64,000 bases of DNA from Cenarchaeum symbiont of Oopsacas minuta (GTDB taxonomy: Archaea; Thermoproteota; Nitrososphaeria; Nitrososphaerales; Nitrosopumilaceae), in NCBI GenBank assembly GCA_029948415.1, contig JAJIZT010000003.1, forward strand, positions 101,429-165,428. Reading direction: 5' to 3'. The notes under the pieces were generated by a model. That model did not search any database and had not been told where the DNA came from. It saw only the letters and a program-made list of their open reading frames with translations. Each line of letters starts with the position of its first letter. Within the stretch, counting starts at the first letter, position 1. Positions 1 to 64,000 of the stretch are shown piece by piece. The translations under genes and the position numbers were made by a program.

Positions 1-882
1 ACAGACAACGCCGTATATTCTCCAGGAGATCCCCTCTTGGTATATGGTACAGCACATGATGATGATCCATTGATAATAAGATTATTTGCACCAGATGGCA
101 CGATAAAAGGATTTGAGCAGATCACTGCAGATATGGATGGAACGTTTAATCATATATTGTTAATGTGGCCTGAACCATCTACAGCCTTTCCATATGGTAC
201 ATATGCAATAGAAGTTCTCAGTACAACAAACGAGGGAATATTGGGAACAATTGATATTCGCTTTGGACCACATGATGGAGATGATATTACAATATCAAGA
301 GATGCAACAGTACTAGTTTATGCCCCAGAATCTGCAGCTGTAGGATCTCCGATACGTCTGTTTGTTCAAACAACCAGTGATGGATTATTGATAGGTGATG
401 ATCCAAAGGATCTCTTGTCTACAACACATGTACATTTGCCAGATGGTGCTGTAGATGATATCTCTACAAATTTCATCTCTTTACACAGAGGATTGTATTA
501 CATTGACTATACACCAAAGACTCTTGGAACATATGTTTTTCATGCAGTAATGTTTTATGAAGGTACAGTATCGCATGGTTCTACAGCCACAATAGTTTTG
601 GGTCAAGATATAGGTGGAATCTCTAATCAGATAGTGGCACTCAATACAATTTTAGATGATACTGCAGAGGAACTTGACAGATTAAAACAAGAAGTTTCCA
701 AATTTGGATCTACTTTGGAAAATGCCGACACAAAGATAGAATCAAGCGTAGGTTCTATCACATCGTCGGTAGGAAATATTGAAGAGGCATCTATACAGCT
801 AAATTCTTTACTGTTTCCAATAGTAGCGTCAATTAGCATTATAGTGGCACTTCAGATAGTAATACTAGCAAGACGAAGATAG
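1..882 (+). CDS. membrane-anchored surface protein, C-terminal part (5' end outside window)
   Basis: The frame is open from base 1, so the N-terminus lies to the left of the window. The visible 294 residues read as extracellular beta-sandwich (Ig-like) segments rich in Asp, Thr and Gly. They are followed by a coiled-coil-like stretch (about residues 213-265, with heptad-type Leu/Ile/Val spacing), a single hydrophobic helix and a terminal basic ARRR stop-transfer signal. This is the topology of a cell-surface or S-layer-associated protein held by one C-terminal membrane anchor. I recognise no named family. A TTG near base 37 is in frame but is only an internal codon. Confidence 0.6.
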   Translation, partial: TDNAVYSPGDPLLVYGTAHDDDPLIIRLFAPDGTIKGFEQITADMDGTFNHILLMWPEPSTAFPYGTYAIEVLSTTNEGILGTIDIRFGPHDGDDITISRDATVLVYAPESAAVGSPIRLFVQTTSDGLLIGDDPKDLLSTTHVHLPDGAVDDISTNFISLHRGLYYIDYTPKTLGTYVFHAVMFYEGTVSHGSTATIVLGQDIGGISNQIVALNTILDDTAEELDRLKQEVSKFGSTLENADTKIESSVGSITSSVGNIEEASIQLNSLLFPIVASISIIVALQIVILARRR

Positions 883-935
883 GCACACGTCTGATGCTTA
901 AGGTTGATAAATACCCAAGATCGTATGTGATATAC

Positions 936-1355
936 ATGGTAGCCATAGAAACGCAGTGCTCACTTGAGAGTTTTCGCAGATTCATCATAGAGAGTACATG
1001 CAGCTCGTACATACCAGAGAGCTATATGAGCGATTATGAGATATTTGCTGAAAGAGAAGCCGATTTGGGATCAATATACGTAGAAGCTGCAGACAAGCAG
1101 ACTCTGAAAAAGATTAGAGATATTACATTTGTAAACGCTAGAAATGTACTAGGAGTAATATACAATTCAAAGAGCGGAAATACTGCTCTAAAATGGAGGC
1201 AGACACAAAAATACGAAGGTAAAGTAACAGGCGATGCTTCCACAAACTCTCTTTCAAACATGGCCGCAGCTAGAGTCATTACTCTCAAATGGGTGGAGAA
1301 TTATGTACGTGAAAAATCCCAGCAAAAAGATCAGACAAATCCACCGACTCTATAG
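936..1355 (+). CDS. hypothetical protein upstream of pelA
   Basis: About 139 residues, soluble, mixed alpha/beta; no family recognised. The frame could start at an ATG at 894, but a TATA-like AT-rich box at 904-913 lies about 27 nt before the ATG at 936, which suits a leaderless start there. The stop is 11 nt before pelA on the same strand, so the two are probably co-transcribed and a translation-related role is possible by context only. A basic C-terminal tail (REKSQQKDQ) is visible. Confidence 0.5.
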   Translation: MVAIETQCSLESFRRFIIESTCSSYIPESYMSDYEIFAEREADLGSIYVEAADKQTLKKIRDITFVNARNVLGVIYNSKSGNTALKWRQTQKYEGKVTGDASTNSLSNMAAARVITLKWVENYVREKSQQKDQTNPPTL

Positions 1356-1366
1356 TAGCACATGAA

Positions 1367-2413
1367 ATGATCGTAAAAATTATTGATTCTAATTCAATCT
1401 CCGTCAAACCCGAAGAGCCAGATGATATGGTTGCATTACGTAGGGCAATATCCATAGGCGATCGTATTGCTGGTAGCACTACTCGAGAAATAAAGCGAGA
1501 AAAAGAGAACATCAGACCTGACAAAGGGCAACGTACAAGAATAAAAATACTACTTGAATCAAAAAAAATCACACTCGATGGATCATTGGATCGTCTAAAA
1601 GTGGTTGGAATTATAATTGAATCAAACAACGAGTCAGTCTCACATGGTTCACATCATTCCATGCAGATCAAAATCGATGATGCAATTACGATCACAAAGC
1701 GTACTGGATGGAAAGATGTGGAAAAAAATCTACTGGTAATGCATTCTAGCTCTTACGGTTTTGTATTGGTGGCAGTAGATACTTCAGAGTGCGGAATTGC
1801 TAGAATAAAAGGCACACGACTTGATATTCTACCAAATATTTACTCTGGTGCAAGTGGCAAGAGATACAAAAATGCCAAAGTAAACATGGATAAATTTTAC
1901 AACGATGTTATAGGAACCATCGAGTCTGTACTTAAAAAAGGCGATCAAATCATAGTCTTTGGCCCTGGCATGACAAAAAATAGAGTTGTAAACTATATGC
2001 AAAAAGCTAAACTCTCGTGCAAGATTGCAGAGGGTATTGACGCAGGAGGTGAAGATGGAATATACGTATTTACAAAATCCGAAGCTATGCGTGTGATAAT
2101 GTCTGAGAGTAAGATTGCGCTAGCATCAAAGACAGTGGAGCAAATAATGCATCTAGCTGGAAAAAAGAGCTCAAAATTTGCCATGGGAATAAATGATGTA
2201 TCTAACGCATGTGATCTTGGAGCTATAGAGACGATAATATTTTCAGACGGATTGATAAGAGGTGATGGAGAAGTGTATGCAATCAAACTTCTCAATGATG
2301 CAGAATCAAAAGGAGCAAAAGCTATAGCAGTTGATTCTACCACAGATATTGGACTGCGCGTGGAGAGTCTTGGAGGAATAGTGGCTCTTTTGCGATATTC
2401 TATAAATTACTAG
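1367..2413 (+). CDS. pelA: pelota (Dom34) mRNA surveillance protein
   Basis: 348 residues, the usual length for archaeal pelota. The N-terminal Sm-like domain (about 1-125) has the family pattern of ARRAISIGDRI-like and R-I-K-I-L-L-E-S segments and the SHGSHHS loop. A central eRF1-like domain and a C-terminal L7Ae-like domain follow (about 250-348, containing A-I-A-V-D-S-T-T-D-I-G-L-R). Pelota resembles eRF1 without the GGQ loop and, with aEF1A and ABCE1, rescues ribosomes stalled on broken messages. The gene follows the small ORF at 936 closely, and its stop overlaps the convergent cutA stop by 3 nt. Confidence 0.93.
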   Translation: MIVKIIDSNSISVKPEEPDDMVALRRAISIGDRIAGSTTREIKREKENIRPDKGQRTRIKILLESKKITLDGSLDRLKVVGIIIESNNESVSHGSHHSMQIKIDDAITITKRTGWKDVEKNLLVMHSSSYGFVLVAVDTSECGIARIKGTRLDILPNIYSGASGKRYKNAKVNMDKFYNDVIGTIESVLKKGDQIIVFGPGMTKNRVVNYMQKAKLSCKIAEGIDAGGEDGIYVFTKSEAMRVIMSESKIALASKTVEQIMHLAGKKSSKFAMGINDVSNACDLGAIETIIFSDGLIRGDGEVYAIKLLNDAESKGAKAIAVDSTTDIGLRVESLGGIVALLRYSINY

Positions 2414-2757
2414 AGTACAGATTCAGTTATCCATTTCATGTATGGAATGTTTACTGATGATATGTCTATCTTTGCAATCTCTGGAACTTTGTACGGATGT
2501 GTTTTCTGTATATGGTTTACAAGTTTCTTTTTGTTCTTTGACGTGGTTTTAAAAAGAGCTAAATATTCTGAACCGTGTTTTACATTATTCTCCCATGAAT
2601 ATATTGATGATATACGGATCATGTTGACACATGCTGCTAGTTTTAGTTTAACTGTATTGTTTGCTATATTTGTAATAATTTTTTTTGTAGGATATGTGGA
2701 GATTAAAATGATGGGCATTGTATTAGATTTGTTAATTGGTACTCTTTTTTTGTTCAT
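2410..2757 (-). CDS. cutA: CutA1-type divalent cation tolerance protein
   Basis: 115 residues with the CutA1 signature: the beta strand and helix around LAACVNMI, then SIYSWENNV, followed by KTTSKNKKKL and the HPYKVPEI block that is near-universal in this trimeric ferredoxin-like family. Start: the ATG at 2757 lies about 25 nt downstream of a TATA box on this strand (around 2776-2788). An internal Met 13 residues later would give the shorter length common in bacteria. The family is linked to metal tolerance, but its biochemical role is unsettled. Convergent with pelA, with overlapping stop codons. Confidence 0.9.
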   Translation of the reverse strand: MNKKRVPINKSNTMPIILISTYPTKKIITNIANNTVKLKLAACVNMIRISSIYSWENNVKHGSEYLALFKTTSKNKKKLVNHIQKTHPYKVPEIAKIDISSVNIPYMKWITESVL

Positions 2758-3170
2758 ACAATTTAATTGATCCCATATATTATAACTGTACTAATTTGAT
2801 TCTATCTAGTAAATAATTTCAGATAAACTGATATAATTTTGTATAAAAATAAATCTCTTTTTTGTAAATTTATCTAATAACTCAGATATATGCCTGCATG
2901 ATGGCTTTACAAAACAGATGGCATATTTGGTAATACACTAGTCCATATCTATCATTGAGATAATATCCAATTAATAGTGATCATTTAATCTATATGAATA
3001 ATCACGAGTTTGTATTAGAATCTGTGATAATGTACTTGTATAAAATACATCTAGGCTAATGCAAGATGAACAAAAATTGTTCGCAATTGTGGCAAAAATA
3101 TCGTTATATCTAGTCTAATGATGCTATAATTTTCCCAAAGAATAAATGCACTATATTTAAAATTGTCATA
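2758..3170. other. AT-rich intergenic region between divergent promoters
   Basis: No convincing coding frame. It holds the minus-strand TATA box of cutA (about 2776-2788) and a plus-strand TATA-like ATATTTAAAA (3153-3162) ahead of the site-2 protease gene. The remainder is low-complexity A+T with no repeat matching the mobile elements elsewhere in the window. Confidence 0.5.
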
Positions 3171-4367
3171 TTGCCACTTGATATACTCAAAGATAATGCG
3201 ATCATCTATGTTCTAATTGCATGGGTGGTTACCATACTAGCTGCAAAGGCTCTAAAACTACAAAATCATGGATTTGAGCTAAAACCGTACAGCCTAGTAT
3301 ACAAGAACAGCAACGTCCAAACAACTCTTACCAAAATTCTAGGACGTACTAGAAGAGGCATCAAGGTTTTTGCAAATGTTAGCGTTATCGCTGGATTTCT
3401 CATGATGGGATTTGCATTTTGGTTTTTGATATCAAACATATATGCATACTTTATACAACCTACTGGATTTAACGAAGTCACCGTTCTCATACCAGGAGTG
3501 ACACTCACATCATCATCTGCAATACTCAATTTCTTATTATCAATACCTATAGTACTTGTAATTCATGAAGGTGCGCACGGCATTGTAGCTACTCTTGAAC
3601 GCATCAAAATAAAGACTGGGGGTTTTGCTGTGTTTATCGCAATGTTTGCTGGATTTGTGGAACCAGACGAGAAAGAATTTGATTCTGCAAAAAAAATATC
3701 AAAACTGCGCGTTATAGGAGCTGGAGCAACAGCTAATGTCATATTTGCATTTGCACTTGGAGCATTATTGCTTACAAATCCACTCTTTGCTATAATACTT
3801 CCAGAACCAATCAGAGGTGTATTTTATGAATCTCCTGATGGTGTCATGGTATTGTCGATATTGGAAGGATTTGGTGCAGAGTCAGCTGGCATTCTAGTAG
3901 GCGATATAATTGTAGAGATAAATGATGTCAAAGTCAAAAATGCGTTAGATATGCAACAAATAGATCTAGCTCCAAATGATACTGCAAGTGTTACAATTCA
4001 ACGAGAAAAGGAAATGATCTCATTTGAGGTTGACATTATGACATCGCCAGATGGAGAAAGAGGATTGATTGGAATAACTCGAGATAACGCTGCATTCAAG
4101 CCAGTTATGGACTTTATAGAATGGAACAATCATGGACTATCCTTGTTTCTTTTGTGGTTGTGGATGATCTCATTCTTTATTGGGATAATCAACATGTTAC
4201 CTATGCCTATACTTGATGGTGGTAAGTTTGTGCAGATTCTTCTAGAAGATAAACTCTCTGAAAAGTCATTGAATGTGGCCATGTGGGCAATTTACGCATT
4301 TACATTCGGATTATTCGGTCTCAACATTGCATTATCGTACATCAAATCTGGTTGGTTTACCATCTAA
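3171..4367 (+). CDS. site-2 protease-type intramembrane metalloprotease (M50) with PDZ domain
   Basis: 398 residues and several membrane helices. The zinc motif HEGAH is at about 132-136 inside a hydrophobic helix, and the third zinc ligand is in the L-D-G-G segment (Asp at about 349) of a late helix, as in M50 proteases. Between them, about residues 220-295 form a PDZ-like domain (SILEGFGAESAGILVGDIIVEI, split here as ...AESAGI-LVGD...). Such enzymes cleave membrane-bound regulators or signal peptides. The start is a TTG; no in-frame ATG occurs before the first conserved helix. Confidence 0.88.
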   Translation: MPLDILKDNAIIYVLIAWVVTILAAKALKLQNHGFELKPYSLVYKNSNVQTTLTKILGRTRRGIKVFANVSVIAGFLMMGFAFWFLISNIYAYFIQPTGFNEVTVLIPGVTLTSSSAILNFLLSIPIVLVIHEGAHGIVATLERIKIKTGGFAVFIAMFAGFVEPDEKEFDSAKKISKLRVIGAGATANVIFAFALGALLLTNPLFAIILPEPIRGVFYESPDGVMVLSILEGFGAESAGILVGDIIVEINDVKVKNALDMQQIDLAPNDTASVTIQREKEMISFEVDIMTSPDGERGLIGITRDNAAFKPVMDFIEWNNHGLSLFLLWLWMISFFIGIINMLPMPILDGGKFVQILLEDKLSEKSLNVAMWAIYAFTFGLFGLNIALSYIKSGWFTI

Positions 4368-4410
4368 GAATGGGAATTATATTATATGCTTGTATGAAAG
4401 ATAATGTCGC

Positions 4411-5316
4411 ATGAAATGTAACCAATGTGAGAATCAGGCTACATACTCTAGAAAATACTCTGGACAGTCTCTGTGCTCTGAGTGTTTTTCACAGTCTATA
4501 CTACGAAAAACTGCAAAGACTATATCAAAATACAAAATGATCGAATATGGACAAAAAATATGCATTGGTGTATCTGGAGGCAAAGACTCATTGGCACTAC
4601 TTTATATTATGAACAAAATGTCGCAGACACACCATTTTGAGATAGAGGCTGCCACTATAGATGAAGGTATACCAGGATACAGAAACGAAGCTCTCGGTAT
4701 TGTAGAACAATATTGTTCAACACTTGACGTAAAACATAGGGTGTACTCGTATTCTGATCTATTTGATCTAACATTGGATGAGGCTCTAAAGTCAAGAGGG
4801 GATGAAAAGACAACATCGTGTGCCATATGTGGTACATTAAGACGTAGAGCACTTGATGCTGCTGCACAAGATATGAATGCCGATGTGGTGGCTACGGCAC
4901 ATAATCTAGATGATGCAGTTCAAACGTTCTTGATAAACATAATCTCAGGCGATACGGAGAGAATTATATGGCAGGATCCAAACATATCTGATTCGAACAG
5001 AATAAAACCGTTCTGTGAGATATATGAAAAGGAGATTGTTTTTTACGCATTTACAAACCAGATCCCATTTCAAACTGAACCCTGCCCGCATATGAACGAG
5101 GGAATAAGAACGCAGATCCGCAATTTTCTAAATTCTATGGAGGATACTCATAGCGGTATCAAGAACAATCTATACAGATCGGCTTTGAAAATATCTGCAC
5201 AAATGAGCCCACAAGGAAAACAAAAATCTGCTTGTGTTAAATGCGGTAGCATGTGTACTAGTACCACGTGTTCTGTATGCCAAATGCTGAAAGGACTACA
5301 TGGCATACAACCCTAA
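4411..5316 (+). CDS. ncsA: tRNA 2-thiolation protein, Ncs6/CTU1/TtuA family
   Basis: 301 residues. An N-terminal zinc ribbon (CNQC...C..C) is followed by an N-type ATP pyrophosphatase domain with PP-loop SGGKDS (55-60), a central Cys pair in TTSCAICGTLRR, and a C-terminal four-Cys zinc ribbon. These enzymes adenylate U34 (or U54) of tRNA and add sulfur with the help of a ubiquitin-like sulfur carrier. A TATA box (about 4374-4386) lies about 28 nt before the ATG, consistent with a leaderless mRNA. Which uridine is modified cannot be decided from sequence alone. Confidence 0.9.
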   Translation: MKCNQCENQATYSRKYSGQSLCSECFSQSILRKTAKTISKYKMIEYGQKICIGVSGGKDSLALLYIMNKMSQTHHFEIEAATIDEGIPGYRNEALGIVEQYCSTLDVKHRVYSYSDLFDLTLDEALKSRGDEKTTSCAICGTLRRRALDAAAQDMNADVVATAHNLDDAVQTFLINIISGDTERIIWQDPNISDSNRIKPFCEIYEKEIVFYAFTNQIPFQTEPCPHMNEGIRTQIRNFLNSMEDTHSGIKNNLYRSALKISAQMSPQGKQKSACVKCGSMCTSTTCSVCQMLKGLHGIQP

Positions 5317-5348
5317 TGCAAATATACCTACAAGACGTACACAGATAC

Positions 5349-5664
5349 GGTAGTAGGTAGGATCGGGGTGCTAGCCGTGCCCTATTCTGAAACCGGCTAT
5401 ATGCAGAGGTCAGTAACCATTGGGTAAACTTCCAAGATTGTGGTTCCCACTTGGTGTACGGAAATGAAATCACGCCGAGGCGGGTGGTTGCAGGATCGGG
5501 GTCATCCTAAAGGATGTTCTCTAGATTCGAATCATCGAAATGGGCTAGGTCCGGGAGGGAGCGGTTCTAAGTTGAAGCATCCACGCTTCCTCGTCAACGT
5601 GGCGGATCTTGTATGCCTTGAAACGGGGTCACTGACTTGGATTGGAACCGATGGATCTACTACC
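5349..5664 (+). ncRNA. ffs: 7S RNA of the signal recognition particle
   Basis: About 316 nt, the archaeal size. The 5' GGTAGTAG (5349-5356) pairs with CTACTACC (5657-5664) to close helix 5. The 5' domain carries GGGGTGCTAGCCGTGCCC. The helix 8 core is visible as GGTCCGGGAGGGAGC (about 5549-5563), the SRP54-binding element. A run of T follows directly. Small open frames inside this interval are not genes. Confidence 0.93.
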
Positions 5665-5673
5665 ATTTTTTTA
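5665..5673 (+). terminator. T-tract terminator of the SRP RNA gene
   Basis: A run of seven T residues starts two bases after the closing SRP helix. Archaeal RNA polymerase terminates on such U-tracts. The site also separates the RNA gene from the convergent acyP. Confidence 0.65.
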
Positions 5674-5688
5674 CTAGTGCAAGAAATA

Positions 5689-5973
5689 TCAGTACAACAC
5701 GTCAAATTTTTCAAACTTACCTGTATACAATTCTATGTTTGTTTGAACATAGTCAACGCGTGAATTTGCCGATCCACAATGACACCATTCAATTACATTT
5801 GCAACATTGTGTTCATCACCTTCTACCACGGCCTCTACTCTTCCATCTTGTAAATTTCGTACCCAACCTGTGGTTTTACGTTTACGAGCAACCACTTTTA
5901 ATGACTGTCTAAAAAACACACCTTGAACCTTTCCTGTTACAAAAATATGGATACGAGTTTGTTGCATAAACAT
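5689..5973 (-). CDS. acyP: acylphosphatase
   Basis: 94 residues with the full acylphosphatase signature: VTGKVQGVFFRQS, including the phosphate-binding loop and catalytic Arg, then GWVRNLQDGRVEAVVEGD with the catalytic Asn. It hydrolyses carboxyl-phosphate bonds in small metabolites in the cytoplasm. Convergent with the SRP RNA gene, downstream of rpl2 on the same strand with a short gap. Confidence 0.93.
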   Translation of the reverse strand: MFMQQTRIHIFVTGKVQGVFFRQSLKVVARKRKTTGWVRNLQDGRVEAVVEGDEHNVANVIEWCHCGSANSRVDYVQTNIELYTGKFEKFDVLY

Positions 5974-6001
5974 TGTAAAAGAAAACGCTATAAAATTTTA
6001 C

Positions 6002-6736
6002 TTATTGTCTGCGTTCTTTTATGCGTGCTCTACCAGTCTTTCTTGCTGCAATACTACCGACCTTTGCTCCAGGAGGTGCATCTCGTGATACTGTAGAACT
6101 CTGTCCAACGTGTTGATGTCGTCCACCTCCGTGTGGATGAACGTATGCAGCTTGAGCCACACCTCTTACAATTGGATATTTTCTTCCTCTACTACGAAAT
6201 TTACGCCATTTATTGCCAGCGCTCATGAAAGGTCTTCCATTGGCTCCGCCACCAGCAAGTGTTCCTATCATGGCGCGGTTTTTTGAATTCAAAGTGGTAA
6301 ATTTACCAGATTGGAGCTTTAAAACAACACCATCATCATTATGCGAAAATATAGTTGCACTAGTTCCAGCTGATTTTATCAAAGCTCCACCATCGCCAAA
6401 ATATCTTTCAACATTGCATACGGTGGTACCATCGGGTATATTTTGTATGCTAATTACATTGCCTTTTTCTATATTTGATTTTAATCCAAAATCAATGGTG
6501 GATCCTACCTCTGATCCAAGGATTGCAGGAACATGTGATATTGTACCATTATCAAATCTGATCTTTGCCAAAGGGGCATCACGACCTCGCTCGTGAATAA
6601 TATCAACGATCGTGGCAGTATGATTCTCGGCTAGCTGGAAATTGGGATATTTTGCAACTGCGATCTTGCCAGTTGTCGTGGCTCTAAATTGTCTGCCTCC
6701 GCGACCCCTTCTACGTACTAGTGGTCTTTTACCCAT
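6002..6736 (-). CDS. rpl2: large ribosomal subunit protein L2 (uL2)
   Basis: 244 residues from MGKRPLVRRRGRGG. The peptidyl-transferase-facing segment HPHGGGRHQHVG and the rRNA-binding GNKWRKFRSRGRKYP are intact. The frame extends upstream to 6802, but a TATA-like box about 30 nt before 6736 and the canonical N-terminus fix the start here. uL2 normally sits in the S10 ribosomal cluster; here it stands alone between acyP and cdc48. Confidence 0.94.
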   Translation of the reverse strand: MGKRPLVRRRGRGGRQFRATTTGKIAVAKYPNFQLAENHTATIVDIIHERGRDAPLAKIRFDNGTISHVPAILGSEVGSTIDFGLKSNIEKGNVISIQNIPDGTTVCNVERYFGDGGALIKSAGTSATIFSHNDDGVVLKLQSGKFTTLNSKNRAMIGTLAGGGANGRPFMSAGNKWRKFRSRGRKYPIVRGVAQAAYVHPHGGGRHQHVGQSSTVSRDAPPGAKVGSIAARKTGRARIKERRQ

Positions 6737-6911
6737 GAATCTCTGTGTTATTTCAACTGATTTTAAGCTTGTGAGTGTGGCATATTCTGTGAGGCATAGC
6801 ATATATGGTATTAGATTAAAGATACAACTCTAGTATGACTAGCCAAATGCCTACATATTCTGAAAAATTACTCCACTAAAGATATAAAAATCCATTAGAT
6901 GTGTTTTATGT
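6737..6911. promoter_or_regulatory. divergent promoters of rpl2 and cdc48
   Basis: On the plus strand GATATAAAAAT (6880-6890) lies about 27 nt before the cdc48 ATG. On the minus strand GCTTAAAATC (around 6766) lies about 30 nt before the rpl2 ATG. The spacing implies leaderless transcripts in both directions. Confidence 0.6.
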
Positions 6912-9083
6912 ATGAGTAAAAACCCGCTTTCGCTGAAGGTTTTGGAAGCATATACTAGAGATGTCGGCAGAGGCGTTGCTAGAATCGATTATGATTCGAT
7001 GGATAACCTTGGAGCATCCACCGGAGATGTCATAGAGATAAAGGGTAAAAGGCGTACAGTTGCAAAATGCCTTCCACTATATCCATCTGATGAAGGCAAA
7101 GGAATAATCCGCATAGATGGACTAGGAAGAAACAACTCTGGCATTGCAATAGGCGATGCAATATCTGTTAAAAAAATTAAAGCAGTACAAGCTGAAAAGA
7201 TTATTGTTGCACCTCTAGAAGCCATTCCACCAATAGATGAAAGATATCTTGCAGACGCTTTGGAAAGTGTTCCACTCATAAAAGGAGATAATGTCATGGT
7301 GCCTTATTTTGGTGGCCGACTTACGTTTCAAATAATCGGCGTCACACCTGCAACTGATGCAGTACTCGTAACACAAAAAACTGTGTTTCATATTGCAGAA
7401 AAAGGCGAGACACTTAGAGGCGTACCGCAGGTTACGTATGAAGATATTGGAGGCCTAACAGATGAGATCAAAAAAGTTCGCGAGATGATAGAACTACCAT
7501 TACGTCACCCTGAGATCTTTGAAAAACTCGGCATAGAGGCGCCAAAAGGAATTCTTTTGTATGGTCCTCCTGGAACTGGAAAGACAATGCTTGCAAAGGC
7601 TGTGGCAAACGAGAGCAATGCACATTTCATCAGCATATCTGGTCCAGAAATTATGAGTAAATTTTATGGTGAGAGTGAGGCGCGACTACGTGAAATATTT
7701 AAAGAGGCTCGAGAAAAGTCACCATCCATAATATTCATAGACGAGATTGATTCTATTGCACCAAAAAGAGAAGAAGTCTCAGGTGAAGTCGAACGTAGAG
7801 TAGTATCCCAGATGCTTTCATTGATGGATGGACTAGAGGCTAGAGGTAAAGTAATTGTAATATCTGCAACAAACAGACCAAACGCCATAGACCCAGCACT
7901 GAGACGTCCAGGTCGATTTGATAGAGAGATTGAGATAAAAGTACCAGATAAAAAAGGACGTATGGATATACTTGCAATACATACACGCAATATGCCACTA
8001 TCAGATGATGTAAACCGTATCAAAGTGGCTGCTGTGACACATGGATATGTGGGAGCTGACTTGGAATATCTCTGCAAAGAGGCTGCAATGAAGTGTCTGC
8101 GTCGGTTGTTGCCAGAGCTAAACCTAGAGGATGAAAAGATACCTCCAGAGACACTTGACAAGCTTGTTGTAATTGGCGATGACTTTCAAAAAGCACTAAA
8201 AGAGGTAACACCTTCTGGTATGCGTGAAGTCTTTATAGAAAACCCTGATGTCAAATGGGATGAAGTCGGAGGTCTAGATGACGTAAAAAGAGAGCTCCAA
8301 GAGGCTGTAGAATGGCCAATGAAGTATCCTGGACTGTATGAAAAACTTGGTCACCGTATGCCTCGTGGAATATTATTACATGGAACTAGTGGAACTGGTA
8401 AAACTTTGCTTGCAAAGGCAGTTGCCACAGAGAGTGAAGCTAACTTTGTCTCAGTACGTGGACCTGAACTGCTCTCAAAGTGGGTTGGTGAATCCGAGAG
8501 GGGCATCCGTGAGATATTTCGTAGAGCAAGACAGGCATCTCCTTGTGTAATATTTTTTGATGAGATTGATTCCATTGCGCCAGTACGAGGCGCTGGTGGT
8601 GAGACATCTATGGTGGAACGGGTAGTCAGCCAGCTACTTACAGAACTAGATGGCATGGAAAATATGCATGGTGTGGTCGTTCTTGCAGCTACAAACCGGG
8701 TAGACATGATTGATCCAGCACTACTCCGTCCTGGTCGATTTGACAAGATCATACAAATACCAATGCCAGACAGAGACAGTCGCAAGAGAATACTAGAGAT
8801 AAACTCACAAAAAATTGAGGTTATAGATGAACGCGTGGATTTGGATCGTATAGCCGAGATGACCGATGGTTTGAGTGGTGCCGACGTGGGATCCATTGCA
8901 AATACAGCAGTCTCTTTGGTCATACATGAGTATCTTGATAGCCATCCTGATGTAAAGGCAGTAGAGAACAAAACCGTAGACGCAAAGGTGACTATGCGCC
9001 ACTTTGAAGAAGCAGTCAAAAAGGTTCGTGAACAAAAAGATCTAAAAGCTGGTCAAACCGTAGCTGCCACATACTTTAGATAA
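6912..9083 (+). CDS. cdc48: Cdc48/VCP-type double AAA+ ATPase
   Basis: 723 residues, the usual size. The N-terminal double-psi barrel region (about 1-185) is followed by AAA domain 1, with Walker A GPPGTGKT (218-225), Walker B IIFIDEID and arginine fingers in [12 protein letters not shown] domain 2 has Walker A GTSGTGKT (491-498), which departs from the GPPGTGKT seen in domain 1 but keeps the GxxxxGKT essentials, then Walker B VIFFDEID. It forms a hexamer that unfolds proteins, probably feeding the proteasome. The C-terminus ends TYFR, resembling but not matching a hydrophobic-Tyr-X proteasome-docking tail. Confidence 0.95.
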
Positions 9084-9104
9084 ATTCTAGACATGTCATA
9101 ATAT

Positions 9105-10049
9105 TTACTTTAATAGATCATTATAAAATTTGATATATTTGGGCAATATGATATCCCATGTCATATTTTCTACCAAAAACTTGTGTGCGTTTTCAGTAAC
9201 AATCTTGGTCGAATCAGGATCTTTTAGTATGTTATTAATAGAATCTAGTAACTGTTTTTCATTTTCAGACTCTACCAAATACCCTGTTTTACCATGTGTG
9301 ATTAATTCTGGATTTCCACCCACATTTGTAGCCACTACTGGTACTTTGAAAAAGAATGCTTCTTTTATTGTCGATGAAAGACTCTCGTACCTTGAAGGAA
9401 GAACCGTCACTGTAGAACTTTTTAACACTTTCATGGCCTCTTCCCATGGCATATCGGTACAATATACCACGTCGCCTTTGATATCTGGCTCAATCTTACG
9501 TAACAGATCAATGCCTTTTTCATAGCTGTCTCTACCTACATATGCTACCTGTTTTTTCTTTTTTACAACCTCGGGAATTTTTTCAAATAATGTCAAATCT
9601 AACGGGGATGGAAAATATTCAAAATCAAAACCTAGTTCTTTGTATCGATTTTTACTTGCCATGGAATCTGTTGTACGTACATCTGCCCAATTCAAGGCTC
9701 TATATTCGGTTTTATTTGAAATATATGATAGCGGTTTTGAATGTAGAACTTTGATTTGATCCTGAAATACGCCATGAACAGAAATCACTCTTTTTGTAGC
9801 GTTTGTGTATTTCATTGCAAATGCAGATGGAACATTAAATGCATGCACAATATCATATTTTCTCCAATCTATTATGCTTTTTATAGCTGAAAATAATGCA
9901 AAACTAGGATTTTTATAATTTTTAATTGGAATGTGAGGAATGATCATTTTTGAAACATTATATCCATAATTAGACAATAGAGAACTCAATACAGTTACAT
10001 GACGTCCTACACCCCCATCATAATGTGAAGAAATAAATAAAATTCTCAT
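9105..10049 (-). CDS. glycosyltransferase, GT4 family
   Basis: 314 residues. It begins MRILFISSHYDGGVGRHV, the glycine-rich acceptor-side loop of GT-B enzymes. It carries the C-terminal nucleotide-sugar signature around PSRYESLSSTIKEAFFFKVPVVATNVGG, read in two parts, with the conserved E-x7-E arrangement typical of GT4. There is no signal peptide or membrane helix, so it acts in the cytoplasm on a lipid-linked or nucleotide acceptor. It opens the glycan cluster that continues to 14232. Donor and acceptor sugars cannot be read from the sequence. Confidence 0.85.
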   Translation of the reverse strand: MRILFISSHYDGGVGRHVTVLSSLLSNYGYNVSKMIIPHIPIKNYKNPSFALFSAIKSIIDWRKYDIVHAFNVPSAFAMKYTNATKRVISVHGVFQDQIKVLHSKPLSYISNKTEYRALNWADVRTTDSMASKNRYKELGFDFEYFPSPLDLTLFEKIPEVVKKKKQVAYVGRDSYEKGIDLLRKIEPDIKGDVVYCTDMPWEEAMKVLKSSTVTVLPSRYESLSSTIKEAFFFKVPVVATNVGGNPELITHGKTGYLVESENEKQLLDSINNILKDPDSTKIVTENAHKFLVENMTWDIILPKYIKFYNDLLK

Positions 10050-10612
10050 ATGATATTATTTGATTGTGCAATTTAAAAACATTATTGCATGATCTGTCTA
10101 TCCATGAATAAAACTAAAAATCAATCATAAAATTTAGATCCTGATTTCATACGATTGAAAAAGCTTTTGATCAAAATGAAATTATCAAAACACCAACGAA
10201 GAGGAGAATTAGAGATCACGAAAAATGCTAATCACATTATCTATGAAAATAAAGGGTAAAGCCATGGACAAACGTTCGTTAGGGCAACTTGGTTTTGATC
10301 ACATATCTTACGTAATATTTGCATACTAAAAATACTGGACATATTTATGTGATAATACCAAGAAAAGATATTCGTGTAAAGGATTTGATGTAATGGGTTT
10401 GTGATTACAGGTAACCGTTGGTAAATTTTTCTTATTCTAGAACAGAACATTGACATACAACAATGAAAATATATGGATCAAGGCAAAATGTTAGTTTTGA
10501 ATTCAAATCATGATGGATATAATCAACCATAAACAGATAAAATGATAAATTATTCAATATTGGCATTAAAATTAAATATATCAAATTAATGAAGAGTATA
10601 TGGTAGACGTGT
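10050..10612. other. long AT-rich gap inside the glycan cluster
   Basis: 563 nt with only very short frames, for example an ATG frame of 27 codons at 10176 and one of 21 codons at 10263 (MDKRSLGQ...). They have no recognisable domain and may be remnants of a decayed small gene. A TATA-like AATTAAATATATC (10570-10582) precedes the sugar dehydrogenase gene. Confidence 0.35.
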
Positions 10613-11980
10613 TTGATATTAGAAAATAGCTTGGATGAGATAAAAAAACTAATTTATGCCAACAAACCAACAGTATGCGTTATTGGCATTGGCCGTATTG
10701 GATTACCTACAGCGTTGTCTTTTGCTAAAGCTGGATTATCTACTATTGGTTTGGACATAAATCAGAAATTAATTGATGCTATAAACTCTAATAAATTCCC
10801 GTTAAAGGATGAACCTGGATATGAGAAAATTTTTGACGATGTTATGAATAAAAAACTATTAACTGTCACAACTAACACTCAAGATGCGATATCAAAATCC
10901 GATATATTATTACTTTCATTACCCACACCAATGGATGATTCTAATATTCCAAACTATGAAGCATTGAAAAAAGTTGGAAAAGATCTAAACAAATACTTGT
11001 CTCTTGACTCAATAGTAATTGTTGAAAGTACCGTTGAACCTGGATTTATAGAAAACGAATTAACGCAAATAATTGAAGGAAATGATGGAAGATTACGTGC
11101 GAATGAGAATTTTGGAATTGGTGTGTGTCCAGAAACAGCAAATCCAGGTGAAATTCTAAAAGATTTTACAAGTTTACCTAGATTGGTTGCAGCCCTAGAT
11201 GAAAAAACAGCCCAAGTTATCATGGTATTATATGAATACGTTTTTGGCGTGGATTTAATAAAAATGTCCAACTGTAAAACTGCAAATGCAGTAAAGCTAA
11301 CCACCAATGTTTTTCGTGATGTTAACATCGCATTTATTAACGAATTATCAATATTGTTTGAAAAAATTGGTGTTGACACTATGGAGGTGTTGAATGCAGC
11401 TAGGACAAAACATAATTTTCAAATACATTATCCTAGTGTGGGAGTTGGAGGGCCATGTTTACCTGTCAATTCATATCAGTTTTTAAATACTGCAAAATTT
11501 GATGAAAAATTACTTCGTATGATAAAGATCGGAAGAAAAATTAATGAACATATGCCACAACACACCGCAGACCTACTACTAGATGGATTATCTAAAGTAG
11601 ATAAAACACCTGCCAACTCAACGGTTCTAATCTTGGGGATCTCATACAAGCCGAATGTAAAAGACGTACAATTATCTCCTGCACAACCGTTTATTCAAAT
11701 ACTCTGTGATCTAGGTGTTAAAATCAAAATATATGATCCATATTTTAAAAATACAACTGTTTTTGGTATACGTACAGAATCAGATCTTGACACTGCGTTA
11801 AATCATATTGATGCAGTTGTATTAGTTACGTTTCATGACGAATTTAGCTGTTTAGAACCGTCAACATTCGTCAAAAAAATGATCCGACCGGTATTTGTTG
11901 ATTCTAAAGGAATACTCGATATCGATGCTGCTAAAAAAGCTGGAATCATATACCGGGGTTTGGGTCGTGGCACTAACTAA
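10613..11980 (+). CDS. UDP-sugar 6-dehydrogenase (UDP-Glc/GDP-Man dehydrogenase family, WecC-like)
   Basis: 455 residues. The Rossmann motif GIGRIG (25-30), the middle dimerisation domain with N-A-V-K-L-T-x-N-V-F-R-D and the catalytic Cys282 in GVGGPCLPVN are all present. The C-terminal UDP-binding domain has GISYKPNVKD. Such enzymes oxidise a nucleotide sugar to its uronic acid in two NAD-dependent steps; the sequence resembles UDP-N-acetylmannosamine dehydrogenases more than UDP-glucose dehydrogenases. The start is TTG at 10613 or 10631. A separate ATG frame at 10600 stops after ten codons, so a small frameshift at the 5' end is possible. Confidence 0.88.
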   Translation: MILENSLDEIKKLIYANKPTVCVIGIGRIGLPTALSFAKAGLSTIGLDINQKLIDAINSNKFPLKDEPGYEKIFDDVMNKKLLTVTTNTQDAISKSDILLLSLPTPMDDSNIPNYEALKKVGKDLNKYLSLDSIVIVESTVEPGFIENELTQIIEGNDGRLRANENFGIGVCPETANPGEILKDFTSLPRLVAALDEKTAQVIMVLYEYVFGVDLIKMSNCKTANAVKLTTNVFRDVNIAFINELSILFEKIGVDTMEVLNAARTKHNFQIHYPSVGVGGPCLPVNSYQFLNTAKFDEKLLRMIKIGRKINEHMPQHTADLLLDGLSKVDKTPANSTVLILGISYKPNVKDVQLSPAQPFIQILCDLGVKIKIYDPYFKNTTVFGIRTESDLDTALNHIDAVVLVTFHDEFSCLEPSTFVKKMIRPVFVDSKGILDIDAAKKAGIIYRGLGRGTN

Positions 11981-13187
11981 CGATTTATTTACAACTAGTG
12001 ACGCTGCAAAATATATTCTAACATTAAGATATAATCCAAAACTATCATGTACATCTGAATCCTTGTCTTGGAAAAATTTCACTACAAATATGAGTAGCAT
12101 CTCACTAGATTTCATAGAAAAAACAATAATGGACAATATTAGATCGAAATTAAATCCAAATATTAAAAAAATAAGTATATCGCTCAGTGGCGGTGTCGAT
12201 TCTGCCCTCGTTCTTGCACTGTTAAGAAAGACGTATCCAAATTTGAACATATGTGCATTTACCATTAAATTTTCAGATAGTGCAGATGAAACACCTCAAG
12301 CAGCTAAAATTGCAGAAAAATTTGATGCATCTCATGAGATTATTTTACTAGAAAATTATTTATCAGAACTCCCAAAAGCGATTTCCATTATTAAACAACC
12401 ATTTTGGGACTTGCATTGGTATTATCTAATCAAAAACGCAAAACAATTTTCATCGTATATGATATCTGGTGATGGTGGGGATGAATTATTTGGAGGTTAT
12501 ACATTTCGATACAAGAAATTTCTCTCTTTAATTACTCCAAATTCAACATCATTAGAAAAAACAAAAGCTTATTTACAATGCCATGAACGTGATCATGTTC
12601 TAGATCAAAAAGAAATTTTTTCAAGTAAATCTAATTTTTCTTGGAATGATGTGTATTCTATTATTGAGCCATTTTTTGCTAATTCGTTACCATCATTATC
12701 TCAAGTTTTTCTAGCTGATTATAATGGTAAAATGTCCCATAATTTTTCCCCAGTGAACAAACTCATTAATTCTCATTTTGGCATAACTGGAATAACACCT
12801 ATCTTGAATGAAAATTTGATAAATTATGCAACGCATTTGCATAGCACAGAAAAATATAATTTAACAGATAATATCGGTAAATTACCTCTGCGAAAATTAT
12901 TAGATCGACTTGGTGTGACTACATTAATTGGAAACAAAAAAATGGGATTTTCTGTAAATACAGCTAATCTTTGGAATTCTTATGGAAAAAATTTATGTAA
13001 ATATTATTTGACAGATTCTCGCCTAGTTACTGACAAATTCATTAATGATGGTTGGATAAAAAAATATATTGACAAAAGTGATCTAGATGTAAGATACGTA
13101 AACAAATTTCTTGGTCTACTTGCATATGAAATATGGTACAGAATATTTATTACAAAAGAATTAAACCCAAACATCAATTTTACATAA
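11967..13187 (+). CDS. asparagine-synthase-like amidotransferase without glutaminase domain
   Basis: About 406 residues from a GTG that overlaps the stop of the sugar dehydrogenase by 14 nt, implying translational coupling. The synthetase domain has PP-loop SGGVDS (about 74-79) and the SGDGGDELFGGY motif that binds AMP-aspartate in AsnB. The usual N-terminal class II glutaminase domain, with its Cys2 nucleophile, is missing; only about 60 unassigned residues precede the synthetase domain. It may use free ammonia or a partner glutaminase. In this setting it probably amidates a sugar carboxylate, such as the uronic acid made by the preceding enzyme, rather than aspartate; that is inference. Confidence 0.8.
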   Translation: MALTNDLFTTSDAAKYILTLRYNPKLSCTSESLSWKNFTTNMSSISLDFIEKTIMDNIRSKLNPNIKKISISLSGGVDSALVLALLRKTYPNLNICAFTIKFSDSADETPQAAKIAEKFDASHEIILLENYLSELPKAISIIKQPFWDLHWYYLIKNAKQFSSYMISGDGGDELFGGYTFRYKKFLSLITPNSTSLEKTKAYLQCHERDHVLDQKEIFSSKSNFSWNDVYSIIEPFFANSLPSLSQVFLADYNGKMSHNFSPVNKLINSHFGITGITPILNENLINYATHLHSTEKYNLTDNIGKLPLRKLLDRLGVTTLIGNKKMGFSVNTANLWNSYGKNLCKYYLTDSRLVTDKFINDGWIKKYIDKSDLDVRYVNKFLGLLAYEIWYRIFITKELNPNINFT

Positions 13188-14232
13188 TTGTATTAGTTAT
13201 CGATGATACAAAATCACGTGTGATCTTTTCCCAATTGAATTCTTTCTCTACAAACTTCTTACCCATTTTTCCCATCATATTTGATTTTTTTGTATCATTT
13301 AACAAAATTGATAAACTTTGAATCCATTCTTGTGCATTATCTTTCCCAACTAGATATCCTGTATTATTATCGCTCATGATCTCTGGAATACCTGCAACTT
13401 TTGTTGCAATTACAGGCTTTTCCATCAGTTGAGCCTCTTGTAGAGTTAGAGGTGACATGTCTAACCCACTCATCAGACAGTAAATGTCAATCTCTGATAG
13501 AAAATCTCTTATTTTGTCATAATATTCTAAAACACCAAGCCACTTGAAATTATCATACTTTGTTAATTTTGATAGTATACGATCCTGATATGTGCCACCA
13601 CCAACCCAGTAGAACATTACATTTGGAAATTTTTCTAGTATACGAGGCAACAACAACAACTCTTTCGTCTTTACCCACACATTTGCCGATTGAACTAGTC
13701 CAACACATGGATGTTTTAAATCCATCCCATCAGTTTTGTACCATCTAGACGAGTTGATGCCTTGATATAGCACCGTTGATTTATTCGGGTAACGCGTATC
13801 TACTATATCTTTAAGATAACTACAAATTGGATATATCCTGGTTGCATCTTTTAAACATTTATTGACCATTCTGTCTAGATACCATAAAGCAAATCGTGTA
13901 TGCGGTGTTTTGTATATTGTTTTTTTGTACCACATTAACTCCGTCCAATAATCGCCCCTCAAATGTGCAAACAACGGTATTTTTTCTTCTATTGTAGCCA
14001 TACTAAAATGCATAAACCTGTCTGCAAAAACTGCGTCAGGTTTGAATTCTTTAACAAGTTTTTTAAATTTATGCTTTGTTGTAAACCAACTTGATATTTT
14101 TTTTGTAGGAAATCCAGAATATACATCTGCATCATACACTAGACGATAATCATGACCTTGTTTTTTGAGAGTTTCTCCAAATTCTTTTAAATGAAATAAT
14201 TTGAGTTTATCTCCTGCTATTAATAATCTCAT
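13180..14232 (-). CDS. glycosyltransferase, GT4 family
   Basis: 350 residues, GT-B fold. The C-terminal donor domain has WVGGGTYQDR, KWLGVLEYYDKI and the acidic signature SGLDMSPLTLQEAQLMEKPVIATKVAGIP (read in parts), with the E-x7-E-like pair. No membrane segment. It faces the asparagine-synthase-like gene, with stops overlapping by 8 nt. With the GT4 at 9105 and the sugar dehydrogenase it forms a small surface-glycan cluster. Confidence 0.85.
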   Translation of the reverse strand: MRLLIAGDKLKLFHLKEFGETLKKQGHDYRLVYDADVYSGFPTKKISSWFTTKHKFKKLVKEFKPDAVFADRFMHFSMATIEEKIPLFAHLRGDYWTELMWYKKTIYKTPHTRFALWYLDRMVNKCLKDATRIYPICSYLKDIVDTRYPNKSTVLYQGINSSRWYKTDGMDLKHPCVGLVQSANVWVKTKELLLLPRILEKFPNVMFYWVGGGTYQDRILSKLTKYDNFKWLGVLEYYDKIRDFLSEIDIYCLMSGLDMSPLTLQEAQLMEKPVIATKVAGIPEIMSDNNTGYLVGKDNAQEWIQSLSILLNDTKKSNMMGKMGKKFVEKEFNWEKITRDFVSSITNTIM

Positions 14233-14264
14233 GGTGATATTTTATAATATTTGATTAATAAACG

Positions 14265-14520
14265 GTATGAGGTCAGCTCATGACTATATCGCAGATCATA
14301 AGTTCGTTAAAAAATCCTCCATCTTTGGTTTAAAATAATCAGTAACGTTATTAGGTAGTTTCTTTGTTCTCAGATATTTCATGAAATTACTTCTCTTATC
14401 CTCTAGTTGTGGATAGTACTCTGAATGATCCATAGCCTGCTTGGCAACAAACCAGATTGTCTCCATGGTAAGAGCGTCTTTGAAGAGGTGTTACGTATTG
14501 TTTAATAGCTGACCTCATAC
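14265..14520. mobile_element. composite IS scar with 14-bp terminal inverted repeats
   Basis: GTATGAGGTCAGCT at 14265-14278 is repeated exactly in inverse at 14507-14520. The right end (GGTAAGAGCGTCTTTGAAG...) matches the right end of a longer remnant at 37605-37659, and the left end matches 22761, 33805 and 34221. Inside sits an IS630-type end (GCAGATCATAAGTTCGTT) with the tail of its transposase. The element therefore records one IS inside another, followed by deletion. Confidence 0.75.
14296..14466 (-). pseudogene. IS630-family transposase, C-terminal fragment
   Basis: 56 residues align with the last part of the IS630 transposase at 34342-35327: ETIWF against EAIWL, then YYP...DK...YLRT and PNNVTDYF against PNNVMDYF. 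The ETIW Glu corresponds to the last acidic residue of the DDE triad. Everything upstream is deleted. Confidence 0.8.
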
Positions 14521-14597
14521 AAAATAAATTGTCCAACACTTTAATTCTTCCTCTAATTTTAGATAAGATTAAGAGCCCGTATATTCTATAATATAAT

Positions 14598-15872
14598 ATG
14601 TCAAAATATGGTAGTTATACTGGTAAATCTCTTGAATTTTTAAAATCTAATAATGTCCAAATTGGAGACTATGTTGTAATAAAAGGAATAATAGACTATG
14701 AAGGTACGCTCATGCCTAGGTATGAAAGTAATGCAAAAGATGTCATAGTGTTAAAGCTCAAAAATGGTTACAATGTGGGCATAAGAATAGATAATGCAGG
14801 AGCAAAAAAAATCACAACATCTTTAAAATCTATGGTAAAGATACAAAAAAACAAAATTGAGAATAAAAATCCTGAAAAAATTCTTTTATTATCTACTGGT
14901 GGAACTATTGCAAGTAAAATAGATTATAGAACTGGAGCAGTAACGCCAGTGTTGTTGCCAGAAGATCTGCTTACGTTAATGCCAGAACTTGTAGACATTG
15001 CAAACATTGACGTAAAAACAATATTTTCAGAACATTCTGAAAATATCGTCCCAGAACAGTGGGTTAAAGTGGCAAAATTTCTTGACGGTCTTGCAAAATC
15101 CGAGTATGTGGGAATAATCATAACCCATGGAACAGATACTATGCAACACACAGCCTCGTATCTTGCATTTGCATTACAAGGATTTCCAAAACCCGTAATT
15201 TTGACTGGATCTCAGAGATCATCTGATCGTCCATCCTCTGATGCAGCATCAAATTTGATAGGTTCTATGCGATTTCTTGTATCTAATCCAAATCCAGGAA
15301 TCTTTGTGGCAATGCAACAGAATGGAGATGATGTTGCAGTACACCTTGCTACACGCGTAAGAAAAAATCATACCAGTAAACGCGGCGCATTTGAAACTAT
15401 AGGATCAAATCCTGCATACATTGTCACAGATGGCAAAGTTGAGAAAAACTTGGAATTTTTTAACAGTGATCAATATTTACCTAAAATCACGATGAATACA
15501 AAAGTGGGACTAGTAAAATATTATCCAGGTTTTGATTCTGGAATTATAGACTATGCAGTGAATTCTGGATACCGCGCTCTGATATTAGAAGGGACTGGGC
15601 TTGGTCATGTGGGACGTACTATGTATGATTCTATAATAAATGCATCACACGATGGGATATTTTTAGGGATGACTTCACAGTGTATAGATGGTAACGTAAA
15701 CATGAATGTTTATGAGAGCGGTCGCGATCTTCAAAAGATGGGCGTTATACCATTATCTGGAATGCTTCCAGAGACTGCATTAGTCAAGGCTATGTGGGCT
15801 ACAGGTTTTGCAAACTCTGTAAAAGATATACAAGATATGATGACACAAAATATCGCAGGCGAGTTTGCATAA
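14598..15872 (+). CDS. gatD: glutamyl-tRNA(Gln) amidotransferase subunit D
   Basis: 424 residues, the normal GatD length. An N-terminal beta-barrel-like domain (about 1-90) precedes an L-asparaginase-type domain with the nucleophile loop LLSTGGTIAS (97-106) and the second catalytic motif THGTDTM. GatD releases ammonia from glutamine for GatE, which amidates Glu-tRNA(Gln) in archaea. GatE is not in the window. The gene starts 77 nt after the IS scar at 14520. Confidence 0.95.
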   Translation: MSKYGSYTGKSLEFLKSNNVQIGDYVVIKGIIDYEGTLMPRYESNAKDVIVLKLKNGYNVGIRIDNAGAKKITTSLKSMVKIQKNKIENKNPEKILLLSTGGTIASKIDYRTGAVTPVLLPEDLLTLMPELVDIANIDVKTIFSEHSENIVPEQWVKVAKFLDGLAKSEYVGIIITHGTDTMQHTASYLAFALQGFPKPVILTGSQRSSDRPSSDAASNLIGSMRFLVSNPNPGIFVAMQQNGDDVAVHLATRVRKNHTSKRGAFETIGSNPAYIVTDGKVEKNLEFFNSDQYLPKITMNTKVGLVKYYPGFDSGIIDYAVNSGYRALILEGTGLGHVGRTMYDSIINASHDGIFLGMTSQCIDGNVNMNVYESGRDLQKMGVIPLSGMLPETALVKAMWATGFANSVKDIQDMMTQNIAGEFA

Positions 15873-16003
15873 ACAATGAAAGTTCATTTAGATGATAACT
15901 GTATGATTAAATGGGCGTTGATGAGATAATCCCAATGATTGATGATATGGATCTTGAGTTCTGAGCCTTTTCATTTTTATGTTACATCCATGTACAAACA
16001 AAC

Positions 16004-16423
16004 GTGTTATCTTATACAGAACATCTTACCTTTAATACAAAAACACGTCGTGCATTTATCAATATCACGTCACAGATAGAACATCTAGTGTCAAAAAGCG
16101 GTGTACAAGAAGGATTATGTCTTGTTAATGCGATGCATATAACGGCTAGTGTGTTCATAAATGATGATGAGTCTGGACTCCACAGAGACTATGAAAAATG
16201 GTTAGAACATCTTGCTCCACACAAACCAACAGATCTATATGATCACAACAAAACTGGAGAGGACAACGCTGATGCACACCTCAAAAGACAGATAATGGGA
16301 CGTGAGGTAACAGTTGCCATCACACACGGAAAACTTGATTTTGGTCCATGGGAGCAGATATTTTATGGCGAGTTTGACGGCAGACGCCAAAAAAAAGTCT
16401 TGGTAAAAATCATAGGCTACTAG
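16004..16423 (+). CDS. yjbQ: YjbQ/UPF0047 family protein
   Basis: 139 residues, complete. Family landmarks: [32 protein letters not shown] and the C-terminal [20 protein letters not shown] (each a separate block). Family members have a beta-barrel fold, and some have been reported to have thiamine-phosphate synthase activity. The start is GTG at 16004, about 27 nt after a TATA-like box (15971-15980). Its stop overlaps the stop of the small convergent zinc-ribbon gene. Confidence 0.9.
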
Positions 16424-16581
16424 AAATCAACATCACGTTTCTGACTCTGTTCCTCGTTTGCACGTGCAGCCATCCTAAATACATCATCGTGGTTTTGTTT
16501 TCCATGACCACAATTCATGCATGAGATCTTTGACCCGTCGGGATTTTTCTCAAATTTGTCACACCCGCAAAAACATACCAT
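16420..16581 (-). CDS. 53-residue zinc-ribbon protein
   Basis: Reads [16 protein letters not shown], then [14 protein letters not shown], then a polar helical tail ending KRDVDF. Four to five Cys in C-x-C-x-C...C-x-x-C-G-H spacing suggest one bound zinc. The convergent 3-nt stop overlap with yjbQ, an ATG start and the ordered Cys pattern support a real gene. Function unknown. Confidence 0.65.
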
Positions 16582-16706
16582 TTCAATATTTTGCCTATAT
16601 GTAAGAATATAATCCTATTCTGACATTTTGGCACACACGGTTAATTATAACATCATTTTTGAGATAATCTAAACATTTGACTTTTTTTGTTATATGGATG
16701 ACTCAA

Positions 16707-17159
16707 TTATTTTGGTTTAATACAACATTCACCAGTAGGTATTCTAAGATCATGCGGGCATTTTCTTGGGTGACCAAGCATCGTACACAAGGCATCAGTA
16801 AACTGTTTGTTCATATGATGCTCTATGCCGCAGACCATCTCCTCGTCTATGTCTATCTTTAGAGCACTGTCCATTAAAACTTCCAAAAGTCTACTATTGC
16901 GTATCATCGCCGAACCTATTCCCTTACCTTCGTCAGTAAGGCGCACACCAGACTTGTTATATTGAACCAGTTTCCGTTCGCGCAGTTTTTTGAGCATTTG
17001 AACTACACTAGGTTGACGTACATTGAGCCTTCGTGCAATATTACTAATCTTTGCCTCTCCACCATCTTCTTTTATGTGCCAAATTGCTTTTAGATACATC
17101 TCCAAATGTTCAGCTTCTGCAGTTCCAACAAACAATACTTCGCTATTCATCTCTTCCAT
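16707..17159 (-). CDS. DtxR/MntR-family metal-dependent transcriptional regulator
   Basis: 150 residues. The N-terminal winged helix is typical (EHLEMYLKAIWHI, then ISNIARRLNVRQPSVVQMLKKL and the wing VRLTDEGKGIG). The dimerisation and metal-binding domain follows, with Glu/His ligands in CGIEHHM and a C-terminal Cys/His-rich tail (HPRKCPHD, GECC). These repressors sense Fe(II) or Mn(II). Starts 3 nt after the stop of the TrmB-like gene, so the two regulators form an operon. Confidence 0.9.
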   Translation of the reverse strand: MEEMNSEVLFVGTAEAEHLEMYLKAIWHIKEDGGEAKISNIARRLNVRQPSVVQMLKKLRERKLVQYNKSGVRLTDEGKGIGSAMIRNSRLLEVLMDSALKIDIDEEMVCGIEHHMNKQFTDALCTMLGHPRKCPHDLRIPTGECCIKPK

Positions 17160-17162
17160 ACC

Positions 17163-17966
17163 TCATACATCCTCAGAGTCTTTCATCAAATATTCAAAAT
17201 ACTCTCTAGCAAATCCAGCAAGACCCACATGATCTGCCCATATGGCAACCATATTGGCTGTAAATGATTTGCCATCATCGGATCCAAGCAAAATTATCAC
17301 ATATCTTTTATCCGATATCATGCCACCACCGTATATGCTATCTTTAATTCTAACAGTTGCCACCCTTGAGAGTGCTTTTATAGAATCATCATCCATCTCT
17401 TCAGATGTAAGTATGGTAATCTCTACTCCACGATCGTATAATATTCGTAGTTTTGGCAGTGCTTGTTTCACTATCTCTTGACCAGCTGCGGGAACTGTAA
17501 TCATCATCTCTCTATCACATGAATCCGCAGTATCTAAAATCTTTGATATTATGCTGTTCACGCCGCGCAAAAACAAAATATCTGGCGTCTCTGCAGTACC
17601 TGTCTTGTTATACAATGGTTCTATCTCCAAGGTAATTACAGTTTTATCATCTTTAAATTCGGCATCTCTTTTGCGCTTGACAGCCTCGATACTAGTTGCC
17701 GGAGAGATCACAGTGTATGTTGTAGGTCTTGAATCATCTGAGATGATCCAACTTTCATTCTCCATGGAATTTAATATTTTATATATCTTCGAGTATGAAA
17801 CCTCTGACTCTTTGCTAATCTCTTCAGCTGTTCCGTTACCTAGGTTCAAAAGTGCCGCATAAACTTTGATCTCATTTACACTCATGCCAAGCCGTTCTAG
17901 CGCCATTTTTGCTTTTTTTGATATGTTCAATCGATCAAGTTTTGTTTTGGAATATATAAAACCCAT
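17163..17966 (-). CDS. TrmB-like transcriptional regulator
   Basis: About 267 residues from MGFIYSKTK; the open frame extends a further 40 codons but those lack conserved character. The N-terminal winged HTH (LGMSVNEIKVYAALLNLGNGTAEEI..., seen in parts) is typical of TrmB proteins. The C-terminal half resembles the PLD-like effector domain (IITVPAAGQEIVKQALPKLRILYDRGVEI, in parts). Effector unknown. Divergent from the Tes-like gene at 18060, so it may regulate it. Confidence 0.85.
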   Translation of the reverse strand: MGFIYSKTKLDRLNISKKAKMALERLGMSVNEIKVYAALLNLGNGTAEEISKESEVSYSKIYKILNSMENESWIISDDSRPTTYTVISPATSIEAVKRKRDAEFKDDKTVITLEIEPLYNKTGTAETPDILFLRGVNSIISKILDTADSCDREMMITVPAAGQEIVKQALPKLRILYDRGVEITILTSEEMDDDSIKALSRVATVRIKDSIYGGGMISDKRYVIILLGSDDGKSFTANMVAIWADHVGLAGFAREYFEYLMKDSEDV

Positions 17967-18059
17967 TGGATCATTATAGGCACAACCTAGAGCAAATACG
18001 CCTTTTAACCGTTGACACTGATGGAAGTCATTAAATATGGAAAATATTGATGTAACGTA

Positions 18060-19724
18060 TTGTCGCTTATACAGATCAGTGGTCAATCGACCAAAAATTT
18101 GGGAAAAAAATCTACGATCAGATTCACACAGAGCATCTGCCCTGACTGTAACATGATCCTCGATGCAGAAGTATTTGAGCGCGACGGCAAAGTTTTCATG
18201 TCAAAGATATGTCCATCTCATGGTGAATGTGAAGAACTCTATTTTGGTTCTTCTGACATGTACAACAAGTTTAGTACCTATTGGCAAGATGGCAAAGGTG
18301 CTCATGCTCCAAACGTGATGATCGAAAAATGTTCATGTCCAAACAACTGTGGTCTGTGCTCAAACCACCTCTCACATAGTGGTCTTGCAAACATGATAGT
18401 TACCAATAGGTGTGATCTTACATGTTGGTATTGCTTTTTTTACGTCAAAAAAGGTCTAGAAGGCGCATACATGTATGAACCATCACATGAACAGATACGT
18501 TCTATGGTAAAGACCATGCGAGCTGAACGCCCCATAGCTGGAAACTCTATCCAAATTACTGGAGGCGAGCCCATGCTCCGTGAAGATATTACAGATCTAA
18601 TCAGCATAATAAAACAAGAAGGCGTAGATCACATACAGATGAATACAAACGGCATACGCCATGCACTAGATCCAGAATCTGCACGTGAGGTACGACTTTC
18701 TGGTTGCAACAATTTGTACCTTAGTTTTGATGGTGTTACTGCTAGAACAAACCCAAAAAATCATTGGGAGATTCCACACGCTCTTGACAGCTGTCGCAAG
18801 ACTGGAACCACAGTAGTATTCGTACCAACTGTAATAAAATCAATAAACGATCATGAACTAGGTGGCATTGTCCGCTATGCGCAGAAAAATATGGATGTTG
18901 TTCATGCAGTAAACTTTCAACCAGTATCTCTTACTGGAAGGATGGGCAAACAAGAGAGAGAGAAATACAGAATTACAATTCCCGACTGCATACAACGTAT
19001 AGAAGAGCAGACAAATGGTGATGTTACCATGGATGACTGGTTCCCAGTTCCAAGCTGTATGCCAATGACCAACATCATAGAAGCATTCTCTAGCAAGCCA
19101 AAGTATGAACTTTCAATACATTTTGCATGTGGTGCTGGAACATACATCTTTGAAGATGCAGAGACCAAAAAGTTTGTACCAATTACAAAGTTTTGTGATA
19201 TTCAAGGAATGTTGGAGCTCTTTGAAGACAAGGTAGAAGAGATACGCTCGGGTAAAAATAAATACTTTACAATGCTAGAAGTTGTTCGTAAACTAAAAGG
19301 CTTTGTCGATACAAAGAAACAACCTGCAGGTCTTGATTTGGCAAAAATGTTTGGAAATATACTCTTAAAGAGATCTTTTAATTCTGTAGGCTCTTGGCAC
19401 GTTAAAGGTCTATTTCTAGGTATGATGCACTTTCAAGACAAGTACAACGAAGACTTGGAACGTCTACAAAGATGTGATATACATTATCTAACCCCAGACT
19501 TGCGTATAGTTCCGTTTTGTGCCTTTAATGTAATACCCGAATGGTACCGTGACCGTATTCAGAAAAAATATTCGATCACAGTAGAAGAATGGGAAGAGCG
19601 CGAAGGCATGAAACTAGAAGATGGTCTATACCGTGGTCTGATGAGACGTGGAGCCGGTGATGAACTAGCATCTGGTTGTGCAAAGAGCCAAATGTTCCAC
19701 GATGCATCACAATCACTTGCATAG
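18060..19724 (+). CDS. tes: radical SAM protein of the tetraether lipid synthase (Tes) type
   Basis: 554 residues. The radical SAM cluster motif is C118-x3-C122-x2-C125 (NRCDLTCWYCFFY), with GGEP as the SAM-binding motif. The N-terminus carries further Cys sets (ICPDC, ICPSHGEC, CSCPNNCGLC) and the C-terminus more, as in archaeal Tes, which binds several metal centres and joins two archaeol chains to make the membrane-spanning GDGT lipid core. TTG start; the TATA-like ATTAAATATGG (18031-18041) is about 26 nt upstream. Function is assigned from overall family resemblance, not from proven residues. Confidence 0.78.
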   Translation: MSLIQISGQSTKNLGKKSTIRFTQSICPDCNMILDAEVFERDGKVFMSKICPSHGECEELYFGSSDMYNKFSTYWQDGKGAHAPNVMIEKCSCPNNCGLCSNHLSHSGLANMIVTNRCDLTCWYCFFYVKKGLEGAYMYEPSHEQIRSMVKTMRAERPIAGNSIQITGGEPMLREDITDLISIIKQEGVDHIQMNTNGIRHALDPESAREVRLSGCNNLYLSFDGVTARTNPKNHWEIPHALDSCRKTGTTVVFVPTVIKSINDHELGGIVRYAQKNMDVVHAVNFQPVSLTGRMGKQEREKYRITIPDCIQRIEEQTNGDVTMDDWFPVPSCMPMTNIIEAFSSKPKYELSIHFACGAGTYIFEDAETKKFVPITKFCDIQGMLELFEDKVEEIRSGKNKYFTMLEVVRKLKGFVDTKKQPAGLDLAKMFGNILLKRSFNSVGSWHVKGLFLGMMHFQDKYNEDLERLQRCDIHYLTPDLRIVPFCAFNVIPEWYRDRIQKKYSITVEEWEEREGMKLEDGLYRGLMRRGAGDELASGCAKSQMFHDASQSLA

Positions 19725-20063
19725 ATTTTACAATTTAACAAACATTTATCATAAATCCACTAGTTGTATATGAGAAATAATAGTGAGGTGCAAAAGTCTT
19801 TTGATCGACATACTCTCGATCATACATAGACAGTGAGTTGTTTACTTGCACTCGAAAGAAAGAGATCTAAACGTACGTGATAGAATCGTTACAACACAAA
19901 TGGTTTATGTAGAGATCAGAAAAATCAGATACTCTCTCAATCTCCTAAATGATTCATTTTGAATGGCACCAACTATGCGAGAAATTTATGATTTAATAAA
20001 CAAATATCCAACAAGTTGACCTAAACCACAACTGTTTAAATTACATTTTAATCTAGAATAACC
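19725..20063. other. intergenic region upstream of ilvE
   Basis: 339 nt with no credible gene. An 18-codon ATG frame at about 19963 (MAPTMREIYDLINKYP) ends quickly and could be a remnant. An imperfect inverted repeat (GAGGTGCAAAAGT near 19784 and ACTTGCACTCG near 19845) is visible. TATA-like TGTTTAAATTAC (20032-20043) lies about 26 nt before the ilvE ATG. Confidence 0.4.
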
Positions 20064-20978
20064 ATGAAATATGGCAAAAAGATATGGATGAACGGCAGAC
20101 TTGTACCATTCAAAGACGCAAAAGTACACATATTGACTCATGCACTACATTATTCGACTGCAGTCTTTGAAGGAGCACGTTGCTACAAGACACCCAAGGG
20201 TTCTGCAATATTTCGTCTGCCAGAACACGTAAACAGATTGTTCCAATCTGCAAAACTATACTCTATGGACATACCATATACAAAAAAACAAGTAACTGAT
20301 GCAATTGTCAAGACTGTACGGGCTAGCGGATTAGAAGAATGTTATATACGTCCTATAGCATACCTTGGACAAGGATCAGTGGGACTCTTGCCAGAAAATA
20401 TAAACACAGATCTCTCAATTTCATGTGTAGAGTGGAATAAAAAAACACACGTACCAGAAAAGAGTATGGTTACAAAATGCATGATCTCTAGCTGGTTAAA
20501 GATTGATTCGCGCTCACAACCAATGCACGCAAAGAGTGCTGCCAACTATTCCAACGCAATACTTGCACGCACTGAGGCAGTGCGCAATGGATTTGATGAG
20601 GCATTATTATTAAACTATGAAGGTCACGTGGTAGAAGGTACAACAGTGAACCTCTTTATCGTACGCGGAGGTCAGATAATAACTCCGCCAACAAGCTCTG
20701 GCGTTCTAGAAGGTATTACACGTGAGAGCATAATAGAGATGATCGAAGAGGATGGAGGATACGTGAAAGAGGCTTCATTGAGCCGTGCTGACGTATATGG
20801 TGCAGACGAGGCGTTCCTTACTGGAACTGCAGCAGAGATAAATGCTGTAACACAAGTGGACAATATCAAAATAGGCTCTGGAAGATTAGGCTCTATTACT
20901 AAAAAGCTACAAAAACAGTATATCAATGTCACAAGGGGCAGAGATTCACGATTTCTACCTTGGCTACATCATGTGTAA
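20064..20978 (+). CDS. ilvE: branched-chain amino acid aminotransferase
   Basis: 304 residues, fold type IV PLP enzyme. It has the N-terminal HALHYSTAVFEGARCY, the catalytic Lys in PMHAKSAANYSN (about residue 157), the EGTTVNLF motif and the phosphate-binding GVLEGITRESI. It makes valine, leucine and isoleucine from their keto acids with glutamate. ATG start at leaderless distance from a TATA box. Confidence 0.95.
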   Translation: MKYGKKIWMNGRLVPFKDAKVHILTHALHYSTAVFEGARCYKTPKGSAIFRLPEHVNRLFQSAKLYSMDIPYTKKQVTDAIVKTVRASGLEECYIRPIAYLGQGSVGLLPENINTDLSISCVEWNKKTHVPEKSMVTKCMISSWLKIDSRSQPMHAKSAANYSNAILARTEAVRNGFDEALLLNYEGHVVEGTTVNLFIVRGGQIITPPTSSGVLEGITRESIIEMIEEDGGYVKEASLSRADVYGADEAFLTGTAAEINAVTQVDNIKIGSGRLGSITKKLQKQYINVTRGRDSRFLPWLHHV

Positions 20979-21009
20979 GTTTTTTTAAAGGTGTTTTCTA
21001 TGGTACACC

Positions 21010-21171
21010 ATGGACTGTTCTACAAATTTATCACAAAAAATATGCTGGTTTTGTAACAAAGGCAGACACAATGAATGTATGAAAAAAATTCCTACAAGTG
21101 CACATACTGAAGGACCACATGATTGTACGTTTGATACGGTTATGGTAGAATGTAAATGTCCTCATAACTGA
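21010..21171 (+). CDS. 53-residue Cys-rich protein
   Basis: Reads MDCSTNLSQKICWFCNKGRH, then NECMKKIPTSAHTEGPHD, then a tail with VECKCPHN. Seven Cys and several His suggest a small metal-binding module. A TTTTTTAAAG box (about 20980-20990) precedes the ATG by about 26 nt, and the stop is 6 nt before the exonuclease-like gene, so it is likely a real leaderless first cistron. No family recognised. Confidence 0.6.
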   Translation: MDCSTNLSQKICWFCNKGRHNECMKKIPTSAHTEGPHDCTFDTVMVECKCPHN

Positions 21172-21177
21172 TGCTAT

Positions 21178-21858
21178 ATGACAAAACTGTTTCTAGATAT
21201 CGAGAGTGCACCAAATATGGAAAAGGAAGAATTTTTTGCAGCAAAACATGATATTGAATCTAACACTTTGACCAATAGAACCGATCCTAACAGATACTGG
21301 AAATATGCTGCAGGTGCCTTGAACCCATACGAGGGCAAGGTCATATTTATCGCGTATAAAATATCTCCGTATGGCTACATACGGCACCTAAAAGAGTGGG
21401 AGGACGGCGAAGAGGTGATACTAGAGAAACTCTATAATGTCATATGCAAAGTAAAACAAGAACGGCTCGAGTTCGTAGGTCATAACATATGTGGATTTGA
21501 TCTGCCATTTTTGTATGGAAGAATGTTACATCATAAAATTGATACACCAAAGAGACTCTATTACTATATGCAAAAGACTGCATCGATGGACTTTTTACAG
21601 ATGCATCTACCATTAAATGATTTTCACATAAAAGGTCTAAGGCATGATGCACTTGCTCGGGCGTACGGCCTGCCCATAAAAGAGACCACTGGGGATGTTG
21701 AATATCTACATTATTTTCGTGGAGAGTTTGAAAAGATAGTCCAATATTCTGAGAGAGAATTTATCTATGCGGATTTGTATAACAAAATGATAAAAGATGG
21801 AATGGTATCAAAAAAAGTCTTAATGAATGCTATAAAAGAAAATGATATCTCTGAATAA
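21178..21858 (+). CDS. predicted DEDD 3'-5' exonuclease-like protein
   Basis: 226 residues. LFLDIESAP supplies the first Asp-x-Glu of an RNase H-like DEDD exonuclease. VGHNICGFDLPFLYGR gives the second motif (GHN..FD). A later region with HDALARAYGLP and YSEREFIYADLYN supplies a candidate third motif. It resembles stand-alone PolB-type proofreading exonuclease domains. The substrate is unknown. It probably shares a transcript with the Cys-rich gene 6 nt upstream. Confidence 0.7.
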   Translation: MTKLFLDIESAPNMEKEEFFAAKHDIESNTLTNRTDPNRYWKYAAGALNPYEGKVIFIAYKISPYGYIRHLKEWEDGEEVILEKLYNVICKVKQERLEFVGHNICGFDLPFLYGRMLHHKIDTPKRLYYYMQKTASMDFLQMHLPLNDFHIKGLRHDALARAYGLPIKETTGDVEYLHYFRGEFEKIVQYSEREFIYADLYNKMIKDGMVSKKVLMNAIKENDISE

Positions 21859-21905
21859 TATACGATGGCAAAATTATTTATTTACAAACATTATTCATAT
21901 TTTAC

Positions 21906-22256
21906 ATGAAGGATGTTGAAATCTCCCTTGATACAATAAATATACAACCTCAAAAACAGATCCACGGTACTATACGGACAAGTTATCGTGGGAGATATGA
22001 TGGAATTGTAATAAACACACAGATTTTGGATTCAAATGAACTCTTGGAATATGATACATGTAACGGCAAGAATATAGAAAAAAGTGTTACTAGACTTTTC
22101 ATACCAAGAGATCTGATACAAGAGGGCGTAGCAGAGTTTACTGCATTTATTAGATTTGAACCAAAAAAAACACACGATGTAAAATTTCGTGTATCAATTA
22201 TAGAACAACACAAAGAAGTCGAAAGCAATCATATCTTTGCAAAATATTCTATCTAG
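21906..22256 (+). CDS. hypothetical beta-rich protein
   Basis: 116 residues, no signal peptide, predicted mainly beta strand (DVEISLDTINIQPQKQIHGT, then alternating polar/apolar segments to the end). It has the look of a single beta-sandwich domain, but I recognise no family. Its stop overlaps by 4 nt the stop of the convergent cupredoxin gene. TATA-like AAAATTATTTATT (21870-21882) precedes it. Confidence 0.55.
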   Translation: MKDVEISLDTINIQPQKQIHGTIRTSYRGRYDGIVINTQILDSNELLEYDTCNGKNIEKSVTRLFIPRDLIQEGVAEFTAFIRFEPKKTHDVKFRVSIIEQHKEVESNHIFAKYSI

Positions 22257-22720
22257 AAACGTTGTTTTGTTATCTCTAGAGTTCCCTTCATCCACGGATG
22301 CGGTTCGCAGTGGTATTCTATATGACCTACATCGGTAAATGTAAACTCATAGACATCATCTGGTTTTAGTACTCCAGATGATCCAAAGTCCCCACTATAG
22401 CTGTCAGAATATCTGTGATCAGGAGTAACTGTATGTGCAATATCGTCTGCATTTTTCCACACAACATGGTTGTCTACACCTAGCTGTATGTTTACAAGCT
22501 TTGGAATGTAATTGTCTTTTTGATCTTCACTAGCAGACCCTGGTATGATCTCTATTATGTTTTCTGGAAAGCTTGGATGTAGTATATGTTCATCTACGGA
22601 GGGTTTTTCAAGCGACTCTGGCAGATAATAACTCTGATAAAAGATAATGGCAACTGACACACCAACAATGACGGTAATTATTCCAATTCCATATGCATTA
22701 CTGTTTCTAGATTCACTCAA
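22253..22720 (-). CDS. membrane-anchored blue copper (plastocyanin-like) protein
   Basis: 155 residues. An N-terminal helix (about 10-30) anchors or exports the protein. The cupredoxin domain (about 60-155) has all type 1 copper ligands: His96 in DIAHTV, Cys138, His141 and Met144 in YHCEPHPWM. Thaumarchaea use many such proteins as extracellular electron carriers; the partner is unknown. Convergent with the hypothetical gene at 21906. Confidence 0.9.
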   Translation of the reverse strand: MSESRNSNAYGIGIITVIVGVSVAIIFYQSYYLPESLEKPSVDEHILHPSFPENIIEIIPGSASEDQKDNYIPKLVNIQLGVDNHVVWKNADDIAHTVTPDHRYSDSYSGDFGSSGVLKPDDVYEFTFTDVGHIEYHCEPHPWMKGTLEITKQRF

Positions 22721-22760
22721 CTGTCCATATTTTGAATAAAAGTCTTATAAGTTTAATGTG

Positions 22761-23592
22761 GTATGAGGTTAGCTACTCTGCATTTTTGTGCGTAAATACA
22801 TCTATGTGCATTGTTTTTAAGTATTCCGTGCTTTTTTGCGTATTATTGTTTAGCGTTCGCTATGTGTGGTTTTCTCATTAAATGGAGAGAGACATACATC
22901 TATTCGGGACATTATTCCCACAACCATCTTCGTCCAATAGTATGTGAAAGATATGCTGCAAGTATCACATAGCCTGAACCTTGTGGTATTTTTTACACAT
23001 TTGTTCAAATACAGGTGCATCATGACGTCTTCCATCAGTAACCATATGTGATACAATTATACCATTTTTTGCTCTCACAATGTCTAATTTACGATAATCA
23101 CGCCTAGAACTAGACCTTTTTTGCATCTAACCATGTACGTTGACCATTTATTGCAAATCCAGTAGAATCTCCAGAGTACCTTTCATACCAGGTCTGCTGA
23201 TGTATCTATGTGATAAAATCTTCTCGAATTCTACAAAAAGATGCATGTAATGCCAGATCTTGAAGGTACTTTTTTTTAAGTAGAGGGATTCTAGTAATTT
23301 TGGTGAGTCTTTTAGATAGTCTAAAAGTTCATCGAATGACAGCTGACGCATTGTCTTAAAGACAAGGCAGGTTGCCATTCCAGTGGGGTCAAAGCCATGT
23401 TGTTCTAACGGATTTGTTTTCCATGGCTTTGTCCCTTGTTTTCATAGATGCTGTGATCAACATATTTTGTGTTCTGTCGAATTCTCCTTTTCGTCTGTGC
23501 TTTGATAATTTCATTAAAATTGATTTGATCTACTGATCAAAAGTTTTTTCGGTCGTATGAAACCATGATCTAAAAGTTTTACAGTGGATTTT
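22761..23592. mobile_element. decayed IS remnant with IS5-like transposase fragments on the minus strand
   Basis: It starts with the terminal sequence GTATGAGGTTAGCT (22761-22774). The first 170 bp match, in inverse, the remnant at 37446-37659. On the minus strand between about 22870 and 23400, broken frames show DSTGFAINGQRTW, IVSHMVTDGRRHDAPVFEQM (in parts) and MRQLSFDELLDYLKDSP, typical of an IS5-like DDE transposase. Stops and frameshifts show it is dead. Confidence 0.65.
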
Positions 23593-24835
23593 ACTTGGTT
23601 GCATAACCTGCCTAAATATCATATAGACAGAATTCAAACCTAAACAAATAGATCACCCCATGATTATGGGTTATTGATGAAACAAACCACATCAGGAATG
23701 ATCCACGTTGAATACGATGGTATTGTTTACTGTACGGATTTCAGCGGACATGTGTGCAATCAGGAGGTTCTGCATACATGGCCGATAGTAAATACGTCAA
23801 ATGGGGGCACGCATCTAACCATTCAAAAATCCAAATCTTGGAAAACACAAGTAAATAAAGGAAAGAATGGAAGGCGATTTGAATATTCGGATAAACTATT
23901 TGAGAGTCTTGCAATAATCAAAACATACACGAGTATCTCATATAGAGCGTGTCAAGGAATTGCACAGAATGTTCTAGGTTCAAATGCTCCAGATCATACC
24001 ACAATATGTCGCAGAATAAATGCACTAAAAATAAATACACCTGAAAGAGTTCAACAACCATCTGATCAGTTAAAAGATATCTATCTTGCAATAGATGGTA
24101 GTGGCATAAAACCAAATGAGCGAGGTGAATGGATACGTGACAAATGGAAGATACGGCGCGGATTTATCAAGATACATTTTCTCATAAATGTTAAAACTCG
24201 AAAAATTGTCTCTTTTACAGTCACCACAGAGGAGAAAACAGACAGCTCGCAATTCTCTATCTTGTTAAAGGCAGCATCCAAGATAGCATCCACGACAGCT
24301 GCGGATAAACACAATATCGTACTGTATGGAGATGGTGCGTATGATACAAACGCCGATTTTAACCGCTGCCAAAAGCTTGGCATTAAACCTGCGATAAAGG
24401 TTCGATCAAATTCTGCACTTCATGCTGGTCGTTATGCACGTAACGATGCGGTCCGTGAGCAGCTTGGAGGAGATAAAGCATCTTGCATTTACTCCAAATG
24501 ATGCAATGTTAAAAAACCAAGCAGAGTGGAAAAAACGTGTTAAATATGGTCAACGTTGGATAATTGAGGTAGTGTTTTCTGCATTTAAGAGAGTATTTGG
24601 GGATTCTGTCATGTCAAGAAAATGGGATCACATTGTGCAAGAGCTTCGATTAAAGGTATGGGTTTACAACATGTTTTGTGATGCCAGTTTGAGTACACCT
24701 TGATGAGAAAACGCGTATCTATCTGACTATTGTTCTTATTTTGTACCGTATTGTTTGTTTTCATTGGATTATTGTACTTTGGTGACACATTTTTGCTGGT
24801 ATGAGTTAAGGCGATCAAAAGTTGTGCAACTAAGT
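23593..24835 (+). mobile_element. IS5-like insertion sequence, copy 1 (called IS-A here)
   Basis: Imperfect terminal inverted repeats ACTTGGTTGCATAAC (left) and GTTGTGCAACTAAGT (right) bound 1,243 bp. Related sequence occurs at 36149-36378 (left-end fragment), 42752-43941 (second copy) and 53376-53631 (inverted left-end fragment), so it is a multi-copy family in this genome. It ends 97 bp before the restriction-modification operon. Confidence 0.85.
23674..24703 (+). pseudogene. IS5-like transposase, two overlapping frames
   Basis: The first frame (275 residues, from 23674) carries DDE residues in AIDGSGIK and YGDGAYDTNADF. The second (from about 24422 to 24703) carries the Glu in QRWIIEVVFSAFKR. 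The frames overlap around 24465-24480 at CTTGGAGGAGATAAAG; removing one G would join them. Either this is an inactivating indel or, less likely, programmed frameshifting. The second copy has a different indel at the same place. Confidence 0.75.
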
Positions 24836-24931
24836 AACCAAGTAGTATATTTGGATCAATTTGTTGGTGACTATGTGCCAATATGTCTGTATAAACAAGG
24901 TTAAAATCATTAAATTTTAATATCAAAAAGT

Positions 24932-25990
24932 ATGTTATCAAGTAAGATGTCGATGTTGCAGACTCATCTCATCACAAAAAAAGAATGCTTTGAATTAAAA
25001 AGTCGAAGATATATAGGGAATAAATCAAAATTAATTAAATTTATCAAAGATGCAGTATATGAAAATTGTGGCCATATTGAATCTTTTTGTGACATATTTG
25101 CAGGGACGGGATCTGTATCACAAGCATTTAATGATTCTGAGACAAAAATATTATCGAATGATTATTTGTTAAGTAATTATTATGCACTACGTACTTTCTT
25201 ATTTCACGATGATTCATATTTTGAATCAATTGTAGATAAAATCAATTATTTGAATTTATTGAAACCATCTAGCAACAATTATTTTTCTATAAGATATGGG
25301 GGAACTTTTTTTACGAAAAACAATGCAATAAAAATTGGTACAATTAGAAATGCGATCAACAGAATTACGAAAAATCAACAAGAAAAAGAAATTCTCATAA
25401 CATCGTTGGTATACGCTATGGATAAATTAGCAAATACCGTTGGGCATTATGATGCATATAGGAAAGAATGTGATTGTATAAAAGCCATTAAATTAAAACC
25501 ACCACAACTTGAAAAAAAAAATAAGAATCACTTGAATCAGGTTTTACAAGAAGATGCAAACGTGTTGATAAAAAATGTATATTCTGATGTCATATATTTA
25601 GATCCTCCATATAATTCTAGACAGTATTGTGATGCATATCATTTATTAGAAAATCTATCTTTATGGGAAAAACCAAAAACATTTGGTAAAGCACAAAAAA
25701 TGAATCGAGATGGCATGAAAAGTGAATACTGTCTAAAAAATGCTACATCTGCATTTTATGATCTTGTTATAAATGCACGTTGTAAACATATTTTCTTATC
25801 GTATAATAACACTGGAAATTTACGTAACGCAAGATCAAATGCACGAATTAACGACAATGATATTATCAAAATACTTAGAAAAAAAGGTAGACTCAGAATA
25901 TTTGAATCCAAACATAAAGAATTTACAACTGGTAAAAGTTATTCCACATCAGATCACACTGAAAGATTGTTTTGGTGCATGGTGAGATAA
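24932..25990 (+). CDS. DNA adenine-N6 methyltransferase, D12 (Dam) class
   Basis: 352 residues. RRYIGNKSKLI and DIFAGTGSVSQAF form the SAM-binding site, and DPPYNSRQY (from residue 224) is the catalytic motif, in the alpha order of D12-class enzymes. Probably the first gene of a three-gene restriction-modification operon, with the nuclease start 4 nt after its stop. The start could be the ATG at 24932 or 24947; a TATA-like TAAATTTTAAT (24911-24921) favours 24947. More A+T-rich in codon use than the core genes, suggesting transfer. Confidence 0.9.
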   Translation: MLSSKMSMLQTHLITKKECFELKSRRYIGNKSKLIKFIKDAVYENCGHIESFCDIFAGTGSVSQAFNDSETKILSNDYLLSNYYALRTFLFHDDSYFESIVDKINYLNLLKPSSNNYFSIRYGGTFFTKNNAIKIGTIRNAINRITKNQQEKEILITSLVYAMDKLANTVGHYDAYRKECDCIKAIKLKPPQLEKKNKNHLNQVLQEDANVLIKNVYSDVIYLDPPYNSRQYCDAYHLLENLSLWEKPKTFGKAQKMNRDGMKSEYCLKNATSAFYDLVINARCKHIFLSYNNTGNLRNARSNARINDNDIIKILRKKGRLRIFESKHKEFTTGKSYSTSDHTERLFWCMVR

Positions 25991-25994
25991 TAAA

Positions 25995-27782
25995 ATGAAG
26001 CCATGGTCTATATCTACAACCATACGTAATCCAGAAAGAATAATTCGATTTCTTCATACATTAAGTCGTTTAGAAAATGAATTATTTGATTCTAAGACTC
26101 AATTAAAATTTCAAATAATGTTGATACAAGACAAAAATTACAGACCGTCAATTATGACAGAACGTGAAAATAATATATACGATGATCCTAATATGGCATT
26201 TACATATAATGATGCTAAAAATATTTTTGAAAAACAGAATTATAATGATCCTCCAATAAGGGGAAGAACTTCATTTTCACCATTAGTAAAAATGGGTCTT
26301 TGTATAGGATCTCCGAAAATCAAAATCAAACTAACACATTTTGGAAAAAATTTTTTGTCTAGATCAGAAGATATGGGAGAATATTTTTTCAATTATTTCT
26401 TAAAATGGCAGCTGCCAAATCCAGTAGAAACCACAATAAAAGGATATGATATTAAACCATTTTTAGGAATGCTGCATTTGATAAAAAATGTAAATGATGC
26501 TTGTATCGCAATAAACAAAAAAGCCAATGGTATAAGTAATGAAGAATTTGACATATTTGTACCAACGCTTGTAACATATAAAGACATTCAAAGCCAAGTT
26601 CAAGAAATTATGACGTATAGAAAATGTAAAACTAGAGAAGAAAGAAAAAAATATCAAAAAATATTTGTTTATAAATTTATGATGAACGATGAAAAACCAA
26701 ACGATGTTAATCTTGAAAAAATGATCAAAAATTTACATGATTATGGAGATAATGCAATACGATATTTTCGAATGACGAAATATATTCGAATCCGAGGTAA
26801 CGGAAATTTTGTGGATCTTGAGCCAAGAAGAAATATTGAAATAACAGAATTGCTGAATTCTTATAATGCATCTACAGATAAATTTGACAGTAATGATGCA
26901 TATGTAGAATATCTAGGGGATCAGACCAAACCTACATTACCGTGGAACACCGATCCAATTTTGCAGAAAATAAATGTCAATCTCATGACAGAAATTTCAA
27001 AGATGGGAACTCAGATGTCAAAATTTGGTATAGATAAACCAATAATGCCAGAAGTTAAAAATATTACTATGCAACAACAAAACCATAATTTAAGAGAATA
27101 TTTAGTTACATTACAAAAAATTATTTTATATCGGGATATGAACGACGTTAACAATGTATCTAAGTGCATTGATAATTTAGCAAATATTTACCAAAAAAAT
27201 ACAAAGCACAGTATAGAACTGGAGAAGCAAACTGCATTAGCTTTTATGGCGTTAAATGATTCTAATAAAATAAAACCAAATTATCCTGTTGGAGATGACG
27301 GTGAACCAACATTTACTGCTCCAGGAGGAATGGCAGATTTGGAATGTTATTATAATAATTTTAACATGATATGTGAGGTTACAATGTTAAAAGATAGGAC
27401 TCAATGGATAAATGAGGGACAACCTGTTATGAGACATCTTAGAGAATTTGAGGATGCAAACAATAATAAAAATTCTTATTGTTTATTTATTGCACCAAAA
27501 ATACACGAAGATACAGCAGAAACATTTGAAATTGCTATACGTCACGGTTATAAAAGAAAATCACAAAAAATAATACCAATTACAATAAGAACGTTTACCA
27601 AATTATTACATATTTTAAAATCATATAAAAAGAAAAATAACAATCAACCAATACCACATTTGCAATTGATGATACTATATGATATTTTGATAGAATTGAT
27701 AAAAAAATCAAAAGATTCTACAGATTGGGTACAAAACAAAATACCTGAAGCTATAGAAGACTGGGGAGTTAATTTGGAATGA
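25995..27782 (+). CDS. type IIS restriction endonuclease, AlwI/PleI/BstNBI family
   Basis: 595 residues. The N-terminus MKPWSISTTIRNPERIIRFL is the hallmark of this family, whose known members recognise GGATC, GAGTC or GASTC and cut a few bases to one side. The nuclease core lies near the C-terminus: GDDGEPTFTAPGG, Asp448 and Glu450 in MADLECYY, and Glu461 in ICEVTMLKDR, fitting a PD-(D/E)xK-like centre. It lies between two methylases and overlaps the second by 4 nt. The exact site cannot be read from the protein. Confidence 0.88.
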   Translation: MKPWSISTTIRNPERIIRFLHTLSRLENELFDSKTQLKFQIMLIQDKNYRPSIMTERENNIYDDPNMAFTYNDAKNIFEKQNYNDPPIRGRTSFSPLVKMGLCIGSPKIKIKLTHFGKNFLSRSEDMGEYFFNYFLKWQLPNPVETTIKGYDIKPFLGMLHLIKNVNDACIAINKKANGISNEEFDIFVPTLVTYKDIQSQVQEIMTYRKCKTREERKKYQKIFVYKFMMNDEKPNDVNLEKMIKNLHDYGDNAIRYFRMTKYIRIRGNGNFVDLEPRRNIEITELLNSYNASTDKFDSNDAYVEYLGDQTKPTLPWNTDPILQKINVNLMTEISKMGTQMSKFGIDKPIMPEVKNITMQQQNHNLREYLVTLQKIILYRDMNDVNNVSKCIDNLANIYQKNTKHSIELEKQTALAFMALNDSNKIKPNYPVGDDGEPTFTAPGGMADLECYYNNFNMICEVTMLKDRTQWINEGQPVMRHLREFEDANNNKNSYCLFIAPKIHEDTAETFEIAIRHGYKRKSQKIIPITIRTFTKLLHILKSYKKKNNNQPIPHLQLMILYDILIELIKKSKDSTDWVQNKIPEAIEDWGVNLE

Positions 27783-28591
27783 GTACAATGAAAATTAGAC
27801 ATATTTACTCTGGAGATTGTATAAATGTCATGAAAAAATTACCCATTAGTTCAGTAGATTTGATTTTTTCAGATCCTCCATACAATCTGTCAGGAAAAAA
27901 TCTAAGTTTAATAGGAAATAAAACAGGGGGAGATTATTATAAAATTAATGAAAAATGGGACAAAATGACAGAAAAAGATTATACTGTATTTACAAATTCG
28001 TGGATAAAACATTCATATGATTTACTTAAACCATCTGGATCAATTTACATATGTTGTACATTACATAACATTAATAATATTTTGAATGCTGTTAAAAAAA
28101 CAAAAATAAATGTTAAACATATCATAACGTGGTATAAAACAAATGCAATGCCAAGTATTACAAAAAGATCATTTACTCACTCATCAGAATTTTTGGTATA
28201 TGGTGTGAAAAATTCAAAATGGATTTTTAATTACTTTGAATTAAAAAAAATAAATCCTGAAAAACAAAAAAATGGCGATATGAAACAAATGAGGGATGTG
28301 TGGACAATACCCATAACCCAAGGTGTGGAACGATTAAAAAGAAGTGATGGTAGAGCATTACATCCTACACAAAAGCCAGAAGAATTGATAAAAAGAGCAA
28401 TTATAGCTTCCTCAAATAGCGGCGATTTAATTTTTGATCCGTTTATGGGTTCTGGAACAACTGCAGTTGTCGCAGAACGTCTAAAACGAAAATGGATCGG
28501 TGTAGAAAAAAATGCATATTATAGAAGACATGCTATGGAAAGGATCAAGAGATATAAATTGAGAAAAGTTAAACCATTAATCGATATTTAG
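27779..28591 (+). CDS. DNA adenine-N6 methyltransferase, beta class
   Basis: 270 residues. Catalytic DPPY at 32-35 precedes the SAM-binding FMGSGTT at about 222-228, the beta-class motif order, and LHPTQKPEEL is the usual linker. ATG overlaps the nuclease stop as ATGA. Two methylases are expected for an asymmetric type IIS site, one for each strand. Same AT-rich codon use as the rest of the operon. Confidence 0.9.
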   Translation: MSTMKIRHIYSGDCINVMKKLPISSVDLIFSDPPYNLSGKNLSLIGNKTGGDYYKINEKWDKMTEKDYTVFTNSWIKHSYDLLKPSGSIYICCTLHNINNILNAVKKTKINVKHIITWYKTNAMPSITKRSFTHSSEFLVYGVKNSKWIFNYFELKKINPEKQKNGDMKQMRDVWTIPITQGVERLKRSDGRALHPTQKPEELIKRAIIASSNSGDLIFDPFMGSGTTAVVAERLKRKWIGVEKNAYYRRHAMERIKRYKLRKVKPLIDI

Positions 28592-28786
28592 ATGATAACC
28601 AAAATATACAAAATTTGATCTATATTCTATCTCTGATATATAATGGAAATTTATTTGACCTCATTCAGCGATATTTTGTTAGATGTTTTTACATATCTCC
28701 AAAACCATTACAATTTGTTTATGCGCACTTTGCTCTTTCTCAATATCTTGCCGTGATTATATAAAACTACTCAAAATTAGGTTTTA

Positions 28787-28809
28787 TACCCCAAAGCATA
28801 AGTTCGTTT
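28787..28809. repeat. solitary IS630-type terminal repeat
   Basis: TACCCCAAAGCATAAGTTCG matches the terminal inverted repeats of the IS630 element at 34265-35348. No transposase is attached here. Confidence 0.6.
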
Positions 28810-28833
28810 AAAAAATCCAGCACAAATGCATAT

Positions 28834-29013
28834 ACTTGGTTGCATAACTCGAGTTTTTGTACCCAAATCACATCCTGACATTTTCAATACTAGGAAGCTT
28901 ATGCAACAGACTAGGTGGATTTTACTTGGTTGCATAACTCGAGTTTTTATATCAAAATCATACTCTGACATTTTCAATATTAGGAAGCTTATGCAACAGA
29001 CTAGGTGGATTTT
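28834..29013. repeat. tandem pair of 90-bp miniature elements
   Basis: Two units, 28834-28923 and 28924-29013, start ACTTGGTTGCATAACTCGAG and end with GCAACAGACTAGGTGGATT. Unit ends are inverted relative to each other (GGTTGCATAA versus TTATGCAACA), resembling the IS-A terminal repeat. A third copy lies at 43953-44036, beside the right end of IS-A copy 2. Apparent reading frames through the pair are repeat artefacts. Confidence 0.75.
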
Positions 29014-29125
29014 TAGTGCTATTCGTGGAGAGCCCATGCCTAAAAGTAAGGCATATTACAAGTATGAAATTTATCTTGAAACATGGTTGCATACTTGCAA
29101 GAGGTAATATAATTTGAAATCGTAT

Positions 29126-29500
29126 ATGGAAACTCGTCAAGAATTAACTGTTAAAGGAAAAACCGATTCACGGGTAAAAATCACATTGAAAGGATCGAAA
29201 TCTGATGATAAGTTTTTTCCTTTAGTTGATACACTTATAGAAATTCCCGAACAAGATAAAAAAATATATGTCATGCTCAAAGGCCGTGATACTTTACCAG
29301 CTACCGTAGATGACATAGCTAGATTAACATACATTAAAGATAATAATAAAGATCGTCATAGTAATTATGAATATATGATATTTTGTGAACGAGATGGAAA
29401 TAAACGTACAGAGGATATTGCACGTAATTTTGGCATAACTTATATCAGTAGAAATATTGATTTTGAATCAAAATTAAATGAATATTTTGATGGCAGGTAA
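29126..29500 (+). CDS. hypothetical protein next to the restriction-modification operon
   Basis: About 124 residues from the first ATG (a TTG at 29114 is also in frame). Predicted alternating beta/alpha. The segment EYMIFCERDGNKRTEDIARN followed by FGITYI loosely recalls the late part of restriction-endonuclease-like domains, but no catalytic Asp/Glu-x-Lys is evident, so no function is claimed. Lies between the 90-bp repeats and another orphan gene on the same strand. Confidence 0.5.
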   Translation: METRQELTVKGKTDSRVKITLKGSKSDDKFFPLVDTLIEIPEQDKKIYVMLKGRDTLPATVDDIARLTYIKDNNKDRHSNYEYMIFCERDGNKRTEDIARNFGITYISRNIDFESKLNEYFDGR

Positions 29501-29565
29501 TCTTGATGATTACTGAAATTTATGTTGGTTAGTATATTGATTCTATAGATACTGGGTCATCTCCC

Positions 29566-29982
29566 ATGATAAATTCCCGTGAATCCAAACTTTTACGTGA
29601 TACATTTCAATGTCAAGATAGAATTTATAGTAGTATTGGTGTTGTTCTTGAAATAATGAAAGATTCAACATCTGCATCATTAATTGATCCACTTACATTA
29701 ATTATAAAAGCAGAGGATTCATTGGAATCTCAATCATTTGCAAATGAAATTTCAACAGCAATAAATGAAAATCAAGAGGATGATAAAAAAATTGTGTTCA
29801 AACGAGTTGAATTAGAAAATGATTCAAAACCAGTCACTAGGGCATATATGGATCATTTTGAGAAAAAATTAGATAAAGAATCTAAATCTTCTAAAAAGTT
29901 TGCCATACAGCTTACAGTAATTGGTACTCTTGGCGGTATAGGAGGCGGAGTTGCACTATATCACATATTCAAAATACCATGA
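29566..29982 (+). CDS. hypothetical protein with C-terminal membrane helix
   Basis: 138 residues: a soluble acidic/polar region (1-113), then a hydrophobic glycine-rich helix (LTVIGTLGGIGGGVALYHIF) at the extreme C-terminus, like a tail-anchored protein. The middle has DDKKIVFKRVELEN and a Lys-rich stretch before the helix. No family recognised. It lies 65 nt after the previous orphan gene and may be co-transcribed with it. Confidence 0.5.
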   Translation: MINSRESKLLRDTFQCQDRIYSSIGVVLEIMKDSTSASLIDPLTLIIKAEDSLESQSFANEISTAINENQEDDKKIVFKRVELENDSKPVTRAYMDHFEKKLDKESKSSKKFAIQLTVIGTLGGIGGGVALYHIFKIP

Positions 29983-30251
29983 TGTGTAAAATTATAGATA
30001 TAGTTACGAATGAATCTGCATACGATAAATTTGCTGCCAAATTGCCTATCTAATGCCAAAAAATTCAAAATTGGCAATCTGGAGAAGATCGTGATCTCAT
30101 ACCTAACGACTAGATGAGCTCATAACTTCATAGAACCTGTGGGATATGTTCACTACTTGATTATTCATATGGATAGAGTACATATCATCGCTAGAATAAG
30201 CAAGTAAATTACGTATTAAATTCCAAGTATGTGATCTTGAGTCTCTACAGA

Positions 30252-31310
30252 TCAATTCGTGCTCTGATGTTCGAAGAGATTACATATTGATTCTTCATAA
30301 GGTGGGTTTGCAATACCTGCCTCAGTTATTATACTAGATACAAGATCTGGCGGAGTCATATCAAATGCTGGATTTATGATACCAATACCATCTGGCGCCA
30401 TTTTTTTGTCTCCGATTCTAGTAACTTCGTCACCTTTACGCTGTTCAATGATAACATCTTTTGGTCTACTATGCATATCAAATGTGGACAATGGTGCAGC
30501 AACATAAAATGGTATGCCGTGCTGTTTGGCCATAGTGGCAACTTGATATGTGCCAATCTTGTTGTAAACATGTCCAGTTCGTAGTATGCGGTCAGCTCCG
30601 ACTATGACACGGTCAATCATACCTTGTGACATTACATATCCTACAGCAGTGTCTGGAACCAAACTTACATCAAATCCATCGTGCTGTAGCTCAAAAGTGG
30701 TAAGACGTGAACCCTGTTGTACAGGTCGTGTCTCTGTTGCTATAACCTTGATCTCTTTCCCTCCATCGCGTACTGCACGTATTACTCCAAGTGCAGTTCC
30801 ATATGCAACAGTTGCCAAGGCTCCAGCATTGCAATGCGTCATCACAGTGTCTTTTTGTCCAAACAAAACTGCTCCATTTTTACCTATTTTCATGTTTATT
30901 GAAATGTCATCTTCTGCCATCTGTTTAGCTTTTAGTACAACTAGATCCCGTACAGACTGTGCGTCATCTTTTGCTAGATGTGCTGCATCCATTATCTTTT
31001 CTAAACCCCATTTGAGATTTATTGCAGTAGGTCTTGTTTTTTGAAGAATATCCTTTGCAATCTCTAAATCTGCAATAATGGAATCTTTGGAATCGGCATT
31101 ACTTTGTTGCGCTGCCAATGCCATACCAAATGCTCCAGACACGCCAATTGCTGGGGCGCCACGTACTACAAGAGTGCTTATGGCGTCTGCTATCTGTTCA
31201 TATTTGTTATATTCTGCAAAGACTAGTTTGTTGGGAAGCTTTGTCTGATCAACCATGATTACTTTACCGTCTTTCCATTCTACAGTTCGCATAAAATTAT
31301 CCTTTGACAT
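30252..31310 (-). CDS. mtnA: S-methyl-5-thioribose-1-phosphate isomerase family (MtnA/aIF2B-like)
   Basis: 352 residues. RTVEWKDGKVIMVDQTKLP and VRGAPAIGVSGAFGMALA are MtnA blocks. The catalytic Cys is in MTHCNAGALAT and the catalytic Asp in IVGADRI. In archaea the same family includes ribose-1,5-bisphosphate isomerase; the N-terminal match favours MtnA (methionine salvage), but substrate is not proven. A TATA box on this strand (about 31331-31340) supports the ATG at 31310. Confidence 0.88.
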   Translation of the reverse strand: MSKDNFMRTVEWKDGKVIMVDQTKLPNKLVFAEYNKYEQIADAISTLVVRGAPAIGVSGAFGMALAAQQSNADSKDSIIADLEIAKDILQKTRPTAINLKWGLEKIMDAAHLAKDDAQSVRDLVVLKAKQMAEDDISINMKIGKNGAVLFGQKDTVMTHCNAGALATVAYGTALGVIRAVRDGGKEIKVIATETRPVQQGSRLTTFELQHDGFDVSLVPDTAVGYVMSQGMIDRVIVGADRILRTGHVYNKIGTYQVATMAKQHGIPFYVAAPLSTFDMHSRPKDVIIEQRKGDEVTRIGDKKMAPDGIGIINPAFDMTPPDLVSSIITEAGIANPPYEESICNLFEHQSTN

Positions 31311-31330
31311 ATGTAAAATTCAATATAGCT

Positions 31331-32116
31331 TTATTTAAAATAATTCAAATCACAAAAAGGTTGCAAGTTTCTTTTATGATGACTATTTTTGTACATTTGT
31401 ATCACATTTTCTATTATTGCAGCATCTATTCCAAATTTGTCATAAATCTGATTGGGTTTGAGATTCTCATCAAAGATGCTCATTAATATCGTATCTATGG
31501 TCTTATAGTCTATACCAATCTCATTTTGAGCATTATGTTCTTTCCAAAGGTGAGCTCCGGGAGGTTTTTTTATTATTCTATATGGTACGCCAAGATGTTC
31601 TCCAAGCTTTTGAACTTCTGTTTTGTACAGATCTCTAATCGGAAGTATATCTGAAGCACCGTCTCCATACTTTGTAAAATATCCTATGAGATATTCACTT
31701 TTATCGTCGGTGCCAACCACCAAAGAATCGTTGATATTTGCATAATAGTACAACATGGATGCTCTAATTCTAGCTAAAAGATTTCCTACTGCAACTCTAT
31801 TGCCTCTCTCTGATCTTTTTTGAAACTCGTTTAGAATGGATTCTATATTGTACACTTTATATTTAATTCCTAAACTCTTTGCAACCTCTACAGCATCTAC
31901 AGTCTCTTCATTGGGCGTTATGCCTTTATGCGGCATTATGAGAGCATGACATCTGTTAGAACCTATGGCATTTTTGCACAAAAATGCTACAACTATAGAA
32001 TCAATACCGCCACTCAATCCAAAGACAGCATCTTTGCGACCTGTTTGTGATATGTTGTTTTTTATAAATTCAGATATTTTACATGCAATAGTTTCATATT
32101 TTTCTGACATTCTCAT
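31331..32116 (-). CDS. nadE: NAD+ synthetase
   Basis: 261 residues, the short ammonia-dependent form. PP-loop FGLSGGIDS and the downstream KSEYLIGYFTKYGDGASDI, which binds deamido-NAD, are intact, with KPPGAHLW further on. It lacks the glutaminase domain of longer enzymes. Same strand as lysC upstream and mtnA downstream (20-nt gap to mtnA). Confidence 0.94.
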   Translation of the reverse strand: MRMSEKYETIACKISEFIKNNISQTGRKDAVFGLSGGIDSIVVAFLCKNAIGSNRCHALIMPHKGITPNEETVDAVEVAKSLGIKYKVYNIESILNEFQKRSERGNRVAVGNLLARIRASMLYYYANINDSLVVGTDDKSEYLIGYFTKYGDGASDILPIRDLYKTEVQKLGEHLGVPYRIIKKPPGAHLWKEHNAQNEIGIDYKTIDTILMSIFDENLKPNQIYDKFGIDAAIIENVIQMYKNSHHKRNLQPFCDLNYFK

Positions 32117-32322
32117 ATATGCTCTAAATAATTTTACAAATATTCGTATCTACGTGATGATATGACAAAATTTCAAAAATTAAAGATGATTTGTACCTTG
32201 TATAAAGGACCAAAACTTGTACAAGCCATGATCTATATAGATCAAACCTAAATACTTTGATCGCATATACAAGTTAGCGTGTTTGGGGTAACGCCAGGGC
32301 TAGTTCTAGACTATGGCTCAAG

Positions 32323-32369
32323 AAAAAACCCTTGTTGGTAGGATCGGTCATCAGACTGATCAGACCAAC
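32323..32369 (-). terminator. hairpin plus T-tract at the end of lysC
   Basis: GTTGGT (32334-32339) pairs with ACCAAC (32364-32369), with inner GATC and GTC/GAC pairs and an ATCA loop. On the minus strand it is followed by GGGTTTTTTC (T-run at 32323-32328). The hairpin spans the lysC stop codon. A short plus-strand frame here is spurious. Confidence 0.6.
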
Positions 32370-33772
32370 GTTGTTATTTTAGCTCGCTCTATATGTATGG
32401 CTTGTATAGATCTCTCCAAGACGTCACCAGTATCCTCTGTGATGATGATCACCCTAGATGTCTCTTCTTGTGCATCCATGTTTAGTATATTGATATCTGC
32501 TTTACCTAGACGTGCGCTTATTTTGGCTACAATGTTTTGAACTCTCCACATCTCATCTCCAATCAGAGTTATGGCTGCGCGTTTATACGTAATGGAGGCA
32601 AGGGAATCAAATGCTAGGAAATATTTGTTGTTTCTTTTCACATAATCTCCATCTAGAAAGAGAATTCTGACAAATTCTAATCCATCGCGAGAAAAAGGAG
32701 AGAGTATAACAAATTCACTATATCTTTTTTTGTTTTCAAGAGAATGGAGCATCTTTTCACTAGGTTCTTTTTCCATTCTCAGTATGGCACAGTTTTTTTT
32801 ACCTGCTACAATCTTTAATGGATTTGAAGGAGATGTATTCAAATCTCTATGTATGATGGTGAATTTTTTGGGATCCGATGTATTAGATATCGTGAGAGGT
32901 ATCTCCGTACCACAATCTTGTATATCTTTTATGGCTATAGGATCTAATATCTTCATTCCAAAAGTGGCAGCTAGTTTTGCCTCGTTGTATGAGAGATCTT
33001 TTATCAAACTTCCATCATCGACTATCTTTGGATCCGCCGAGTATACTGAAACATCTTTTTCAAAGTCTACACTCACGGTAAATTTATCTTGTAACAGTAT
33101 TCCAATGTCTACTGCCGTCCTGTCAGAACCACCTCTTTCATAAGTGGTAATTACACCACTTGTAGTTTTGCCAACAAATCCACCTATCGTCACTACATCA
33201 CATGTTTTTACTAGTTTGAGGATCTCATGCATATGTTGTTTAGATGCTGAATATAAAAAATTGGTGTACTCTATGTTGTCATCTGTGATAATTGGCCACG
33301 AATTAAAAGAGATAACTGCAGATGAAAGATCACTTTTCTTTAAAACGTCGTTCATTATTTCAGACATTAATAATTCTCCTGAATATGCTAATGCTTTTGA
33401 GCGAACCTCATCTACAAACTTTTCTTTTTCTAAAGATGAAATTATGTTGACACATTTATCAAGATACACCTTTATGATCTCTTTACATGATTGATGGCAC
33501 TGCTCTGGCACATTGTTTAACATTTTTTCATAGACCCGTTCTATGCGACCAAAGTCGTATTTTGTTCCATCTTCAGCAGCAGTACCAATCTCTAACATTA
33601 TGTCAGTTATAGATAACTTTTCTTCGCCTTCTTTAGCTAGGGGTGCGGAAAATACTGCTACAATTTTTGACTCTTTTACAAGATACCGTATTCTTTCAAC
33701 AATGCCAGAAATTCCATCACCATATGTCCCTATGGTGCTACCTCCAAATTTTGCAACTGTAACTTTGTCCAC
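32360..33772 (-). CDS. lysC: aspartate kinase
   Basis: 470 residues from a GTG. It has KFGGST at the N-terminus, TYERGGSDRTAVDIG with catalytic residues, and two ACT-type regulatory domains in the last 150 residues. First step of the aspartate pathway to lysine, threonine and methionine; asd at 48473 gives the second step. An upstream TTG at 33796 is possible, but TATA-like CTTAAATT (33795-33802) sits about 27 nt before the GTG, favouring a leaderless GTG start. Confidence 0.92.
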   Translation of the reverse strand: MDKVTVAKFGGSTIGTYGDGISGIVERIRYLVKESKIVAVFSAPLAKEGEEKLSITDIMLEIGTAAEDGTKYDFGRIERVYEKMLNNVPEQCHQSCKEIIKVYLDKCVNIISSLEKEKFVDEVRSKALAYSGELLMSEIMNDVLKKSDLSSAVISFNSWPIITDDNIEYTNFLYSASKQHMHEILKLVKTCDVVTIGGFVGKTTSGVITTYERGGSDRTAVDIGILLQDKFTVSVDFEKDVSVYSADPKIVDDGSLIKDLSYNEAKLAATFGMKILDPIAIKDIQDCGTEIPLTISNTSDPKKFTIIHRDLNTSPSNPLKIVAGKKNCAILRMEKEPSEKMLHSLENKKRYSEFVILSPFSRDGLEFVRILFLDGDYVKRNNKYFLAFDSLASITYKRAAITLIGDEMWRVQNIVAKISARLGKADINILNMDAQEETSRVIIITEDTGDVLERSIQAIHIERAKITTLV

Positions 33773-33794
33773 ATATTTTACATGATTTGTACCC

Positions 33795-33802
33795 AATTTA
33801 AG
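33795..33802 (-). promoter_or_regulatory. TATA box of lysC, abutting an IS end
   Basis: CTTAAATT on the minus strand, about 27 nt upstream of the GTG. Three bases beyond it begins the miniature element at 33805, so the BRE position is partly replaced by mobile DNA. Confidence 0.5.
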
Positions 33803-33804
33803 AC

Positions 33805-33885
33805 GTATGAGGTCAGCTACTCTGCATTTTTGTGCGTAAATACAGAACTTTCTTGATAATTATGGGCAGGGACGTGACCTCATAC
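33805..33885. mobile_element. 81-bp miniature element with GTATGAGGTCA ends
   Basis: GTATGAGGTCAGCT (33805-33818) and its near inverse ACGTGACCTCATAC (33872-33885) bound 81 bp. Its first 40 bp are nearly the same as those at 22761 and 34221, showing a shared IS end. Confidence 0.65.
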
Positions 33886-34125
33886 CATACAAGGCACATA
33901 CATCTTGACGAATATACGAACAAGATGGAACGTATGAACAAGGAGATTAGAGAACGAGAGAAAATCATACGAGGAATTAAAAAGATGGATTCTCCAATAT
34001 TCCAAGGCTTACAGATTTATCACAATTATTGGACCACGCATTGAAATAGGAAACAAAACACCATCTGATACTGCAGAGATCATCGTAGCAGTGGATCCTC
34101 TGCGCCATATTATTAGATAATGTGC
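33886..34125 (+). pseudogene. transposase C-terminal fragment (archaeal IS6-like DDE type)
   Basis: Starts directly at the end of the miniature element. The reading HTRHIHLDEYTNKMERMNKE, then REKIIRGIKKMD and QIYHNY, then a frameshift and NKTPSDTAEI, is the C-terminal part of an archaeal DDE transposase whose last catalytic Glu would be in KMERMN. Everything upstream is absent. Confidence 0.6.
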
Positions 34126-34220
34126 ATTGAACGAATCATCTCTCAACACTATTTTTAGTATTGAGATATTGCTTAATTCTATGATCCATATCTAGACTTT
34201 GCACGGTTTACAGAATCTCG

Positions 34221-34260
34221 GTATGAGGTCAGCTACTCTGCATTTTTGTGCGTAAATGCA
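34221..34260. repeat. solitary GTATGAGGTCAGCT-type IS end
   Basis: 40 bp nearly identical to 33805-33844 and 22761-22800. An IS630 element begins 4 bp further on, at a TA. Confidence 0.6.
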
Positions 34261-34264
34261 TCTA

Positions 34265-35348
34265 TACCCGATAGCATAAGTTTGTTCAATTTCCATCAAC
34301 AAATCCAAAGATTTATGGATCGGCATTATTAAAAAACAAGCATGAAAGTTAGTAATGACGACCTTCTTCAGGCATACGAAAGATACACGTGAAAAAGATA
34401 GACTGCATGGAATATGTTGCATCCAAATACATGGATACAGTATATCCAAAACTGCAAGCATATTGTTCGTTTCATATCAATGCGTCAAAAAATGGCTCAC
34501 AAAATATGAAGAACATGGACTCAAAGGCCTGAAAGGAGTCCGTTCTGGAAGACCACGACTAATATCTACAAAAAAGTTTGTAAAGTTACAAAATATGTTT
34601 ACAGAGACTGGAACTGTAATAACTGCAAAGCAATTAAAACACGAGATCAATAAAAAAACTGGAATATCATACACACGTATATAGAATAATGCGTAACTGG
34701 GATCTAACTGCAAAGGTACCGCAAAAAGTTCATGCTAGTGCAGCCTCTGCAAAAGAATATAGTAAATGGCATACACATATTTCATACGTAATTAGGCATG
34801 TAACTCCTCAAGGATACAAAGTATTCATTCAAGATGAATCAATTGTAGGTCTTGACGGAAAGACCAAGAAAAAATTTTGGTGTAGACGTGATGAACGACC
34901 CCAACAGATCATACGAGGAAATCATCAAAAATTTATGATATATGGCATAAAAGGAATTAATGGAGAACAATGTTTTAGAGCTTTTGATAAATTTGACGGT
35001 CCCACATTTTTCAAATTTGTCAAAATAATGGTTGGAAAATACAAAAAAATAGTGTTAATCGTAGATCGAGCTAGACAACATATGACAAAAAAGCTTGAAA
35101 AATATGTTAAAGCAAACAAAGACAAGATAAAAATTGAATATCTTCCACCTGCATCACCACAGCTAAGCAGTATTGAAGCAATTTGGTTAAAGTGTAAACG
35201 TGAGAAAGATTATTCGATATACTATCCAACAATCGATGACAAGAAGCGTGCCATTATGGAATACTTGAGAACGCAAAGATTTCCAAACAATGTTATGGAT
35301 TATTTTGCTCATGAATCAGCAATTTGAACGAACTTATGATCTGCGGTA
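34265..35348 (+). mobile_element. IS630-family insertion sequence
   Basis: 1,084 bp flanked by TA on both sides (34263-34264 and 35349-35350), the target preference of IS630. Imperfect terminal inverted repeats: TACCCGATAGCATAAG at the left and, inverted, TACCGCAGATCATAAG at the right. Related solitary ends occur at 14287, 28787 and 44041. Confidence 0.85.
34342..35327 (+). pseudogene. IS630 transposase, frameshifted
   Basis: Three frames together give a full transposase. MKVSNDDLLQAYERYT (from 34342) ends at a frameshift. REKDRLHGICCIQIHGYS and the HTH region with GLKGVRSGRPR follow (to 34684). Then, after a second shift, comes the catalytic half (34689-35327) with Asp in FIQDES, Asp in LIVDRARQH and Glu in SSIEAIW, preceded by LPPASPQL. 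Two shifts make it inactive unless recoded. Confidence 0.8.
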
Positions 35349-35531
35349 TACATCTCTCGAATAACGGATTACATCACATATAGCTGTATCAGCTTTATTG
35401 AAATAATCCTTTATTTCTTTAACATCATCATTAGTAATATTACCTGTTTGACATATGTTGAACGCATTAATTATTTGTTTAATATCTTTGTTGAGATAAT
35501 ATGATTCTATTTTTAATCGCTTTTTTATCAT
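35334..35531 (-). pseudogene. small gene truncated by the IS630 insertion
   Basis: 65 residues, beginning MIKKRLKIESYYLNKDIKQI. The final Arg-Arg-Ser and stop are encoded by the IS630 terminal repeat itself, so the native C-terminus was lost by insertion at a TA. It overlaps the next frame (35479-35673) by about 50 nt; the two may be one gene split by an indel. No family recognised. Confidence 0.5.
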
Positions 35532-35673
35532 CTTCTCCTTTATTGAATATTAAATATCCTACAACAATTCCTATTATCACATCAACTATTAATGCGATAC
35601 CAGTTGGTACGTCATAGAATATTGAACACCACACATAAGCAAAAATAATAACAACTAAAGATAATAACCCCAA
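35479..35673 (-). CDS. small two-helix membrane protein
   Basis: 64 residues: helix MGLLSLVVIIFAYVWCSIF, then a short loop, then a second hydrophobic helix and a charged tail (NKGEDDKKAIKNR). Its 3' end overlaps the truncated frame at 35334 in another phase. If fused by an indel they would form a membrane protein with a soluble helical tail. Function unknown. Confidence 0.4.
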   Translation of the reverse strand: MGLLSLVVIIFAYVWCSIFYDVPTGIALIVDVIIGIVVGYLIFNKGEDDKKAIKNRIILSQQRY

Positions 35674-35704
35674 CTTTTCATTAGTTGAAAACAGTCAATA
35701 ACAT

Positions 35705-35992
35705 CTATTCGTCATTTATGTCTGGATATATTGACGCCATCATTATTTGAGGTTCTTTATGAAAATCTTTGAAATATTTTAGTGCGTCTGATAAATTTTT
35801 ATCATCTTGGTTTATTGCTTGGTATGTATGTTTGGCAACATCCATTTTTTTAACATGCCATTTATCACATTCTAATTTTTTCTTAATGGTTTCATATCCA
35901 TTCTCTGAACATCGATAATCAATTACCCATTTTTTATCACTAAATAATGGTTTATCCGATTTCGGTATGGGCTTTCTATCTCTGCTAAACAT
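35705..35992 (-). CDS. hypothetical protein
   Basis: 95 residues, charged, with MFSRDRKPIPKSDKPLF at the start and no membrane segment. Upstream of the small membrane protein on the same strand with a 31-nt gap, so probably one operon interrupted downstream by the IS630. No family recognised. Confidence 0.45.
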   Translation of the reverse strand: MFSRDRKPIPKSDKPLFSDKKWVIDYRCSENGYETIKKKLECDKWHVKKMDVAKHTYQAINQDDKNLSDALKYFKDFHKEPQIMMASIYPDINDE

Positions 35993-36072
35993 AACTAATT
36001 TTAACTAAAAATAACTATTAATCCTTCTGCTATGTAAAAAAAATAAAAATTTTTAATAGGTTTACTTTTAGC

Positions 36073-36162
36073 ATGAATATGGAACCAGTCAAGGTAGCGG
36101 ACACAGTAAAGAAGATCGCAGAATCGCCAATAACAATTAGACACATATACTTAGTTGCATAA
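36073..36162 (+). pseudogene. N-terminal gene stub cut by IS-A
   Basis: MNMEPVKVADTVKKIAESPI and six further residues, then the frame enters the IS-A left end (from 36149) and stops at once. It looks like a host gene interrupted by the IS fragment; I could not identify its continuation. Confidence 0.35.
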
Positions 36163-36378
36163 CCTGCCTAAATACCATATAGACAGAATTCAAACCTAAA
36201 CAAATAGATCACCCCATGATTAGGTCTATTCATGCAAACAAACAACATCAGGAATGATCCACGTTGAATACGATGGTATTGTTTATTGTACGGTTTTTAT
36301 CTGACATGTGTGCAATCAGGAGGTTCTGCATACATGGCTGATAGCAAATACGTCAAATGGGGCACGCATCTAACCATA
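36149..36378 (+). mobile_element. IS-A left-end fragment
   Basis: ACTTAGTTGCATAACCTGCC onward is nearly identical to 23593-23822 and 42752-42980, then breaks off in the start of the transposase frame (at the ..ATCTAACCAT.. position), where an IS110-like sequence begins. Confidence 0.8.
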
Positions 36379-36379
36379 T

Positions 36380-37386
36380 GTGCCCAAGAGATCAAAGAAT
36401 TCAGATGGTTGTTTAAATGACAAATCCAAAAGAAAGCCACAAAATGCAAACAAAAACACCATGGCTGTTGGGAGAAAGTCCATGTTCGTTGGAGTTGATG
36501 CACACAAGAAATTTTTCCAGATAGCAATAGTTGACAACAAAGGCATTAAACGTGCGAGTTGAAAACCGACATGCAGATATTAGAAAATTTTTCCAAAGTA
36601 TGCCAAAGATTGTGATGGAATCATCGTCTGTCTGGCATGGATTATTTCGATACATGACCGATGGGCTGGATCTTGATGTTGTTCTATCAGACAAAAGCTA
36701 TTGCAGTATCCACTAAAAAAACAGACAAGGTTGATGCACAAATCATAGCAGACTTGTTGCGTGGAGGATATATCAAATGTGCCAAACAAAAAGACAGTTG
36801 AGCAAAGGCAGCTGATCCGGTACAGACACAAGCTAGTTCAAGTAAGAACATCTATGATACATGGAATATTGCTCCAAAAAGGAATAAAGATTCCTGGAAA
36901 AACATTTTCCTACAAATATGTAACAAGCCTCAAGGCCATATAGAATAAACGGTTTTCTTGCATCTATTTACCTTTACGATCAGAAAATAGCCGATGCCAA
37001 CATGATGATCTACAAGAGTGCACGCACAAGTAGAGATACTAAAGACGATTCCTGGAATTGCTGATTTTACAGCTTTGACGATTGCATCAGAGATTGAAAG
37101 ATTTTCAGATCCTGAAAAACTCAAATCATATGCAGGACTTGCCCCATCAGTTCGCAACTCTGCTGACGTGGTGCATCATGGCCACATAACATAGTAGGAT
37201 GCTACGATGGGTTTTAGTAGAATCAATCCGCTCTCACGTGTTGAATGCATTAAAACTGATATTTTACAAAAGACTTGCAAAAAAGAGAGGCAATTCCAAA
37301 GCCGTAGTTGCAACTGCAGCAAAGATGCTAAAAGTCATTTACTGGTTGCTAAAAGATGGGAGAGATTTTGAACAAAATTACAGTTA
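36380..37386 (+). pseudogene. IS110-family transposase, copy 1, multiply frameshifted
   Basis: Broken frames together show the DEDD domain start FVGVDAHKKFFQIAIVDNKG, then MESSSVWHGLFRYM and TDKVDAQIIADLLRGGYIK. The C-terminal Transposase_20 region follows, with IPGIADFTALTIASEIG (frameshifted), YAGLAPSVRNS and the tail to 37386. At least four shifts; inactive. Confidence 0.75.
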
Positions 37387-37659
37387 GATGTACAACCGCG
37401 AGTGGATTTATGGAGATAATGCTCCGATGTGATAACTGCGGCAATCTCTAACAAGTGGACGAAGACGGTTGTGGGAATAATATCTCGAATAGATTCTCAT
37501 TTTTAATTGGAAAGCCACACATAGCGAACGCTAAACAATAATACGCAAAAAAGCACGAAATACTTGAAACAATGCACATAGATATTTTAACATGGAAGGC
37601 ACACGGTAAGAGCGTCTTTGAAGAGGTAACTCCGTATTGTTTAATAGCTTATCTCATAC
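37387..37659. mobile_element. right-end remnant of the GTATGAG-type IS
   Basis: The stretch 37446-37590, read in inverse, matches 22790-22930 (GTTTAGCGTTCGCTATGTG is shared). The end GGTAAGAGCGTCTTTGAAG...AGCTTATCTCATAC (37605-37659) matches the right end of the scar at 14265-14520. Confidence 0.65.
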
Positions 37660-37707
37660 GAATCTCGAGAGACAAGTATTATATAATACATATATCCAAA
37701 GGTAATA

Positions 37708-37836
37708 ATGAATACGCACATATCAATTGACAACATGACCGATGAACAGATAATCGAAAATGTCGAATCTGGTAAAATATCTTCTTGCACATACAACTCG
37801 TTTACAGAGTATATCAAAGGAATGGAATCTGATTAA
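37708..37836 (+). CDS. small hypothetical protein (42 residues)
   Basis: MNTHISIDNMTDEQIIENVE, then SGKISSCTYNSFTEYIKG and a short acidic end. An AT-rich TATA-like stretch (37681-37693) lies upstream. The amphipathic character is credible but the frame is short and sits among IS debris. Confidence 0.35.
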   Translation: MNTHISIDNMTDEQIIENVESGKISSCTYNSFTEYIKGMESD

Positions 37837-38402
37837 CCTCTAAGGTTTTTTTATGATACAATTAAAACCCATAAATAATTTTAAAGAAATACGCCTTCAC
37901 TAAATGTTGATCAACAAATACATATCGATGCTGTAATACATTCATTTGCAGGAGTAATTCCTCATTTATTGGATTTAAATATCAAATCATCTCGCATCGA
38001 GTTTAAGATTGATGAGAATCACACACTAAAATTTATAGTAAATGTGAAAGCACTATATGTTATGTTTTTGTAATACTATATCCTAAAAAAGCTCATATTG
38101 TTATACAGAACCGACGCCCACACAGTTACTATTATCAATGATAATCGTCATAACTTTCCATGAATAAGAAAACTTGCCAATAATTCCAACACATTTACCT
38201 ACAATCACATCCAAATTAACAATAGACCTTGTGCACAATCAAATTCTAAATTGAAAATGTTAAATTTTTAGACATAAATTAACCATATGTGCACAGAAAA
38301 ACTAGGACTTTAGAAGGTTGTAAGAATAAGAACAAAAAGAGATCTGGCCATTACAAAACTAAAAAACAAACAAAATCATTACCGTATTTTGACAGATCCT
38401 AC
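37837..38402. other. non-coding stretch with a possible gene remnant
   Basis: From about 37893 to 38074 one frame lacks an obvious start but reads sensibly (HIDAVIHSFAGVIPHLLDLN..., ending KALYVMFL), possibly a decayed small gene. The rest is AT-rich, without repeats recognised elsewhere, up to the left end of the second IS110 remnant (near 38285). Confidence 0.3.
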
Positions 38403-38866
38403 ATGTACGTTGGTATTGACGTCCACAAGGAGTTCCTTTAGGTTGCAATGATGGACAAAAAAGGTAAAATTGTCTTTAACGAGAGTCGATAGAGACAACG
38501 ATGAGGCAAAAAAGTTTTTCTTAAAAAATGTCCCAAAGAGTATTATGGAATCCTCATCTGTTTGGTATGGCTTGTTTATGTTCATGACAAAAAGATCTAA
38601 AGCTGGATGTATCTCTCTTGAACCCATATCAGACAAAGGCAATTGCATCATCCAAGAAAAAAACTGACAAGGTTGACGCAATGATACTTGCAGACCTTTA
38701 CCGTGGCGGATATATTGTAGTGGAATGGAGGCGCACCTTGTACGACATAGACATTAGAGTGTACAGATGAGAACGAGTGAAAAAAATGCCATACATGGAT
38801 ACAAGAGGGGATAAAGATTACAGGTACAACATTTACTCAAGTACAACGAATCGCTTCATTTCATAG
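38403..38866 (+). pseudogene. IS110-family transposase, copy 2, remnant
   Basis: MYVGIDVHKEFL, a stop, then VAMMDKKGKIVF, SIMESSSVWYGLFMFM and TDKVDAMILADLYRGGYI parallel copy 1 at 36487-36785. Stops and shifts throughout. Confidence 0.7.
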
Positions 38867-39242
38867 GTGATTACAGAATTGATGAATCATCTAGAGGCGA
38901 TAGACTCGTATGATAGACTCATTGCAAAAACAAACAAAAGTATACTGCCAGAAGAGCTACTAGATGCCATGAGAGAATCATTTAATCGTGCAGAAAAATA
39001 TCTAGACATTGAAACGATCAAAGAAGATGAGGCTGAAAAAACAAAAACACTTGCACATAAGCAGATTCAAAAAGCAAAACCTGAACAGCTTGGAGCTATA
39101 CTAGAGGCACTTCAGAATATGAATGCCGGTAAAATACTCCAAGCCAGCGCGTAACAGATTCAGAACATGCCGAAGATCTAATTGCACAAGGTTACAAATT
39201 TGTCGGCATATTACCAAATGACAAGGTCGTACTAGAATTCTG
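38867..39242 (+). pseudogene. chimeric remnant: IS110 tail joined to the C-terminus of an unknown gene
   Basis: The first 25 residues (MNHLEAIDSYDRLIAKTN) resemble the region of IS110 copy 1 around LYDQKIADANMMI. From about 38945 the sequence is different: LPEELLDAMRESFNRAEKYL, KAKPEQLGAILEALQNMNAG, then a frameshift near 39153 and RVTDSEHAEDLIAQGYKFVG ending in KVVLEF. The second part looks like a host or integrative-element protein cut by the IS; I cannot name it. It ends 43 bp from tRNA-Val. Confidence 0.45.
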
Positions 39243-39285
39243 ATCGCATTTTGTATTATGCAACGGGTTTGAACCTTGGAGGGGA

Positions 39286-39359
39286 TGGGCCCACAGGGAT
39301 TTGAACCCTGGATCTTCGCCGTGTAAGGGCGACGTCATAACCAACTGGACTATGGGCCC
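39286..39359 (-). tRNA. tRNA-Val (anticodon TAC)
   Basis: Acceptor GGGCCCA/TGGGCCC, anticodon arm TCGCC-CTTACAC-GGCGA with anticodon TAC, T arm CAGGG-TTCAAAT-CCCTG. The 3' CCA is not encoded. No intron. Confidence 0.95.
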
Positions 39360-39513
39360 GTTCTAACCTATTGTAAAAATCCATTTAAACCTAAAGTTTC
39401 GTTTTTAGATGGGCAGTTTGTACAAATTTCATCTCATATGATTCAAATCCTGAATTTTGGTATCTTTTGTTTAATTTTTCGCATATTTATCAAGCATAAC
39501 ATCTGTGAATGTT

Positions 39514-40011
39514 TTATGCGCTGATTTTAACGGTTTTGTATATGTCGCGGCTTAGCCAAAACATGGAAAACGTTACAGCACATAGCGAGATTATTCCAAG
39601 CTCAAATCCTCCAAACGGTAACACTGCAAGACCTCCAACCGTTCCTAATGCCACACTTAACAATGAGGTACATGCAGGACATCCAGGGGTAAATGCTGAT
39701 AATGCACCACCAAATACTCCACCACCAAATTTTTTCATGCCACTGCAACATGTTGCTCGAGTTTTATTACGTAATCTAAAAACCACAAGTGCTATATTTA
39801 TCCCTCCAACTATGGCTATTGCTATTATTATTCCAACTCTGCTTACTACAAGCAGCGGATTTGCTGTAAAAACTGTACCAATATGCTGTAAAAAAAGTGG
39901 CATTGTAACAAACCAGTATAATGCAATAAAAGAAAAGACCGAAATTATGGATATGAGAGCATATTGTCTATTCTTTAGAACAAAACCAACTGTCAAAATA
40001 TATCGTACCAT
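39514..40011 (-). CDS. conserved multi-pass membrane protein
   Basis: About 165 residues from MVRYILTVGFVLKNRQY; the frame continues 13 codons upstream. Four to five hydrophobic helices. A glycine-rich central loop leads into FTPGCPACTSLLSVALG, a Cys-x-x-Cys in or near a helix. The opposite strand also has an open frame here, but that one is low in membrane character and is a shadow. Function unknown. Confidence 0.6.
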   Translation of the reverse strand: MVRYILTVGFVLKNRQYALISIISVFSFIALYWFVTMPLFLQHIGTVFTANPLLVVSRVGIIIAIAIVGGINIALVVFRLRNKTRATCCSGMKKFGGGVFGGALSAFTPGCPACTSLLSVALGTVGGLAVLPFGGFELGIISLCAVTFSMFWLSRDIYKTVKISA

Positions 40012-40107
40012 TAACAGAGACTGTGGGATCATAATATATTCTTGATACAATATTGCATATACGCGTTGCTAACAATCAGACATTTTGCTTAAAATACATA
40101 TAATCGA

Positions 40108-41199
40108 TCAAAATTTTGACAAAATATTTGCTATACGTTCAAGATCATCTACCTTGACGTTAGGATGTATGGGAAGTGACAAAACATGTTCTGCAGCCCA
40201 ATCTGTGACTGGTAACTGCTCTTTAGATGTGTAAAACGGTAGACGATGCACCGGCGTTGGATAGTAAACTGCAGCGCCAATTTTAGCATCTCTCAAGGCT
40301 TTTAGTGCTTTTTCACGTTCATCCAACGTAACAGTATAAAGACTCCAGTTGGATTCTTCTCCATCGCGTAACATAGGAGTGTTTATCTGTGTATCATTTA
40401 GAAGATCTGTCAAAAGTTTGGCATTTTTGGTACGTGCTTGTATGAATTCTAAAAGTCTACCAAACTGCACTCTACCTATTGCTGCTGCAATCTCTGGCAT
40501 TCTTAGATTGAGTCCAAAAGTCTCTGTATCATACCCTTTGACCATTCCATGATTGCGTATCTTTAAAATCGCATCACGCGTCTCTTCATCATCTGTAACT
40601 AAAAGTCCGCCTTCACCTGACGTTATAATTTTACCTGGATACATGCTAAAACAACCAGCGTCGGCAATTGTTCCTGCATATCTGCCATCTAATTTGGAAC
40701 CAAGTGCTTGCGCTGCATCTTCTATCACTTTGAGATTATTCTCTGATGCAATCTTACATATTTTGTCCATATGTGCAATTCTTCCATACAGATGAACAGG
40801 AATTATTGCCCTAGACTTTGTGGTAATCTTTGCACGAAGATCATCTAGATCTATGGTAAAGTCTTTATGCAATATGTCTACAAAGACTGGCGTAGCACCA
40901 GTTGCAATAACTGCATTTGCCGTGGCCACAAAAGTAAATGATGGTAAAAGTACTTCATCACCTAGCCCTATTCCAAACGCGTGCAGTGCACACTGTAGTG
41001 AGGCCGTACCAGAATTGACTGCTATTGTATATTTTGATCCTGTGAATTTACATGCTATATTCTCTAGGCTACGGACTGCCGGACCTCCAAATTTTGCAGC
41101 CGAAGTTAGAATGCCTGATTCTAAAACGTCTACTACTGCGTGTATCTCGTCTTTACCTATGATGGGTATGTTTATTGGAAGATCCAATATGTATGTCAT
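40108..41199 (-). CDS. DegT/DnrJ/EryC1/StrS sugar aminotransferase
   Basis: About 363 residues from MTYILDLPINIPIIG. It has SGTASLQCALHAFGIG for cofactor phosphate binding, VIEDAAQALGS with the PLP-nitrogen Asp, and the PLP Lys in SMYPGKIITSGEGG. Such enzymes transfer an amino group to a keto-sugar nucleotide. It may serve the same glycans as the 9105-14232 cluster but is far from it. Confidence 0.9.
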   Translation of the reverse strand: MTYILDLPINIPIIGKDEIHAVVDVLESGILTSAAKFGGPAVRSLENIACKFTGSKYTIAVNSGTASLQCALHAFGIGLGDEVLLPSFTFVATANAVIATGATPVFVDILHKDFTIDLDDLRAKITTKSRAIIPVHLYGRIAHMDKICKIASENNLKVIEDAAQALGSKLDGRYAGTIADAGCFSMYPGKIITSGEGGLLVTDDEETRDAILKIRNHGMVKGYDTETFGLNLRMPEIAAAIGRVQFGRLLEFIQARTKNAKLLTDLLNDTQINTPMLRDGEESNWSLYTVTLDEREKALKALRDAKIGAAVYYPTPVHRLPFYTSKEQLPVTDWAAEHVLSLPIHPNVKVDDLERIANILSKF

Positions 41200-41320
41200 T
41201 ATACAGTTTGGTGTTATTAAACCCAATTCTCCACTATATTGGTAAATTTAGGTGTGAGACTCGGATGTAATGAAAGCATATCATAGCAAAAATTAAGTTT
41301 GTCATACTTTTGGTATATGT

Positions 41321-41965
41321 ATGGTTACAGATGCTCGCATATTAGATCTTGTTTCAGATCTGTTAAACAAAGGTCACGGCGATCTGCTTATTTTGAGAAG
41401 AATAAAAAGGGCTGCCTTACAGGGCGAAGTCATATCTGTAAATGAGCGAAAGTACGTAGAGTCTCTTGTAGAAAAATTTTTAAATTCTAGAGAAATAATA
41501 AAGACCACATCTACCAACAACCCTCAACCAAATAGCTGGTCAGAAAAACGTGTCACGTTACAAACAGAGATGCCAAAACCTATTGTAAAACGACATGTAC
41601 CAATAAGAAAAATTTTGGTGGTAATTACAGCCGTTGTAATCATAGCTGCAGTTTATATCAATGCGGATATATTTACCCAAATATCGGATATAGAGCCAAT
41701 ACCTGAACTATCGCTAGAGACAGATTACGCAGATTATAACATTGGAGATATTATATCAGTATCTGGATATGCTGATGGCGATGTAAAGATATCTGTGTTA
41801 GATTCTGAATACAATATAGTATGGTTTGACGAGGTTTCTCCAGACGCTGTAAATCGTTATTCTATTCTAATCATAGCAAATGGAGATGGATGGGAGAAAG
41901 GAGTTTATACAATAATGACATCTTTTGGAACAGAATCTAAAACCACAAATATAACAATAAGATGA
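41321..41965 (+). CDS. single-pass membrane protein with extracellular beta domain
   Basis: 214 residues. A helical charged N-terminal domain (about 1-60) precedes a linker, one membrane helix at about 97-117 (ILVVITAVVIIAAVYI) and an external beta-sandwich-like domain (SLETDYADYNIGDIISVSGY and onward). The tail resembles Ig-like segments common in thaumarchaeal surface proteins. Convergent with tbp, 5 nt apart. No named family. Confidence 0.6.
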   Translation: MVTDARILDLVSDLLNKGHGDLLILRRIKRAALQGEVISVNERKYVESLVEKFLNSREIIKTTSTNNPQPNSWSEKRVTLQTEMPKPIVKRHVPIRKILVVITAVVIIAAVYINADIFTQISDIEPIPELSLETDYADYNIGDIISVSGYADGDVKISVLDSEYNIVWFDEVSPDAVNRYSILIIANGDGWEKGVYTIMTSFGTESKTTNITIR

Positions 41966-41970
41966 TATTT

Positions 41971-42531
41971 TTATTCATAGACCATTAGATCTTTTTCTTC
42001 TAGCATAGCATGAAGATTGTTTATTGAACGATACACATCGGACTCTTTTTTTGCTCCTGTACATACAAGCTTGCCAGATGCAAATAACAGTATGACCGTC
42101 TTTGGGTCTATCATTCTATGTATAAGTCCTGGAAATTGTTCTGGCTCGTACATACTACGTGGTAGTACTCTGGCGGCTTTTTCCAAGTGTATCTTTCCAC
42201 CAAGATTGATGGCTGCCACTATATTTTGAACCGTAACAACAGCATCTTTTTTGATATCGATCTTTTTTTCACGGAGTTTTTGTACAACGGTACGTACTGC
42301 CTTTATTGCCATCTCTTCAGATTTTGCTCCAGTACACACCATTTTCCCTGTTCTAAATATCAGTGTAGCAGTACGTGGGTTTTCTAGTCTAAACACGAGT
42401 CCTGGAAATTGTTCTGGATGATACTCTGTCTTTGGATGTTTCTTTGTAACCTCGATGAGGTCGATTTTTTGATCAACTGAAGCTGACGCTACCACATTTT
42501 CAACGCTAATTATAGGCTTTGTCTGTGGCAT
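41971..42531 (-). CDS. tbp: TATA-binding protein
   Basis: 186 residues: two direct repeats of the TBP saddle (about 8-92 and 99-182), each with EQFPGL(V/I) and GK(M/L)VCTGAK. The basal factor for the TATA boxes noted throughout this window. Its own promoter shows TTTATATATAG on the minus strand, about 25-28 nt upstream of the ATG. Confidence 0.97.
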   Translation of the reverse strand: MPQTKPIISVENVVASASVDQKIDLIEVTKKHPKTEYHPEQFPGLVFRLENPRTATLIFRTGKMVCTGAKSEEMAIKAVRTVVQKLREKKIDIKKDAVVTVQNIVAAINLGGKIHLEKAARVLPRSMYEPEQFPGLIHRMIDPKTVILLFASGKLVCTGAKKESDVYRSINNLHAMLEEKDLMVYE

Positions 42532-42751
42532 AAATGAAGGTTAAAAATACTATATATAAACTACTTATATGTATGCAATAGGCTAGATCAAATCTATATC
42601 ATATTCTTGTACCGCTAAATGATGAATATTTTGTCTTCTAGATTGCATAAGACTTGTACATTGTAAAAAAGATAGATTTGAAAAGTTTTGTTTTAAATTA
42701 CTCTGCATCAAACAATGGTTTACTTTGCATTTATGTATCATGCTCTTATCT

Positions 42752-43941
42752 ACTTAGTTGCATAACCTGCCTAAATATCATATAGACAAAATTCAAACCT
42801 AAACAAATAGATCACCCCATGATTATGGGTTATTGATTGAAGACAAACCACAACAGGAATGATCCACGTTGAATACGATGGTATTGTTTACTGTACGGAT
42901 TTTATCTGACATGTGTGCAATCAGAATGTTCTGCATACATGGCTGATAGCAAATACGTCAAATGGGGCACGTATCTAACCATTCAAATCTTGGAAAACAC
43001 AAGTAAATAAAGGAAAGAATGGAAGGCGATTTGAGTATTCGGATAAACTATTTGAGAGTCTTGCAATAATATATAGAGCGTGTCAAGGAATTGCACAAAA
43101 TGCTCTAGGTTCAAATGCTCTAGATCATACCACAATATGCCGCAGAATAAACGCGCTAAAAATAAAGACACCTGAAAGAGTTCAACAACCATCTGATCAG
43201 TTAAAAGATATCTATCTTGCAATAGATGGTAGTGGCATAAAACCAAATGAGCGTGGTAAATGGATACGTGACAAATGGAAGATACGCCGTGGATTTATCA
43301 AGATACATTTTCTCATAAATGTTAAAACTCGAAAAATTGTCTCTTTTACAGTCACCACAGAGGAGAAAACAGACAGCTCGTAATTCTCTATCTTGTTAAA
43401 GATAGCATCCACGATAGCTGTAAACAAACGCAATATCGTACTGTATGGAGATGGTGCGTATGATACAAACGCCAATTTTAACCGCTGCCAAAAGCTTGGC
43501 ATTAAGCCTGCGATAAAGGTTTGATCAAATTCTGCACTTTATGCTGGTCGTTATGCACGTAACGATGCGGTTCGTGAGCAGCTTAGGAGATAAAGCATCT
43601 TGCATTTACTCCAAATGATGCAATGTTAAAAAATCAGGCAAGGTGGAAAAAACGCGTCAGATATGGTCAACGTTGGATAATTGAGGTAGTGTTTTCTGCG
43701 TTTAAGAGATTCTGTCATGTCGAGAAAATGGGATCACATCGTGCAAGAGCTTTGATTAAAGGTATGGGTGTACAACATGTTTTGTGATGCTGGTTTGAGT
43801 ACACCTTGATGAAAGAACGCATATCTATCTGACTATTGTTCTTATTTTGTACCGTATTGTTTGTTTTCATTTGATTATTGTATTCTAGTGACACATTTTT
43901 ACTGGTATGAGTTAAGGCGATCAAAAGTTGTGCAACCAAGT
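42752..43941 (+). mobile_element. IS5-like insertion sequence IS-A, copy 2 (decayed)
   Basis: 1,190 bp between ACTTAGTTGCATAACCTGCC and GTTGTGCAACCAAGT. Very similar to copy 1, with several small deletions. Confidence 0.85.
42861..43810 (+). pseudogene. IS5-like transposase of IS-A copy 2
   Basis: Same protein as at 23674 but broken by small deletions (near 42987, 43070, 43400 and 43580), an in-frame TAA replacing the Gln after DSS (43381), and a deletion near 43707. At the position of the copy-1 frameshift the sequence is CTTAGGAGATAAAG. Confidence 0.8.
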
Positions 43942-43952
43942 AGATCTGTTAT

Positions 43953-44071
43953 ACTTTGCATAACTCGAGTTTTTATACCTAAACCATATCCAAATATTTT
44001 CAATATTAGAAAGCTTGTGCAACAGACTAGATTTGTTAATAGAAAATTGAACAAACTTATGCTATCGGGTA
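43953..44071. repeat. third 90-bp miniature element plus an inverted IS630-type end
   Basis: 43953-44036 matches the tandem units at 28834-29013 (GCATAACTCGAGTTTTTATA shared). 44041-44071 read in inverse is TACCCGATAGCATAAG..., the left terminal repeat of the IS630 at 34265. The same two element types also neighbour each other at 28787-29013. Confidence 0.65.
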
Positions 44072-44229
44072 TAGATGTATCAGTGCTGACTCTTGAAAAC
44101 TGTTTAACATAAAGATCAATGGACTCTGTTTATTATCATCCTCTATGCAGGCACATTATACCTTGTGTTTGTTCGTCATACGATGTCTCATTTTTACATT
44201 AGATTCGGACATTCATTAAAATATTGTAA

Positions 44230-44436
44230 TTATTTTTTCTTTCGTGGATCGCGATCGTGTTTACCTGTCAGTAACATCCATCCGATAAATCCCCCGATGC
44301 AGATAAAACTAGTTCCGATCGATGCCGTGGTAAAATCTTCAGAGTATAGTCCCATGAATATGCCGAGACCACCTGTACCAAAGAACATCAGTGCCATCAC
44401 TTTGAGTTTCTTTGGTCGAATTCTGCGAAACTTCAC
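44230..44436 (-). CDS. small membrane protein
   Basis: 68 residues: a basic N-terminus (MKFRRIRPKKLKV), two hydrophobic glycine-rich helices, and a basic tail (GKHDRDPRKKK). Topology suggests a two-helix hairpin in the membrane. No family recognised, but codon use and the ordered hydropathy support it. Confidence 0.55.
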   Translation of the reverse strand: MKFRRIRPKKLKVMALMFFGTGGLGIFMGLYSEDFTTASIGTSFICIGGFIGWMLLTGKHDRDPRKKK

Positions 44437-45193
44437 ACAGAGTGGATATTAGTAACGATATAAAAACCGAACATGTGCTTATCAAGGTATGATGTCTGCC
44501 CAACTTATAAAGTGCATGTTTAATTATACACAAACACAAAATTTGAACACATTAGACCTTGCATAACTGATCTATAATTTTAAAAGTTAGTTTTCACACA
44601 TAAAATAGTAATTGATCGTGTACAAGGTCTATTAAGATGATGCATCAAATAAATCTCTCAAACGTCATTTGTATGCTGTTGTCAATTCGTTTTATAATAT
44701 TTGTAAAAAAATAGAAATACGTAAAACTGACACAATTTGTTCAACATCAAAAAGCTGTAAACCCAAACTGTTTGTATCTGTGATGTATTATCTGCCAACA
44801 ATATTGTTGAACGTGTATTAGAATTACTGTATGTCATAAGATAAGCTGTCAGATAGAGCGAAATTGAATATATGATGAAGGCAAAAATCTCTTTGGATGA
44901 TGATGTGGTTCAAAAAGATTTACTCTACATTATTATGATGTAAATGTCTTTAATTACGTTTTGATATGAAAGAAAATATATTTGATGAACTATCAATTAA
45001 CATGTGATCTCATTTGTCTAGTGTTTTGATGTGATAGTTTTCAAAATATGTCTGTCAACGGATAAATGCATATGGAATTTAATCCCTAGACAAGTAGAAA
45101 TCTCAAGAGATTGAAGATCATACTAAACATTATTCTTGATGGCATGAGGTTTGTTGTAAACTTTTATTCATGCACAATAATCGGTAACTGTTC
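44437..45193. other. long AT-rich gap with one miniature element
   Basis: No gene recognised. A 60-codon frame without a clear start (about 44638-44823, with LKRHLYAVVNSFYNICKKIE) may be a remnant. A TATA-like AACTTTTATTC (about 45160-45170) precedes the ABC transporter gene by about 26 nt. The miniature element at 44554-44630 is listed separately. Confidence 0.4.
44554..44630. mobile_element. 77-bp miniature inverted-repeat element with 3-bp target duplication
   Basis: AGACCTTGCATAACTGATC at the left and, inverted, AGACCTTGTACACGATC at the right, flanked by ATT on both sides. The AGACCTT...CAC ends resemble those of the intact IS at 51306-52683 (AGACCTTATGCACATTGAC), which also makes a 3-bp duplication, so this is probably its non-autonomous derivative. 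Confidence 0.6.
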
Positions 45194-45949
45194 ATGGCAT
45201 TATTATCCATCAGGGGTTTGAAAAAACATTTTGATGGTCTGATAGTACTCGATGGTGTTGATATGGACATAGATCGTGGCAAAGTATACCATCTTATTGG
45301 ATCCAACGGAAGCGGCAAAACTACACTTATCAATATAGTAAGTGGCATGCTACAACCAGACGATGGTTCTGTAGTGCTTGATGGACACAATATAACACAG
45401 TTTGGGCAACTTGAGACATATCGAGCTGGACTTGCTAGAACGTTTCAGATACCAAGACCGTTTCACAAACTAACATCAGCAGAGAATATGTCAGTTTCAG
45501 TAACAGAGAATCCTGGTGAGACATTTCTAAAGGCATCCATCTATAGACTCTGGCGCCATCACGAATATGCAGTTCGTAAAAAAGTAAACTCTAACATAAA
45601 ATGGATTGGTCTTGAGTCAAGGGTTAATGAAGAGAGTCAAAATCTGAGCGGTGGACAACAAAAGCTATTAGAGACTGGTAGAGTGATGATGGCCGATCCT
45701 AAAATTATACTTCTCGATGAACCAATTGCTGGTGTAAATCCTTCACTAGCACATCATATATTCAAAAAGATACGAGAGGTGGCAACTAGACAAAATATCG
45801 CTTTTCTTATAATAGAACACAGGCTTGACATATCCCTCGAGTATTCAGATCATGCGTTTGCTCTAGATGGAGGACGCGTGATAGCACAAGGAAAATCAAA
45901 TGAGATTTTAAAACATCCTGCCGTTGTAGAATCATATTTAGGAAAATAA
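45194..45949 (+). CDS. livG: ABC transporter ATP-binding protein, LivG type
   Basis: 251 residues. Walker A GSNGSGKTT (36-44), signature LSGGQQK (about 151), Walker B IILLDEP and a late H-loop (IIEHRLD). The insert between Walker A and the signature is typical of LivG (branched-chain amino acid or amide importers). ATG at leaderless distance from a TATA-like box. Its stop is 1 nt before livF. No permease or binding protein gene is nearby. Confidence 0.88.
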   Translation: MALLSIRGLKKHFDGLIVLDGVDMDIDRGKVYHLIGSNGSGKTTLINIVSGMLQPDDGSVVLDGHNITQFGQLETYRAGLARTFQIPRPFHKLTSAENMSVSVTENPGETFLKASIYRLWRHHEYAVRKKVNSNIKWIGLESRVNEESQNLSGGQQKLLETGRVMMADPKIILLDEPIAGVNPSLAHHIFKKIREVATRQNIAFLIIEHRLDISLEYSDHAFALDGGRVIAQGKSNEILKHPAVVESYLGK

Positions 45950-45950
45950 T

Positions 45951-46673
45951 ATGCACAGTCAATCTGCTATAACCATAAAAAAGCTCCAGTCTGGATATGG
46001 ACAGAGTCGAATATTATTTGGTGTGGACTTTGAGGCAAAGAGGGAACAGATTACCGTCATAGTGGGTCCAAACGGTGGAGGAAAGAGTACGCTGTTAAAG
46101 AGTATATTCGGTCTTTGTACTATACACAAGGGCTCTGTGGAGTATTTTGGAAATGTCATTACAAAAAAACCACCATACAGAATATCCCGTATGGGAGTAG
46201 CATATCTGCCTCAGATAAACAACGTATTTGCAAACTTGACTACAAATGAAAATCTCACAATGGCAGCATACTCTGTAAATGAAGAGACAAGATTACAACG
46301 AATCAAAATGGTGCTAGAATCGTTTCCATTTCTATATGAGAGATTCAATTCCAAGGCTAATACACTAAGCGGAGGACAAAAACAGATGTTGGCCATGGCA
46401 ATGGCCTTGATGCGTAAACCAAGAGTCATGCTATTTGATGAGCCTACTGCCAATCTATCTCCAAAGATGGCCAACGAAGTAATAAAAAAAATATCGCAGA
46501 TACGTATAGAATTTGATGCAACTATAGTACTAGTAGAGCAAAACATCCACCGTGCGCTAAAGATTGGAGATATGGCATACCTTGTAGTAAACGGCAAACT
46601 AGCGTACAGCGGCCAGGCTAAAAATCTAGCATCTCATCCAGATCTTGGAAGAATGTATCTTGGTGCAAACTAG
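45951..46673 (+). CDS. livF: ABC transporter ATP-binding protein, LivF type
   Basis: 240 residues. Walker A GPNGGGKST (39-47), signature LSGGQKQ, Walker B VMLFDEP, and IVLVEQNIHRALKI with the LivF-type switch segment. Pairs with LivG as the second ATPase of a heteromeric importer. Its stop overlaps the convergent ctaB stop by 4 nt. Confidence 0.88.
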   Translation: MHSQSAITIKKLQSGYGQSRILFGVDFEAKREQITVIVGPNGGGKSTLLKSIFGLCTIHKGSVEYFGNVITKKPPYRISRMGVAYLPQINNVFANLTTNENLTMAAYSVNEETRLQRIKMVLESFPFLYERFNSKANTLSGGQKQMLAMAMALMRKPRVMLFDEPTANLSPKMANEVIKKISQIRIEFDATIVLVEQNIHRALKIGDMAYLVVNGKLAYSGQAKNLASHPDLGRMYLGAN

Positions 46674-47605
46674 GGTCTGAATGAAGAATCTACCATCAGA
46701 GCCACAAAAAGAATTGCTAGATACGGGCTTGAAAATTTAAATAAAACCCACGCCGCTTTTTCACGCGGGTTTAACACGACCCAACCTGAGAGTACTAGCA
46801 TGAGAGAACCTGAGAGTGCAGCAGTCCACATGTATATATCTCTGGCAGCTAAACTCCCATCCTCTAATGTTATAAAGATCGGCGCCATGCTAAAGATAAC
46901 CATAATTACGGTGCTAGCTGCAATAGCTCGAACTGCAACTTTTTCAGATTCAACTGCAGTGAGCATTGGAACGTTTACTCGATTATAGTCTTCTTTAAAG
47001 TGCAAAGTCAGAGCCCAAATGTGCATTGGTATCCATATGAATACGAGTCCTGCCATGGCAAGACCCATAGTCCACATGTCAGATGTGGTTACTGCCACCC
47101 ACCCGATCAGTGGTGGCGATCCTCCACAAAGCCCTCCTAGTATTATGTTTGAGCGACTTTTACGCTTTAGACCATAAGAGTATACAAGAACATTGTTTGC
47201 CAACCCAAAGGCGATAAATACAGTAGCCCATGCTCCTTGAACTGGCGTGGTAACAAGTGATATGGCACCAGCTGTCAAAAGTGATATGATTGCAAGCACT
47301 AGTCCAAAGTTTCTTGCATCATGTGGCTTTATACGCCCAGATGGAATGGGTCGACCTTTTGTTCTCTCCATTATGGCGTCAATATCTCTATCATGATAGT
47401 TTGTCAGCACATTTGCAGCAGCAGAGCCTGCTGCTACTGAGCTTAGAACAAGTGCCCACGTAACTGAGCTTATCGGAACATCATATATGTTGGATGCAGT
47501 AAACGCAGCACCAAATGCAGTAAAGACTAGTAGATACCATATTTTTGGTTTGCTTAGCTCATAATATGTTGAAACTCTAGTTCGAAACGTTGTTTCTCTC
47601 TGCAC
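46670..47605 (-). CDS. ctaB: protoheme IX farnesyltransferase (heme O synthase)
   Basis: About 311 residues from GTG 47605, which lies 4 nt after the lrp stop; an ATG at 47644 in frame would overlap lrp. UbiA-family polyprenyltransferase with the Asp-rich site NYHDRDIDAIMERTKGRPIP (in two parts) and the second Asp-containing loop KEDYNRVNVPM, plus about eight helices. Makes heme O for terminal oxidases. Confidence 0.92.
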   Translation of the reverse strand: MQRETTFRTRVSTYYELSKPKIWYLLVFTAFGAAFTASNIYDVPISSVTWALVLSSVAAGSAAANVLTNYHDRDIDAIMERTKGRPIPSGRIKPHDARNFGLVLAIISLLTAGAISLVTTPVQGAWATVFIAFGLANNVLVYSYGLKRKSRSNIILGGLCGGSPPLIGWVAVTTSDMWTMGLAMAGLVFIWIPMHIWALTLHFKEDYNRVNVPMLTAVESEKVAVRAIAASTVIMVIFSMAPIFITLEDGSLAARDIYMWTAALSGSLMLVLSGWVVLNPREKAAWVLFKFSSPYLAILFVALMVDSSFRP

Positions 47606-47609
47606 AATG

Positions 47610-48068
47610 TTACACCTTGGGTTTGTAAGGTATTGATTTTTCACGTACGGTCATCTCTATAAAGCTCTCAGAAGAGAGTATGCCATCTATACTAGCAATC
47701 TTGTCAGATATTACTTTATGCATCTCTTCTAACGTCCTAGCATATACTGTTACCAAAACATCAAATCTTCCTGTTACCTCTGATATTTTTCTAACACCGT
47801 ATATCTCAAATAATGCTTTGACTATACTCTCGTGCATCTTTGAGTTCATGTTTATACCTATGAGAGATTTTATGTCATATCCTATCTCATGGTCGTTTAC
47901 TAGTATGATAAATTTTTCAACGATGTTTTTTTTAATCATGTTTTTAATTCTAGCATATACGATGCTGGAATTTACACGGATTTTTTTTGCGAGTTTTGGA
48001 ATGGATACTGATGCATCATTTGAAAGCTCTGATAATATCAACATATCAATATCGTCTATCTTTAACAT
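47610..48068 (-). CDS. Lrp/AsnC family transcriptional regulator
   Basis: 152 residues: N-terminal HTH (IDMLILSELSNDASVSIPKL, then VNSSIVYARI) and a C-terminal RAM-type ligand domain (VTGRFDVLVTVYARTLEEM). Co-directional with ctaB and 4 nt from its start, so it may control ctaB. Ligand unknown. Confidence 0.88.
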   Translation of the reverse strand: MLKIDDIDMLILSELSNDASVSIPKLAKKIRVNSSIVYARIKNMIKKNIVEKFIILVNDHEIGYDIKSLIGINMNSKMHESIVKALFEIYGVRKISEVTGRFDVLVTVYARTLEEMHKVISDKIASIDGILSSESFIEMTVREKSIPYKPKV

Positions 48069-48249
48069 AAACGTGGCATGTCATTTGGAATTTATAAGCC
48101 TTGGTTGATCTTTATATTACAACTTTAACAAGCAGATTAGATTGTTTCAGCAATAATGTAGAATATTTTTCATATAATACAGGCATTTATGAAGAACACT
48201 CTCAGACAAAGAACTATTTGAGATACCATGCAGTATAGTCTAACTGTAA

Positions 48250-48324
48250 AGCCAATGGAGGGCTTTGAACCCTCGACCTTTCGCTTACAAGGCGAATGCT
48301 CTAGCCAGGCTGAGCTACATTGGC
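48250..48324 (-). tRNA. tRNA-Thr (anticodon TGT)
   Basis: Acceptor GCCAATG/CATTGGC, anticodon arm TTCGC-CTTGTAA-GCGAA with anticodon TGT, T arm GAGGG-TTCAAAG-CCCTC. Discriminator base T; CCA not encoded. Confidence 0.95.
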
Positions 48325-48472
48325 ATAAATTTATCAAATTGTAACGTACTATAAATCGTATTCGTCTATCTTGCTACAAACTTTATTCAAAATGATACCA
48401 TTGCAAAAATCAAGAGGATCTAATCAAGTATGTAAGATGAAACAGTCTTGCTAGCAGTATGATTATGACTAG

Positions 48473-49552
48473 TTAGATTTTACCTTTTTCAAGTAGCATC
48501 TCTGCTAAAAGAACGGCACCTTTGGCAGAACCCATTTTTTTGTTATGTGAAAACAACACATACTTTAGTCCATGCTCAAAGAGTTCTTCTCTCTCGACAC
48601 GACCTATGGTGGTGGTCATTCCATCTCCAACATTCCTCTCTAGACGTGGTTGTGGTCTAGATGGATCTGTGTGAAATGCATAGTAATTTTTTGGAGCTGA
48701 TGGCAGTCCTGCCACAGAGATATCCTTGTTCTCTTTTGCATATAGCTCCCCTGCTTTTACTAGATCTATATCTAATTCTGTCTCAACAAAGACTGACTCG
48801 GTATGACCGTCTATGACTGGCACGCGGGTGCACGTGCTACTTACCCGTATATCTGCATCTTTAATGTGATCCTCTTCAAGCTTGCCAAGTATCTTACGCG
48901 TCTCGGTTCTCACTTTATCTTCTTCATTTACAATGTATGGAACAATGTTGTCGTTTATCTGCATTGCAGAGACTCCTGGTGATCTACCGCCTCCTGATAT
49001 TGCTTGCATTGATGTCATCATTACTTTTTTTGCGCCATATTTTTCATAGAGTGGTTTTAGAGTTATTGCAAGACCTGTGGTGGTGCAGTTTGGCAACGGA
49101 GCTACCCATCCTTTCCAGCTATGGTTTCTCTTTTGTACATCTAGGAGATCTGCATGATCGTCGTTTATTCCGGGTATCAATATCGGAACGTCGTTTTCAT
49201 ATCTGTATGCAGAGCTAGTCGATATTACTGGCAAGACTGCGGCAAATTTTGTTTCAATGTTGCGTGCAGCCTCTGATTCTACGGCCGAAAATATCAGATC
49301 CAATTTTGATACGTCTATCTCATCTACGGACTTTACGGTCATGCTTTTTACGTATGATGGTATGACCCCGTCTACTTCCCATGCGATAACACCATCTGAG
49401 TTTTTTATGGCATCGAGATAGTTTTTCCCTGCACTTTTGGCAGATGCTGCTATCTGTGTTACCTCAAACCACGGATGATTCTCCAAAGATTGGATAAACT
49501 CTTGTCCAACAGACCCAGTTGCACCAACTATACAAACACGTTTTTTATCCAT
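48473..49552 (-). CDS. asd: aspartate-semialdehyde dehydrogenase
   Basis: 359 residues from MDKKRVCIVGATGSVGQ (NADP-binding loop). The active-site Cys is in PLPNCTTTG, and SGGGRSPG and HTESVFVETE belong to the catalytic domain of the archaeal/fungal-type enzyme. An ATG 6 nt upstream is possible; a TATA-like AATATAATAATAC on this strand (about 49572-49584) favours 49552. Works directly after lysC (32360). Confidence 0.94.
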   Translation of the reverse strand: MDKKRVCIVGATGSVGQEFIQSLENHPWFEVTQIAASAKSAGKNYLDAIKNSDGVIAWEVDGVIPSYVKSMTVKSVDEIDVSKLDLIFSAVESEAARNIETKFAAVLPVISTSSAYRYENDVPILIPGINDDHADLLDVQKRNHSWKGWVAPLPNCTTTGLAITLKPLYEKYGAKKVMMTSMQAISGGGRSPGVSAMQINDNIVPYIVNEEDKVRTETRKILGKLEEDHIKDADIRVSSTCTRVPVIDGHTESVFVETELDIDLVKAGELYAKENKDISVAGLPSAPKNYYAFHTDPSRPQPRLERNVGDGMTTTIGRVEREELFEHGLKYVLFSHNKKMGSAKGAVLLAEMLLEKGKI

Positions 49553-49646
49553 GATCAAATATGCCCATACTGTATTATTATATTTATGGAGATATCTTTG
49601 GTAAATTTATGCATACCAATAGAACGTAAAGATAAAAACTACCTAT

Positions 49647-50543
49647 ATGTATTCATCGTATATGATGTTAAATTATGACACACCGCTGTACAGGCCACCA
49701 TCTGAGAGTAATTCTCTCATATTTCAGGTCACACTTGGATGCTCTTTTAACAAATGCTCGTTTTGTGATATGTACCGCTCTAAAAAATATGTGGAAAGAT
49801 CTTGGGATCAGATAAAATCTGAGATTGACATGATGTCAAAAATAGATCCTGATGCTAAGAGGATATTCTTGGCCGATGGCGATGCGCTTAATTTAGAGAC
49901 AGAGTATTTGATAAAGATCATATCGTACATTCGCTTGAAATTTCCAAACGTAAAGAGAATATCTTCTTATGCAATGCCGATGAATGTTTTAAAAAAAACA
50001 CCAATAGAGCTTGCATCGATGAACAAGGCAGGGTTAGATATGTTGTATATTGGAGTGGAGAGCGGCTCTGATCTCGTACTAAAAAAAGTTACAAAGGGTG
50101 CACTTGGTGATACAATAATTCGAGCAGTGAAAAAGGCAAAGAATGCTAGATATATGATCTCGTGTATGATAATACTTGGTCTTGGAGGAAAAAAATATAC
50201 TCTAGATCACATAAATGGAACTGCTCGTGTGATAAGTGCTTGCGCTCCAGACTATGTTGGTGCACTCACGTTATATCTTGAAAATGGGATAAAAGAAGAA
50301 TTTCTGGACAAATATGGTGGAGAGTTTGAACGTATATCTGATGCAGACGCGTTAGATGAGCTAGAGAGACTAGTCTTTGCAATAAATGTAAAAAGTAATG
50401 TCGTATTTAGAGCAAATCATGGATCGAATGCATTTTATGTCAAAGGCACATTTCCTGCAGAGAAGAACTCTATGCTTGAACAGATTGCACATATGAAGAA
50501 AAATCCCCAGTTGGCAAGACCGCAGGGTCTACGTGGATTTTAG
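49647..50543 (+). CDS. radical SAM protein of unknown substrate
   Basis: 298 residues. The cluster motif is C32-x4-C37-x2-C40 (GCSFNKCSFCDMY), one residue wider than the canonical C-x3-C-x2-C, as in a group of COG1032-like enzymes. Later blocks: FLADGDALN, GLDMLYIGVESGSD and SCMIILGLGGKKY. The start could also be Met6 or Met7, which are nearer to the position predicted from a TATA-like GATAAAAAC (about 49629). Its stop is about 8 nt before the IS66-like element, so its 3' flank was remodelled but the gene looks whole. Confidence 0.82.
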   Translation: MYSSYMMLNYDTPLYRPPSESNSLIFQVTLGCSFNKCSFCDMYRSKKYVERSWDQIKSEIDMMSKIDPDAKRIFLADGDALNLETEYLIKIISYIRLKFPNVKRISSYAMPMNVLKKTPIELASMNKAGLDMLYIGVESGSDLVLKKVTKGALGDTIIRAVKKAKNARYMISCMIILGLGGKKYTLDHINGTARVISACAPDYVGALTLYLENGIKEEFLDKYGGEFERISDADALDELERLVFAINVKSNVVFRANHGSNAFYVKGTFPAEKNSMLEQIAHMKKNPQLARPQGLRGF

Positions 50544-50581
50544 ACTTTTTCGTAACTGTCTAGAGTTTTAAAGTACCATCC

Positions 50582-51302
50582 TCAAGATATATAGTCATGA
50601 AAGTTTAGATTTCGTTGTCTACATGTCTCATTTACACTCATCAATATCTTGTGTGATGTAGCGCCATCATCTGTTCGATGACCGTTTGTAATCTTTCGTA
50701 TTACCACGTTTGGCTTCTCTGCAGTATTATTATGTGAATCAGTTCCAGTCTTCAAGAACGTGAAAAGCATGTCTTGTTCACGCTTTAGACGTTTGACAAA
50801 TCTGATACAATTCTTTTCTGTATATTCTTTGGATAAAAGATACGATAAACGACGCTCGAGTTTTTTTATGACATTTGATTTATCACGAATGTTTACAGCA
50901 TTATGTGAGTCATTTAGGATCTTTTTCAAACATTTTCCAAAAACAATAAACTCTTTTTTGGGATTTTTATACTGTAGAATATCTCTCATATAATGAACAT
51001 GGCATCTTTGATGACTGTTTCCAACGTAATTCCACGCAGACCATGAATCACTTGTCAGTGTATCCTTTTAACACTCTCATTGGAGCTATTCTACCACGTG
51101 ATTTGTCAATCTCATATATGGTCGTCCATTTTCCAACAAATGCCCACAACCAATGATTCTTCCCGTTGATGCGCCAGCTAGTCTCATCCCCATGTATATT
51201 CAACTCGGTTTTTAGATCTCTTATCATCTGTTCATATAATGGGCCAAATGCTGTAGCAGTTTTTTTTACTGCGTGATTTATGGTAGATTCATTCATGTGT
51301 AT
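50582..51302 (-). pseudogene. IS66 transposase, C-terminal part
   Basis: GIHMNESTINHAVKKTATAF, GDETSWRINGKNHWLWAFVG (IS66 DDE region) and KGYTDK lead to a 1-nt frameshift near 51045. SWSAWNYVGNSHQRCHVHYM and the C-terminal part (MRDILQYKNPKKEF...) continue in another frame to 50582. Joined to the N-terminal part at 52687 when the inserted IS is removed. Confidence 0.8.
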
Positions 51303-51358
51303 ACCAGACCGTATGCACATTACCAATAAAGTTAGATCAGTTCTTGACTGGATACTGC

Positions 51359-51447
51359 ATGATCAAAGCATGAGCAAACAAATCAAAATGTCACAAGTAT
51401 GATCAAAGCTTGAGAGAGTTCTACAAACAGATCAAAATGTCAGAAAT
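51359..51447. repeat. imperfect direct repeat inside the nested IS
   Basis: ATGATCAAAGCATGAG (51359) and ATGATCAAAGCTTGAG (51399) start two units that share AATCAAAATGTCA / GATCAAAATGTCAG. It lies in the non-coding end of the IS downstream of the transposase stop. Confidence 0.5.
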
Positions 51448-51616
51448 ATGACAAAAACGGTAACATCATGCGCAGGCATGTTGCACAGAGGTGTGCTACT
51501 TTATTTGAGAACAGACTCGTTCCATAGGTTTGACATACTTGCGGTCATTGAACAGGATGTGCAGATTTGTCAGCCCAGTGACAACTTGGATCTCTTTGTA
51601 AAACTCTTCCTTGCTA

Positions 51617-52606
51617 TCATACACTCATCCTGCGGAACCATTTTAGTCGGTTTATCGCATGCTCTACTCTAATACGTTTACGACTAATTCTTTTATTGTA
51701 TTTCTGATCTGTCTCTGTCATCTCGTAACCTTTGGGTTTTTTGTATGGTTGCTTTGAAATTATTCCAGGATAATCTTTCTCTACACCAAGATATCCTTTA
51801 TCTGTATACAGTATGATACGATGTTCTTGTTTTGTACTAGGATCTCTCATGTTCTTTGTCCATTTGCCAAAATTTGGTGGATTGCGTCGTAGTACTTCCA
51901 TGTCGTGTGCAGAACCTTCTTCAGGATGGCCTACATCAAGTACTAGTCCATCTTTGTTTGAGGTTATCTGGATATTGTACACATGTCGCTTGCGTTTTCC
52001 AGAGTATGCCTTTACTTGTGGTCTTTGAACCTGTACAAACGTGGCATCAAGATATAGCTCACCTGCACTCTTGCCTGGAACAAATTCTTTAAACGCTTGG
52101 ATGGTGCGTTCTTTCCGTATTGTAGCTGCAATGTTTTCGGCAGTTGGAAGGATCTTCATCAACAGCACATCTGCTAATGCTAGATATCTACTGACTGTAC
52201 TCTGATCAATGTGGGCATATGCTGCAAATATTTCTTGCTTTTTGTTGTTGCGTTTGCGAGACAATGCAATAAACAAGACTCGTCTTACAGAGAGAATGCA
52301 TGTGTTTCCTGACTCGTTGGCATATTCGGAGAAACGTGGTGCATTTGGTGAATTTTTAACAGCATTTTCAAATCGTACAAGGATCCATTCAAACTCGTTA
52401 CGTTCTAATCCCGTAGTGGCGTAAAGGTTTTGGTCATCATCAATTATCTGATCAAACACAGTGTCATTGGACAATCTGCCTTTCTTGTAATCATGCAATT
52501 CTGCTTTAGATTGCTCACTTTCTGCTTTAAATTTCTCAATTTCTGCTTTCAATTCGGTATTTTTCTTTTCTAGTTTGAGAATCATACGCTTGTCTGAATC
52601 ACACAT
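51617..52606 (-). CDS. IS5-superfamily transposase (DDE_Tnp_4-like)
   Basis: 329 residues, unbroken. An N-terminal coiled coil (MILKLEKKNTELKAEIEKFK and onward, to about 42) is followed by a helical domain with HIDQSTVSRYLALADVLL (HTH). The DDE core has ELYLDATFVQVQRP, a second Asp in ILYTDKGYLGVEKDYPG and Glu in RIRVEHAINRLKWFR. Similar to ISL2/IS1031-group transposases, whose elements duplicate 3 bp on insertion, as seen here. Possibly still active. Confidence 0.88.
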   Translation of the reverse strand: MCDSDKRMILKLEKKNTELKAEIEKFKAESEQSKAELHDYKKGRLSNDTVFDQIIDDDQNLYATTGLERNEFEWILVRFENAVKNSPNAPRFSEYANESGNTCILSVRRVLFIALSRKRNNKKQEIFAAYAHIDQSTVSRYLALADVLLMKILPTAENIAATIRKERTIQAFKEFVPGKSAGELYLDATFVQVQRPQVKAYSGKRKRHVYNIQITSNKDGLVLDVGHPEEGSAHDMEVLRRNPPNFGKWTKNMRDPSTKQEHRIILYTDKGYLGVEKDYPGIISKQPYKKPKGYEMTETDQKYNKRISRKRIRVEHAINRLKWFRRMSV

Positions 52607-52686
52607 GCCATGTGTGTATTACACTTGATCTTGGATCTTTCGTTTCATCATAATTGATTTTTTTGTCAATGTGCATAAGGTCTACC

Positions 52687-53280
52687 GTATATCATTTCTA
52701 ATAGTTGGGATATTTTTTGATATGATAATCCAAGTGTTTTGAGTACAATTAAAAATGCTGCTAGTCGGATTCCAAATCTTTCATTTGGTAATGCAGTATG
52801 GATTTTTGATGTGATTGTTTTTTTGCAACATTTACAATATCTTCTAGATATAGTATTGTATACCTGTGCTGGAATAATATCTTCTACTATACGTGTGTAT
52901 TTATGCACAATTTTGGATAGTTTGTTTCCGCAGACATGACATGATTTTTGATCCACCTCGGTTTTGTTATCAATGTGAACTGGTCGTTTTCTGCTGGTTC
53001 TTGCATGTTAAGTTTTATAACTGAATCTGGTTTGTTGGGTTTTGCACGAATATTCTTTGCTGTAAGAGCATTTATCGTGATTTTTAATTCTTCATTCTCA
53101 TTTTTTGTCTGTTGTGTAGTTTCTTGATATTCTTGTATCGCTTTTCCTTGTTGCTGTATCTTTTCTCCTTGTTGCTGTATTGTTTCTCCTTGTTGTTTGT
53201 TTTCCTTGCGTAATAATGCAAGTTTTTTTCTCTAGATTCTCAGACCTAGGACAAATGTGGTCTATTTTTTCATTATTCAT
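52687..53280 (-). pseudogene. IS66 transposase, N-terminal part
   Basis: CHVCGNKLSKIVHKYTRIVE, then DIIPAQ and RRYCKCCKKT form the zinc-binding region, and LPNERFGIRLAAFLIVLKTL leads to LLEMIYG at the insertion point. The upstream leader (to 53280) is shifted into other frames, with a polar repeat-rich segment (TTRRNNTATRRKDTATRK). Confidence 0.7.
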
Positions 53281-53375
53281 GAACGATTTTTTGTATTATA
53301 CACCTGATCCAAAAATGTAATGATGAAAAATATTGGATCAAATGGTCAGATTACTTCAAAACTCTAGATAGTTAC

Positions 53376-53631
53376 GTTTTTTCCAAGATTTGGATTTTTG
53401 AATGGTTAGATGCGTGCCCCATTTGACGTATTTACTATCAGCATGTATGCAGAACCTCCTGATTGCACACATGTCAGCTAAAATCCGTACAGTAAACAAT
53501 ACCATCGTATTCAACATGGATCATTCCTGATGTGGGGGTATTTTCATCAATAAACCACAATCATGGGGTGATCTATTTGTTTAGGTTTGAATTCTGTCTA
53601 TATGATATTTAGGCAGGTTATGCAACTAAGT
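53376..53631 (-). mobile_element. inverted left-end fragment of IS-A
   Basis: Read in inverse, 53631 downward begins ACTTAGTTGCATAACCTGCC and follows IS-A to about its base 250, where it meets the IS66-like end. The IS terminus is 15 bp upstream of the TATA box of the giant gene. Confidence 0.85.
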
Positions 53632-53645
53632 AAAGCCGATCGCGA

Positions 53646-53656
53646 CATATATAAAT
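53646..53656 (+). promoter_or_regulatory. TATA box of the giant surface protein gene
   Basis: CATATATAAAT centred near 53651. Transcription would start near 53676-53680, at the TTG (53679) or just before the GTG (53685), giving a leaderless message. Confidence 0.65.
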
Positions 53657-53684
53657 CATTAATTATGGTCAATACATATTGTAT

Positions 53685-56600
53685 GTGATTACCATATTTG
53701 CATTGGTATTATTATCTCCATTACCATTCATCTCGCCGTTTGATTATCATGTACAAGACACTACCGTTCAATCTCTTTTTGGTCAATCATACCATGATAT
53801 CATCAAAACAAGAAATGCTTATGCACAAGATCTCCCACCGATTGCATTATCTGACATCCAGTACGGTGGATTTGGTGCATCTCCAGTATCTTTCATAACC
53901 AACGGCACAGAGTATCCAACACTAGACGCCACAGTCGACATTACCACCACCCAAATAGATGGCTCTACATATGCCCTAGTGACAGCATTTAATGATGATA
54001 GCCTCCAAATAATAGACATCACCAACCCTGCATCTCCATCTCCTGTAACAAGTATAACAGACAGCACAGAATATCCAGAACTAGATGCCGCATCCGGCAT
54101 TACCACCACCAAAATAGATGGCTCTACATACGCCCTAGTGACATCAGTAAATGATGACGGCGTCCAAATAATAAACATCACCAACCCTGCATCTCCATCC
54201 CCAATAGCTGATATAACCGACGGCGCAGACTATCCAGAACTAGACGGAGCAACCCGCATTACCACCACCCAAATAGATGGTTCCACATACGCCCTAGTGG
54301 CGGCAAATAGAGATAATGGCGTCCAAATAATAAACATCACCAACCCATCAGACCCATCTCCTACAGCTGACATAAACCAAGACGCAGAGTATCCATTACT
54401 AGACTTCCCAATATACCTCACCACCACCCAAATAGATGGCTCTACATACGCCCTAGTGACAGCATTTAGTGATGATAGCCTCCAAATAATAAACATCACC
54501 AACCCTGCATCTCCATCTCTAGTATCAAACATAACCGATGGCGCAGACTATCCAGAACTAGACGGCGCATCTGGCATCACCACCGTCCAAATAGACGGCA
54601 CCACATACGCCCTAGTGGCGGCAAATAGAGATAATGGCGTCCAAATAATAAACATCACCAACCCTGCATCCCCATCTCCAGTGGCAAACATAACCGACGG
54701 TAGAGAGTATGAAAAACTAGACCGCGCATCAGACATTACCACCACCCAAATAAACGGTATCACATACGCCCTAGTGACAGCATTTGATGATAATAGCGTC
54801 CAAATAATAGACATCACCACCCCCGCATCTCCATCTCCAGTAGCTGCCATAACCGACGGTATAGAGTATCCAGAACTAGAAGGCGCATCAGACATTACCA
54901 CCACCCAAATAAACGGTATCACATACGCCCTAGTAACAGCACGTTCTGATGATGGCGTCCAAATAATAAAACTTGGAGAGATCCAAATTGGAACAGTAAC
55001 ACCTCTATCAATCAATACTAGTACCAACAATGCATATGCAAATACAGGTGATACATTGACTATAGAATTAAACGTAAATAATACCATAGCCACACATACT
55101 GCAAACATTGTAAATCTATCAACTCCAACGATAACCACAAATGGTAGTAGTCTTGTCGCATCGATAACAATTCCATCTAGTCCAATAGAAGAGTATGCAA
55201 CATTTATCATTACAGTTGCAAACTCGTTAGGTGTCTCGTTGGATATAACACAAAATGATCTACCATCAGATCCAAACATCTTTGTAGACACAATACCTCC
55301 AAGAATATCTCTAATATCCTCTGCAAACTATACAGTACTGCAAAACACCACAAACCTAGTCATTCCAGGCGCAATCGTAATTGATGGTGATCCAAATTAC
55401 TCTGGCACTTTTACTGTTACCACAAATGACACACTTGACACAAGTACAATAGGCTCTACTGTTCTCTATACATACACTGCAGATACAGATGGGGCAGGTA
55501 ATCTAGGTCAGAGTACAACTAGAACCGTTACCGTCATAGACGCTGAACCAATTACAGTTACAGATCTAACTGTCTCAAGTAACAGCGGCAACGACAACAA
55601 TTACGCTAGAGCAGGTCAAACAATAACCATCACATTAACCACAGACGGCACAGACATTGGAAATGTCACAGGTACCATACTCGGCAGAGAATTTACATCT
55701 TTTAATTTTTCTGGTAGCGCAATATTTCGCAGCACTATACAAACAGGTGATGATGGAGACCTCGTATTTGATATTACCGTAACAAACTCTACTGGACACG
55801 CAATAAGAATTACACAAAATGACATTGCCAGTGACTCTATAATTTTAGACACTATCGCACCTACCATCACACTCAACGGTCTTTCCAATATAATATCTAG
55901 TTTGGGTGTACCATTTGCAGATCCAGGCGCTATTGCAACAGATACATCATATGGTACACAATTAGTCACCAGTACTGACCCAGTAAACACAAACGCACTA
56001 GGCACATATACTCTATCATACACGGCACCAAATGACCTAGCTGGCAATCCAGGTCCAACCATAACAAGAACTGTCAGCGTTCAAGATCTCCCACCGATTG
56101 CATTATTTGGAATGCCGTTAGGTAAACTTGGCGTCTCTCCAGTATCTTCCATAACCGACAGTGCAAACTATCCAGAACTAGCTGGCGCAACCAGCATCAC
56201 CACCACTCAAATAGATGGTTCCACATACGCCCTAGTGGCAGCACAAAATGATGATGGCGTCCAAATAATAAACATCAGCAATCCTGCATCCCCATCTCCA
56301 ATAGCTGATATAACAGACGGCACCGACTATCCCGAACTAAGCACCCCACTAGGCATTACCACCACCAAAATAGATGGTTCCACATACGCCCTAGTGGCAG
56401 CATTTACTGATGATGGCGTCCAAATAATAGACATCAGCAATCCTGCATCCCCATCTCCAATAGCTGATATAACAGACGGTACAGACTATCCAGAACTAAA
56501 TGGCGCATCCAGCATCACCACCACTCAAATAGATGGTTCCACATACGCCCTAGTGACATCAAATAATGATGATGGCGTCCAAATAATAAACATCAGCAAC

Positions 56601-59600
56601 CCAGCATCCCCATCTCCAATAGCTGATATAACAGACGGCACAGACTATCCCGAACTAAACAACCCACTAGGCATTACCACCACCAAAATAGATGGTTCCA
56701 CATACGCTCTAGTGGCAGCACAAATTGATGATGGCGTCCAAATAATAGACATTACCAACCCAGCATCCCCATCTCCAATAGCTGATATAACAGACGGCAC
56801 AGACTATCCAGAACTAAATGGCGCATACAGCATCACCACCACTCAAATAGATGGTTCCACATACGCCCTAGTGGCATCACAAATTGATAATGGCGTCCAA
56901 ATAATAGACATCAGCAATCCTGCATCCCCATCCCCAATAGCTAACATAACAGACGGCACAGACTATCCAGAACTAGATGGCGCAACCAGCATCACCACCA
57001 CCAAAATAGATGGTTCCACATACGCCCTAGTTGCAGCACAAGATGATAATGGCGTCCAAATAATAAACATCACCAACCCTGCATCACCATCCCCAATAGC
57101 TAACATAACAGACGGCACAGACTATCCAGAACTAAATGGCGCATCCGGCATTACCACCACCAAAATAGATGGTTCCACATACGCCCTAGTTGCAGCACGT
57201 TTTGATAATGGAGTCCAAATAATAAAACTTGGAAATCTACCACCAGTTATTCCTCTATCAATCTATACTAGTACAAACAATGCATATGCAAATACAGGCG
57301 ATACATTGACTATAGAATTAAACGTAAATGATACCATAGCCACGCATACTGCAAACATTGCAAATCTATCAACTCCAACGATAACCACAAATGATGGCAA
57401 TCTTGTCGCATCGATAACAATTCCATCTAGTCCAATAGAAGAATATGCAACATTTGCCATTACAGTTGCAAACTCGCTAGGTGTCTCGTTGGATATAACA
57501 CAAAATGATCTACCATCAGATTCAAACATCTTTATAGATACAATACCTCCAACAATATCTCTAATATCCTCTGCAAACTATACAGTATTGCAAAACACCA
57601 CAGACCCATTCATTCCAGGTGCAATCGTAACTGATGGTGATCCAAATTACTCTGGCACTTTTACTGTTACCACAAATGGCACACTTGATACAAGTACAAA
57701 AGGCTCTACTGTTCTCTATACATACACTGCTGATACAGATGGGGCAGGTAATCTAGGTCAGAGTACAACTCGAACCGTTACCGTCATAGACGCTGAACCA
57801 ATTACAGTTACAGATCTAACTGTCGCAAGTAACGGCATCAACAATTACGCTAGAGCAGGTCAAACAATAACCATCACATTAACCACAGATGGCACAGACA
57901 TTGAAACTGCAACTGGCACCATACTCGGCAGAGAATTTACATCTTTTAATTTTTCTGGTAACGCAATATTTCGCAGCACTGTACAGACAGGTGATGATGG
58001 AGACCTTGTATTTGATATCACTATAACAAACTCTACTAGACACGCAATCAGAATTACACAAAATGACATTGCCGGTGACTCTATAATTTTAGATACTATC
58101 GCACCTACCATCACACTCAACGGTCTTTCCAATATGCCATCTAGTTTGGGCGTTCCATTTGCAGATCCAGGCGCTATTGCAACAGATACATCATATGGTA
58201 CACAATTAGTCACCAGTACTGACCCAGTAAACACAAACACACTAGGCACATATACTCTATCATACACGGCACCAAATGACCTAGCTGGCAATCTAGGTCC
58301 AACCATAACAAGAACTGTCAGCGTTCAAGATATCCAGCCAATTGCATTATCTGATATCCAGTACGGACTTGTTGCATCTCCAGTATCCTCCATAACCAAA
58401 GACACAAACTATCCAATACTAGACGGTTCATATGGAATTGCCATTACCCAAATAAATGATTTCACATACGCCCTAGTGGCAGCATTTAATGATGACGGCG
58501 TCCAAATAATAAACATCACCACCCCCACATCCCCATCTAACGTAACCCACATAACTAGTTCAGGGTTTAGCGGTCTAATCGGCCCACTCGGTATTGCCAC
58601 CACCGAAATAAATGACTACACATACGCCATAGTGGCAGGACATCTTAGTGCCATTGAAGTAGTAAACATCACCACGCCAACAAAACCATCCTCAACATAT
58701 ACTATAAGAAATAGCAATGATGTCTTTGCAACACGTTCAGCAGAAATCACCACCACCCAAATAGATGGATCCACATACTCCCTACATACATCACCTCCTT
58801 TACATTACATCGAAATGATAAATATAACCGACCCAACAAGGATATCAGAACCAATATCATTAATAAACAGCTCAGATTATCCAGCATTCAACGGCCCATT
58901 CGGTATCACCACCACCCAAATAGATGGCTCTACATACGCCCTAGTTACAGCATACGATGATGATGCCGTCCAAATAATAAACATAACAAACCCCGCTTCC
59001 ATATACCCAGTATATGCCATAACCAACAGCACAGAGTATCCAGAACTAGATGGCGCACGCAGCATCACCACCACCCAAATAGATGGCTCCACATACGCCC
59101 TAGTGACAGCAGTTCTTGATGACGGCGTCCAAATAATAAACATCACCACCCCCACATCCCCAACTCCAGTAGCAAGTATAACCAACAGCTCAGATTATCC
59201 AGCACTCGGCGGCGCACGCAGCATCACCACCACCCAAATAGAAAACTCTACATACGCCCTAGTGACAGCATTTACTGATGATAGCGTCCAAATAATAGAC
59301 ATCACCAACCCTGCATCCCCATCTCCTGTAACAAGTATAACAGACAGCACAGAATATCCAGAACTAGATGGCGTATCCAGCATTACCACCACCAAAATAG
59401 ATGGTATCACATATGCCCTAGTGACAGCATATATTGATGATGGTGTCCAAATAATAAAACTTGTAAAGGCACCAACTGGAGAAACAACAACCCCTCTATC
59501 GATCAAAAGTAGCAGTGGTGCATATGCAAATTCAAGCGATACATTGACTATAGAATTAAACATAGACTCAATCATCTACTCGTATGTGGCAAACATAATA

Positions 59601-62600
59601 AATTCTGAATCTATCCCAACTGTAATAATAAATGGTCGCAGTCTTGTTGCATCTATAACAGTTCCATCTACTCCAATAGAAGAGTATGCAACATTTAGCA
59701 TTTTAGTTATAAATTCACTAGGCCTCTCACTAGAGATAACACAAGATGATCTACCATCAGACCCAAATATCTTTGTCGATACAATACCTCCAAGAATATC
59801 TCTAATATCCTCTGCAAACTATACAATACTGCAAAACACCGCAGACCCAGTCATTCCAGGTGCAATCGTAATTGATGGTGATCCAAATTACTCGGGTAGT
59901 TATACTGTTACCACAAATGACACACTTGATACAAGTATACTAGGATCTACTGTTCTCTATACATATACTGCAGATGCAGATGCAGCAGGTAATCCAGGTG
60001 AGAGTATAAACAGAACTGTCACTATTGTAAACGCAGGATCAATTACAGTTACAAGCCTGAATGCCACAAGTACTAGCGGCAACAATTACGCTAGAGCAGG
60101 TCAAATAGTATCCATCACATTGACCACAGATGGCACAGACCTTGGAAATGTAACTGGCCACATACTCGGCAGAACTTTTACATCTAGTACATTCAGTGGT
60201 TCTAGTGCAGAATTTAACAGCACTATACAAACAGGTGATGATGGAAACCTCGTATTTGATATCACTGTAACAAACTCTAGTGGATACGCAATCAGAATTA
60301 CACAAAATGACATTGCCGGTGACTCTATAATTTTAGACACTATAGCACCCACTATAACACTCAATGGAGAAGATGACATCATTGTAATACAAAATACCAC
60401 ATATACTGACCTTGGAGCAACAGCAACAGATGCATCATACGGCACACAAACAATTACAGGTACTGGAACAGTAAACACAAACACACTAGGCACATATACT
60501 CTATCATACACGGCACCAGATGACCTAGCTGGCAATCTAGGTCCAACCATAACAAGAACTGTCAGCGTCAAAGATCTCCCACCGATTGCATTATCTACAA
60601 TACAGTTAGCTAAACTTGGTGTCTCTCCAGTATCCTCCATAACCGATGGCACAGACTATCCAGAACTAGACGGCGCATCCAGCATCACCACCACTCAAAT
60701 AGACGGCTCTACATACGCCCTAGTGGCAGCAAATGGAGATGATGGCGTCCAAATAATAAACATTAGCAACCCAGCATCCCCATCCCCAATAGCTGCCTTA
60801 ACAGACGGCACAGGTGGATATCGAGTACTAGACGGCGCATCCAGCATTACCACCACTCAAATAGACGGCTCTACATACGCCCTAGTGGCAGCATTTACTG
60901 ATGATGGCGTCCAAATAATAAACATTAGCAACCCAGCATCCCCATCTCCAATAGCTGCCATAACCGATGGCATAAACTATCCAGAACTAGGTGGCGCATC
61001 CAGCATCACCACCACTCAAATAGACGGCTCTACATACGCCCTAGTGGCAGCATTTAATGATGACGGCGTCCAAATAATAAACATCACCAACCCAGCATCC
61101 CCATCCCCAATAGCTGATATAACCGACGGTACAGACTATACAGAACTAGATGGCGCATCTAGCATCACCACCACCAAAATAGATGGTTCCACATACGCCC
61201 TAGTGGCAGCACAAACTGATTTTGGCGTCCAAATAATAAACATCACCAACCCAGCATCCCCATCCCCAATAGCTGATATAACAGACGGTGCAGACTATCC
61301 AGAACTATTCGGCGCATCCGGCATCACCACCACCCAAATAGATGGCTCCACATACGCCCTAGTGACAGCATTATTTGATGCTGGTGTCCAAATAATAGAC
61401 ATCACCAACCCAGCATCCCCATCTCCAATAGCTGATATAACAGACGGTACAGACTATCCAGAACTAGCTGGTGCATACAGCATCACCACCACCAAAATAG
61501 ATGGTTCCATATACGCCCTAGTGACAGCACAAAGTGATAATGGCGTCCAAATAATAGACATCACCAACCCAGCATCCCCATCTCCAATAGCTGATATAAC
61601 AGACGGCGCAGACTATCCAGAACTAAATGGTGCAACTAGCATCACCACCACCAAAATAGATGGTACCACATACGCCCTAGTGACAGCACAAAGTGATGAT
61701 GGCGTCCAAATAATAAAACTTGGAAATCTACCACCAGTTCTTCCTCTATCAATCTATACTAGTACAAACAATGCATATGCAAATACAGGCGATACATTGA
61801 CTATAGAATTATACGTAAATGATACAATAGCCACGCATACTGCAAACATTGCAAATCTATCAACTCCAACGATAAATACAAATGATGGCAATCTTGTAGC
61901 ATCGATAACAATTCCATCTAGTCCAATAGAAGAATATGCAACATTTGCCATTACAGTTGCAAACTCGCTAGGTGTCTCGTTGGATATAACACAAAATGAT
62001 CTACCATCAGATTCAAACATCTTTGTCGATACAATACCTCCAAGAATATCTCTAATATCCTCTGCAAACTATACAGTATTGCAAAACACCACAGACCCAT
62101 TCATTCCAGGTGCAACTGTAAACGACGGTGATCCAAACTATTCTGGCAACTATAATGTTACCACAAATGGCACACTTGACACAAGTACAAAAGGCTCTAC
62201 TGTTCTCTATACATACACTGCTGATACAGATGGGGCAGGTAATCCAGGTCAGAGTACAACTAGAACAGTTACTGTCATAGACGCTGAACCAATTACAGTT
62301 ACAGATCTAACTGTCTCAAGTAACAGCGGCAACGACAACAATTACGCTAGAGCAGGTCAAACAATAACCATCACATTGATCACAGATGGCACAGACCTTG
62401 GAAATGTCACAGGTACCATACTCGGCAGAGAATTTACATCTTTTAATTTTTCTGGTAGCGCAATATTTCGCAGCACTGTACAAACAGGTGATGATGGAGA
62501 CCTCGTATTTGATATTACCGTAACAAACTCTACTGGACACGCAATCAGAATTACACAAAATGACATTGTTCGTGACTCTATAATTTTAGACACTATCGCA

Positions 62601-64000
62601 CCTACCATCACACTCAACGGTTCTTATAATACCATATCTAGACTTGGAACTCTATTTACAGACAAGGGCGCTATTGCAACAGATGCATCATATGATATAC
62701 AGACAGTTACAGGTACTGGCACAGTAAACACAAACGCACTAGGCACTTATACTCTATCATACACGGCACCAGATGATCCAGCTGGTAATGTAGGTTCTAC
62801 CATAACAAGACTCGTCCACGTACAAGATCTCCCACCTATTGCATTATCTGACAAGAGATACAACCTTGACGTATCTCCAATAATAGCCATAACCGACGGC
62901 ACAGATGGCTATGAAGAGCTAAATGGTTCACGCCTCATCACAACCACCAAAATAGATGGCTCCACATACGCCCTAGTGGCAGCACATAGTGATCATGGCA
63001 TCCAAATAATAAATATCAGCAACCCTGAAACCCCATCTGCAGTATCTGCCATAAACAGCTCAGACTATCCAGATCTAATCCGTCCAACTGATATTGTGAC
63101 CACTCAAATAGACGGTTCCACATACGCCCTAGCTATATCAACAGGCAGTTCCAGCGTCATTATAATAGACATCAGCAACCCTGCAAACCCATCTTTGGCA
63201 TCAATCTATTCAGAATTACACATCCCAACCTACATCACCACCACTCAAATAGACGGTTCCACATACGCACTAGTGTCATCATACGGCGGGGATCACATCC
63301 ATATAATAGACATCAGCAACCCTGCAAACCCATCTCTAGCATCAAATATAATCAACAGTACAGAGTATCCAAATCTAGATGGCCCACGCAACATCGCAAT
63401 ACCCCAGATAGATGGTTCAACATACGCCCTAGTGACATCATTTCTTACTGATACCATCCAAATAATAGAGATCAACACTCATGCATTTCCATCCCCAGTA
63501 TCCTCCATAACCGACGGTGTCATCTATCCAAATCTAGATGGCCCATTTGACATTACAACTCTACAAATAGACAACTCTACATACGCCCTAGTGACAGCAC
63601 TAGTTGATAATAGCATCCAAATAATAGACATAACAAACCCCACAAACCCATCCCCAGTAACAAACATCACCAACAGCACAGAGTATCCAATACTAGAAAG
63701 CCCACGTAGCATCGCAATTACCCATATAGATGACTCTATCTATGCCCTAACGACATCCGATGCTAATGGCGTACAGATAATAGATATTACAAACCCCGTA
63801 TCTCCATCTCCTGTAACAAGTATAACTGATGGTGAAGAGTATCCAGCACTAGAGGGCTCGAAAAGTATCACAACTGCCCATATAGATGACTCTACATACG
63901 CCCTAGTTGCATCAGATATTGATCATGGCATCCAGATAATAAAACTCGAGCATATTGTAGAGACAGTACCACCTCTGTCTATTACAGGTGATACAAACGG
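53685..64000 (+). CDS. giant secreted beta-propeller/Ig-repeat surface protein (3' end outside window)
   Basis: One frame is open from 53655 to the right edge: at least 3,438 codons from GTG 53685 (TTG 53679 is the alternative; no in-frame ATG lies near). The N-terminus MITIFALVLLSPLPF is a signal peptide. Then come five super-repeats of about 750 residues, each opening with DLPPIAL-like sequence. In each, seven 53-residue blades (consensus: TDG..YPEL..A..ITTT.IDG / STYALVAA...DGVQIINITN / PASPSP) match LVIVD-type repeats and predict a seven-bladed propeller. Four Ig-like domains follow, alternating an A-type (ending ITQNDI...DTIAP) with a DUF5011-like type (GTYTLSYTAPNDLAGN). Most blades carry an Asn-Ile-Thr N-glycosylation sequon. 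I noticed no Cys in the parts I translated. Likely an extracellular adhesin or fibre; ligand unknown. The C-terminal anchor is beyond the window. Confidence 0.9.
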   Translation, partial: MITIFALVLLSPLPFISPFDYHVQDTTVQSLFGQSYHDIIKTRNAYAQDLPPIALSDIQYGGFGASPVSFITNGTEYPTLDATVDITTTQIDGSTYALVTAFNDDSLQIIDITNPASPSPVTSITDSTEYPELDAASGITTTKIDGSTYALVTSVNDDGVQIINITNPASPSPIADITDGADYPELDGATRITTTQIDGSTYALVAANRDNGVQIINITNPSDPSPTADINQDAEYPLLDFPIYLTTTQIDGSTYALVTAFSDDSLQIINITNPASPSLVSNITDGADYPELDGASGITTVQIDGTTYALVAANRDNGVQIINITNPASPSPVANITDGREYEKLDRASDITTTQINGITYALVTAFDDNSVQIIDITTPASPSPVAAITDGIEYPELEGASDITTTQINGITYALVTARSDDGVQIIKLGEIQIGTVTPLSINTSTNNAYANTGDTLTIELNVNNTIATHTANIVNLSTPTITTNGSSLVASITIPSSPIEEYATFIITVANSLGVSLDITQNDLPSDPNIFVDTIPPRISLISSANYTVLQNTTNLVIPGAIVIDGDPNYSGTFTVTTNDTLDTSTIGSTVLYTYTADTDGAGNLGQSTTRTVTVIDAEPITVTDLTVSSNSGNDNNYARAGQTITITLTTDGTDIGNVTGTILGREFTSFNFSGSAIFRSTIQTGDDGDLVFDITVTNSTGHAIRITQNDIASDSIILDTIAPTITLNGLSNIISSLGVPFADPGAIATDTSYGTQLVTSTDPVNTNALGTYTLSYTAPNDLAGNPGPTITRTVSVQDLPPIALFGMPLGKLGVSPVSSITDSANYPELAGATSITTTQIDGSTYALVAAQNDDGVQIINISNPASPSPIADITDGTDYPELSTPLGITTTKIDGSTYALVAAFTDDGVQIIDISNPASPSPIADITDGTDYPELNGASSITTTQIDGSTYALVTSNNDDGVQIINISNPASPSPIADITDGTDYPELNNPLGITTTKIDGSTYALVAAQIDDGVQIIDITNPASPSPIADITDGTDYPELNGAYSITTTQIDGSTYALVASQIDNGVQIIDISNPASPSPIANITDGTDYPELDGATSITTTKIDGSTYALVAAQDDNGVQIINITNPASPSPIANITDGTDYPELNGASGITTTKIDGSTYALVAARFDNGVQIIKLGNLPPVIPLSIYTSTNNAYANTGDTLTIELNVNDTIATHTANIANLSTPTITTNDGNLVASITIPSSPIEEYATFAITVANSLGVSLDITQNDLPSDSNIFIDTIPPTISLISSANYTVLQNTTDPFIPGAIVTDGDPNYSGTFTVTTNGTLDTSTKGSTVLYTYTADTDGAGNLGQSTTRTVTVIDAEPITVTDLTVASNGINNYARAGQTITITLTTDGTDIETATGTILGREFTSFNFSGNAIFRSTVQTGDDGDLVFDITITNSTRHAIRITQNDIAGDSIILDTIAPTITLNGLSNMPSSLGVPFADPGAIATDTSYGTQLVTSTDPVNTNTLGTYTLSYTAPNDLAGNLGPTITRTVSVQDIQPIALSDIQYGLVASPVSSITKDTNYPILDGSYGIAITQINDFTYALVAAFNDDGVQIINITTPTSPSNVTHITSSGFSGLIGPLGIATTEINDYTYAIVAGHLSAIEVVNITTPTKPSSTYTIRNSNDVFATRSAEITTTQIDGSTYSLHTSPPLHYIEMINITDPTRISEPISLINSSDYPAFNGPFGITTTQIDGSTYALVTAYDDDAVQIINITNPASIYPVYAITNSTEYPELDGARSITTTQIDGSTYALVTAVLDDGVQIINITTPTSPTPVASITNSSDYPALGGARSITTTQIENSTYALVTAFTDDSVQIIDITNPASPSPVTSITDSTEYPELDGVSSITTTKIDGITYALVTAYIDDGVQIIKLVKAPTGETTTPLSIKSSSGAYANSSDTLTIELNIDSIIYSYVANIINSESIPTVIINGRSLVASITVPSTPIEEYATFSILVINSLGLSLEITQDDLPSDPNIFVDTIPPRISLISSANYTILQNTADPVIPGAIVIDGDPNYSGSYTVTTNDTLDTSILGSTVLYTYTADADAAGNPGESINRTVTIVNAGSITVTSLNATSTSGNNYARAGQIVSITLTTDGTDLGNVTGHILGRTFTSSTFSGSSAEFNSTIQTGDDGNLVFDITVTNSSGYAIRITQNDIAGDSIILDTIAPTITLNGEDDIIVIQNTTYTDLGATATDASYGTQTITGTGTVNTNTLGTYTLSYTAPDDLAGNLGPTITRTVSVKDLPPIALSTIQLAKLGVSPVSSITDGTDYPELDGASSITTTQIDGSTYALVAANGDDGVQIINISNPASPSPIAALTDGTGGYRVLDGASSITTTQIDGSTYALVAAFTDDGVQIINISNPASPSPIAAITDGINYPELGGASSITTTQIDGSTYALVAAFNDDGVQIINITNPASPSPIADITDGTDYTELDGASSITTTKIDGSTYALVAAQTDFGVQIINITNPASPSPIADITDGADYPELFGASGITTTQIDGSTYALVTALFDAGVQIIDITNPASPSPIADITDGTDYPELAGAYSITTTKIDGSIYALVTAQSDNGVQIIDITNPASPSPIADITDGADYPELNGATSITTTKIDGTTYALVTAQSDDGVQIIKLGNLPPVLPLSIYTSTNNAYANTGDTLTIELYVNDTIATHTANIANLSTPTINTNDGNLVASITIPSSPIEEYATFAITVANSLGVSLDITQNDLPSDSNIFVDTIPPRISLISSANYTVLQNTTDPFIPGATVNDGDPNYSGNYNVTTNGTLDTSTKGSTVLYTYTADTDGAGNPGQSTTRTVTVIDAEPITVTDLTVSSNSGNDNNYARAGQTITITLITDGTDLGNVTGTILGREFTSFNFSGSAIFRSTVQTGDDGDLVFDITVTNSTGHAIRITQNDIVRDSIILDTIAPTITLNGSYNTISRLGTLFTDKGAIATDASYDIQTVTGTGTVNTNALGTYTLSYTAPDDPAGNVGSTITRLVHVQDLPPIALSDKRYNLDVSPIIAITDGTDGYEELNGSRLITTTKIDGSTYALVAAHSDHGIQIINISNPETPSAVSAINSSDYPDLIRPTDIVTTQIDGSTYALAISTGSSSVIIIDISNPANPSLASIYSELHIPTYITTTQIDGSTYALVSSYGGDHIHIIDISNPANPSLASNIINSTEYPNLDGPRNIAIPQIDGSTYALVTSFLTDTIQIIEINTHAFPSPVSSITDGVIYPNLDGPFDITTLQIDNSTYALVTALVDNSIQIIDITNPTNPSPVTNITNSTEYPILESPRSIAITHIDDSIYALTTSDANGVQIIDITNPVSPSPVTSITDGEEYPALEGSKSITTAHIDDSTYALVASDIDHGIQIIKLEHIVETVPPLSITGDTN
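53826..56081 (+). repeat. super-repeat 1 (752 residues)
   Basis: Seven propeller blades to about 54970 (TYALV cores near 53960, 54120, 54290, 54450, 54610, 54770 and 54930). Four Ig-like domains follow: A-type, DUF5011-like, A-type, DUF5011-like. Confidence 0.85.
56082..58325 (+). repeat. super-repeat 2 (748 residues)
   Basis: Seven blades (cores near 56220, 56380, 56540, 56700, 56860, 57020 and 57180; successive blades measured 159 nt apart), then the same four Ig-like domains. The Ig part is nearly identical in DNA to that of super-repeats 1 and 4. Confidence 0.85.
58326..60569 (+). repeat. super-repeat 3 (748 residues), more divergent
   Basis: Seven blades (cores near 58460, 58620, 58780, 58930, 59090, 59250 and 59410). 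Blades 2 and 3 are the most altered (YTYAIVAG, STYSLHTS). The Ig-like part (59470-60569) is also less like the others. Confidence 0.8.
60570..62822 (+). repeat. super-repeat 4 (751 residues)
   Basis: Seven blades (cores near 60710, 60880, 61030, 61190, 61350, 61510 and 61670) and four Ig-like domains. Long stretches repeat super-repeat 2 almost base for base, for example 61745-62010 against 57250-57520. Confidence 0.85.
62823..64000 (+). repeat. super-repeat 5, cut by the window edge
   Basis: Seven blades (cores near 62960, 63120, 63255, 63420, 63580, 63730 and 63900), all more diverged from the consensus than blocks 1, 2 and 4. The first Ig-like domain begins at about 63960 (PPLSITGDTN). 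Confidence 0.75.

Follow-up and report, generated by a model that had tools for sequence, protein, structure and literature searches.

The window analysed here, 64,000 nucleotides from the Cenarchaeum symbiont of Oopsacas minuta, closes with a single large gene, W, whose reading frame (53679..63998, forward strand) runs without a stop, is open at its 3′ end and encodes 3440 aa counted from a TTG codon at 53679. The preliminary description had started a frame of more than 3,430 residues, open to the window edge, at position 53685. The stop-free frame of more than 10 kb and its length stand, but the start has been moved from GTG 53685 to the TTG two codons upstream; paralogue B carries an ATG at the position matching this TTG. 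The window ends where contig C3 (165,428 bases) ends, in a genome (G000) of 11 contigs and 1.63 Mb, and the remainder of the W gene was therefore not found downstream in this contig. Nor was a C-terminal anchor of W recovered, as the contig ends and the paralogous genes A, B and C of the same genome reach Ns. TATA-like stretches were seen by eye upstream of A, B and C at a distance similar to that in W. The signal-peptide-like segment of W ends directly before DLPPIAL and is common to W and B. By its sequence, W is probably a giant exported protein. The GC skew was −0.28 and −0.25 over window positions 56001-64000 but stayed between −0.06 and +0.10 in the first 52 kb, which is consistent with the Thr/Ile/Pro-rich coding of W.

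Table 1. Features of gene W and its immediate upstream region (positions in the 64,000-nt window).
Feature	Position	Strand	Basis or remark
TATA-box-like sequence ATATATAAA	53647..53655	+	about 28 nt 5′ of the start codon; putative function
Signal-peptide-like N-terminus, hydrophobic core LYVITIFALVLLSPLPFI	53679..53828	+	translation; putative signal peptide, called by eye
Propeller 1, seven LVIVD-type blades	53877..54980	+	blade HMM, Pfam
Ig stalk 1, two (beta-sandwich + PF16403) units	55002..56081	+	Pfam
Propeller 2, seven blades, the modelled one	56133..57236	+	blade HMM, AlphaFold2, Foldseek/VIA-align
Ig stalk 2, first unit modelled and compared	57252..58325	+	
Propeller 3, seven blades of greater divergence, within-propeller identity 0.51 on average	58374..59462	+	blade HMM
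Ig stalk 3	59493..60569	+	
Propeller 4, seven blades, 0.96 same-position identity to B propeller 1	60621..61727	+	blade HMM
Ig stalk 4	61743..62822	+	
Propeller 5, seven blades, diverged, identity 0.53 on average	62871..63953	+	blade HMM
Start of fifth stalk, cut by contig end	63954..64000	+	

After the signal-peptide-like start, W comprises four complete propeller-plus-stalk units and one more propeller, behind which the beginning of another stalk is present. Each super-repeat joins seven LVIVD blades of about 53 residues to a four-domain Ig stalk. Super-repeat lengths were 748, 748 and 751 residues between stalk ends and 751 for the first, in agreement with the 748-752 residues noted earlier. 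A blade HMM built from W-type blades found five clusters of seven blades in W, 35 blades in total, mostly spaced by 53 residues with a few spacings at 51-54, as expected from the proposed exactly seven 53-residue blades per propeller. The suggestion of five or more super-repeats holds for four complete units and the fifth propeller, the fifth stalk being lost at the contig end. The four stalk domains, likewise anticipated, are two copies of a unit made of a beta-sandwich without family assignment and a PF16403 Ig domain. The whole frame matched PF08309 (LVIVD; E 1.9e-28, 97.9 bits at a gathering score of 20.2, 8 stretches), PF16403 (E 2.9e-50, 6 stretches) and the choice-of-anchor B family TIGR04312 (E 1.1e-64, 219.1 at a cut-off of 100); a single super-repeat scored 63.0 with TIGR04312, below the cut-off. 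Pfam matches of the propeller to DUF1292, RexA, GvpD_P-loop, TnpW and SPP1_Dit were set aside because they cover part of the profile and fall in a repeat of biased composition, though some exceeded the cut-off.

Structure prediction of one super-repeat bore out the blade count. AlphaFold2, applied to propeller 2 and a stalk 2 unit, returned a seven-bladed propeller with pLDDT values of about 95-98, and residues about 12-388 of the model aligned to known propellers in the PDB with both Foldseek and VIA-align. A profile of A2 retrieved no PDB chain at E 0.01. By model and comparison, the seven-bladed propeller fold of W is well supported, its four-stranded blades being predicted to form one ring. 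From the strand order and standard propeller topology, blade 7 would be closed by the N-terminal strand. The stalk was modelled at pLDDT 37-78, and known structures lend weak support to this low-confidence model of the Ig-like unit. With its long stalk of repeated beta-sandwich domains, in a part of the model of low confidence, W shows one of the features by which fibrillar adhesins are recognised. That the propellers are enzymatic or cofactor-binding domains in multiple copies, for instance virginiamycin-B-lyase-like, seems to us very improbable.

W is not the only gene of its kind in the genome. The four frames W, A, B and C encode LVIVD propellers after a similar N-terminus, and the blade HMM counted seven blades in all of their 11 complete propellers; beyond these it found just lone blades in B and C, which adjoin an N. 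Blades at the same position are 0.96 identical between W propeller 4 and B propeller 1 and 0.95 identical between W2 and B2, and entire propellers are thus common to different genes. Mean blade identity within the propellers of the genome ranges from 0.49 to 0.79, which indicates that some propellers were homogenised recently while others have diverged. Directly upstream of W, window positions 51048-53633 carry IS66 and DDE_Tnp_4 transposase genes or remnants. Transposase genes or remnants lie upstream of the paralogues as well, of the DDE_Tnp_1 type for A and B and, judged from its translation and a DNA match, IS66-like for C. The DNA upstream of W is 94.8% identical to that upstream of C in one stretch of 695 nt and 99.6% in another of 247 nt. 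It is 96.1% identical to that upstream of A over 259 nt, the stretch shared with A stopping about 45 nt before the start codon; the matches listed include none to the DNA upstream of B.

Repetition of this degree invites the question whether the super-repeats, even if real, were assembled in a wrong number or order or into a chimeric contig. Contig C3 ends within the W gene, single Ns interrupt B, C and the gene at locus L045, A runs into 315 Ns, another run of 1880 Ns lies in or near these genes, and the Ns may mark assembly gaps. With the paralogues broken in this way, gene ends and total propeller counts are uncertain. At a further locus (L046:5071-11577), a single N separates a DEAD-box helicase-like frame with RGG repeats, recognised by eye, from the Ig-domain surface protein to which it is joined, and the junction probably stems from scaffolding. 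Exact repeats reach 126 nt inside W; those that W shares with B reach 167 nt. The 126-nt repeat is, however, shorter than common read lengths, W contains no N over 10.3 kb, its five propellers differ from each other (same-position blade identity 0.54-0.83), and multi-propeller chains occur independently in B and C. We therefore consider misassembly of W improbable, although the number of propellers per chain, unproven as assembled, is uncertain.

The blades were placed in a register of 53 columns to compare the interior blades of the 11 propellers. By the share of differing pairs, columns 39 (0.85), 40 (0.84), 21 (0.81), 18 (0.75) and 42 (0.71) were the most variable; the first per-column table missed blades (B2 6, C1 6 and A1 5 of 7), and in the later table A1 stood at 5 of 7. 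In 35 propellers of the gammaproteobacterial MAG CATOTD01 (see below), variability peaked at columns 21, 18, 40, 29, 13 and 39. According to the strand limits of the model, columns 39-42 make up the loop that connects strands B and C, columns 10-19 the one that connects D and A, and column 21 starts strand A. In the standard propeller topology, the B-C and D-A loops are found on the same face, opposite to that of the AB turn. The variable loops of the modelled W propeller would thus share a common face, and the possible binding face on each propeller put forward in the preliminary description stays a candidate, now with a pattern of column variability.

We compared pN/pS between blade pairs within propellers, with bootstrapping over propellers, on uncorrected distances that are near saturation. 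Like the identity set, from which the single blades of B and C were dropped, this set comprised clusters of exactly seven blades, and for CATOTD01 only frames above 3000 aa, which leaves aside a 722-aa frame. Columns 39 and 40 gave 1.72 (1.33-2.37) in the symbiont and 0.95 (0.90-1.04) in CATOTD01, columns 18 and 21 gave 0.75 (0.65-0.87) and 1.10 (1.01-1.20), the AB turn 0.19 (0.08-0.37) and 0.75 (0.68-0.82), and columns other than these four 0.62 (0.53-0.70) and 0.48 (0.45-0.51), respectively. Accordingly, the sequence-based case for diversifying selection is moderate in the symbiont, at columns 39 and 40, and marginal in CATOTD01, at the other two columns. The hypervariable columns 39-40 favour a multivalent adhesin with diversifying heads. 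On balance, we lean slightly towards the view that W is exported by the Sec route and serves a Nitrosopumilus-group archaeon as a multivalent surface adhesin or recognition fibre, with diversifying heads on Ig stalks.

The same variability might arise in a structural or coat protein, an S-layer-like or capsule-like fibre whose propellers serve as inert beads and whose loops vary for lack of constraint; such a fibre could serve spacing, charge or protection against grazers or phage. W is highly acidic, free of cysteine and rich in sequons, which would suit a coat. The available part of one report on sponge symbionts (PMC6790972) considers S-layer proteins of low isoelectric point and whether they contribute to adhesion, and also treats Ig-like DUF5011 domains. 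In addition, a profile of ten super-repeats matched 33 of 250 genomes of the family, and many of these match the Ig stalk part only, which shows that Ig-rich proteins are usual in the family. On the other hand, the pN/pS above 1 at columns 39-40 and the co-location of most of the variable columns in the bacterial set exceed what free drift would give, if not decisively. We regard a coat function as rather unlikely.

The propeller part itself was matched in at least 13 of the 33 genomes, the symbiont included, among the matches listed, a lower bound given about four listed candidates per genome; the only full-length super-repeat match among them was in the symbiont. A search with super-repeat 2 in 41 genomes, the symbiont and relatives, gave matches in 4, again including its own. 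PF08309 matched 11 of 398 genomes of the phylum, and the longest frame outside the symbiont had 1602 aa. As this model is short, divergent members are missed; one genome (G015) matches the super-repeat profile and not PF08309. A scan of a contig database yielded 22 loci. The thaumarchaeal ones belong to Nitrosarchaeum, Nitrosopelagicus, Cenarchaeum and marine group I, and the others to Flavobacteriaceae, one gammaproteobacterial MAG, Synechococcus, a Spirochaetales MAG and a Gracilibacteria MAG. Across the scanned genome and viral loci, counted in frames with at least three blades, 35 of 52 blade clusters were seven-bladed and 17 were not, but the clusters are not independent since several loci lie on the same CATOTD01 contigs and some overlap. 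Five of the 17 (L072, L073, L079, L082 and L089) lie at or near the end of a locus or contig. In Cenarchaeum MAGs (L084, L085 and L087), the blade HMM delineated clusters of 3, 5, 15, 3, 3 and 4 blades; divergent blades may have been missed there. A viral contig frame (L093) encodes eight LVIVD-like blades and is 27% identical to the W super-repeat. A viral origin was rejected, this frame being the one relative in 75 pattern matches from viral contigs.

The closest known systems show that strings of propellers also occur outside the archaea. In CATOTD01 (G041; loci L099-L106 and L109-L110 on contigs C14, C3 and C9), LVIVD-propeller frames of 16,183, 14,744, 11,748, 10,590 and 3522 aa contain 10, 8, 13, 2 and 2 clusters, respectively, in the parts retrieved (to 15,908 aa of the longest and 8814 of the 10,590-aa frame). 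All 35 are seven-bladed; with the two-blade cluster of the 722-aa frame the tally is 35 of 36. Archaeal uniqueness of propeller strings is thereby ruled out. These strings resemble W, being about 45-60% identical over most matched segments, but are bacterial, belong to larger frames and reach 13 propellers per chain. Moreover, the linker tested (L072, residues ~398-1265) carries an abundance of calcium-binding RTX repeats (PF00353, E 8.4e-67) where W has PF16403 Ig stalks, so the principle is common to both and the spacers differ. One C-terminal piece of 600 aa from CATOTD01 also matched RTX repeats. PF00353 repeats were not found in the 3440 aa of W, whose C-terminus lies beyond the contig end, and an RTX identity of its available part was dismissed.

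Among other relatives, the protein of Nitrosopelagicus AH-558-D16 (L088/G042; L107-L108) is large like W, with a frame of 6484 aa. It has two seven-bladed LVIVD propellers next to each other, and its C-terminus is repetitive and rich in lysine. A Flavobacteriaceae protein (L071) shares with W its large size, a seven-bladed LVIVD propeller and PF16403 and other Ig domains, but has a single N-terminal propeller followed by a long Ig stalk. A repeated propeller-plus-stalk unit was seen in neither the AH-558-D16 protein nor L071. LVIVD (PF08309) and choice-of-anchor B proteins have the same repeat as W, which scores above both cut-offs. The W blades measure about 53 residues against 42 in the PF08309 model, and W differs from TIGR04312 proteins in its several propellers per chain, its C-terminus lying past the contig end. 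Choice-of-anchor B proteins end in a C-terminal surface anchor or sorting signal. Jing et al. in 2002 reportedly described archaeal surface-layer proteins that combine a beta-propeller with PKD (Ig-fold) domains; these resemble W in being archaeal and in joining the two folds, and are set apart by propellers said to be of the YVTN type and not LVIVD.

On the bacterial side, BapP of Pseudoalteromonas tunicata, which is reportedly required for proper biofilm formation, is described in the accessible text as a predicted propeller on a stalk of Ig-like and cadherin-like domains, an arrangement similar to W, but with one five-bladed propeller and 12 beta-sandwich repeats (PMC12153261). The LVIVD repeat was described in PMC2447325 and reported from three thaumarchaea of sponges, above all Thaumarchaeon TS (PMC7848895), in the parts of these articles at hand. 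A chain of several LVIVD propellers is not described in the available portions of these three articles or of PMC7522525, PMC8078820, PMC11532034, PMC6790972 and PMC9218822. No title in the open-access literature reported such chains among the matches listed, and two open-access articles on fibrillar adhesins contained neither "LVIVD" nor "propeller". The parts of W (LVIVD, PF16403, choice-of-anchor B) are thus known, and the arrangement was not found described in the open-access literature. The earlier statement that no described archaeal protein of this exact design was known to its author survives to that extent, qualified by the bacterial strings and the known parts.

If W is an adhesin or recognition fibre, the Ig-like stalks would be spacers by which five or more seven-bladed propellers are kept away from the cell, and each propeller, presumably displayed at the surface after Sec export, would be a putative binding head. 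The loops at columns 39-40 together with columns 18 and 21 would encircle one face with some 28 variable residues in a ring, carried by conserved framework strands. New heads could arise by copying of blades or whole propellers within and between the IS-flanked paralogues, probably by recombination. Selection may keep the count at seven, since a closed ring takes that number of blades. Diversification of single residues would afterwards alter what each putative head grips, and so its supposed ligand. More tentatively, cassettes with a hypervariable face that are copied, homogenised and re-diversified in transposase-flanked families might constitute a modular recognition repertoire, a proposal for which we claim a lesser likelihood. 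If true, an archaeon, and via RTX linkers a bacterium, would carry many binding heads per chain, each tuned differently, a prokaryotic counterpart to recognition molecules built from repeated domains.

The little-studied LVIVD repeat is hereby tied to a concrete design, seven-bladed heads on stalks with variation at named positions, which suggests a possible route for some ammonia-oxidising archaea to attach to hosts or particles. Blades have been amplified, with a mean identity within a propeller of up to 0.79, yet their number is still seven in the symbiont genome. This constancy contrasts with highly repetitive propellers, whose blade numbers range from 2 to 47 in the portion of the source available (PMC9218822).

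A fifth frame of the symbiont (L045:3209-13324) combines FG-GAP repeats (PF01839, E 4e-26; integrin-type propeller), Ig domains and two LVIVD blades, which precede the single N inside the frame. Its C-terminal region of about 440 aa (L045:3212-4537) is 98% identical to the matching frame end at L046, also an Ig protein, and the L045 copy matched no Pfam family. We have dropped its assignment to W as the C-terminus of the window gene; for some paralogue it is a plausible end. Weak relatives occur in 5 other genomes of the 41, with ten matches in one of them (G017), and the sequence is possibly an archaeal surface tail domain.
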